Below, piece after piece: positions 1 through 40,030 of a stretch of 40,030 nt of DNA (positions are counted from its first letter, which is position 1; the number at the start of each line of letters is the position of its first letter). Location: the NCBI GenBank assembly GCA_020846885.1, contig JADLDC010000054.1:1-40030 (forward strand), given 5' to 3'. This stretch comes from Acidobacteriota bacterium. Its GTDB lineage: Bacteria; Acidobacteriota; Blastocatellia; Pyrinomonadales; Pyrinomonadaceae. The notes under the pieces are model-generated. The model searched no databases. It was not told the origin of the DNA and was given only the letters and a program-made list of their open reading frames with translations. The position numbers and the translations under genes are program-made.

Positions 1-458
1 AGATGCTGGAGATCATCGATCGGATAGGGCTTCCAAATATCGAACAGCCGAAAAAGAAGAAAACCGCAGATTATCAGGAACCAGGAGGTGGTGAACGGAA
101 TAAAAAGAAATACAATAAGCTGGCCAACAACTTCATCGATCACCGCTTCCGATGGATCAAGGCTGCCCAGCAGCTCGGTCGCACGGCCCGACGCCCAAAC
201 GCCAAGCAGTGTGAAAAGAAGGAGCGCGATCAGAATCGCCGCGTGAATTGCAGCAATCAAAGGTTCAGCCGCACCGAGGTCGGGGCCATACCGAAACGAA
301 CTGAACCCGTTCGCCAAAACGAAATAAAACCCGACCGCCAACAGCGAACCGTAAGTACCGGGAGCGATCGGCAGATACCCGACCCCGACGGTCGTCACCG
401 TCAACGAGAGATAGTCAAGCAGCCCTTCGGGTTTTCGACGTTCGATCGGACTTTTCAT
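1..458 (-). CDS. pgpA: Phosphatidylglycerophosphatase A (partial, runs off window start)
   Basis: Not in the ORF track because it is open at the edge. Reverse complement from the ATG at 458 reads MKSPIERRKPEGLLDYLSLTVTTVGVGYLPIAPGTYGSLLAVGFYF...DPSEAVIDEVVGQLIVF...FDIWKPYPIDDLQH; GT(Y/F)GS and IDEVVGQ motifs fit PgpA. Confidence 0.9.
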   Translation of the reverse strand, partial: MKSPIERRKPEGLLDYLSLTVTTVGVGYLPIAPGTYGSLLAVGFYFVLANGFSSFRYGPDLGAAEPLIAAIHAAILIALLLFTLLGVWASGRATELLGSLDPSEAVIDEVVGQLIVFLFIPFTTSWFLIICGFLLFRLFDIWKPYPIDDLQH

Positions 459-479
459 ATCAGGTGCAGAGGCCCGCAT

Positions 480-576
480 CCTGTTCAACAAACTTTAGTT
501 TGTTGCTGCGCCAAGGCATCGCCCATACTCCATGCAGGCACCCTGTTCAACAAACTTTAGTTTGTTGCTGCGCCAA
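480..576. repeat. Two direct copies of a ~35 bp unit CCTGTTCAACAAACTTTAGTTTGTTGCTGCGCCAA containing the palindrome CAACAAACTttAGTTTGTTG
   Basis: Copies at about 480-514 and 542-576, 62 bp period; same palindrome core recurs at 38309-38435 and 39536-39588. Confidence 0.9.
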
Positions 577-579
577 CGT

Positions 580-608
580 ATGCCCCTTACTTCGTGCGGG
601 TTTCTGCC
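580..608 (-). repeat. Degenerate copy of the RAYT-flanking REP (TGCCCCTTACTTCGTGCGGGTTTCTGCC)
   Basis: Aligns to AGCCCTTACTTACGTGCGGGCTACTGAC at 34665-34692; lies directly beside the cobO stop codon. Confidence 0.65.
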
Positions 609-1190
609 TCAAAATTCGATGCCCTGCTGGGCGAAAAATCCCGCATGGAACGGATGCTTGATCTCCTTCATCTCCGTTACCAGATCGGCTGCCTCGACCA
701 GTTCAGGCGGAGCGTTGCGTCCGGTAGCAATGATATGCAGATGCGGCTGCCTTTCCCGCACCGCGGCTATCTCATCGAGAACCCTTTTAATATCAAGGAA
801 TTTGTAATCGAGCACATATACCAGCTCGTCAAAGACCAAAAGCTCATATTCGCCGCTCCGCATTTTTTCAACACAAAGGTCCCAAGTCGTCTCACTTGTT
901 CGAATGTCCTGCGACGGATCTTTCGTGTCCCACGTGAAGCCGTCACCCATTGTGTGGATCTCGACGCCGAGCTTTTCGAGCGATTCGTGTTCGCCGTATC
1001 GGTCGTGCTTCGACTTCATGAACTGGATCATGCAGCACTTCAACCCGCGCCCCGCGGCCCGCACAAGTACGCCGATGGCCGCCGTCGTTTTTCCCTTGCC
1101 GTCGCCGGTGTTAACCATGAGAAGGCCTTTGGTCTTCTCGCGATAATCGTCGCGGCGCCATTTGTATCGCTTTTCTTTTTTCTCGGGCAT
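609..1190 (-). CDS. cobO: Cob(I)yrinic acid a,c-diamide adenosyltransferase (CobO/BtuR)
   Basis: MVNTGDGKGKTTAAIGVLVRAAGRG P-loop, FDELVYVLDYKFLD and TGRNAPPELVEAADLVTEM motifs typical of CobO. Confidence 0.93.
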   Translation of the reverse strand: MPEKKEKRYKWRRDDYREKTKGLLMVNTGDGKGKTTAAIGVLVRAAGRGLKCCMIQFMKSKHDRYGEHESLEKLGVEIHTMGDGFTWDTKDPSQDIRTSETTWDLCVEKMRSGEYELLVFDELVYVLDYKFLDIKRVLDEIAAVRERQPHLHIIATGRNAPPELVEAADLVTEMKEIKHPFHAGFFAQQGIEF

Positions 1191-1270
1191 GTCAGAACCG
1201 GGAGCGGTAGCGACCGGCCTCTTGCGCTCATGATCCAGGAGGCCGGTCGCTACCGCTCCCGGTTCCGACT
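1191..1270. repeat. REP/BIME-like inverted repeat filling the cobO - DHH intergenic gap
   Basis: GTCAGAACCGGGAGCGGTAGCGACCGGCCT at 1191-1220 and its near-perfect reverse complement AGGCCGGTCGCTACCGCTCCCGGTTCCGAC at about 1240-1269. Confidence 0.93.
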
Positions 1271-2267
1271 AAAGCACGTCCGGAGCGACCGTAATATCGC
1301 CCGCGGCGACCGCCTCGGCCCGTTCAACCGCTTCACGGACCGCCGCGACGAGTTCCGCTTCCTTCTCATCCCAATCGCCCTCGACCTTGAGCCCCGCGGC
1401 ATTCCTGTGTCCGCCGCCGCCAAAGGCTTCCGCGACCTTGGCGACATTGATATCACCTTTCGAACGAAGGCTTGCGCGATATTCATTCGGTCCAACCTCG
1501 CGCATGTAAACCGCCGCAAGAATATCACGGGCGGACAACGGGATATTTACAAATCCGTTATTGTCACCGTCAACCGCACCAGCCGACTCCCGCATCTTGA
1601 GCGTTTGTCTAAGAAAGGCGATCCGTCCGGTTTCGTCGCGCCTGACGGTACCAAGTACCTGACGCATGAGTTCAATTCGCGACCACGGGTAATTGTTGTA
1701 AACCGCTTCTGATACAACAGCAGGCTTAACTCCGGCCTTCACCAATTCCGATGCGACCTTAAGCGTGCGTTCAGTTGTGTTCGAGAAATGAAAGGAACCC
1801 GTGTCTGTCACAAGGGCCATGTAAACGCATTCGGCAATTTCTTTGGTCACCCGTCCGCCGATCGCCTTACACAGGTTGTAGATCATTTCGCCGACGGCCG
1901 AAGCGGTCGAGTCTATCCAGTTTATCGTGCCGAAATGCTCGCTGGTGGCGTGGTGGTCGATGTTGACCGTGAATTGGTCCTCAAGCCCCGCAATGCCGGG
2001 CCGCTCAAGGTCCGAACACTCGATAACGAATATCGCATCGTAAGCGTCGCCGACAGACTCGACGTGCTGTATCTCGTCCGCACCGGGCAGGCTGCGATAG
2101 GCAAGCGGTATATCGCCGTGAACGATGACCTCGGCCGATTTACCCAAACTTTTCAGAAGCCAGCACAATCCTAACGATGACCCAACACCATCGCCGTCAG
2201 GCTTTATATGTGTGGTAATACCGAAACGCTGCTTGTTTTCAATTAACTCAACTACTTGACTTAACAC
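1269..2267 (-). CDS. DHH/DHHA1 family phosphoesterase (NrnA-like oligoribonuclease / pAp phosphatase)
   Basis: GITTHIKPDGDGVGSSLGL, VNIDHHATSEHFG, TDTGSFHFSNT and C-terminal GGGGHRNAAG motifs. Confidence 0.9.
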   Translation of the reverse strand: MLSQVVELIENKQRFGITTHIKPDGDGVGSSLGLCWLLKSLGKSAEVIVHGDIPLAYRSLPGADEIQHVESVGDAYDAIFVIECSDLERPGIAGLEDQFTVNIDHHATSEHFGTINWIDSTASAVGEMIYNLCKAIGGRVTKEIAECVYMALVTDTGSFHFSNTTERTLKVASELVKAGVKPAVVSEAVYNNYPWSRIELMRQVLGTVRRDETGRIAFLRQTLKMRESAGAVDGDNNGFVNIPLSARDILAAVYMREVGPNEYRASLRSKGDINVAKVAEAFGGGGHRNAAGLKVEGDWDEKEAELVAAVREAVERAEAVAAGDITVAPDVL

Positions 2268-2273
2268 TCAAGA

Positions 2274-2342
2274 AATTTGCGATTTGCGATTTCCGAATCA
2301 CAATTATCCTTCTCGACAATCGCAAATCGCAAATCGCAAATC
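2274..2342. repeat. Hairpin made of heptameric repeats (ATTTGCG)n / (CGCAAAT)n
   Basis: AAATTTGCGATTTGCGATTT at 2274-2293 and AATCGCAAATCGCAAATCGCAAAT at 2318-2341, in the gap between rbfA and the DHH gene. Confidence 0.88.
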
Positions 2343-2345
2343 TCT

Positions 2346-2711
2346 CTACTCCGTCTTTTCTTCCAACTCTCCCGCGCCCGCCATTTCGTTTAGGATCTGG
2401 CCGACCCTTGCGGCGTTTTCTTCCGCGGTGTCCCTGACAAAATGAATATGCGGCGCGTGCCGCAGGCTCAAATTCATCGCTACCTGCTGCCGAACGTAGG
2501 TGGCAGCATGCTGCAAGGCCGTAAGGGCCTTTTTTATCTCTTCCTCGCCGCCGCCTTCGACAATGACGAATACCTTTGCGTCGCGAAGGTCGTCCGATAC
2601 GCTGACATCCGTTACGGTCACCGCCTCAACGCGCGGATCTTCAAGCTCGAACCCGACAACCTCGGATATCTCTTCCCGCAATGCTTCCGCTAGACGTTCC
2701 GGCCTTTTCAT
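2346..2711 (-). CDS. rbfA: 30S ribosome-binding factor A
   Basis: MKRPERLAEALREEISEVVGFELEDPRVEAVTVTDVSVSDDLRDAKVFV...LSLRHAPHIHFVRDTAEENAARVGQIL; start 2711 preferred over 2732. Confidence 0.92.
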   Translation of the reverse strand: MKRPERLAEALREEISEVVGFELEDPRVEAVTVTDVSVSDDLRDAKVFVIVEGGGEEEIKKALTALQHAATYVRQQVAMNLSLRHAPHIHFVRDTAEENAARVGQILNEMAGAGELEEKTE

Positions 2712-2971
2712 TTCGAATAATGAAATCGACAAGCAGCAATGACGATCTGGCCTGCTTCAACGGAATAGATCAACCGATGTGTGTTGTCGATCCGGCGCGA
2801 CCACAGCCCTTTGAAATCGTGCCGCAAAGGCTCGGGCCTGCCAATACCTGAAAACGGATCTCGCTGGATATCATTGATCAGATCTAAAATTCTCAACAAC
2901 ATTTTGCGATTTTCCTTTGCCCAATACCCGATCTCCTCGAGCGCCTTAGGAGTCAGTACGATGTTCTTCAT
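2708..2971 (-). CDS. YoeB/Txe-family mRNA interferase toxin
   Basis: MKNIVLTPKALEEIGYWAKENRKMLLRILDLINDIQRDPFSGIGRPEPLRHDFKGLWSRRIDNTHRLIYSVEAGQIVIAACRFHYSK; canonical YoeB architecture (GxGxPEPLk..l.G.wSRRI...HRLVY). ORF track start 2995; internal ATG at 2971 likely. Confidence 0.93.
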   Translation of the reverse strand: MKNIVLTPKALEEIGYWAKENRKMLLRILDLINDIQRDPFSGIGRPEPLRHDFKGLWSRRIDNTHRLIYSVEAGQIVIAACRFHYSK

Positions 2972-3203
2972 AGTCCTCAGGGCTAAACGGAACAAACTTT
3001 TCCGGGAATTTCAACTCATCCAATGCATCGTACATCCGTTCGCGGTTGGCCTCGGTCGACAGAAGATATTCGGTTTCGTCCACTTCCTTCTCGATAAGAA
3101 CGACCACTTCTACCTCAGTGCCTTCAGCAAGGTCGCCCGACGAAATTTCGATCCTGCCACCCGGCCTAACGATGGTCTTCTCTCTTATTCCAGTAACCAG
3201 CAT
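2946..3203 (-). CDS. Antitoxin with YefM-like C-terminus, partner of the YoeB toxin
   Basis: Overlaps the toxin start by ~26 bp; C-terminal part DETEYLLSTEANRERMYDALDELK resembles the YefM toxin-binding tail; N-terminal part looks unlike YefM. Confidence 0.8.
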   Translation of the reverse strand: MLVTGIREKTIVRPGGRIEISSGDLAEGTEVEVVVLIEKEVDETEYLLSTEANRERMYDALDELKFPEKFVPFSPEDYEEHRTDS

Positions 3204-3223
3204 ACCAACCCTAAAACTCCATT

Positions 3224-5908
3224 TTACAATTCCGTCGCCGCGGTCTTTTCTATCACGTATGCCTCGATCTCGTCATCGACCTTGATGTCGTTGAAGTTTA
3301 CCAGGCTGATACCGCATTCAAAGCCCTGCTTGACCTCATTGACATCGTCTTTGAATCGTTTAAGCGTGGCAATATCGCCTTCCCAGATGACAACACTGTC
3401 CCGAAGAAGCCGTGCTTTGGCCTGACGCCGGATCACACCGTCGGTCACGCGGCAGCCGGCGATCGTTCCAACGCGGGAGACCTTGAATGTCTCCTGAACA
3501 AGCGCCTTGCCGAGGATGACCTCTTTCTCGATAGCGTCCAGCATTCCGATCATTGCCGCACGGATCTCTTCTTCGACCTTGTAAATGATCGAATGCAGCC
3601 GGATGTCCACATCTTCGTGCCGGGCAATGTCCGCCACGCGGGCCTCGGGCCGAACGTTAAAGCCGATAATGACCACGGCCGTCTGGACGTTGTCCGTCTG
3701 CGTTGCCGAGGCAAGCAGGACATCAGATTCCGCGATGGCGCCGACACCTGCACGAATAACGCGGACCTTGACCTTCTCGGTCGAGAGTTTCTCAAGCGTA
3801 TTCTTGAGCACCTCGACAGAACCCTGAACGTCCGCCTTGAGAATGACGAGCAGTTCCTTGATCTCCGCAAGGCCAAGCGATTCGATGCCGCGCTTTGTCG
3901 TCTTGAGCATCGCCGCCTGTCGTGCCTGCATCTGCCGCTGGTGGGCGATCTCTTGCGCACGCTCAACGTCCGCGACGACTTGGAATGTATCACCGGCCTG
4001 CGGAACGCCCTGAAGGCCCAGCACTTCGACCGGTGTGGCGGGAGCAGCTTCGCTTACTTGTTCGCCGCGATCCGAGAACATCGCACGGACCTTGCCGTAA
4101 TATTGGCCAACGATGAACGGGTCACCGACACGGAGTGTGCCCTGCTGAACAAGCGCGGTCGCCACGGCACCGCGGCCCTTGTCAAGTTTTGCCTCGAGAA
4201 CGACACCTGCCGCACGCCGCGTCGGGCTTGCCCTAAGCTCGAGAATATCGGCCTGGAGCAGCACCGTTTCGAGCAGCGTGTCGATGCCCACTCTGGTCTT
4301 TGCCGAAACCGGCACCATTTCTACGTCGCCGCCCCAATCGACCGGCTGGACGCCAAGCCCCGCCAGGCCCTGCTTGACCTTGTCAGGGTTCGCGTCGGGT
4401 TTATCGATCTTGTTGATCGCAACGATCATCGGAACGCCCGCCGCCTTTGAGTGCTCGACCGCCTCGATCGTCTGCGGCATCACACCGTCATCGGCAGCGA
4501 CTACGAGAATAACTATGTCCGTCGCCTTTGCCCCGCGGGCACGCATCATTGTGAACGCCTCGTGTCCCGGTGTGTCAAGGAAAACGACGCGCCGCTCTTC
4601 GTCCGGGTCCTCCGGATTCGGCACCAATACACTGTATGCTCCGATATGCTGTGTAATGCCGCCTGCCTCGCCCTCAGCGACATGGGCCGAGCGGATAGCG
4701 TCGAGAAGCGACGTTTTTCCGTGGTCAACGTGGCCCATCACTGTAATAACAGGAGCACGCGGCAGTTCGGCATCGTCCGAATCAGCGGCGATCAGTTCCT
4801 CAAACTCCTGTTCGATGACCATTTCCTCAAACGGAACGAAACTTATATCGAACCCGAAATCAAAGCCCATTTCGGTGGCAAGTTTTTCGTTGATCGATTG
4901 ATTCAGCGTGGCAAAAATGCCGCGCTTGATGAGCAATTGAACGATGTCGCGCGGTGTAATTCCTAACGCTTCGGCAAACTCGCGAATGGTCGCGCCTTCA
5001 GTAAGCCTGATCGGCCTGAGATCCTTGCTTCCATCACGATTGACCTGGTCCAGTACACGTTCTTCGATCGTCCGCAGCCGCGGCGAATCTTGATCCCGCT
5101 CAGCGAATCTGCCCCTCGCGTCCGCTTTGCCTTTGCGTCCCCCGGAACGGCCGGGACGACGGCGGTTGTCAGCGGGCGGCGTGTACGTCATCTGCGGAGC
5201 AGCTGTTTCGCCTGGTGTTCCGCGAAGATCGCCGCGGCGGCCGCGCTGGTCCTGGGCCTTGTCGTTGAGAAGCTTTCCGGTGCGTGTCGGCGTTTCCGCG
5301 ACAACACGTTCCCCCGGCTTTACGCCCTGCTTTATCGCATCGCGAGTAAGGGTCAGCTGCTTGATCTGGGTTCCGGTAGGACGGAGAACGCGTGTAGTTG
5401 TTCCAGTTCCGGCCTGAGCGGGCCCAACGGAGGGAACCTCAGTAGCCGGTTCAGTCTGCTCAGTCTCGGCCTCTTCACCAGCCGGCTCGGCTTGTTCGGC
5501 TTCCGGCTCTGCAGCCGCTTCGTCAGGTTGGACCGCTTTCTTCTGAAGTCTGCGCGTCTTAACGGTTGGCAATGCCTGCGGTTCTTCATCCTCAACAACA
5601 GGAACCGCCGCCGCTTCCGCAGGTTCGTCGGCTTCCGGCTCAACCGCGGCGACAGGCTCAACAACCTCGTCCGCGGGAGCGGATTCTTGCTTTTTCGTCG
5701 CTTTAATGACCTTTATGGCGCGTTTTGGCGTCACTTCGGTCTTTGGAAAGTACTTAAGGCGGATCTTGTCAGCAAGCTCGGCACTGACCGTGTTGGACGG
5801 GACGCTGACATCGGCGCCTTCGCGGCGCAGATCTTCCATGATGCGTTTTGCATCCTGTTTCAGCTCTTTTGCTAGATCGTAGATCCGAATTTTTTTACCA
5901 ATGGCCAT
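3224..5908 (-). CDS. infB: Translation initiation factor IF-2
   Basis: VITVMGHVDHGKTSLLDAIRSAHVAEGEAGGITQHIGAY, DTPGHEAFTMMRARGAKATDI, NKIDKPDANPDKVKQGL; start MAIGKKIRIYDLAKEL at 5908 rather than 5968. Confidence 0.97.
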   Translation of the reverse strand: MAIGKKIRIYDLAKELKQDAKRIMEDLRREGADVSVPSNTVSAELADKIRLKYFPKTEVTPKRAIKVIKATKKQESAPADEVVEPVAAVEPEADEPAEAAAVPVVEDEEPQALPTVKTRRLQKKAVQPDEAAAEPEAEQAEPAGEEAETEQTEPATEVPSVGPAQAGTGTTTRVLRPTGTQIKQLTLTRDAIKQGVKPGERVVAETPTRTGKLLNDKAQDQRGRRGDLRGTPGETAAPQMTYTPPADNRRRPGRSGGRKGKADARGRFAERDQDSPRLRTIEERVLDQVNRDGSKDLRPIRLTEGATIREFAEALGITPRDIVQLLIKRGIFATLNQSINEKLATEMGFDFGFDISFVPFEEMVIEQEFEELIAADSDDAELPRAPVITVMGHVDHGKTSLLDAIRSAHVAEGEAGGITQHIGAYSVLVPNPEDPDEERRVVFLDTPGHEAFTMMRARGAKATDIVILVVAADDGVMPQTIEAVEHSKAAGVPMIVAINKIDKPDANPDKVKQGLAGLGVQPVDWGGDVEMVPVSAKTRVGIDTLLETVLLQADILELRASPTRRAAGVVLEAKLDKGRGAVATALVQQGTLRVGDPFIVGQYYGKVRAMFSDRGEQVSEAAPATPVEVLGLQGVPQAGDTFQVVADVERAQEIAHQRQMQARQAAMLKTTKRGIESLGLAEIKELLVILKADVQGSVEVLKNTLEKLSTEKVKVRVIRAGVGAIAESDVLLASATQTDNVQTAVVIIGFNVRPEARVADIARHEDVDIRLHSIIYKVEEEIRAAMIGMLDAIEKEVILGKALVQETFKVSRVGTIAGCRVTDGVIRRQAKARLLRDSVVIWEGDIATLKRFKDDVNEVKQGFECGISLVNFNDIKVDDEIEAYVIEKTAATEL

Positions 5909-5997
5909 ATTGATCGTTTTGCGATCCGGATCTATTATCGATCCGTTTTCAAGGGGGCCCCGGCTCAAAACCGGCGGCCCAAAGGCTGATCCAGAGT

Positions 5998-7638
5998 TTA
6001 CTTGCTCTCATCGCCTTTATCTTCTACAACTTCTTCAGAGTCGGATCCGACGCCCTCGTCGGCGGTTTCCGTATAATCATTGATGCTCGCTTCGACCTCG
6101 GCCTGACTGACCTCTTCCTCGGCGCCGGTCATTTGGACCGGTTCCGCCTCTCCGGTAAGGGCATCCGGGACCTCGGGAGCATCCTCCTCAACAGTCTCGG
6201 CCGTCGCGGTCAGATCGCGTGTCTCCGCCGAAGCGGTTGCTGAATCATCTTCCGCAAGGCCTACGACTTCGTCCGCGAAGCTGCCGTCTTCATTCGGTCG
6301 TTCGAGAGGCGTCTCATCGCCCTCGACCGGCGTACCATCCTCAGAGGCCTGGTTTCGGGCCTCGACGATCGATCGGGCTGAGGCCAGCACTGCTTCAGCC
6401 TCATCAAGGCTGAGGTCGAGAATATCGACAAGATCATCAAGCGGCACGGCGGCCAACCCTTCAACATCTGTGATGCCCTTAGCACCGAGCACATCCGCTT
6501 GATTGGCGGTAACGCCCTCGATCGCGGACAGCGGCACCGCTTCGCCCGAGGCCATCATCTGGCCCATCTGCTGGGCGATCTCCTGCTTAAGAACGTCCTC
6601 GCTTACAATGTCAATGTCCCAGCCCACCAGCCTGGTCGCAAGCCGCACGTTCTGACCTTTTTTCCCGATCGCAAGGCTCAATTGGTCCTCGCCGACGATG
6701 ACGGCCATTTTGCGCTTGTTAATATCGGTGATCCGCACCTGCGACACCTTTGCGGGCGAAAGGGCGTTCGCGGCGAACACAGACGGCTCATCCGACCATT
6801 CGATAATATCGATCTTTTCACCGCGAAGTTCCTTGATGATCGACTGAACACGCGAACCTTTCATCCCGACGCAGGCACCGACCGGGTCGACATCTTTTTC
6901 GTTCGAAGTGACCGCGATCTTCGCACGATCACCGGGTTCGCGGACAGCGGATTTGATAACGACCGTATCGTCGTAAATTTCCGGCACTTCCATCTCGAAC
7001 AGCCGCTTGATCAATTCGGCCGAAGCCCGCGAGACCTTGATCTGCTGCCCCTTTTGTTCCTTCGATACATCAACTATGACCACGCGCGTCCGCTCGCCCT
7101 GATTCCAGACCTCGCCGCGGGACTGCTCTTTTCTCGGCAGGATCGCTTCAAGATTGTTCCCGAGGTCGATGATCATATCGCCTCTTTCAAAGCGCTTGAC
7201 CGTTCCGTTGATCAACTCGCCCTTGCGGTCGAAATACTCGTCATAGACCTTTTCGCGGATCGCTTCGCGCACCTTTTGGACAAGTATCTGCTTAGCCGTC
7301 TGAGCGGCAATTCGTCCCATTTCTTCCTGCGGGAGCGGAATGAGAAGCATATCGCCAAGCTCGATCTCATCGCCGGCCATTTCCTGGGCCTCAGCAAGCG
7401 AGAGCTCCGCCGATTCGTTCTCGACCTCCTGGACGACGGTCTTCTGGACCGATATTTCGATCAGGCCTTCTTCATTGTTCCAATCGACCTGTATGCTGTC
7501 TCCGGTCTTGTCCTGCGCCTTGAACTGTTTGCGCGCCGCGGCCTTGACCGCATCCTTCATGGCCTCGATCACCATGTCGCGATCCAGTCCCTGTTCGCTG
7601 CACAACGCTTCTATGCTTTGTCCGATCGATGATGTCAT
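5998..7638 (-). CDS. nusA: Transcription termination/antitermination protein NusA with long acidic C-terminal tail
   Basis: S1/KH region SRASAELIKRLFEMEVPEIYDDTVVIKSAVREPGDRAKIAV...DPVGACVGMKGSRVQSIIKELRGEKIDIIEW; ~115 aa Glu/Asp/Ala/Thr-rich tail. Confidence 0.96.
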   Translation of the reverse strand: MTSSIGQSIEALCSEQGLDRDMVIEAMKDAVKAAARKQFKAQDKTGDSIQVDWNNEEGLIEISVQKTVVQEVENESAELSLAEAQEMAGDEIELGDMLLIPLPQEEMGRIAAQTAKQILVQKVREAIREKVYDEYFDRKGELINGTVKRFERGDMIIDLGNNLEAILPRKEQSRGEVWNQGERTRVVIVDVSKEQKGQQIKVSRASAELIKRLFEMEVPEIYDDTVVIKSAVREPGDRAKIAVTSNEKDVDPVGACVGMKGSRVQSIIKELRGEKIDIIEWSDEPSVFAANALSPAKVSQVRITDINKRKMAVIVGEDQLSLAIGKKGQNVRLATRLVGWDIDIVSEDVLKQEIAQQMGQMMASGEAVPLSAIEGVTANQADVLGAKGITDVEGLAAVPLDDLVDILDLSLDEAEAVLASARSIVEARNQASEDGTPVEGDETPLERPNEDGSFADEVVGLAEDDSATASAETRDLTATAETVEEDAPEVPDALTGEAEPVQMTGAEEEVSQAEVEASINDYTETADEGVGSDSEEVVEDKGDESK

Positions 7639-7640
7639 AG

Positions 7641-8126
7641 CTACCGTTTCTTAAATTCCTGTTCGAGGTCAACTCTAAGGTTGGCCTTCAAAACCTCGCT
7701 GTGCGGGAATCTCACCTCACCCTGCGCTTTGTCCGCAAGTATAATATCGTTTCCGTCAACGCCCGAGATCCGCGCGACCCACACCTTCTGGCCGTTGGCC
7801 GGCGCTGCAAGTTTGACCTTGACCTTGTGCCCGGCGAACTTCTTAAAGTCGTCAATGCTGTAAAGCTCGCGTTCAAGACCCGGCGACGACACCTCAAGCA
7901 GATAGGCCGTCGGGATCAAGTCATCCGCGTCCAGGACCTCTTCCATCGTGCGTGAGACGGACGCACAATCCTCAACACTGACCCCGCCGGGCTTATCAAT
8001 ATATACCCGGACGGTCATGTTCCGTTTTGCCCCGACGATCTCACAATGAACGAATTCGACCGCGTTGCTCTGTGCGGCCCTGGCCGCTATTTCCTTGATC
8101 CGATCGCCGATCGAAACACTATCCAT
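7641..8126 (-). CDS. rimP: Ribosome maturation factor RimP
   Basis: VRVYIDKPGGVSVEDCASVSRTMEEVLDADDLIPTAYLLEVSSPGLERELYSIDDFKKFAGHKVKVKL; start MDSVSIGD at 8126 preferred over 8165. Confidence 0.94.
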   Translation of the reverse strand: MDSVSIGDRIKEIAARAAQSNAVEFVHCEIVGAKRNMTVRVYIDKPGGVSVEDCASVSRTMEEVLDADDLIPTAYLLEVSSPGLERELYSIDDFKKFAGHKVKVKLAAPANGQKVWVARISGVDGNDIILADKAQGEVRFPHSEVLKANLRVDLEQEFKKR

Positions 8127-8135
8127 CGCTTTCCA

Positions 8136-8166
8136 GCCAAAATAAAAAGTGGGTGCGAAACCCACT
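8136..8166 (-). terminator. Intrinsic-terminator-like hairpin in the rimP-nusA-infB leader
   Basis: Minus strand: AGTGGGT-TTCGC-ACCCACT followed by TTTTTATTTT; 7 bp stem plus T-tract, just upstream of the rimP ATG. Confidence 0.75.
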
Positions 8167-8254
8167 AGACGCGTCCTATGACTCGCACGAAACGAATATT
8201 CTACCTTATCTATCTAAGTAAACGCAAGCAAGCTGAGTCAACGCAAACAAGACA

Positions 8255-8662
8255 CTATATTTTGTCCTCAAGCCGCCCTGCGATAGCCTGCAGGTCCTCG
8301 ATCCTTTTCTGAACTGTCTTAAAGTTCGTGCTGTTGGGCGCGGCGGCAAATTCTTCGAGCATGATAATAAGTTCGCGGGCCTCGGCAAGCAGCCGATTCG
8401 CTTCCTTTGTGACCTCGCGCTTGATATCCGGGGTGTTGGTAAGCACCCGCTTAGCCTCGGCCGAGCCCCAGTGTGTTATCTTTACAACACGCGGACGCGG
8501 TGTTTCGGCAACCCAGCTCTCGGTCGCCAGGTGCTGTGAAATATTGTCAATATTAGAATAGAACCCTTCCTGTTTGAGAAGATCATTCAGATCCACCTCA
8601 ACAGAATCTTTACCACCTGTGATCTCATAGATCCGTGTTAGGATCTTGTGATAGACGTCCAT
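8255..8662 (-). CDS. Conserved hypothetical protein
   Basis: Long ORF in operonic orientation; MDVYHKILTRIYEITGGKDSVEVDLNDLLKQEGFYSNIDNISQHL...; no recognised family. Confidence 0.75.
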   Translation of the reverse strand: MDVYHKILTRIYEITGGKDSVEVDLNDLLKQEGFYSNIDNISQHLATESWVAETPRPRVVKITHWGSAEAKRVLTNTPDIKREVTKEANRLLAEARELIIMLEEFAAAPNSTNFKTVQKRIEDLQAIAGRLEDKI

Positions 8663-8674
8663 ACGTTGTGTAAC

Positions 8675-9637
8675 CTAATTTACGTTGACCGAGTGAGCCG
8701 TAAACCTTGAGAAAGCCAGATATGCGGCACCGATGATGCCTGCGTCACTTCCGAGCGATGCGCGGAGAATTCTAGCACGTTCCGCCGGTTCGTGGAATGC
8801 CCGTTTCGCTATTTCAGCACGCAGCGGACCGATGAACAGGTCCCAACCGTCAGCCGCACCGCCGCCGATCACTATCGCCTCCGGATTCAAGGCATTTATC
8901 AGGCCAGCCAGAAGAATGCCAAGATACATACCTGCCCTGCGGAACACCTCGCGGCAAAGCGGGTCGCCATCGATCCCCGATCGGAAGACATCGAGTGCGG
9001 TCAAGCCGCTTGCTCCAATTATTTTCGAATCGGGAAATTCGCTTTTCAACTCATGCGCCATCCTGACGATGGCCGTAGCCGAGGCAAATTGTTCGAGACA
9101 TCCGTGACTGCCGCAGCCGCACGGCGGCCCAAGCGGTTCAACGCACATATGCCCGATCTCGCCTGCTGTCCCATCGGGGCCCCGCAGCGGTTTTCCGTCA
9201 AGAATAATACCGCCGCCCACGCCGGTGCCAAGAGTGACGAATATCGAACTGGAAAACTCACTCGACGCCCCCAGCCAGTGTTCGCCGATCGCGGCCGCGT
9301 TCGCATCATTCTCAAGTACAACATCAAGCCCTAGTTTGGCTTGAAGTGAAGCTCCCAACGGCGTTCCCGCCAGTTCCGGAAGATTCGGCAAGCTGAATAT
9401 CCGGCCTTCCGCGGCATCCATGATCGCGGGGATAGCAAAGCCGAAGGCAAGCGGATCTGCACCGATCTGTTCTTTGCACTCCTCGGCCAGGCCGAACGCC
9501 GCCTCGACGACCCTGGTCTCGTCGCTGTAACGCGGCGTTGCCGCTTCCGCCCTATACAATAGACGGCCCTGCCGATCTACGGCAGCGATCCGCAGGTTAG
9601 TTCCGCCAAGATCTCCGGCCAGTACGAAATCATCCAT
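8675..9637 (-). CDS. ROK family sugar kinase (glucokinase-like)
   Basis: LAGDLGGTNLRIAAVD, TLGTGVGGGIILDG, GEIGHMCVEPLGPPCGCGSHGCLEQFASATAI (CXCGXXGCXE zinc motif). Confidence 0.93.
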   Translation of the reverse strand: MDDFVLAGDLGGTNLRIAAVDRQGRLLYRAEAATPRYSDETRVVEAAFGLAEECKEQIGADPLAFGFAIPAIMDAAEGRIFSLPNLPELAGTPLGASLQAKLGLDVVLENDANAAAIGEHWLGASSEFSSSIFVTLGTGVGGGIILDGKPLRGPDGTAGEIGHMCVEPLGPPCGCGSHGCLEQFASATAIVRMAHELKSEFPDSKIIGASGLTALDVFRSGIDGDPLCREVFRRAGMYLGILLAGLINALNPEAIVIGGGAADGWDLFIGPLRAEIAKRAFHEPAERARILRASLGSDAGIIGAAYLAFSRFTAHSVNVN

Positions 9638-9648
9638 ATGGTGAAATA

Positions 9649-10722
9649 CTACGGCCGCTTGGGCCGGTCGGCTTCCGGCACGTTGCGGTAAACATCGTCA
9701 TACTTTGCATAGCCGTCCTTTATGACCGTATCCATCAAGTTGTTCTTATCTACCGTTGTCACTTCGAGCAGGATCGCCGGGACTTCCTTACCGGTGACAT
9801 TCTTAAACGGCGTGGTCTCGAGTTTTTCCTTCTTTGCAAGCTTGACCGCCGCATCCACAGCACGGCTCGCGAGCGGAATGATCGGCTTATAAATGGTCAT
9901 CGACTGTTTGCCTTCAGCGATCCGCTGAAGAGCATCGAGCTGGGCATCCTGGCCTGTCACAATGACCTTTCCGGCGAGTCCGCGTTTTTCCAATGCGGAG
10001 ACGACACCGCCAGCCATCCCGTCATTTGAAACGACGAACGCCTGGATATTGTCATTGTTCTGGGTCAGAGCATTCTCCGCCATCTTCAGGGCCTCTTCCG
10101 GTTTCCAGTCAGGAATGAACTGGTCTGCCACGATCTTGATCTTGCCGCTGTCGATCGCGGGCTTGAGAACTTTTAGCTGCTCCTCTTTCATGATCAGGGC
10201 GTTGTTATCGCTGCTCGACCCGTAAACCATCGCATAGTTCCCCTGCGGAGCATGCTCAAGAGCATACTCAGCGATCTTGCGGCCGATGACCGGGACCTGG
10301 TGCGATATATATAGATCGATCTTATCCGAATCGATCAGGCGGTCGTAGCTAATGACCGGAACATTCTGTTCCTTGGCCCGATCGACAAGCGATGCCGCCT
10401 GCGTCGCGTTCTGGGGAGCGATCACCAGCACATCTACGCCCTGCGTCAAAAGATTCTCGACGTCGTTCGCCTGCCGATCGGCACTGTTGTCGGCAACCGT
10501 GATCACGCATTCGACGTTGATCTGTTTGCAGTGGGCCTCGAAGGCGTCGCGGTCACGCTGCCAACGTTCTTCTTTAACGGTAGCCATCGAAAATCCGATC
10601 TTTGGCTTCTTGCCTGGGTCAGCGGCCGTGCCGCCATTCGTGGAGCTCGGCTGGCCCGCGCCTCCGCCGCACGCGGCAACAAAAAGAGCGGCCAAAATTA
10701 GAGCAACAAAACGCGATCTCAT
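9649..10722 (-). CDS. Sugar ABC transporter substrate-binding lipoprotein (periplasmic binding protein type 1, xylose/ribose-like)
   Basis: Lipobox LFVAAC; KIGFSMATVKEERWQRDRDAFEAHCKQ...NDVENLLTQGVDVLVIAPQNATQAASLVDRAKEQNVPVISYDRLI. Confidence 0.9.
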   Translation of the reverse strand: MRSRFVALILAALFVAACGGGAGQPSSTNGGTAADPGKKPKIGFSMATVKEERWQRDRDAFEAHCKQINVECVITVADNSADRQANDVENLLTQGVDVLVIAPQNATQAASLVDRAKEQNVPVISYDRLIDSDKIDLYISHQVPVIGRKIAEYALEHAPQGNYAMVYGSSSDNNALIMKEEQLKVLKPAIDSGKIKIVADQFIPDWKPEEALKMAENALTQNNDNIQAFVVSNDGMAGGVVSALEKRGLAGKVIVTGQDAQLDALQRIAEGKQSMTIYKPIIPLASRAVDAAVKLAKKEKLETTPFKNVTGKEVPAILLEVTTVDKNNLMDTVIKDGYAKYDDVYRNVPEADRPKRP

Positions 10723-11059
10723 AGATAAATTCTCTCCTTGGACTTAAAGGGACTTCCAAATTAAATCAAAAAAATGATTTCACGGCAAAAGCGGCATTGT
10801 TAGATGTATGTTGGAGCGTGCAGGTCTTTGCCTTAGTATAGGCTTGAATAGCCTTCTGTGCGGAATTTTCTTTCAATTGACCGTATCTTTGTGCTATAAG
10901 TGTTTTCAAAACCAGCGGCACGGGTTGTTACAGCGGGTATTGCTGCGAACGCAAAGGCGTTATCAACATCCTCCTTTTTGTTGACACAAAAGGGGTTTCC
11001 GTGCGAGAATTTGTAAGTTCGGCCGATCGGCGATCGAACTGTCGGTAGGTCCATAGTTT

Positions 11060-11635
11060 ATGAAGTTGTTTTCTTTTTCACGTAAGGCGTTCACCGCCTT
11101 TACCCTCACTGCGTTTCTTACGACAGCGTCGATGGTTGTACTGGCCGCTCCCGGCCGGATCGTCGCTGAATTGAATGTCACAGGCAGAACACCGGACGGC
11201 GAAGCCCCGACGGTTCTCGTTAACGGCGAAACTTCGAGAAGCGGACGCTCGGTCTTTTCTTCTAGCACGGTCTCAACGCCGGACGAGACAATGGCCGTCC
11301 TGAGCGTCGGCGGCACGGGCCGAATACAGCTCGCGGCAAACTCGTCAGTCGATCTGGTGTTCGATGACAGGGTCATAGATGCAGAATTGACCGCCGGAAC
11401 GTTGACGGTTTTAGGCGCGTCAGGTACTGTAAAGGTAAGGACGAACGACGGGAAGGACACGGTATTGAATCCTGGTGAATCGATCTCAGCCGAAGGCAGC
11501 AATGGTGCCCGCAAGCAGAGCAGCTCTAAGGACTACACCTGGGTCTGGCTACTGGTCGCGGCCGGTGCGGCAGCGGCGGTCATAGTGGCCGTTTCGTCGG
11601 GTGGCGGCGATGATGTCGTTAGTCCGAACCGATAA
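11060..11635 (+). CDS. FecR-like secreted/membrane protein, paralog 1
   Basis: Signal-like N-terminus, SGRSVFSSSTVSTPDETMAVLSVGGTGRIQLAANSSVDLVFDD...GTVKVRTNDGKDTVLNPGESI, C-terminal TM WVWLLVAAGAAAAVIVAVSSGGGDDVVSPNR. Confidence 0.75.
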   Translation: MKLFSFSRKAFTAFTLTAFLTTASMVVLAAPGRIVAELNVTGRTPDGEAPTVLVNGETSRSGRSVFSSSTVSTPDETMAVLSVGGTGRIQLAANSSVDLVFDDRVIDAELTAGTLTVLGASGTVKVRTNDGKDTVLNPGESISAEGSNGARKQSSSKDYTWVWLLVAAGAAAAVIVAVSSGGGDDVVSPNR

Positions 11636-11727
11636 TTCGTGTTTTTGTCACTATTTGAGTGATTTTTACATTGCGGCTTGCCGTAAATGCTTGTATCATA
11701 GGAATTGATTCAGGAGGATTAGGATTC

Positions 11728-12429
11728 ATGCTCGCCAAAGATTGTCTTCGGAAGCTGGTCGCTTCGTTCGCAGCGATTGCCGTTTTTTGCGTTTCTTCTT
11801 CGATCGCACTTGCCGGAACAAAAGATGTGACCGGTGAGATCACCGTAACTGGTCAGGTTTCAGTTAACGGCCAGAACGCGGTTTCGAATTCTACCATTGT
11901 TTCGGGGAGCACTGTTGTGACCGGAGCAGGTTCAAGCGCCATCATTAGCTTAGGAAAACTTGGCCGTATAGAAGTTTTGGCCGACTCCAATATCGTACTT
12001 AATTTTGCTGACGATAATATCGTCGCCATCGTTTCGGCTGGTAAATCCAGGTTTGCGACCGCTCCGGGGGTTGCCGCAACCGTTACCACTAAAGATACGA
12101 CTGTCCTTGCTGATTCGACGCAGGCAGATAACTTCCTTGTTGAGGTCGAGTGTTCACATACCCATGTGGACACCACAGCCGGTGTCGTGACGATGCGTGA
12201 AGGCACGGCGGACAAGCAGGTTGCCGCGGGCACATCGGCATCCGCCGGAAACCTCGCGCAGACAGGATGTAAGCCTTGCTTACGGCCGAACTCGGCTCCT
12301 CCGGTACCGATCGGCGGATGGCCGTGGTTGATCCTGATCGCCGCGGGCGTCGCCGGAGCTGTTGTATTCTTTGGCGGTAACGATTCTGAACCCGGCGGCG
12401 GTACTGTCGTGGTCAGCCCGATTCGTTGA
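11728..12429 (+). CDS. FecR-like secreted/membrane protein, paralog 2
   Basis: Start after AGGAGG at ~11712; same layout as the upstream gene (GSTVVTGAGSSAIISLGKLGRIEVLADSNIVLNFADD, C-terminal TM, VVVSPIR end). Confidence 0.75.
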   Translation: MLAKDCLRKLVASFAAIAVFCVSSSIALAGTKDVTGEITVTGQVSVNGQNAVSNSTIVSGSTVVTGAGSSAIISLGKLGRIEVLADSNIVLNFADDNIVAIVSAGKSRFATAPGVAATVTTKDTTVLADSTQADNFLVEVECSHTHVDTTAGVVTMREGTADKQVAAGTSASAGNLAQTGCKPCLRPNSAPPVPIGGWPWLILIAAGVAGAVVFFGGNDSEPGGGTVVVSPIR

Positions 12430-12470
12430 TCGATCGAGATCAAAAGCGATCCTTATAATTTTTGAGCCTT

Positions 12471-12513
12471 GTGCGGGTCATGTTTGTTATGAATATGGCC
12501 CGCACTTGTTTTG
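12471..12513 (+). terminator. Intrinsic terminator-like hairpin after the FecR-like pair
   Basis: GTGCGGGTCAT-N13-ATGGCCCGCAC followed by TTGTTTTG. Confidence 0.7.
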
Positions 12514-12651
12514 TGGCGCGTTGCCCAAAAGAGCGGAATGCTCCATCCAAATCGGTTGTCCTGAATTGACTTTTCCGGCCTCGCCTTTTATTTTTGGTAT
12601 TTTTGCGGAGCACCGCACAATAGTTTTTTTAATTTAGATCGACCTAACATT

Positions 12652-13950
12652 ATGCACATTGCAGTTATAGGTACCGGGTACGTCGGATTGGTCACCGGTG
12701 CATGTTTTGCGGAATTTGGCGTTGACGTAACATGCGTCGATGTTGACGTTGACAAGATCGAAAAGCTCAAACAGGGCATCATTCCCATTTACGAACCCGG
12801 CCTTGACCAGATCGTCGAAAAGAATCAAAAGGCTGGACGGCTCCATTTCACAACGGAGATCGGTTCCGCCGTCGGGCGGGCTGAGGTAGTTTTTCTTGCC
12901 GTTGGCACCCCGCCCAAACCAGATGGCTCGCCGGACATGAGCTATTACCAGCAAGCGGCCAAAGATGTTGCCGAGGCTATGAATGGCTATAAAGTACTGG
13001 TAACAAAATCGACCGTACCGATCGGTACCGGCGAATGGCTTCGGAATTTTGTCACCGAAAACCTGAAGACACCAACCGAATTCGGAGTTGCGTCAAACCC
13101 GGAATTCCTTCGCGAGGGAGCCGCGATCGACGACTTTATGCGCCCCGACCGCGTGGTGATAGGCAGCAACGAAGATCGTGCGATCGAGGTGATGAAGGAA
13201 CTTTATCGCCCGCTGTATCTGATCGAAACGCCGATCGTCATCACTTCCCTCGAGGCCGCGGAACTTATCAAATATGCCGCCAATGCCTTTCTGGCGACCA
13301 AGATCACATTCATCAATGAGATCGCAAACCTGTGCGATGCGATCGGTTGCGATGTCCACGACGTGGCGAGAGGCATGGGAATGGACAACCGTATCGGCCG
13401 CAAGTTCCTTCATCCCGGGCCGGGCTACGGCGGTTCGTGCTTTCCAAAGGACACGCGAGCGCTTACGACAGTGGCCGACCAATTTGGTGTTGAAACGCGG
13501 ATCGTCGATGCGGTCATCGAGGCCAATGAACGCCAGCGTGACGCCATGCTCGCAAAGGTTGAAAAACTTGTCGGCGATCTGGCGGGTAAAAAACTCGCGG
13601 TCCTCGGCCTTTCATTCAAACCCGAAACGGACGATATGCGTGAATCTCCGGCTGCCGACATCATCAATGCGATAAGGGCAAAGGGGTCAGCCGTAAAAGC
13701 GTTCGACCCGGTAGCGATGGACGAAGCCAGCCATTGCATTGAAGGGATCGAATTCGCAACGGATGAATACGATGCGATCGAAGGGGCGGATGCCTTGATC
13801 ATCGTCACCGAATGGAACCAGTTCCGTGCCCTTGATATGCAGAGGGTCAAGTCGCTTCTCAAACAGCCGAAGATCGCTGATCTTCGCAATATCTACGAAC
13901 CCGCGGATATGCGCGAAATGGGATTCGAATACGTCGGCGTTGGCCGATGA
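12652..13950 (+). CDS. ugd: UDP-glucose 6-dehydrogenase
   Basis: MHIAVIGTGYVGLVTGACFAEFGVDVTCVDVD, SNPEFLREGAAIDDFMRPDRVVIG, PGPGYGGSCFPKDTRAL motifs. Confidence 0.96.
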   Translation: MHIAVIGTGYVGLVTGACFAEFGVDVTCVDVDVDKIEKLKQGIIPIYEPGLDQIVEKNQKAGRLHFTTEIGSAVGRAEVVFLAVGTPPKPDGSPDMSYYQQAAKDVAEAMNGYKVLVTKSTVPIGTGEWLRNFVTENLKTPTEFGVASNPEFLREGAAIDDFMRPDRVVIGSNEDRAIEVMKELYRPLYLIETPIVITSLEAAELIKYAANAFLATKITFINEIANLCDAIGCDVHDVARGMGMDNRIGRKFLHPGPGYGGSCFPKDTRALTTVADQFGVETRIVDAVIEANERQRDAMLAKVEKLVGDLAGKKLAVLGLSFKPETDDMRESPAADIINAIRAKGSAVKAFDPVAMDEASHCIEGIEFATDEYDAIEGADALIIVTEWNQFRALDMQRVKSLLKQPKIADLRNIYEPADMREMGFEYVGVGR

Positions 13951-13994
13951 ACGTATGACAGGCTGCCTGCCGGCCGAATGATCCGCGAACGATT

Positions 13995-14951
13995 ATGTCA
14001 CTGACCACCAAATGCCTTGTGACCGGCGGAGCCGGCTTTATCGGTTCAAACCTGGCTGATGAACTTATCAGCCAGGGTGCCAAAGTTACGATCATCGATG
14101 ATCTTTCGACTGGCTATGTCGAAAACCTGGATGCCATCAAGGGCGACTTTCGATTTGTCCAAGGCGACATCAACGATGAGGCCGCGCTGTCGAATGCGAT
14201 CGAAGGGGCGGAGATCGTGTTCCACCAGGCCGCTCTGCCCAGTGTTCCCCGCTCGGTCGAAAACCCCGTCGAAACACATCAGGCGTGCGTTAATGCGACA
14301 TTCAATCTTCTTGTAAAGGCCAGGGATGCGGGCGTTCGGCGGTTTATTTATGCGGCCTCGAGTTCGGCCTATGGCGATCAGGAGATCCTCCCAAAGGTCG
14401 AGACCATGCGGCCCGAGCCTCTTTCCCCGTACGCGGCGGCAAAACTTGTCGGCGAGTACTATTGCCGCGTTTTCTTTGAGGTTTACGGGCTCGAAACCTA
14501 TTCGCTTCGCTATTTCAATGTATTTGGGCCGCGTCAAGACCCGTCGTCAGCCTATTCCGGCGTGATCTCGCGCTTCATTGACGCTTTGATGAAAAACGAA
14601 ACGCCCATCATATATGGCGATGGTGAACAGACCCGTGATTTTACATATATCGCGAACGTAGTCCAGGCGAATCTTGCCGCTTCGCAGGCTAGCCGAGGGA
14701 TGGGTGAGGTCATTAACGCAGCAAATGGCGAGCGGATCTCGCTGAATCAATTGCTCTCCGTTCTGATGAAGATCGCTGGACGGCCAGATGCGGACCCAAA
14801 ATATCTTGAGGCCCGCGCCGGAGATGTCAAACACTCGCAGGCCGACAACAGCCTGGCCGTCGATTATCTCGGCTACAAGAAGCTTGTCGATCTGGAGGAA
14901 GGCCTGGTGCGGACAATAGATTGGTGGAAAACAAGCCGATTTGCCCTCTGA
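13995..14951 (+). CDS. NAD-dependent epimerase (SDR family; WbpP-like UDP-sugar 4-epimerase)
   Basis: CLVTGGAGFIGSNLADELISQG, HQAALPSVPRSVENP, SSSAYG...YAAAKLVGEYY, LRYFNVFGPRQDPSSAYSGVISRF. Confidence 0.92.
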   Translation: MSLTTKCLVTGGAGFIGSNLADELISQGAKVTIIDDLSTGYVENLDAIKGDFRFVQGDINDEAALSNAIEGAEIVFHQAALPSVPRSVENPVETHQACVNATFNLLVKARDAGVRRFIYAASSSAYGDQEILPKVETMRPEPLSPYAAAKLVGEYYCRVFFEVYGLETYSLRYFNVFGPRQDPSSAYSGVISRFIDALMKNETPIIYGDGEQTRDFTYIANVVQANLAASQASRGMGEVINAANGERISLNQLLSVLMKIAGRPDADPKYLEARAGDVKHSQADNSLAVDYLGYKKLVDLEEGLVRTIDWWKTSRFAL

Positions 14952-15082
14952 TCCCTGATCGTCGTTACGCTTCATCACTGGTTCCGAACATTTCGTCACA
15001 TTTGCGTCGATTTACCGAACGATGGTTGGTACCATCATCAAACTGGCGAAGTTTTGCGCCTTGCGGAACATTCCTGACGCGA

Positions 15083-15709
15083 ATGTCGTACCGCCTGATG
15101 AACATGCCCGCGATCGCGATCGGAAAAAAAGAACTCAACCTTTTTACAGACGGCGAACTTATTGATTCGGCTGTCAGCGGACGAAATGAAGGGTTTGAGG
15201 AACTGGTACGGCGTTATCAAAAGCCGATCACAGGCTATGTTTTCCGCATCGTAGGCAACTATGAATCGGCGCTGGACGTTGCACAGGAAGTTTTCATCAA
15301 GCTCTTCAGTTCCCTCCATCGTTATTCCTCAGACTACAAATTCTCCACCTGGCTTTATCGGATCGCCCACAACGCGGCCATTGACCACCTGCGCCGCAAC
15401 TCTGTAAATCTTCAAAGCCTCGAAACCGAAAACGCCGACGGCACGTATCAGTTACAGATCGAAAGTTCGGCCCGCTCGCCCGAAAAGGATCGTGAGATCA
15501 GCGAGTGGCGGACCGAGATCGGGCAGGTCATTAAACTTTTGCCGGATGCCTACAAGCAGCTGATCCTGCTCAGGCACGCCAACGACCTCAGCTACGACGA
15601 GATCGCGGAAGTCACGGGCCTGCCGCTCGGGACAGTCAAGAATAGGCTGTTTCGGGCACGGGAAATGATGCGTCAGATCATGGTCGAGCGAGGTTTCGAC
15701 GGTATGTGA
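15083..15709 (+). CDS. ECF-type RNA polymerase sigma factor
   Basis: FEELVRRYQKPITGYVFRIVGNYESALDVAQEVFIKLFSSLHRYSSDYKFSTWLYRIAHNAAIDHLRR ... LSYDEIAEVTGLPLGTVKNRLFRAREMMR. ORF track start 14921 overlaps the epimerase; 15083 or 15125 more likely. Confidence 0.93.
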   Translation: MSYRLMNMPAIAIGKKELNLFTDGELIDSAVSGRNEGFEELVRRYQKPITGYVFRIVGNYESALDVAQEVFIKLFSSLHRYSSDYKFSTWLYRIAHNAAIDHLRRNSVNLQSLETENADGTYQLQIESSARSPEKDREISEWRTEIGQVIKLLPDAYKQLILLRHANDLSYDEIAEVTGLPLGTVKNRLFRAREMMRQIMVERGFDGM

Positions 15710-15724
15710 CCTGATCATCGCCGG

Positions 15725-16300
15725 GTGCGTCAGGTGGAAAGGATCTCTTCAAAACAAACATGTCCGAGCGGCGAGATCGCGGCCTACGTTGACGGCGAAT
15801 TGTCTGCCGAGGCTGAAACTGCGCTTGAACGGCACGTTGGCCTGTGCGAAAGCTGCTCTCGTGACCTTCGGGACCAGCGGCAATTCCTTGCGGCCCTTAC
15901 TGCGTCGCTTGACGATGCAAGATCAATGCGGCTGCCTGCAGATTTCAGCCGGCGTGTTGTTGCAAATGCAGAGAGCACGGTGGCGGGCGTGCGGCGCCCA
16001 AACGAACTACTGGCGGCCGTTTGCATTGCCTCAGCGTTATTACTATTTTCACTCTTCGCCTTTGGTGGAGAGGCCTTCACCATCGCATCTACGGCAGCTT
16101 CGGTCGGACAGCGAATTCTTGCACTCGGCCTCTTTTTTCTCAGGCTGGCCGGCGGCTTCGTTTTCGCCCTTGCGGTAATATCGCGCTCACTCGCCTCATC
16201 CTTCGATCCGGCCGTTGTGATCGTATCGGTTGGCATGTTTATTTCAGCCGCTATCGCGTTCTCTGCATTCCGACATCCTTTGCGGCGGCGGAGCACGTAG
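15725..16300 (+). CDS. Anti-sigma factor with zinc-finger (zf-HC2) N-terminus
   Basis: CPSGEIAAYVDGELSAEAETALERHVGLCESCSRDLRDQRQFLAAL (HxxxCxxC) plus hydrophobic C-terminal segments; directly downstream of sigma factor; GTG start. Confidence 0.85.
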   Translation: MRQVERISSKQTCPSGEIAAYVDGELSAEAETALERHVGLCESCSRDLRDQRQFLAALTASLDDARSMRLPADFSRRVVANAESTVAGVRRPNELLAAVCIASALLLFSLFAFGGEAFTIASTAASVGQRILALGLFFLRLAGGFVFALAVISRSLASSFDPAVVIVSVGMFISAAIAFSAFRHPLRRRST

Positions 16301-16316
16301 AAACTCTAAAAGGCTT

Positions 16317-17285
16317 ATGAACGATACGTTCTCCTCACGCTTTCATACGGCCCGCCCGGTTCGGCAAGTTTCGCCCGCCGGAATGATACTTATTCTCATT
16401 GTTCTTCTTTTCACAGCCGGCTTCGCGTTCGGGGAAACTCAGTCGATCGCAGAGTCTGATCAGAACACCCTCGTAATTGATTCTTCTCCTGACATGGAGA
16501 TCATCTCGTTCTCAAAAAAGGTGATCGTCAAGCAGTCTGCTAAAGGTGTCCTCGTTTTCGGCAACGATGTTGAGATACACGGCCGCGTCGAGGGCGACGT
16601 TGCGGCGGTCGGCGGATCCGTGATCCAGAAGAACGGATCATTTATCGGCGGCGATGTGATCGTTTTTGGGGGCAAGTACGCGCCCGAATCGGATCAGGCC
16701 TTGCGTGGCGAGAACAAGCAGACCATCATCTACGCGGCATACGAAGAAGAATTTCAAAAGTATGCCCGCGACCCTTTCGCGATCTTCTCGCCATCCTTCA
16801 CCCTGGCGTTTTTCGCGCTGCGGGTCGTGCTGCTTCTCTTTTGGTTCCTGATCTCGCTTGCGCTGACCACGATAGCACCCGGAGCGGTAAGCCGCGCGGT
16901 TGCACGTATTAAGCTTTCTTCGGCCAAGGTCGTTGCATTAGGATTTTTCAGTTTTGTCGGGATGAATATCCTGCTGTTCAGCGCATTGAATGTTCTGCCA
17001 AATTACTTGAATGCGGTACTGGTCGGTATGGCCCTGCTGACCCTTGCACTTGCTTATGTTTTCGGGCGTGTCGCGATGCATGCAGCGCTCGGAAAGCTGA
17101 TCCAAAAGTATTTTCTTTCTGAACGAAACACGTCTGAATCTCTGGCCGTTCTGCTTGGAGTAACGGCTTGGACCATCCTTCTCTCGCTCCCGTATGTTTG
17201 GATCTTTGCACTCCTCGCCTTGATCTCGGCGGGCATCGGGTTGGTCATTACCGCTCGTCGTCCAACCGCGTGGAAAAGTCGCTAA
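16317..17285 (+). CDS. Bactofilin-like (polymer-forming) domain fused to multi-TM membrane protein
   Basis: SKKVIVKQSAKGVLVFGNDVEIHGRVEGDVAAVGGSVIQKNGSFIGGDVIVFGG repeats followed by several TM helices. Start at 16317 preferred over 16230. Confidence 0.75.
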   Translation: MNDTFSSRFHTARPVRQVSPAGMILILIVLLFTAGFAFGETQSIAESDQNTLVIDSSPDMEIISFSKKVIVKQSAKGVLVFGNDVEIHGRVEGDVAAVGGSVIQKNGSFIGGDVIVFGGKYAPESDQALRGENKQTIIYAAYEEEFQKYARDPFAIFSPSFTLAFFALRVVLLLFWFLISLALTTIAPGAVSRAVARIKLSSAKVVALGFFSFVGMNILLFSALNVLPNYLNAVLVGMALLTLALAYVFGRVAMHAALGKLIQKYFLSERNTSESLAVLLGVTAWTILLSLPYVWIFALLALISAGIGLVITARRPTAWKSR

Positions 17286-17426
17286 AACCGCATCTGCTTA
17301 CCTGACAAATCTTTACATTTAAATCCGAACTTAAAGTATAGAATCTACGTCTTACAGTTGATGGCCGATCTCCGGCCATTGGCCCTGAAAGTTTATTGAC
17401 CAAGCGAAACGTATATTGCCATTGTC

Positions 17427-18635
17427 ATGCGTAACCGTATTTATACCTTATTTGCGTTCATCACTATCACTGCCTGCGCCGTTGTTTTGAATGGCCAAAC
17501 GCCGGGCAATGTAAAGCCCAGCCTTATTGCCGGCGATGTGGTCTTGGTCCAGCCGGGCAAGATCGTTTTCACTACAAAAGATGGTGAAATGTCCGCGACC
17601 CTTTCCGAACAGACCGAATTCAAGAAGATCCCGCCGGACAACCGCAAAATGAGCGCCGCTGTTCCGGCGGCATTGGACGATATCGAAGCCGGTGACAAGA
17701 TCGTTGTCAGCGGATTTCCGGCAGATGACAAGAAAAGTGTTCCGGCGCGGACCGTTTACCTAATGTCAAAGTCTGAACTTGCCGCCGCCAAAGCAAAAGA
17801 ATTGGAAAAATGGCGAACACGCGGCATTTCGGGCAGAGTAACGGCCGTTGACCCGGCAACCGGCCAGATCTCGATCGATGTGACATCGCTTGGCTCGACC
17901 ACAAAGGTGGTCCTTACGCCAAAAGAACAGGCGAAATATCTTCGCTACGCCCCAAATTCGGTTGCCTACAGCGAGGCGCTTCCGAGCAAGTTTGCCGATG
18001 TTGCGGCAGGCGATATGCTTCGGGCCGTCGGGGACCGCAGCGCCGACGGAGCAAGTTTTGCTGCTGAAGAGATCCTGACCGGAGCTTTCCAGACGCACGC
18101 GGGGACGGTGAAATCTGTAGATATCGCAAAGAATGAAGTGGTCATTACTGAGCTTCAATCCAAGAAAGACGTAACCGTGTCGCTCGGCTCAGCGTCAATG
18201 ATGAAGAAGTTCCCTGAGCAAATGGCCCAGATGCTTGCGGCCCGCCAGTCGGGTGGTGAGCAGGCCGGACCAGGAGCACCAGCAGCCCAGGGCGGCCAAA
18301 CCCCGCCGCGAATGGGCGGCGGACAGGGCGGACAGGCACCTGGGCGAATGAATGGCGGCCAAGGCGGGCCGGGTGGCGGGGCCAGAGGCGGCATTGACGA
18401 AATGCTGGACAGGTTTCCGAATGTGACCGCGGCCGACCTTAAGGTTGGGGACATGATCGCTGTCTCGAGTTCTAAGTCATCGACGCCCGATCATATTACC
18501 GCGATCAAACTGTTGGCCGGTGTCGAGCCTTTTGTGCGAATGGCCCAAATGTCTGCCGCCGGCGGAAGATCACGCGGCCCTGGGTCTCAAAGCTTGAGCA
18601 TCCCCGGCCTTGACGGCGGATTTGATATGCCATAG
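17427..18635 (+). CDS. Secreted DUF5666-like protein with Gly/Gln/Pro-rich insert
   Basis: Signal peptide then repeated beta-rich units (GKIVFTTKDGEMSATLSEQTEF, GRVTAVDPATGQISIDVTSLGSTTKVVL, GTVKSVDIAKNEVVITELQSKKDVTVSLG) and MGGGQGGQAPGRMNGGQGGPGGGARGG. Confidence 0.7.
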   Translation: MRNRIYTLFAFITITACAVVLNGQTPGNVKPSLIAGDVVLVQPGKIVFTTKDGEMSATLSEQTEFKKIPPDNRKMSAAVPAALDDIEAGDKIVVSGFPADDKKSVPARTVYLMSKSELAAAKAKELEKWRTRGISGRVTAVDPATGQISIDVTSLGSTTKVVLTPKEQAKYLRYAPNSVAYSEALPSKFADVAAGDMLRAVGDRSADGASFAAEEILTGAFQTHAGTVKSVDIAKNEVVITELQSKKDVTVSLGSASMMKKFPEQMAQMLAARQSGGEQAGPGAPAAQGGQTPPRMGGGQGGQAPGRMNGGQGGPGGGARGGIDEMLDRFPNVTAADLKVGDMIAVSSSKSSTPDHITAIKLLAGVEPFVRMAQMSAAGGRSRGPGSQSLSIPGLDGGFDMP

Positions 18636-18650
18636 AACTTTTTGTTTTAT

Positions 18651-18673
18651 GCCCGATGGAACTGGGCCTTTTT
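18651..18673 (+). terminator. Short intrinsic terminator-like hairpin
   Basis: GCCC-gatggaact-GGGC-CTTTTTCC after the 17427 gene stop. Confidence 0.45.
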
Positions 18674-18724
18674 CCGAATAGTTCCTGCTTTATTTAATTA
18701 CTCTGTTTGAAGGTTATACTTGTG

Positions 18725-21700
18725 ATGAAATTATCCAGACTTTTCATTGTGAGCGGGCTGATTGCATTATTTTTCAGCGTCCCGGCTCTCGCACAGCAGA
18801 ACGGATCACTTACCGGCCAGGTAGTTGATTCGCTCGGCGCGGTCGTCGTTGGAGCTTCAGTCACCGCCGTTTCCGGCACCGGTGCTGAAAAGACAACGAC
18901 CAGCAATACAAAGGGCGAATACAACATAACCGGCCTCGCCCCAGGCAAATACACGGTCCGTGTTTCGGCACCGAAATTTGCTCTATATGAGAACACCGAG
19001 GTAGAGGTCGCTGCCGCTCAGAAAACTGAACTTATTCCGGTTATGACGGTGTCCGGTGTTGAGGAGCAGGTTGAGGTCTCCGGCGACACGGGCGTATCGA
19101 CCGATCCGGCAAACAACGCGGGGGCAACCGTCCTGAAGGAAAAGGAACTCGAAGCATTACCGGACGATCCGGATGAACTTGAGGCGGCCCTGCAGGCTCT
19201 TGCCGGCCCGGCGGCGGGCCCGAACGGCGGCCAGATCTACATTGACGGGTTCACCGGCGGCCGCCTTCCCCCAAAAGAGGCGATTCGTGAGATCCGAATA
19301 AACAACAATCCGTTCTCGGCGGAATACGATCGGCTTGGCTTTGGCCGTATAGAGATCCTGACCAGGCCGGGTACTGAAAGATGGCGTGGAAATCTGTTTG
19401 GAAGTTTCAACGACGAAAGCCTTAATTCGCGCAACCCTTTCGCCCTTAACCGTGCACCGAGCCAAAGGCGTTCGTTCGGAGGCAACATCTCCGGGCCGAT
19501 ACAGAAGGGGAAATCATCCTTTTTTGTCGACATCAACAATCGTGACGACGACAGCAACACCGTTGTCAACGCCCGCATTCTCGACAGCAATCTTAACGCG
19601 GTACCCTTCACTGAAGAATTCCAGGTACCAAGCCGCAGGTTTTCGATAAGCCCGCGCCTTGACTATGCGATAAACCAGAACAATACTCTTGTGGCCCGCT
19701 ACAGCTTCTCGCGTTCGTCCTCGGAAAATCAGGGTATCAGTACGTTTTCGCTGCCTTCGCGTGCATACGAAACCAAGAGCACGTCCAACGAACTCCGCCT
19801 GACAGAGACGATGATCATCAACGCGACTACGGTCAACGAGACGCGTTTCGAATACAGTTGGGACAAGCGTGATCAGGTCGGCGACAACTCGATACCAACG
19901 ATTTCGGTATCGGAAGCATTTACCGGCGGCGGTGCGCAGATCGGGCTCAGCTTTAACGACACGAAGACGTGGGAACTGCAGAACTTCACGACCACCTCGG
20001 TGGGGCCAAACGCTCAGCATGGATTGAAATTTGGAATCAAGCTGCGAAATTCTTCTATCAACGACCGCTCGGAGAATAACTACGGCGGAGCGTTCACGTT
20101 TGCCGGAGCACAACCGGTGACCAGTCCGGCGGGCTGCTTTCCGGGCGAACCTGGCTGTACAGTTGTTCAGCCGGCCGTCTCGCCGCTTGACCAGTACCGT
20201 GAGCGGATCCTCGGGAATGCAGACCCGCGCTTTTTCCCAACCCAATTCACTATCACTACCGGCCAGCCGCTTCAGTCGGTTTCTCGGACAGACCTCGGGC
20301 TATTTGTAACCGATGACTGGCGCGTAGATCCGAGCCTTACTCTAAGCTTTGGACTGCGGTACGAGAACCAAACGAATATCAGCGACAGCAACGACTTTGC
20401 ACCAAGATTCTCGTTCGCGTGGTCACCGGGAGCCGGCGGCGCTAAGGCCCCGAAAACAGTATTCCGCGGCGGCTTCGGCCTATTTTACGACCGTTTGAGC
20501 GAAAGCCTGACCATGAGCGCTCTTCGCTTCAATGGGACGAACCAGATCAACCTGGTCGTCAGCGCAAACGACCCTGATCCTGTCCGCCGTGCGGCAGCGA
20601 TCGCTCTGTTGGGCCAGCCGGTATTTTCATTGAACGGCGTCACGAACGTCCCGACAGGTGCTCAGATATTGGCGGCCCTGCCGCAGTCCAACACTATCCG
20701 GCAGATCGCACCAGACCTAAAATCGCCGATGATGATGCAGGGAGCATTCGGCGTTGAACGCCAACTGCCCTGGCAGACGACCATGTCGGCGACGTTCGTT
20801 TCGTCGCGGACCTACAACGTACTTCGATCGAGGAACATAAACGCCCCGATCTGTCCTGACCAGTTTGATTGTTCGAACGCACCGCGGCCTGATCCTACGG
20901 CGGGTGCGATCTATCAATACGAATCGACTGGAACTTTGGACCAGAACCGCCTAAGCGTGAACATCAGGAATATGTCCAGCCGGCGATTCTCGCTGTTTGC
21001 TAATTACAACCTCGGCTTTTCTCGCAGCACCAGTGACGGGTCCGGCAGTTTTCCTGCCTATTCATACGATCTGAGCGACGAATGGGGCCGTTCCTCGTCA
21101 GATGTTCGCCACAACTTTGTTGTCGGCGGCAACATCAACGCTCCGTGGGGCTTTTCGTTCAGCCCGTTCATCATGCTCAACAGCGGGCGTCCGTTCAACA
21201 TCACCACCGGACAGGACTTGAACGGCGATCTGCAGTTTAACGAACGGCCGACCTTTGGCCAATTGGCTGCGGCGTGCTCTTCGCACAACCTGTCGGCATC
21301 ATGGTGCGATGTTTCCGGTGAGGACGCCAATCAGATCATTCCCCGTAACTGGGGCCAATCGCCGAGTTCGTTCACGGTAAATATGCGTGTCTCGCGGAAC
21401 TTCGGTTTTGGCAAGACGGCTGAGCGTGCCTCCGGCGGCGGCCAGGGCGGCGGCGGTGACCGACGCGGTGGCGGCGGCTTTGGCGGCGGCGGACGCGGGA
21501 TGATGATGGGCGGTTTCGGCGGCAATAACCGCAAACCGTACAACCTGAACCTCAGCATCAACTTCCAGAACCTTTTGAACACCGTCAACCTGGGTGCACC
21601 GGTCGGAAACATCCTCTCGGGCCGTTTCGGCCAGTCAACCGGGACAGGCGGCGGTTTCGGCGGCTTTGGCGGCGGCGGCGGTTTCGGCGGCGGCTCATCT

Positions 21701-21745
21701 GCCGCTAACCGAAGGATCGAGCTCTCCGCAAGATTTAGTTGGTAA
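18725..21745 (+). CDS. TonB-dependent receptor with carboxypeptidase-regulatory-like N-terminal domain (Oar-like outer-membrane protein)
   Basis: SLTGQVVDSLGAVVVGASVTAVSGTGAEKTTTSNTKGEYNITGLAPGKYTVRVSA, plug-like region, many beta-strand segments, terminal ...RRIELSARFSW. Confidence 0.88.
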   Translation: MKLSRLFIVSGLIALFFSVPALAQQNGSLTGQVVDSLGAVVVGASVTAVSGTGAEKTTTSNTKGEYNITGLAPGKYTVRVSAPKFALYENTEVEVAAAQKTELIPVMTVSGVEEQVEVSGDTGVSTDPANNAGATVLKEKELEALPDDPDELEAALQALAGPAAGPNGGQIYIDGFTGGRLPPKEAIREIRINNNPFSAEYDRLGFGRIEILTRPGTERWRGNLFGSFNDESLNSRNPFALNRAPSQRRSFGGNISGPIQKGKSSFFVDINNRDDDSNTVVNARILDSNLNAVPFTEEFQVPSRRFSISPRLDYAINQNNTLVARYSFSRSSSENQGISTFSLPSRAYETKSTSNELRLTETMIINATTVNETRFEYSWDKRDQVGDNSIPTISVSEAFTGGGAQIGLSFNDTKTWELQNFTTTSVGPNAQHGLKFGIKLRNSSINDRSENNYGGAFTFAGAQPVTSPAGCFPGEPGCTVVQPAVSPLDQYRERILGNADPRFFPTQFTITTGQPLQSVSRTDLGLFVTDDWRVDPSLTLSFGLRYENQTNISDSNDFAPRFSFAWSPGAGGAKAPKTVFRGGFGLFYDRLSESLTMSALRFNGTNQINLVVSANDPDPVRRAAAIALLGQPVFSLNGVTNVPTGAQILAALPQSNTIRQIAPDLKSPMMMQGAFGVERQLPWQTTMSATFVSSRTYNVLRSRNINAPICPDQFDCSNAPRPDPTAGAIYQYESTGTLDQNRLSVNIRNMSSRRFSLFANYNLGFSRSTSDGSGSFPAYSYDLSDEWGRSSSDVRHNFVVGGNINAPWGFSFSPFIMLNSGRPFNITTGQDLNGDLQFNERPTFGQLAAACSSHNLSASWCDVSGEDANQIIPRNWGQSPSSFTVNMRVSRNFGFGKTAERASGGGQGGGGDRRGGGGFGGGGRGMMMGGFGGNNRKPYNLNLSINFQNLLNTVNLGAPVGNILSGRFGQSTGTGGGFGGFGGGGGFGGGSSAANRRIELSARFSW

Positions 21746-21769
21746 CTTTCCTCCATTGCGGTATATTTA

Positions 21770-21802
21770 GGAAGCCTGCGGACGGGCTTCCTATTTTTTT
21801 TT
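21770..21802 (+). terminator. Rho-independent terminator after TonB-dependent receptor
   Basis: GGAAGCC-TGCGGACG-GGCTTCC followed by TATTTTTTTTT. Confidence 0.9.
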
Positions 21803-21816
21803 GGAGCGGAAGTTGG

Positions 21817-22548
21817 ATGTTGAAATACTTTTCCAGGCCTTTGCTTTTGATTCTGCTGTGTGTTCTTGTCACTGCCGCTCAGCCTGCCGCGCCGGCCGAA
21901 AGGCCGTATGCCGCCGAGATGAAGCTGGCCGCGCTTGCGCTTGCTGCTCACGGCGGTGATAAGCTGCGGAACATGAGGACGCTGGTCGTCAAGGGCTCGG
22001 TTGACGTAACGACCTCGGCCGCGGCCCAGGCGTTTCCGGCTAGCTTTGTGACCATCTTTTCCGGTGACAAATATCGGCTCGAAATCGCAAATCCGTTTCA
22101 GCCGCTTAAGCAGATCTATGACGGCACGCAAACCACCTCATCCGTCCGCGGCGGGTTCACGCTGCCTCCAATAAACCGGCTTGGGTATCCTATGCTGCAG
22201 CAATTCGGCAGGCAGGGATTTGTGATCACGCCGCTGCCTGAGGATAAGAAAAAGCGTAAGGGATTTAGAATGACATCGCCCGAGGGCTATTCCACCGACT
22301 TCTATCTTGATGAAAAGACAAACCGGATCAAGGGTTACGACGCCAGCTATACAATTAACGAACGTGCCGTTACCACGTCGGTTGAGATCGAGAAACTCCG
22401 CGATGTCGAAGGCGTTCTGGTGCCCGAGAAATATGCGCAAAGGTTCGATACTGAGCAAATAACGATCTACGCAAATTTTAAGGCGAAAGAGATTTTGGTG
22501 AATTCAGAAGTTCCGGACGCTTACTTCAAGATCGCTGAGAACCGATAG
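21817..22548 (+). CDS. Secreted protein resembling outer-membrane lipoprotein-sorting (LolA/DUF4292-like) proteins
   Basis: Signal peptide LKYFSRPLLLILLCVLVTAAQPAA; FVTIFSGDKYRLEIANPFQPLKQIYDGTQTTSSVRG...FYLDEKTNRIKGYDASYTINERAVTTSVEIEKLRDVEGVLVPEKYAQRF. Confidence 0.65.
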   Translation: MLKYFSRPLLLILLCVLVTAAQPAAPAERPYAAEMKLAALALAAHGGDKLRNMRTLVVKGSVDVTTSAAAQAFPASFVTIFSGDKYRLEIANPFQPLKQIYDGTQTTSSVRGGFTLPPINRLGYPMLQQFGRQGFVITPLPEDKKKRKGFRMTSPEGYSTDFYLDEKTNRIKGYDASYTINERAVTTSVEIEKLRDVEGVLVPEKYAQRFDTEQITIYANFKAKEILVNSEVPDAYFKIAENR

Positions 22549-22579
22549 AGCGGCGGACCGTTTCCGGCGGGCTGCTTCC

Positions 22580-22678
22580 CTTTCGTGATATTCGTGTCTT
22601 CATTTCGCTAGTTTCGTGGTAATGGACGAAGATCCATCCCGCGAAATCCACGAATCAAGACATGAAAATTCACGACGG
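22580..22678. repeat. ~42 bp-arm imperfect inverted repeat built of TTCGTG motifs
   Basis: Left arm TTTCGTGATATTCGTGTCTTCATTTCGCTAGTTTCGTGGTAAT; right arm ATCCCGCGAAATCCACGAATCAAGACATGAAAATTCACGAC is its imperfect reverse complement. Confidence 0.85.
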
Positions 22679-22679
22679 C

Positions 22680-23615
22680 CTATCGCCAGCCTAAGGCGGC
22701 GAGCCCGGCGGGCGCGGCGACATCGTCAAATGTCAACGAGTTTGCGGGAATATTCAGCCCGACCTCTTCCGGCCGGAGGACCTGTAACGCCCGCCCAAGA
22801 GATTCTGCCGAGATCTCACGGATCTTTGCCGGGACCAGTCCCTTTCCGATCAATAATATTCTTTCGAGCAGTTTGTCGCGGCTGTCGGCCGCAAAGCGAT
22901 CGTTGTAAAACATCAATAGCCGATAGATCTCATCATCGCGTTCCGCGGGCGAGCAGGTAACGCTGCGGATGACCGCCGGATCACCCGAACGCATCAGGAT
23001 CGCACTAAACCCGTCACTCTGCGCGCTGATCAGCATCGAATCGGCCTTTTCTGAATCGGCGGAGATCCATCTTGATTCGCTTAAGGCCCGCGGCAGCACT
23101 AAACCCGCCTTCCAGCCGAACCTTTCGAATATGGTCTCATACTCGTCGATGACGGAAAGCTTCACCGCCGAGGCAAAATAGCGGGAACGGCCTTCGCGGT
23201 CGGCCGGCATCTTGTGCCGCGTTATTCGCATTTCCGCGGCGGCGGCACCGAATGTCTGTTCCGCCTTCCAATCAAGTATCTCCTCGGATTCATCCTTACC
23301 GGACGATCCGCTTTCAAGCGTCAAGATCGCCGATCGAGCGGTATTGCTCGGCAGTGAAACAGACCAGCTTTTCTGCCCAAGCAACCCGGCCGAGGTCACA
23401 GCTTCTTCAAGCAGTACTGCAAGCTCATTCCGATTCGATATGTTCCGTTCCAGAAAACTGGGCACGAGAAGCCCGGCCGGCAATTCAACGGCCGCGGCCT
23501 GTTTGATGCCGAACATCCCGCGGCCTTCGCGGTGCAGGCTTAGGGCGGTTACGCTCTCCTTCTCAAGGCCGATCGCGGCCTTCGGGTACGTTGGTTGTGT
23601 TAGAAAAGATAACAT
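22680..23615 (-). CDS. PilM-like type IV pilus assembly / actin-fold protein
   Basis: PKAAIGLEKESVTALSLHREGRG..., LEEAVTSAGLLGQKSWSVSLPSNTARSAILTLES, EEILDWKAEQTFGAAAAEMRITRH...; upstream of pseudopilin genes. Start uncertain (23615 vs 23660). Confidence 0.65.
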   Translation of the reverse strand: MLSFLTQPTYPKAAIGLEKESVTALSLHREGRGMFGIKQAAAVELPAGLLVPSFLERNISNRNELAVLLEEAVTSAGLLGQKSWSVSLPSNTARSAILTLESGSSGKDESEEILDWKAEQTFGAAAAEMRITRHKMPADREGRSRYFASAVKLSVIDEYETIFERFGWKAGLVLPRALSESRWISADSEKADSMLISAQSDGFSAILMRSGDPAVIRSVTCSPAERDDEIYRLLMFYNDRFAADSRDKLLERILLIGKGLVPAKIREISAESLGRALQVLRPEEVGLNIPANSLTFDDVAAPAGLAALGWR

Positions 23616-23674
23616 CAAACTTTCGTACGACAGGCTGTCATCCTGTCGATCCATGCACAAATGACGGTCAAACG

Positions 23675-24118
23675 CTAATACTCCGAATAGGCCTTCCCTT
23701 CTGAATCAACGCCGTCGGACGTGCTCTTTACATCTGTCATTCCAGCCTCGGCCGTCTCCGATGTAGAATCCGTCTCCATCACCTCGCGCCATTCGTCCTT
23801 TTCGGTCATTGGGTCGATCGGACGTTCGCGAAGGTATTTGGCCGTGACCAGATCGTCAACGGTTTGCGGCGGCTTGCCCTTGTCGGCGCTGTATTGATCG
23901 ATGGCACGGCGCATTTGCCAAAGATTTTCTTTCAACACGGTCTCGCGGGCGTTCTGCATCGCCTTTTGATACGACGGAACCGCCACCGAGATGAGGATGA
24001 TGATGATGAACATCGCGATCATCAACTCAAGCAGCGAATAGCCCAACTGACGGCGTTTCGTGCGGGCACGAACGCCTTCATCTACGGCCGCATTGTTTCT
24101 TAGCTTCAGCCTGTCCAT
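23675..24118 (-). CDS. GspG-like pseudopilin (type II secretion / type IV pilus-like)
   Basis: Prepilin motif GYSLLELMIAMFIIIILISVAVPSYQKAMQNARETVLKENLWQMRRAIDQYSADKGKPPQTVDDLVTAKYLRERPIDPMT. Confidence 0.9.
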   Translation of the reverse strand: MDRLKLRNNAAVDEGVRARTKRRQLGYSLLELMIAMFIIIILISVAVPSYQKAMQNARETVLKENLWQMRRAIDQYSADKGKPPQTVDDLVTAKYLRERPIDPMTEKDEWREVMETDSTSETAEAGMTDVKSTSDGVDSEGKAYSEY

Positions 24119-24119
24119 T

Positions 24120-24758
24120 CTACCAATCACTATATTTCGTTCCGTCAAGTGCGGTCTCTGTTGACGATGAACGGATATCCCAAACATTAATGCCGTCCCA
24201 GCTGCCTTCATCATCGCCAGTCTGGTACGACGACCGCAGTTTCCAATCTGATTCACCGGTTATCGGATCGACCGGCAGATGCCGCAGGTACACCTTCGTC
24301 TTTTCATCAAGCTGGTTCATCTCGGTCGCCTGGACATTGCTGTTCGGGCCGCCGGCCGTAAAACTCATCCCGCGGTCGCGGACCGCGACGCCTTCGGTAA
24401 GTGTTTCCAGCGTCGGCGGATAGCGGTCAAGGTTCTCGCTGTCGAAGATCGTGCAGTCGTCTATCACCACGCGGCTTCGCGGATCGGTCGGTATCGAAAA
24501 GGCCCGCCGCGTCGGCTGGACCTGGTCTATCGCTCCGATCCCTTGCGGGCATGACCCGTTCGTGTCGCGCTTAAATTCGTCTATCGCCGACCGTACCTGC
24601 CTGAGCGTTTCGCGCAGCTTTAGCTCCTTTTGCCGCCTGGCAGCGTTCTGCGCAAGCGGGATCGTGCCCATGATCACAATGGCAAGGATGGAAAGCGTAA
24701 TGATCAGCTCAAACAATGAGAATCCGCGTTCCCGAATTTTCTTTAACTCCCTCAACAT
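24120..24758 (-). CDS. Second GspG/H-like pseudopilin
   Basis: MLRELKKIRERGFSLFELIITLSILAIVIMGTIPLAQNAARRQKELKLRETLRQVRSAIDEFKRD ... YLRHLPVDPITGESDW. Confidence 0.9.
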   Translation of the reverse strand: MLRELKKIRERGFSLFELIITLSILAIVIMGTIPLAQNAARRQKELKLRETLRQVRSAIDEFKRDTNGSCPQGIGAIDQVQPTRRAFSIPTDPRSRVVIDDCTIFDSENLDRYPPTLETLTEGVAVRDRGMSFTAGGPNSNVQATEMNQLDEKTKVYLRHLPVDPITGESDWKLRSSYQTGDDEGSWDGINVWDIRSSSTETALDGTKYSDW

Positions 24759-24786
24759 TGCCAACCAATAAATGAAAAACGGCTTC

Positions 24787-24828
24787 CGTTTCGCGGCATT
24801 CGTGTCTTCTTTCGTAAGCTTCGTGGTT
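24787..24828. repeat. Single-arm copy of the TTCGTG-motif repeat
   Basis: TTTCGCGGCATTCGTGTCTTCTTTCGTAAGCTTCGTGGTT; motif starts at 24790/24799/24811/24820 (spacing 9-12-9). Confidence 0.75.
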
Positions 24829-24926
24829 CGGTTTCTTGCACGACCACCAGACACTTCAAATTCTAAAATTCAGGAACCCGGAAACCTGTAACAAATAATT
24901 TGCAAGTAGTTTCTTGCCGATCGCTT

Positions 24927-25024
24927 TTCCTTTGTGCTCTTTGTGTCCGCCCTTTGCGACCTTTGTGTTAACGATTTTTTTACCACAAAGATCACAAAGG
25001 TCCAGACACAGAGGACACAAAGGT
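24927..25024. repeat. ~42 bp-arm imperfect inverted repeat built of TTTGTG motifs
   Basis: CCTTTGTGCTCTTTGTGTCCGCCCTTTGCGACCTTTGTGTTAAC ... ACCACAAAGATCACAAAGGTCCAGACACAGAGGACACAAAGGT; same register as 22580-22678 with T for C. Confidence 0.88.
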
Positions 25025-25054
25025 ACTTGCGGCTTATTCGTTATAGTCCGCCAG

Positions 25055-27574
25055 CTAAAACTTCAACGCTACGTTCTTCCCGTCCGGGGCGACAAAGCTG
25101 ATCACGTCCTTTTCAAAAGCAAGCTCGACCTTGCCGTTCGCCAGCGCCTCGACCTCGACAATGGCGATCACGCCCGACGGAGCAAGGACCGTGCCCGTGG
25201 GCAGAGCAAGCGAAACGAACATCTTGCCGTCGTTGTTTATGAACGGAGCAACCGGTGTCGCCACGGCGCCTGGGCCAAAGATATCGCCCATTGCGATCGA
25301 CCGGATAGCAAGTTTCTTTGCGTCAAACCGCAGCCCGAGCACGGCAGACCGGAAAAGGGCCGTCCCGTTTACCGAAACCGGTATTTTCACCTTTTCGCCG
25401 CGCTTCAGTTCAGGAAGCGATGCGGGAAGCACCAGCTCGGATATCGGTTTGGCCGTCGGCTCAGCCTTAACCTCTTCTGGAATGCCCAGCGTTTTCACGG
25501 GTTCGACAGAAGCGGGCGTCGGAGCGGCCGGATTTGACGTATCCGATGTCTTTGTCATCTCAAGCGTTTTTACGCCTGAATCTATCGGTTTTACATTCAA
25601 GCTACCCACAACGGGTGGCGTAGCTGCAGTATTCTCAGCGACATTTGTGCCTGAAACCTTAGCGGCCTCGGTGTTTGCCGATGTCGCGCTTGATCTTACA
25701 TACGCCGGAGCTTCCTGGTCAGGAAGCTGGACCTCGATATTGGTCGGGTTTCGGCGGGCCAGGGCAAGCATCTCTTCGCGCTCTTCCTCAATTACCATTG
25801 CCTCAAGCGAACCCGAGGTCGGCGTTTGCAGGCTGCCCGTCGGCCGTTCGATCTCGTCCTCAGGCGTAATGGCGGGAGCACGGATAACCCGTGGGGTGAT
25901 CGCGATAACAATATCAACTTGCCGGTTGTCCTTTGTAGGCGCTGTGAACAAACGTCCGAGTATCGGAATAAGGCCAAGTATCGGCAAGCCGGTGCGGCCG
26001 TTCGATTCAGTGTTCTGCGCCACGCTGGCCAACAGGAGGGTCTTGTTGTTCTGGATACGGGCAGTGCCTGTGATCTTGCGTTCGATAAACACTGGCTGGT
26101 CGGTCAAGGCGCCTGAGATGTCCTTGGACTCGATGTCCATCGTCACCTGCACGTCCTGGTTCGGAAAGACAAGGGGTTTGAATTTTAGAGTCAGGCCGAC
26201 CTGCTCATAATTGTAAACGTCGCCCAGGAAATTGTTATTCCCGTTCTGATTCCCGCTGTTGCCGATCGGTGCGAACGTAGCCGTTCTTACGGGAACACGC
26301 TGGCCGATCCGGGCCGACGAATCTTCATTGTTGAACGCATGGATCTGCGTCGATGCAACAAGCCGGGTATTATTCTTTTGCTGAAGTGCCGCAAGCGAGC
26401 TGGCAGGCAAGCCAAGCGCAACACTTGACAGGCCCAGGCCGGCCCACTTCATCGCACCCGTTATAATGCCCTGGCTGCCGCCCGTGTTGAGCAGCGAAAT
26501 GCCGCCGCCGCCAAGGTTACCCAATGAATCTTTTGTGCCGATCTGGTTGCCGAACTGAAGCAGATCGTTCTTGTTCACTTCATAGATCGCAACATCCATG
26601 ACGACCTCGGCCCGGTCTTTGTCCAGCGATTGAATAAGCTTTCCGATCAGGGCAATATTCTCTGCCGTGTCGCGGACCGTAATGCTGTTTGTGGCCGCAT
26701 CTTCGAGAACGATGGTCTGGCTGCGGCCCGGTTGGGCGGGGATCGCCGCTGTGACAAGGGCCTTAACATCCTTCGGGCTTGCGTTTGCAAGATAAAATGT
26801 CCGCAGAACGAGCTGCTGAAAATTGACACGCCTCAAGCCGTCCGCAACCAAAATGGTCCGCGGCCCGACCTTCTGAAAGAAAAGATTCTCCTGCAGGAAA
26901 ATATAATCAAGGGCTTTGGCCGACGTGACATTCTTCAGATCGATCCGGCACGTACGGCCCTCAAGCCGTGAGCCCTGATCGAAGAGGACGTTGAGATCAA
27001 GGTCCTTAGCCAATTCCTTGATGATGTATTGCAAATTGACCCCGCCCGGAAACGGCACCTGGCGGATCTGCTCAAGCTTTTGCGGTATGTCGCCTTTACC
27101 GGGCGTTGCCGGCGGAGTATAGCTGGTCTGCACCAGCTTGACCTTGCCATCGTTCGCCGGTTTCGCCGTTTTGCCGGCGCCGTCCACCATCTCCTGTTGA
27201 AGCCGAAGCATCCGCGCCATCTCGGATTTGGCGAGCTCGTTCACCGGGTCATAGGCGTACGCCTTTCGAAACGCAATGAAGGCTCCCTCATAGTCCTTTT
27301 CAGCCGCCGCGACATTTCCCTTTTTCATGTACATCTGCGACGCATTAAAAAGGGCGCGCTGCAGATGCAGGCGGTATTCCGGGTTCTTTGGGCTGTCGGC
27401 AACCGCAAGGGCAAAGGCCTCGGCGGCCTGGTCCCACTGTTCCGCGGCTTCGTGCTTCATTCCTTGCTTGAAGTACTTTTTCCCGTCGCCGATGGCAAGC
27501 ACCGCGGTGGGCGAAAGCATCGCAAAGACAAGCATGGCCGTTAGCATGACTCGGACGTGCATTGATCGTTTCAT
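25055..27574 (-). CDS. Secretin (GspD/PilQ-like) with N-terminal TPR repeats and C-terminal cohesin-like domain
   Basis: TPR-like N-terminus (KYFKQGMKHEAAEQWDQAAEAFALAVADSPKNPEYRLHL), secretin signature VGLTLKFKPLVFPNQDVQVTMDIESKDISG...LLLASVAQNTESNGRTGLPILGLIPILGRLF, C-terminal KRGEKVKIPVSVNGTALFRSAVLGLRFDAKKLAIRSI. Confidence 0.9.
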   Translation of the reverse strand: MKRSMHVRVMLTAMLVFAMLSPTAVLAIGDGKKYFKQGMKHEAAEQWDQAAEAFALAVADSPKNPEYRLHLQRALFNASQMYMKKGNVAAAEKDYEGAFIAFRKAYAYDPVNELAKSEMARMLRLQQEMVDGAGKTAKPANDGKVKLVQTSYTPPATPGKGDIPQKLEQIRQVPFPGGVNLQYIIKELAKDLDLNVLFDQGSRLEGRTCRIDLKNVTSAKALDYIFLQENLFFQKVGPRTILVADGLRRVNFQQLVLRTFYLANASPKDVKALVTAAIPAQPGRSQTIVLEDAATNSITVRDTAENIALIGKLIQSLDKDRAEVVMDVAIYEVNKNDLLQFGNQIGTKDSLGNLGGGGISLLNTGGSQGIITGAMKWAGLGLSSVALGLPASSLAALQQKNNTRLVASTQIHAFNNEDSSARIGQRVPVRTATFAPIGNSGNQNGNNNFLGDVYNYEQVGLTLKFKPLVFPNQDVQVTMDIESKDISGALTDQPVFIERKITGTARIQNNKTLLLASVAQNTESNGRTGLPILGLIPILGRLFTAPTKDNRQVDIVIAITPRVIRAPAITPEDEIERPTGSLQTPTSGSLEAMVIEEEREEMLALARRNPTNIEVQLPDQEAPAYVRSSATSANTEAAKVSGTNVAENTAATPPVVGSLNVKPIDSGVKTLEMTKTSDTSNPAAPTPASVEPVKTLGIPEEVKAEPTAKPISELVLPASLPELKRGEKVKIPVSVNGTALFRSAVLGLRFDAKKLAIRSIAMGDIFGPGAVATPVAPFINNDGKMFVSLALPTGTVLAPSGVIAIVEVEALANGKVELAFEKDVISFVAPDGKNVALKF

Positions 27575-27810
27575 AATTTCAATAAGTGATCGGCTTTTCG
27601 TGGTGTCAATTGCTGATTACAAGAGCTTACACGCCGCGAGGTTTGCAAAGTTCCAAAAACATTAAATGTCCGGGGAACCGCGCGGTGCGGCAACATAGAT
27701 TTTCGTATTTAGCCGCCGGAAATGCAAGCTTTTTCGTTTCGAATTCGGGTTTTGTCCTGCGAGGGAGAGAGGCAGAGGATATTTTTAGCCGCTGATGTGT
27801 TGGAACTTTC

Positions 27811-27836
27811 GATCGCGGATCACGGATCGCGGATCT
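27811..27836. repeat. Heptameric short repeat GATCGCG-GATCACG-GATCGCG-GATC
   Basis: Direct reading; abuts the cinA stop codon (27835-27837). Confidence 0.8.
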
Positions 27837-29085
27837 ACGCAGCCTCGGCTTTTAATATCCTTCGCCGAAGGTAATCCAATGCCGCCTGGCTTGAACGCCA
27901 GCGGATCAGGTATCTGTCGCCCGGAAATGTGAATCGCAGGGAGCGGGTCCCGTCGACGTCTGCATAGCCGATAAATACAGTGCCTACAGGCTTTTCCTCA
28001 GTGCCGCCGTCCGGCCCGGCAATACCTGTGACTGCAATGGCATAGTCCGACGCGGCACGTTCACGCATTCCGCGGGCCATTGCCTCGGCCGTTTCGGCAC
28101 TAACGGCCCCATGTTGGGCAAGCGTCTCTTCAGACACGCCAAGCGCGCGGATTTTTGCCTCATTGGAGTATGTGACCGCTCCTTCGAGGAAATAGGCCGA
28201 TGAACCCGCAACATCGGTCAAACGCATGCCGATAAGGCCCCCGGTGCAGCTTTCAGCAACCGCCAGGGTCTTTCCGCGCTCCTTCAGCATTGCGCCGACG
28301 ACCTCTTCCAGCGTCTCGCCATTGGTCGCAAAAACCGCGGGCCCAAGTGCGTCAGCGATCTTTTCCGCCAATTCCAGAAGCGCATTATCTGCCTCTTCCT
28401 CGTTCTCGGACCGCGCCGCCAGATGCACTTCGATCTCGCTCTTGCTGAACAGGATCGACGTTTGCACGGACGGATATGTCTTATAGATAGGGGCGATCCT
28501 TTCATCGACCGCCGATTCGCCGATGCCCGACACACGAAGCAGGCGGCGCTTGACCAAAACGCCGCCGGCCATTGCACGTACTTTTGCCGCGACGAGATCT
28601 TCGTACATCGGCTGGTTCTCTTTCGGCGGGCCAGGCAGTACGACCAGAAGCTTGCCGTTCGCCTCAGTCATCATACCTGCCGCCGAGCCATTCGGGTTAG
28701 GCAATACTTCCGCCTGGTCGATGATATATGCCTGCCGTTTATTTATCTCAGGCATCTCGCGGCCCCATCGCCTGAATCGCTCGCGCAGCACCGTCTCAAG
28801 TTCGGCATGATAGACCAACTGGCGGCCGATCGCCCGGGCCGAGACCTGACGCGTGACATCATCTTCGGTCGGCCCAAGCCCGCCGGTCGTGATAACTATG
28901 TCCGATCGCTTAATGGCGTCGCGGATAGTTTCTTCAAGCCGTTCTTCGTCGTCGCCGACGATCGTCTTGAGCTTTAACTCAACGCCCGCCTCATTCAGCT
29001 TTTGCGTAAACCAAAGGCTGTTGGTATCCATCCGTTCGGGCGTAAGAAGTTCGGAGCCAACGGCAATTATTTCTGCGGATAACAT
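27835..29085 (-). CDS. cinA: CinA-like competence/damage-inducible protein (nicotinamide-nucleotide amidase)
   Basis: AEIIAVGSELLTPERMDTNSLWFTQKLNEAGVELKLKTIVGDDEERL, ITTGGLGPTEDDVTR; C-terminal LAVAESCTGGLIGMRLTDVAGSSAYFLEGAVTYSNEAK, GIAGPDGGTEEKPVGTVFI. Confidence 0.95.
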   Translation of the reverse strand: MLSAEIIAVGSELLTPERMDTNSLWFTQKLNEAGVELKLKTIVGDDEERLEETIRDAIKRSDIVITTGGLGPTEDDVTRQVSARAIGRQLVYHAELETVLRERFRRWGREMPEINKRQAYIIDQAEVLPNPNGSAAGMMTEANGKLLVVLPGPPKENQPMYEDLVAAKVRAMAGGVLVKRRLLRVSGIGESAVDERIAPIYKTYPSVQTSILFSKSEIEVHLAARSENEEEADNALLELAEKIADALGPAVFATNGETLEEVVGAMLKERGKTLAVAESCTGGLIGMRLTDVAGSSAYFLEGAVTYSNEAKIRALGVSEETLAQHGAVSAETAEAMARGMRERAASDYAIAVTGIAGPDGGTEEKPVGTVFIGYADVDGTRSLRFTFPGDRYLIRWRSSQAALDYLRRRILKAEAA

Positions 29086-29105
29086 AGATCGTTTAATAGC
29101 TGCCG

Positions 29106-30194
29106 CTATTTGCCGTAGATCTCGACAACCGGCTTCCCTTCCTTATTGATATAGGCCCGATACATTCCTTCTGAATTGAATGAGATGCCAATATTGCCAA
29201 ACTTGTCCATGGCGATCACACCGCCGTCACCGCCGAGGCCCTGGAGCTTTCGTTTGACGACCAAATCGGCCGCCGCCTGAATGGGCAGGGCCCTATACTC
29301 CATCAACGAACTGATATCGCGTGCCACCCCCAAGCGGATAAAGTATTCGCCCCAACCGGTTCCGGAGACGCCGCACGTTTGATTGTTGGCATACGTCCCG
29401 GCACCAATTATCGGAGCATCTCCGACACGGCCGTATTTCTTGTTCGTCATTCCGCCGGTCGATGTGCCCGCGGCGATATTGCCGTCCTTGTCCAGCGCAA
29501 CGGCCCCGACCGTTCCGAATTTATTGTACGGTAGTTCGGCCGCTTCCCGACGCGACACGGATTTTGGTTTCTGGCCTTGTGCTTCAGGTTTTGAACTTTT
29601 GTCCTTTTCTTCCTTGAGTATCAGCTGCAGGGCATCCCAGCGCGGCTGTGTCCAGAAATATTTCGGATCGACCAATTCTATCTTTTGTTCGGCCGCGAAC
29701 TGCTCGGCCCCATCGCCGATCATCATCACGTGCGGGCTTTTTTCCATTACGGCACGGGCAAGCGTGATAGGGTTTTTTACCCTATGCACTCCGGCGACCG
29801 CACCCGCCGCAAGCGTTTTGCCGTCCATGATCGAGGCGTCAAGTTCGTTCTTGCCGTCATGCGTAAACACAGCTCCCTTGCCGGCGTTGAACAGCGGCGA
29901 GTCTTCCAAAATGCGGATCGCGATCTCAACCGCATCAAGCGCCGGCTTCCCGGCCTGCAATGCCTTGTAACCCGCAAGCACGGCCTCTTCCAATTTGTCG
30001 CGGTATGCCTTTTCCTGCTGCGGCGTGAGCGAGCCCTTTGCGATAACGCCCGCCCCGCCGTGGATGATAAACCCAAGCCGCGGATTCTGCGGCCCTTGAA
30101 GCTGAATTATCTCGGCCGGTGCCGGCTTTTGTGCCGGCGCGATGCTCGGCAGTACTGTTATGACAAGAAGCAGAATGGCCAGATAGTTTTTCAT
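29106..30194 (-). CDS. Isoaspartyl peptidase / L-asparaginase (Ntn-hydrolase, type 2)
   Basis: IHGGAGVI, LDAVEIAIRILEDSPLFNAGKGAVFTHDGKNELDASIMDG, and autocleavage site FGTVGAVALDKDGNIAAGTSTGGMTNKKYGRVGDAPIIGAGTYANN. Confidence 0.95.
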   Translation of the reverse strand: MKNYLAILLLVITVLPSIAPAQKPAPAEIIQLQGPQNPRLGFIIHGGAGVIAKGSLTPQQEKAYRDKLEEAVLAGYKALQAGKPALDAVEIAIRILEDSPLFNAGKGAVFTHDGKNELDASIMDGKTLAAGAVAGVHRVKNPITLARAVMEKSPHVMMIGDGAEQFAAEQKIELVDPKYFWTQPRWDALQLILKEEKDKSSKPEAQGQKPKSVSRREAAELPYNKFGTVGAVALDKDGNIAAGTSTGGMTNKKYGRVGDAPIIGAGTYANNQTCGVSGTGWGEYFIRLGVARDISSLMEYRALPIQAAADLVVKRKLQGLGGDGGVIAMDKFGNIGISFNSEGMYRAYINKEGKPVVEIYGK

Positions 30195-30243
30195 AAAAAT
30201 TATTGCGGGAGCGTATCTTCCGCGGGTCAAATGCCAACGCGGA

Positions 30244-31551
30244 CTAAGCGGCCGCCTTTAGTTCCTTAAAGCCCAACACCTTACGCAGCACCGGGCTTTT
30301 GGCCAGCAGAAAGCCTTCCTCGACGGCCCAGGGCGAAAGTTCGCATGACGAATCAGCTATTGAATCCAGAAAATCGTCCCAAGCGATCCATTCGACCTCG
30401 GCGACCTCATGCGGGTTTATCGAAGGTTCCTGATCTGTCACGCCGACCAGCACCGGACAGATCTCATTCTCAACGACGCCGTCCTTCTCTGCCCGATAGC
30501 GAAAATGCGGCAGTGCAATGTGGAGTTCAACATTTCGCAGCCCAAGCTCGTACCCGAGTCTTCGGGCGGCTGCCTGCTCTGTCCGCTCATTCAGCATCGT
30601 ATGGCCGCAGCAGGAGTTGGACCAAACACCCGGCCACGTAAGCTTGCCAAACGCTCTTCGCTGCAGCAGCAGTTCGCCCTTCGAGTTAAAGAGGAAGACC
30701 GAGAACGCCCGGTGCAGCTTTGTATCCGCATTGTGCGTTTCCGATTTTCGTGCTGTCGCCAGCGGGTTATTTTCCTCGTCCACCAGCACGACCATTTCAT
30801 CGAAAGCGTAGTACGAGCGCCTGTACCAAAGGTACATCGCGATCGCGCATCCGCCGCCGATCGCCGCCGGAATTCCAAGGCCGGCAACGGCCGCCAATGC
30901 CGTCCAGAAAAAAATGATAAAGAACGCGCTCGACCCGATCTGCACCGGCGGCGGCAGCATTGGCCGAAAATGGCTGATAGTGAACTCGGTTATTAGTGAA
31001 CCGACCATCCCCACAACGACCCAACCCAGGAAATTCAGTGCCGGTACGCCGTAATAAACGCCGCCGCCTGTATAACTCCAGAAACCCAGAGTGACCGCGC
31101 CAGGGTCGAGTACGAGATCGAACGCCAAAAGAAGAAAGGTCGAGAACAGAATGCGTCGCCGCCGCGAAACGAACAGATCGCGGGCAGCCGTGTATGAGCA
31201 GAGCATCAACGGCGTCCACGCAAACGCGATCGTCCACGGAACAACGCCAAACAATTTATAACCAAGATTGCCTGAATACCCGATGTGTCCGTATGGGAAT
31301 CCGGTATATACGGCCAAGATCTCGGCGGCAACGGCGTATATGCCGAGAATAGCAACGAGTTTCGCCGCGTCGCGCCATCCGAGCCACAATTTCAATGCCC
31401 AAAATGACGGGACCGCAAAAAGCAGCACATTTATCGACGACAACACATTCGCCCAACGCGGCATCTCGACCCTGGTCATAAAGACCGCTCCCGATGCGAG
31501 CAGCACCAGCACGATGGCCGTAAAAATGCTGATTCTGGAGGTTTTTAACAT
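30244..31551 (-). CDS. Fusion protein: CruF/DUF422-type carotenoid biosynthesis membrane domain + type I isopentenyl-diphosphate isomerase (Idi, NUDIX)
   Basis: N-terminal half FDLVLDPGAVTLGFWSYTGGGVYYGVPALNFLGWVVVG (DUF422 signature); C-terminal half LHRAFSVFLFNSKGELLLQRRAFGKLTWPGVWSNSCCGHTMLNERTEQAAARRLGYELGL ... VVENEICPVLVG ... ELSPWAVEE (Idi-1 signature). One continuous ORF. Confidence 0.9.
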   Translation of the reverse strand: MLKTSRISIFTAIVLVLLASGAVFMTRVEMPRWANVLSSINVLLFAVPSFWALKLWLGWRDAAKLVAILGIYAVAAEILAVYTGFPYGHIGYSGNLGYKLFGVVPWTIAFAWTPLMLCSYTAARDLFVSRRRRILFSTFLLLAFDLVLDPGAVTLGFWSYTGGGVYYGVPALNFLGWVVVGMVGSLITEFTISHFRPMLPPPVQIGSSAFFIIFFWTALAAVAGLGIPAAIGGGCAIAMYLWYRRSYYAFDEMVVLVDEENNPLATARKSETHNADTKLHRAFSVFLFNSKGELLLQRRAFGKLTWPGVWSNSCCGHTMLNERTEQAAARRLGYELGLRNVELHIALPHFRYRAEKDGVVENEICPVLVGVTDQEPSINPHEVAEVEWIAWDDFLDSIADSSCELSPWAVEEGFLLAKSPVLRKVLGFKELKAAA

Positions 31552-31678
31552 CCTTGTAAAAGTATTAGCCGCAGAATAGCGCGGATGGCCGGTCAAGATC
31601 GGAAGAAGGCCCCGTCAAAATCCCTCATTTCCCGATCGGCTCCAGCCGCGAAGATCCGCGGCAAAAACTTCTTCCACA

Positions 31679-32698
31679 CTATCCCATTGAGTTCAAATAA
31701 TCGCGCACCATTTTCATATCTTCCCACGTATCGCGTTTTTTGTGCGGGTCGCGAAGGAGATATGCCGGGTGGAACGTAGGCATTACCTTAACGCCAAAAT
31801 AATCCTGAAACCTACCGCGGACCTTTGTGATGCCGTCTTTGGTATCAAGGAGATTGTGCAAGGCCGTGTTGCCCATCACGACTATCACCTTTGGTTTGAT
31901 CACTGCTATCTCGCGGAGCAGGAACGGCCGACATGTGTGTGCCTCGGCCAGCGTCGGGGTCCGATTTCCCGGCGGGCGGCAGCGGTTGATGTTGCCTATC
32001 GCCACTTCTTCACGCGTCATCCCTATCGCCTCGATTATCTTGTTCAAGAGCTGGCCGGCCCGGCCAACGAACGGCTCACCTTGTTTGTCTTCATCCGCAC
32101 CGGGAGCCTCGCCAATGAACATCAGGTCGGCATTAAAATTTCCGGTCGTCTGAACGATCTGCGTCCGCCCTTCAGACAGCGGGCACCGCGTGCAGTTCCC
32201 AATGTCCGCCCAAATATCCGCCATTGTCTCGACGGAATCAGCACGAGTCGGCGTGGTCTCGCCAATCGGCAATTCACCAATCGAAGGATTCGCCGTCGTC
32301 TCCGTCGATTCTTTCGCTTTTGTCATATCATTGTCAGGAGCCGTCAGTCGATCAGTATCAACACCCGATGCGGCAGTCGGTTTTCGTTTTGAAAGCGAAG
32401 GAAGCGCCGCCAACCTGGCACCGGCCCTCGGCACGGCGGCCGGAGCCGGCAGGTCAGAACTACTAGCATTTCCGGGGTGTCGAGTCTCGATATAGCCGGA
32501 CGTTGATCTGATATCAGGCGCCGCACCGCCCGCTAACGCAGGTGGTACTGACTTGGCCGCGACGCTCCGGGATCTCGTATTGGCAGCGGAGAGTTGCGGC
32601 AGATCTACGTTCAGCGCCTCAACCCCAAGCTCCTGCAAATACAGGACGTGTTCCTTTACATCGGCTATTAGTTCAGCTATTTCCAGATCTCGCGGCAT
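31679..32698 (-). CDS. Family 4 uracil-DNA glycosylase with long low-complexity N-terminal linker
   Basis: [84 protein letters not shown] ... [24 protein letters not shown]. Confidence 0.94.
32525..32552 (-). repeat. Single REP copy inside the UDG ORF, encoding [10 protein letters not shown]
   Basis: ACCGCCCGCTAACGCAGGTGGTACTGAC matches ACCACCCGCTACCGCAGGTGGTTCTGAC in coaBC. Confidence 0.85.
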
Positions 32699-34025
32699 TG
32701 GCAGGATTCGATCTTCGCAAATTTATTATTTCATCCAATATCTTATCAGCCAGCGCACGCTTTGACATAAGTCCGAGAGCGGTCTCGCCCTGAGGCGTCA
32801 ATATGGTCGCAATATTCGTATCGGTGTTGAACCCGGCGCCTTGAGCAGTGATGTCGTTGGCAATGACCATATCGAGGTTCTTTTTGGCCATTTTGCTCTT
32901 CGCGTATTCGATCACATCGTTGGTTTCGGCCGCGAAGCCGATGACCAATTGTCGCCCGCTTCGCCGTTTTGAAACCTCCGACAAAATATCCGGCGTCTTT
33001 TTCAACTCAAGTAAAAATCCGTCTTTGCCTTCCTTTTTGATCTTCATGTCCGCCACATTTGCGGGAGCATAATCCGCGACCGCCGCCGCGCCGATAAAGA
33101 CGGTCGCATCTGCGACCTTTTCCATCACGGCGTCGAACATTTCCTGTGCCGAAATTGCCCGGATCAATTCAATTCCGTCAGGCGGCTCAACACTGGTCGA
33201 TGCCGCAACCACCGTGACCTTCGCCCCGCGGTCCCGCGCCGCCGCGGCCACGGCAAACCCCATCTTCCCGGATGAATGGTTAGAAATAAACCGCACCGGA
33301 TCAATAGCCTCCCGCGTTCCGCCGACAGTGATGAGGATGTGCTCACCCGCCAAGTCAGAACCACCTGCGGTAGCGGGTGGTTTAACCTCGCCGTCGCTCA
33401 ATACTGCCCCATTTCCGGAACGACCAATTATCGTGCCGCCTGCGGATCGCTGGCTTACCCTTAAACCACCCGCTACCGCAGGTGGTTCTGACAATACCGT
33501 CAGCGCCTGGCGAACGATATTCTCAACATCCTCCAGTTTCCCCGTTCCGACCGTTTTGCATGCAAGCTCTCCTGCCACCGGATCGACAAACCTCACACCA
33601 TCGGCCTTTAACCGTTCGAGGTTCCGCTGCGTCGCCGCGTGCTCCCACATCGTCACGTTCATCGCTGGAGCGATCAAAACCGGGGCCGTCGATGCGAGAT
33701 ATGTCGATGAAAGAAAATCGTCGGCGATACCGTTGGCGAATTTGGCGATAATATTCGCCGTCGCCGGCACGATCAGCAGCAGATCGATCTCTTGCGAAAA
33801 ATTGATGTGCGCGATCGGATCAGGATTTGCCGGGTCGTAATCGTCCACGATCACATGCCTGTCCGTCAGCGCCCGAAAGGTAAGCGGCCGCACAAACTCC
33901 GTAGCATGCCGCGTCATCGCCACGCTCACCTCGCAACCCGCCTTCTGCAAATGCCGCATCACCTCGATCGCCTTATAAGCCGCGATCCCGCCGGTTACGC
34001 CTAGTCCAATCCGATATTCAGCCAT
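32673..34025 (-). CDS. coaBC: Bifunctional phosphopantothenoylcysteine decarboxylase / phosphopantothenate-cysteine ligase
   Basis: YRIGLGVTGGIAAYKAIEVMRHLQKAG, LIAPAMNVTMWEHAATQRNLERL; ILITVGGTREAIDPVRFISNHSSGKMGFAVA, VIGFAAETNDVIEYAKSKM. Confidence 0.96.
   Translation of the reverse strand: MAEYRIGLGVTGGIAAYKAIEVMRHLQKAGCEVSVAMTRHATEFVRPLTFRALTDRHVIVDDYDPANPDPIAHINFSQEIDLLLIVPATANIIAKFANGIADDFLSSTYLASTAPVLIAPAMNVTMWEHAATQRNLERLKADGVRFVDPVAGELACKTVGTGKLEDVENIVRQALTVLSEPPAVAGGLRVSQRSAGGTIIGRSGNGAVLSDGEVKPPATAGGSDLAGEHILITVGGTREAIDPVRFISNHSSGKMGFAVAAAARDRGAKVTVVAASTSVEPPDGIELIRAISAQEMFDAVMEKVADATVFIGAAAVADYAPANVADMKIKKEGKDGFLLELKKTPDILSEVSKRRSGRQLVIGFAAETNDVIEYAKSKMAKKNLDMVIANDITAQGAGFNTDTNIATILTPQGETALGLMSKRALADKILDEIINLRRSNPANAARSGNS
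33354..33492. repeat. BIME-like REP pair inserted in the interdomain linker of coaBC
   Basis: GTCAGAACCACCTGCGGTAGCGGGTGGTTTA (33354-33384) and its exact reverse complement TAAACCACCCGCTACCGCAGGTGGTTCTGAC (33462-33492); each arm also folds into a ~9 bp stem hairpin. Confidence 0.97.
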
Positions 34026-34028
34026 ATG

Positions 34029-34692
34029 TGTAGCCCGTAGGTGTCAGTAGCCCGCACGGGTCAGTAGCCCGCACGTAAGTAAGGGCTCCCTTGACCACCA
34101 GTCAATTCAATCCAAAGTCGGCAACTCGCCACCCTGCCCATTAACCACGTACTCGACCGCCGCACTGACATGATCGTCCGACCAAAGGTATCTGGTGCTC
34201 CCGTGCCTACTCCATACCTTTTGATCCTTACCGACAAGACCGCTCCCCCGAAGCTCCTTGGTCGCGTACGCCTTGAAGCTATCCATCATACGTTCCGGCG
34301 CCGCGGAATTGGAAACGACGACGTGGACGTGGTTCGACCGAACGTTGATGGCTATTAGCACGTAGCCGCGAACTCGACAGACTTCGCGTATCGCAGCTTC
34401 CACGATCTGTCTTTCCGCAGTCCCGAGCAGAAACATCTCGTGTTTGAGGAGGGTTTTTCTTCGCTGTTCCTTTTCGGTGTTCGGTGCTATTTTCTGTGTT
34501 CCATAACGATTGTAGTATCGACGATCTACCGAGCCGCGCTGGTCGCCGTGTAACCATGTGCCGTAGCATCGGAATGTGATAAGGAAGCCCTTTGCGACGG
34601 ATCTATCCTGAAATTCTATGTAATCACGCTTCATGTTAAGGTTGCAGTGCTCGTTGGTGGCAATGAGCCCTTACTTACGTGCGGGCTACTGA
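34029..34692. mobile_element. RAYT-type unit: Y1/IS200-like transposase gene bracketed by inverted REP sequences
   Basis: GTCAGTAGCCCGCACGTAAGTAAGGGCT at 34060-34087 and exact reverse complement AGCCCTTACTTACGTGCGGGCTACTGAC at 34665-34692; two more partial tandem REP copies at ~34029-34060. Confidence 0.9.
34107..34634 (-). CDS. REP-associated tyrosine transposase (RAYT; Y1_Tnp / IS200-like)
   Basis: FLITFRCYGTWLHGDQRGSVDRRYYN, HUH motif RSNHVHVVVSN, downstream FKAYATKEL containing the likely catalytic Tyr. Confidence 0.92.
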   Translation of the reverse strand: MKRDYIEFQDRSVAKGFLITFRCYGTWLHGDQRGSVDRRYYNRYGTQKIAPNTEKEQRRKTLLKHEMFLLGTAERQIVEAAIREVCRVRGYVLIAINVRSNHVHVVVSNSAAPERMMDSFKAYATKELRGSGLVGKDQKVWSRHGSTRYLWSDDHVSAAVEYVVNGQGGELPTLD

Positions 34693-34697
34693 CACGG

Positions 34698-34738
34698 CGA
34701 TCCCGCCGGTCATCCTAAGCCAATACGAAACTTGGTCC
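34698..34738 (-). pseudogene. Probable relic of a coaBC 5' end (KFRIGLG-x-TGGIA), frame-broken, truncated next to the REP
   Basis: Reverse complement AAGTTTCGTATTGGCTTAGGATGACCGGCGGGATCGCC vs coaBC start GAATATCGGATTGGACTAGGCGTAACCGGCGGGATCGCG; 14 nt exact block ACCGGCGGGATCGC plus matching flank, one-nt deletion. Confidence 0.6.
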
Positions 34739-34863
34739 TACGCTCAATCTTACCTTAAATTGATTACATCCGATCATTCAGAAGGGTGATTGAGGTAAGC
34801 ACATCAATAAGACGTGGTTCTCCACATTCAAAAACAAAAAGATCGCACTTAGAATTTGGTGTT

Positions 34864-35655
34864 ATGAAACACACCTCTATAGGTCTCATCATCTTCGCCG
34901 TCACTTTCTGCATCGCGTTGTTTGCGGTACGGTCTCTCTCCGCATCAGTGTTGAGTCTGAGCTACTCTCATGCAAATTATGCCGTCAATTTCCTCGGCAC
35001 ACCGGAAATTCCGATGGTCGAACCGACGAAGGAGACGGAATCAGATAATGGAAATACTGAAGAGACGCGAATCGAATTTTTCACCGACGATAAGCGTATA
35101 GGTCGTCGCGGTAAGAATAAGATCGAAATTCGATGTTACAGCGTTGGGCCTGAAAGATTCGCCGAGATCAAATTTTATACCCGATCCGAATACGGTGCTT
35201 GGTTTGAATTGCAATCCTTTAAATTCGACAAAGATGGAGTAACAGACTGCAACCCGATAGTTGAGGACTTCAATAACGACGGACTGAACGACTTCACGTA
35301 TGAGTCGGCCGTTGCCGGCCGCTTAGCGAATGAAGTTCGCAAACTTTTCATATATGACCAAAGCCAGGACGAACTGAAATACATCAAAAATTCTGAGGAA
35401 TATCCAAATCTTGCCTATAACAAAAAGCTCCGCTGCATTGATTCCTTTATGGTTTATGGCGCAACCTCTACGGTTTTTCTCCGAATCGAAGGTGATATCT
35501 TGAAGGAGTTCGCCTCAGTCTCGACCGGAGAAGAACGGGTTGCAACTTTCACCGATAAGTTTGGCAATGAGCGCGTACTTAGCCGAAAGAAATTAGATCC
35601 CAATAATTTTGATCAGATCTACACTCGATTCACAGAATACAACCCGCCAAGATGA
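34864..35655 (+). CDS. Hypothetical secreted protein with FG-GAP/XAC2610-like repeat region
   Basis: Signal/TM N-terminus MKHTSIGLIIFAVTFCIALFAVRS; DCNPIVEDFNNDGLNDFTYES motif. Start 34864. Confidence 0.65.
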   Translation: MKHTSIGLIIFAVTFCIALFAVRSLSASVLSLSYSHANYAVNFLGTPEIPMVEPTKETESDNGNTEETRIEFFTDDKRIGRRGKNKIEIRCYSVGPERFAEIKFYTRSEYGAWFELQSFKFDKDGVTDCNPIVEDFNNDGLNDFTYESAVAGRLANEVRKLFIYDQSQDELKYIKNSEEYPNLAYNKKLRCIDSFMVYGATSTVFLRIEGDILKEFASVSTGEERVATFTDKFGNERVLSRKKLDPNNFDQIYTRFTEYNPPR

Positions 35656-35680
35656 AGTATCGCGGATCGTTGAGCTTTCG

Positions 35681-36133
35681 CTACACCCCAAACTGCCTAA
35701 GATGATGATCGATATGTTTATACTGCGTTTCGCCCCATTGTTTGCCGTTTAGCGGACCGAAGAAGCCGTGGACCTTTCCGTCGAGGCCGGTTTCGCCCAT
35801 TTTGTGAAATTCGGTTATCAGATCGCTTAGACGGACGCGTGTCGATTCAAACTCAGGCTCATCCCTGACGATAAAATCCGGCCCGGTCGGGCGGTTCTTT
35901 TTGAAGGGCTGCTCGCCAAAGAACTCTTTTCTGAAGAACCGCGAAAACAGCTTTCCTGGTAATATCTGTTTCATCGGTTTTATGCCCATTCCCATTTCAA
36001 GCACGCGTGCCAAGTGCTCCATCGCCTGCGCCGGCGACATCGTGCCCCACTGCCGCTCAGAATCAGTTGAAAACCGGCCAAGCCTTTCGAGCAATTCATC
36101 GCGACATTTCGCATCAAATATCGTTTTCTTCAT
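35681..36133 (-). CDS. DUF1569-family (DinB-like) protein
   Basis: ERLGRFSTDSERQWGTMSPAQAMEHLARVLEMGMG...PTGPDFIVRDEPEFESTRVRLSDLITEFHKMG...HGFFGPLNGKQWGETQYKHIDHHLRQFGV. Confidence 0.82.
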   Translation of the reverse strand: MKKTIFDAKCRDELLERLGRFSTDSERQWGTMSPAQAMEHLARVLEMGMGIKPMKQILPGKLFSRFFRKEFFGEQPFKKNRPTGPDFIVRDEPEFESTRVRLSDLITEFHKMGETGLDGKVHGFFGPLNGKQWGETQYKHIDHHLRQFGV

Positions 36134-36307
36134 GGTCAAAGAGTCGATCAGTTCTTCTTGTTTTTCTTATTCGGTGGTTACGTTTTTCTCCAACCACAGA
36201 AGAAGAGGAGCAAGATGAAAGGAATCCCGAGATCAAAACATTGAGACAAATCCAGCCAAATTCTACATCAGTTCGGCAAAATAGTTATGCTAAACTCCCA
36301 GGTTAGG

Positions 36308-36643
36308 ATGCAGCCTACACTTTTTGATCCGCCTAAGGCAGCCGAATCTTTGGATGAAGTGATCCTTTACGCACTCGGCGAATTCCAGTCGCGCGGGCAT
36401 AGGCTGGCGGATCGTGAATTGGCACTCGACCGGCTTCGTCACGCTATTGACCGGGCGTGCGAAAAGCTCTGCGTAAGGCCGTTTTCGGATGATGCTATCG
36501 CTTCGCTGCTAAAAGAGGCCGGTGCCGCGGTTGTTGAGATACCGGATTATTTTGCCAAACGCCCGTTTCGCGTGACCGTTCCGTCCGCGTTGGCTTCGGA
36601 CGCCTTGACTGTTTACCATCGGATAAATGCCAAACATTCCTGA
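36308..36643 (+). CDS. Hypothetical protein
   Basis: Overlaps start of the NUDIX gene by 17 bp; MQPTLFDPPKAAESLDEVILYALGEFQSRGHRLADRELALDRLRHAIDRACEKLC; no recognised family. Confidence 0.65.
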   Translation: MQPTLFDPPKAAESLDEVILYALGEFQSRGHRLADRELALDRLRHAIDRACEKLCVRPFSDDAIASLLKEAGAAVVEIPDYFAKRPFRVTVPSALASDALTVYHRINAKHS

Positions 36644-37157
36644 AACCATCTCGACCGAAAGGATTTACAACGGCAAAGTCTTTGATATACGCATCGACGC
36701 TATTCGCGAGGGCAATATCGAATACAAACGCGAGATAGTCGTCCACAAAGGAAGCGCGGTCGTGATTCCCGTGTTCCCTGACGGCACTGTCGCCCTGGTG
36801 CGTCAATACCGCCACGCGGCGGGCAAATATTTGCTTGAGATCTGTGCCGGAACATTGAACGCCGGCGAAGACCCCGAGATCGGAGCACGGCGTGAACTGG
36901 AAGAAGAGATAGGCGTTACGGCCGGCAAATTGGAAAAGCTTTGCGAATTTTATGTCTCGCCCGGCTTTCTGACCGAAAAAATGCACCTTTTTCTCGCAAC
37001 TGACCTGACCGAAACCGCCCAAAACCTCGGAGTCGACGAGATATTAACCGTCGAGCGGTACTCGCTCGACAATCTGCTTGAAATGATTCGCCGCGGCGAG
37101 ATCGAGGATGCCAAGACCATCATCACCATCCTCTTATGTCAGAACCGGGAGCGATAG
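36627..37157 (+). CDS. NUDIX hydrolase (ADP-ribose pyrophosphatase-like)
   Basis: VALVRQYRHAAGKYLLEICAGTLNAGEDPEIGARRELEEEIGVTAGKLEKLCEFYVSPGFLTEKMHLFLATDL; Nudix box GX5EX7REXXEEXG. Confidence 0.93.
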   Translation: MPNIPETISTERIYNGKVFDIRIDAIREGNIEYKREIVVHKGSAVVIPVFPDGTVALVRQYRHAAGKYLLEICAGTLNAGEDPEIGARRELEEEIGVTAGKLEKLCEFYVSPGFLTEKMHLFLATDLTETAQNLGVDEILTVERYSLDNLLEMIRRGEIEDAKTIITILLCQNRER

Positions 37158-37279
37158 CGACTGGGTTCCTGGATCTATCAAACGCAGAGACGGGAAAGTC
37201 TACAGGACTGGGTGGAGATAACGGCTAGGCTCGTACGCGGTGAGACAAGAACCCAGTCTCTATCGCTCCTGGTTCTGAC
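37138..37279. repeat. BIME-like REP pair overlapping the NUDIX 3' end
   Basis: GTCAGAACCGGGAGCGATAGCGACTGGGTTC at 37138-37168 and near-perfect reverse complement GAACCCAGTCTCTATCGCTCCTGGTTCTGAC at 37249-37279 (2 mismatches). Confidence 0.95.
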
Positions 37280-37321
37280 CCCGTCATTTGCGGCCGGCAC
37301 AAAAATATGCCGATTTTCGGC

Positions 37322-37350
37322 TTGACCTTAACACTTGTTTTCGATACTCT
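37322..37350 (+). promoter_or_regulatory. Candidate sigma70-type promoter for rplM-rpsI
   Basis: TTGACC, 17 bp spacer, TACTCT; followed by small hairpin TTCGC-tttctc-GCGAA in the short leader. Confidence 0.5.
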
Positions 37351-37395
37351 GTGAGTTCGCTTTCTCGCGAATTAGGCTATCAGTGTGAGTTCAGT

Positions 37396-37830
37396 ATGAG
37401 TACTTATTTTCCAAGTGGAAAGGGATTGGCTGACGGTCGTAAATGGCTTATCGTCGACGCTAAAGACAAGACGGTCGGCCGTTTGGCAACCGAAGTGGCC
37501 CGAATGCTGTCCGGCAAGAACAACCCGGCGTGGACGCCGTTCATGGACATGGGCGATCACGTTATCGTCATAAACGCCCGCCACGCAAAGTTTACGGGCG
37601 CAAAAGACGATCAGAAGATCTATTATCGCCACACCCTTTATCCGGGCGGCCTTCGCGAGACGACCGTGAAGGAAATGTTCGATAAAAAGCCCGAAAAGGT
37701 GATCGAACTGGCCGTCAAAGGTATGCTTCCGAAATCAAAGCTCGGTAAGGCAATGGCGAAGAAATTAAAGGTTTACGCCGACGCGGACCACAGACATTCG
37801 GCACAAAAGCCGGAAATAGTTAGTTTGTAA
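37396..37830 (+). CDS. rplM: 50S ribosomal protein L13
   Basis: MSTYFPSGKGLADGRKWLIVDAKDKTVGRLATEVARMLSGKNNPAWTPFMDMGDHVIVINARHAKFTGAK...; start 37396 rather than 37288. Confidence 0.96.
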   Translation: MSTYFPSGKGLADGRKWLIVDAKDKTVGRLATEVARMLSGKNNPAWTPFMDMGDHVIVINARHAKFTGAKDDQKIYYRHTLYPGGLRETTVKEMFDKKPEKVIELAVKGMLPKSKLGKAMAKKLKVYADADHRHSAQKPEIVSL

Positions 37831-37873
37831 TTTGCGATTGTGATTGCGGATCGGGCGTTTGAACCCGGAATCT

Positions 37874-37900
37874 GAAATCCAAAATCCAAAATCCAAAATC
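37874..37900. repeat. Heptameric short repeat (AAATCCA)n
   Basis: TGAAATCCAAAATCCAAAATCCAAAATC directly before the rpsI ATG. Confidence 0.85.
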
Positions 37901-37904
37901 GATT

Positions 37905-38297
37905 ATGGCAGACATTCAGTATTACGGCACAGGCCGCAGAAAGACATCGACGGCACGCGTTTACCTTCGCCCGGGAACGGGTACGATCACGGTCAACAAG
38001 CGCGATTTCAACGCCTACTTCCCTAACGAAGCATTGCAGATGATCATTCGCCAGCCGCTTCGCTTAACGGAAACGGCCGGCAAATTCGACATTCTTGTCA
38101 CTGTTGACGGCGGCGGGACGGCCGGCCAAGCCGGAGCGGTTCGGCATGGCATTACGCGGGCCTTGATGGAGTACAACGCGGACCTGCGGCCGGCGTTAAA
38201 GAAAGCAGGGCTGATCACACGCGATCCGCGCCAGAAGGAACGTAAGAAATACGGCCAGAAAGGCGCTCGTGCGAGATTCCAGTTCTCGAAACGGTAG
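37905..38297 (+). CDS. rpsI: 30S ribosomal protein S9
   Basis: [33 protein letters not shown] ... [32 protein letters not shown]. Confidence 0.97.
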
Positions 38298-38308
38298 AGC
38301 GTATTGTC

Positions 38309-38435
38309 CGTCAAACTTTAGTTTGACGCTCAGAATGTCCACCAAACTTTAGTTTGACGAACGTTGGCGAGCGAGCGAAGAGCAACAAACTAAAGTTTGT
38401 TGGACGGTTGAGTAACAAACTAAAGTTTGTAGGAC
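38309..38435. repeat. Four copies (two forward, two reverse) of the CAAACTTTAGTTTG palindrome in the rpsI-rpsB spacer
   Basis: TGTCCGTCAAACTTTAGTTTGACG, TGTCCACCAAACTTTAGTTTGACG, CAACAAACTAAAGTTTGTTGGAC, GTAACAAACTAAAGTTTGTAGGAC. Confidence 0.95.
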
Positions 38436-38518
38436 TTTTAATCCATCGTCGGAACTCCTTGGTTTATAGATAAGTTTCCGGCGAGTACAAAAACCAGATA
38501 GATAAGGAGAAATAAGTT

Positions 38519-39463
38519 TTGGCTACAGTTACGATGAAAGAACTCCTCGAGGCAGGAGTTCACTTTGGTCACCAGGTCCGCCGTTGGAACCCGAAGATGA
38601 AAGAGTACATCTTCGGCGAGCGCAACGGCATTTATATTATTGACCTCCAGAAAACGCAGAAACTCTTCCGCGACGCGCTCAATTATGTCACTGAATCGCT
38701 GAGCGAACGGCCGAACCAGAAGGTCCTGTTCGTCGGCACAAAGCGGCAGGCACAGGACGCCATCAAAGAGGAAGCTGAACGCTGCGGCCAGTATTTTATC
38801 AATAATCGATGGCTCGGAGGGCTGCTGACAAACTGGGAAACAGTTAAGAAATCGATCAACAAGCTTAAAGATATCGAAGCAATGCGTGAAGACGGACGCT
38901 TCGAAAAATTGACCAAGAAAGAGCGTTTGAAACTTGATCGGGAACACGAAAGCCTGATGCGCAACTTGTCCGGCATCAAGGATATGGGCGGCCATCCGGA
39001 CATGCTGTTTGTGATCGACGTACGCAAGGAAGACATCGCGGTGAAAGAGGCAAATCGCCTCGGCATCCCGATCGTAGCCGTTGTTGACACGAACTGTTCG
39101 CCTGAAGGCATCACGCAGGTAATTCCGGGCAACGACGACGCGCTGCGTGCTATCCGCCTATTCGCCTCGCGTATTGCCGATGCGATCATCGAAGGCAAAC
39201 AGGTCGGGACCGAGGGCCGTTCGGCGGTCGAAGGTTCACCTGCCGATGAGAACGAACCCGAAGGCAGCCTTGCACCGCCCGCCGATCCCGATGTACAGGT
39301 CGCTGACAAGTCATTTGCAACCGCCGAAGGAACACATCCTGAACCGGAAGCAACGACCGAGGCGGACAAGGAGATCGTGCCCGAAAAACCTCTTGCGGCT
39401 GATACGCCCGAAGAGGTTGCGGCACAGAAAACAGAAGACGCAACGGAAGCAACCGCAAGCTAG
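38519..39463 (+). CDS. rpsB: 30S ribosomal protein S2 with ~85 aa acidic C-terminal extension
   Basis: [46 protein letters not shown]...; TTG start; tail [35 protein letters not shown]...ATAS. Confidence 0.96.
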
Positions 39464-39479
39464 ATTTTTTTTCAATTTG

Positions 39480-39528
39480 AAAGCGTAGCCGTTTCCGTTT
39501 ACAGACGAATTGGCTGCGCTTTTTTCTT
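39480..39528 (+). terminator. Intrinsic-terminator-like hairpin between rpsB and tsf
   Basis: AAAGCGTAGCC-N~21-GGCTGCGCTTT followed by TTTTCTT. Confidence 0.7.
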
Positions 39529-39535
39529 AAATGTA

Positions 39536-39588
39536 CAACAAACTTAAGTTTGTTGATGAAGATGATAAGGGACAAACTGAAGTTTGTC
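39536..39588. repeat. Two further palindromes of the CAAACTnnAGTTTG family in the rpsB-tsf spacer
   Basis: CAACAAACTTAAGTTTGTTG (perfect 20 bp palindrome, 39536-39555) and GACAAACTGAAGTTTGTC (39571-39588). Confidence 0.93.
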
Positions 39589-39609
39589 TTACATATTTGG
39601 AGCAATATA

Positions 39610-40030
39610 ATGGCAGATATAACAGCAGGATCAGTTAAATCACTCCGCGAAAAGACCGGAGCGGGAATGATCGATTGCAAGAATGCACTTGTCGAAGCAA
39701 ATGGCGACGAGAACGCGGCGGTCGAGATTCTTAGGAAAAAAGGAATGGCCACCGCCGGCAAAAAGGCCGGCCGTGTTACGGCTGAGGGCGTTGTCGGCTC
39801 ATACATTCACATGGGCGGCAAGGTTGGTGTATTGGTTGAGATAAATTGCGAAAGCGACTTCGTCGCCCGCGGCGAAGAGTTTCAGCAACTTGTCAAAGAT
39901 GTTGCAATGCACGTTGCGGCCGCGGACCCGCGTTTCGCATCTCGCGAAGAGGTTCCGGCTGCTGAATTGGACAAGGAACGCGAGATACTTCTGGAGCAGC
40001 TGAAAAATGATCCGAAGAACGCCGGTAAAC
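39610..40030 (+). CDS. tsf: Translation elongation factor Ts (partial, runs off window end)
   Basis: [104 protein letters not shown]; absent from the ORF track because it is open at the edge. Confidence 0.96.

Follow-up and report, generated by a model that had tools for sequence, protein, structure and literature searches.

The window analysed here is a stretch of 40,030 nucleotides from an Acidobacteriota genome. On its minus strand it contains coaBC, an essential coenzyme A gene, which carries, between the regions for its two enzyme domains, two REP units in inverted orientation. A RAYT-type transposase gene lies beside coaBC, and a further REP of the same family is present in a uracil-DNA glycosylase ORF. 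The features are listed below, all on the minus strand.

32673 to 34025, minus: coaBC, phosphopantothenoylcysteine decarboxylase / phosphopantothenate-cysteine ligase, 450 aa (translation, Pfam, PDB relative 6tgv CoaBC)
33498 to 34013, minus: CoaC decarboxylase domain, residues 5-176 (Pfam Flavoprotein PF02441)
33354 to 33491, minus: in-frame insert of coaBC, residues 179-224, SEPPAVAGG...KPPATAGGSD (translation, inverted-arm analysis, AlphaFold)
33461 to 33492, minus: REP unit 1, sense, reading SEPPAVAGG (inverted arms, dispersed copies)
33386 to 33460, minus: 75-nt spacer separating the REP units (inverted-arm analysis)
33354 to 33385, minus: REP unit 2, inverted, antisense, reading PPATAGGSD (inverted-arm analysis)
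32799 to 33353, minus: CoaB ligase domain, residues 225-409 (Pfam DFP PF04127)
34107 to 34634, minus: RAYT-type Y1 transposase beside coaBC (Pfam PF01797), with its own inverted ends at 34057-34088 and 34665-34696
32525 to 32546, minus: solitary REP of the coaBC family, in the N-terminal region of the uracil-DNA glycosylase ORF (31679-32698), reading VPPALAGG; the coding model gives no verdict there

The position proposed in the original prediction, in frame and precisely between the two CoaBC domains, agrees with the Pfam boundaries, which leave residues 179-224 to the insert. The translation runs ...VRQALTVL-SEPPAVAGG...KPPATAGGSD-LAGEHILITVGGTREAID. The insert comprises 138 nt, or 46 codons, within the REP pair at 33354-33492, whose outermost base (33492, the sense-strand G of GTCAG) completes the Leu178 codon as its third position. 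The two arms (33354-33385 and 33461-33492) are 100% complementary, as had been predicted, and 32 nt long each instead of 31 bp, with a spacer of 75 nt; the spacers between the REP units differ in the CoaBC genes of the relatives G006 and G008. The 22-nt REP core folds as a hairpin, and each arm is a hairpin in its own right, again as predicted, with one G-T wobble. In the RNA fold of the insert the arms pair with each other as one long stem (-95.3 kcal/mol, z -8.0).

The AlphaFold prediction (28 CoaBC sequences) is a disordered spacer for the insert: both domains score mostly >90, and residues 184-221 have a pLDDT <50. Apparently, the palindrome is read out as a floppy spacer between two enzyme domains. 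An assembly artefact is ruled out because the pattern recurs across many genomes, although several contigs from the relatives G016, G017, G024 and G029 end in or near the CoaBC linker.

The repeat family and its transposases

The consensus of the REP unit is GTCAG(A/T)ACC(A/G)CCTGCGnnAGCGGG(T/C)GG. Far from being confined to coaBC, the arm is dispersed over the genome, with about 142 sites compared to 13 for a reversed control when two mismatches are allowed, in an assembly that is incomplete (78.7%). The arm core has no match in dinucleotide-shuffled windows, and together with the genome counts this rules out a chance palindrome. Within the genus, the arm is found in 38 of 41 genomes, and the control pattern hits no genome more than once. 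Of 150 genomes sampled from the class, 86 contain the REP when the head of the unit is included, most of them from the same family as the source genome. G137 reaches the highest count in this sample (up to 261 sites), and outside the source family the REP is found patchily, in f3 and in a few genomes of f2. The relative G026 has a linker peptide identical to that of 'Chloracidobacterium sp. UBA3360' (L076 and L217) and appears to correspond to it. The other hits that carry a name are Pyrinomonadaceae, which places the window probably on the Blastocatellia side of Acidobacteriota.

RAYT-associated elements are characterized by a hairpin core with many similar copies and by a RAYT gene that has the same REP at its borders; both are found here. 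Contig C396 of the same genome encodes a RAYT (L158:2858-3379) that has the coaBC REP directly at both sides, and a second RAYT on contig C274 lies among close variants of it. From this arrangement, we infer that the family is mobilised by a RAYT of the C396 type. The transposase gene next to coaBC was considered as a source of the insert and rejected; it lies, within 34057-34696, between inverted ends GTCAGTAGCCCGCACGTAAGTAAGGGCTC, a GTAG-like REP unlike that of coaBC, and it is therefore probably not the mover of the insert.

Further repeats are present in the window. A second REP family sharing the GTCAGAACC head is found at 1191-1269 and 37138-37171; it reads SEPGAIATG in genes of relatives, including the CoaBC linkers of G003 and G033, and its copy at 37138 provides the stop codon of the ORF 36627-37157. 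A family of hairpin repeats around CAACAAACTTTAGTTTGTTG / GTCAAACTTTAGTTTGACG is located at 483-570, 38305-38435 and 39533-39592, with several copies near the window ends. A TTCGTGATATTCGTGTCTTC repeat is present in two copies (22574-22604 and 24782-24812) and is apparently of the family whose reading in the CoaBC linkers of related genomes is TKSHEETRN.

The CoaBC linker as a recurrent landing site

Within the genus, the linker could be read in 33 CoaBC proteins. Many of these hold recognisable repeats, which are of differing kinds. The PPAxAGG REP is found in G000, G006, G008 and G032; TAETQRRGE...LGVSAV and variants in G005, G007, G010, G011, G013, G018, G020 and G034; VQSPKSKVQ...TLD in G001, G014 and G025; TGDRRQETGD in G012, G026 and G027; NAERG / TKSHEETRN / NPKSEIRNPQS in G009, G021 and G029; and SEPGAIATG and LLRKEGS in G003, G033 and G036. 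Several of these sister linkers contain inverted arms far above the level of shuffled sequence, and their reading frames are open. On a CoaBC tree built without the linker, the repeat kind changes at least 15 times across 24 species, or 20 times with unassigned linkers included, counts that are approximate because the repeat kinds were labelled by eye on a tree that was a quick one. Even the closest sister of the genome analysed here, G005 (support 100), differs from it in linker kind. A pooled linker search, in which the matches listed were mostly of one family, revealed for the first half of the query that some repeats are dispersed, above all the LLRKEG type among the matches listed, and documents the dispersion of the non-REP repeats in part. 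CoaBC proteins from other families in the class have short tandem-repeat linkers at the same position (NPQSAIRNPQS, SPDSRLPTPDS and NLKSQISNLK in L127, L128 and L129).

The CoaBC linker is a recurrent landing site that is occupied by different repeat families in sister species. The original description of the palindrome as a new linker in an essential enzyme is correct in that an insertion has been tolerated, but calling it new is too simple for a site with this history. A long linker is also not a universal property of CoaBC: in 62 bacterial sequences, nearly all from other phyla, the median linker length is 34 residues, compared to 55 in the genus (range 37-98). Almost the entire genus has long linkers at this position, of varying sequence, so a long form may be retained, and one could assume that a longer spacer improves CoaBC and that any flexible repeat serves this purpose. 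We consider this adaptive explanation unlikely, because the length varies from 37 to 98, a few species (G022, G002) have near-ancestral short linkers, and the same elements are present in many unrelated genes, as expected for tolerated mobile DNA. One essential linker refilled repeatedly by unrelated repeats makes the growth and change of linkers in essential enzymes testable, by comparison and by simple complementation.

Reading phase of repeats inside genes

For the phase test, REP sites sampled from search listings were clustered in fetched stretches of the source genome and of its relative G011. For each cluster, 150 bp per side were scored with a periodic Markov model trained on long ORFs, a simple coding model that served for the gene calls, and it was asked whether the gene runs through. 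Three weak matches with odd loops (L143:4877, L181:6434, L213:4038) were left out of this test. In-frame clusters inside genes accounted for 41 of the 111 sampled (25/53 in the source genome and 16/58 in G011). Set against these, 6 clusters in the source genome and 11 in G011 have both flanks coding on one strand but are out of frame or contain a stop; in a part of these cases the REP may lie in the gap that separates two adjacent genes.

The first unit is read in a single phase in 40 of the 41 in-frame clusters, whichever strand is sense, and the per-unit count is 76 of 78 with three weak matches included. In this phase a sense REP encodes (S/E)PPAxAGG and an antisense REP encodes PPAxAGG(S/T)D. 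At least one other phase is free of stops in 19 of the 41 clusters, and if open phases were equally likely, the log10 P of the result would be about -7.5, a value that somewhat overstates independence because the two genomes share four target genes. An internal control is provided by the loop alleles. GTAA, which is a stop in the PPAxAGG phase, occurs 19 times elsewhere and never in frame; GTGA occurs in frame three times (PPAHAGG and PPAHASG being antisense readings, stop-free there). The compatibility of the family with coding, which had been suggested from the coaBC insert, is borne out by these counts.

The affected genes, named after their Pfam domains, include in the source genome UvrD, MutS2, AlaRS, PurL, MetRS, LysRS, the ribonucleotide reductase large subunit and RluD; acetyl-CoA synthetase and alpha-2-macroglobulin have two in-frame sites each and an M1 peptidase has three. 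A GH92 glycosidase gene on contig C275 (L150:5513-6095) contains eight consecutive REP units, about 195 stop-free codons. In G011, PurH, DnaE, UvrA and chorismate synthase are further targets. In the proteins of the source genome, 20 of 25 insertion sites lie outside Pfam domains, compared to 11.1 expected (P 5e-5, with approximate Pfam boundaries). REP sites mark natural permissive positions in aminoacyl-tRNA synthetases, polymerases and CoaBC.

In-gene REPs are inherited with decay while the frame is kept. The RluD insert of G006 is equal in length; its palindrome letters have changed and its frame is intact. RluD and AlaRS hold the REP in G014 too; and MetRS of G005 has a different repeat at the linker where MetRS of the source genome has the REP. 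In the orthologue comparisons, no clean empty site for defining insertion junctions was found, as the corresponding positions are occupied by other repeats or by decayed ones. PurL of the source genome (L145) has two PPAxAGG units more than the G005 copy (L375), and its extra stretches resemble in-frame tandem duplications.

REP colonisation of coding DNA is lineage-specific and near-absent in G014 and G137: 3 of 57 clusters are in frame in G014, all three in the PPAxAGG phase, compared to 0 of 15 in G137 and 0 of 5 in G148. The same REP is abundant in G014 (L381-L438) and in G137 (L439-L451), with nearly all copies intergenic.

The phases of the REP other than PPAxAGG yield Cys/Trp- or Arg/Trp-rich peptides or stops, which suggests that purifying selection on the protein accounts for the one-phase rule. 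The near-invariant phase, and the fact that paired inserts begin and finish flush with codons, could also be explained by the insertion machinery, if the transposase joined the element only at codon-related targets without any selection at the protein level. This appears slightly less probable still than an adaptive linker. The two bases preceding GTCAG vary freely, and target choice therefore fails to account for the phase; the G of GTCAG is constant in non-coding copies as well and hence belongs to the element. Moreover, a target motif that is codon-phased on both strands would be odd, and the machinery would not bring about the lack of the GTAA allele at in-frame sites. The strong hairpins within essential genes recall the mobile palindromes reported for Magnusiomyces mitochondria, which are transcribed yet skipped in translation, but skipping is hardly credible here, because an element that is skipped has no need to be open, to have a length divisible by three or to keep to one phase, and the REPs do all three.

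Selfish RAYT/REP insertions that purifying selection filters into permissive linkers, with the coaBC insert as a translated disordered spacer, are in our view very probably the correct explanation. Accordingly worded as a sequence of events, a non-autonomous REP pair of a RAYT-associated family would have inserted between codons of the CoaBC interdomain linker, while the family spread genome-wide, presumably moved by a RAYT. In the cell, the insert would be translated as a disordered 46-residue spacer (SEPPAVAGG...PPATAGGSD). Copies persisting in genes would be those with a frame-keeping length that lie mostly in linkers or loops and present the Pro-Ala-Gly phase on either strand, and purifying selection on the protein would remove copies in other phases. 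The original prediction had left open whether the coding compatibility arose by design or by selection; selection fits the data and design is unneeded. A bolder and rather doubtful extension, although a better prospect than any of the alternatives above, is that the REP was shaped at the DNA level as a two-way Pro-Ala-Gly linker module and that, in time, several repeat families rebuilt the linkers between domains of essential enzymes across the lineage. If so, both strand readings would be soluble linkers and genes would be usable as landing sites.

Comparison with known palindromic elements

REPtrons (RAYT/REP) share with the present family the dispersed short palindromes, as singles or inverted pairs, and a Y1 transposase gene with this REP on both sides (C396). 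A mostly extragenic location is part of the REP definition (PMC12306157); of the clusters sampled, more than one third lie inside genes in the source genome and G011, compared to 3 of 57 in frame in G014 and 0 of 15 in G137. Intragenic REPs with an unpaired terminal GTAG or CGTC tag have been described as singles, dimers and clusters within ORFs, including DNA repair genes, with linkers and loops proposed as tolerant sites and with REPs flanking tyrosine transposases (Di Nocera 2013, PMC3733652). The coaBC REP resembles them in its singles, pairs and clusters within ORFs, its linker or loop sites and its transposase flanking, but it begins with GTCAG(A/T)A, neither a GTAG nor a CGTC tag. The main text of that paper (PMC3733652), its supplementary list apart, mentions neither the one-phase rule nor a linker at which unrelated families replace one another. 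In a limited literature search, we found no earlier description of a two-strand one-phase rule with a stop-allele control, nor of a turnover of unrelated repeat families at one essential linker; either may have been described before.

Perfect inverted repeats also occur inside translated mitochondrial genes of Nematomorpha (PMC6649704). Those are apparently maintained in place, whereas the insertions described here are dispersed and decay while the frame stays.

In-frame palindromes in working genes are already known (PMC10969869, PMC3733652). The closest likeness is to the Rickettsia palindromic elements (RPE; Ogata 2000, 2002), which, according to later descriptions (PMC10969869, PMC3733652, PMC6649704), are mobile palindromes that add an in-frame peptide to many unrelated working genes and whose repeat identity decays over time while the gene stays open. 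The coaBC REP family likewise places in-frame palindromes in unrelated working genes. As far as those descriptions go, it differs from RPE in host phylum (Acidobacteriota) and in tag, probably in sequence, and by being a short RAYT-bordered unit that is read in a single phase whichever strand is sense. It allows the conversion of mobile DNA into protein sequence to be counted outside Rickettsia, with many insertions, a measurable phase rule and a stop allele as internal control.
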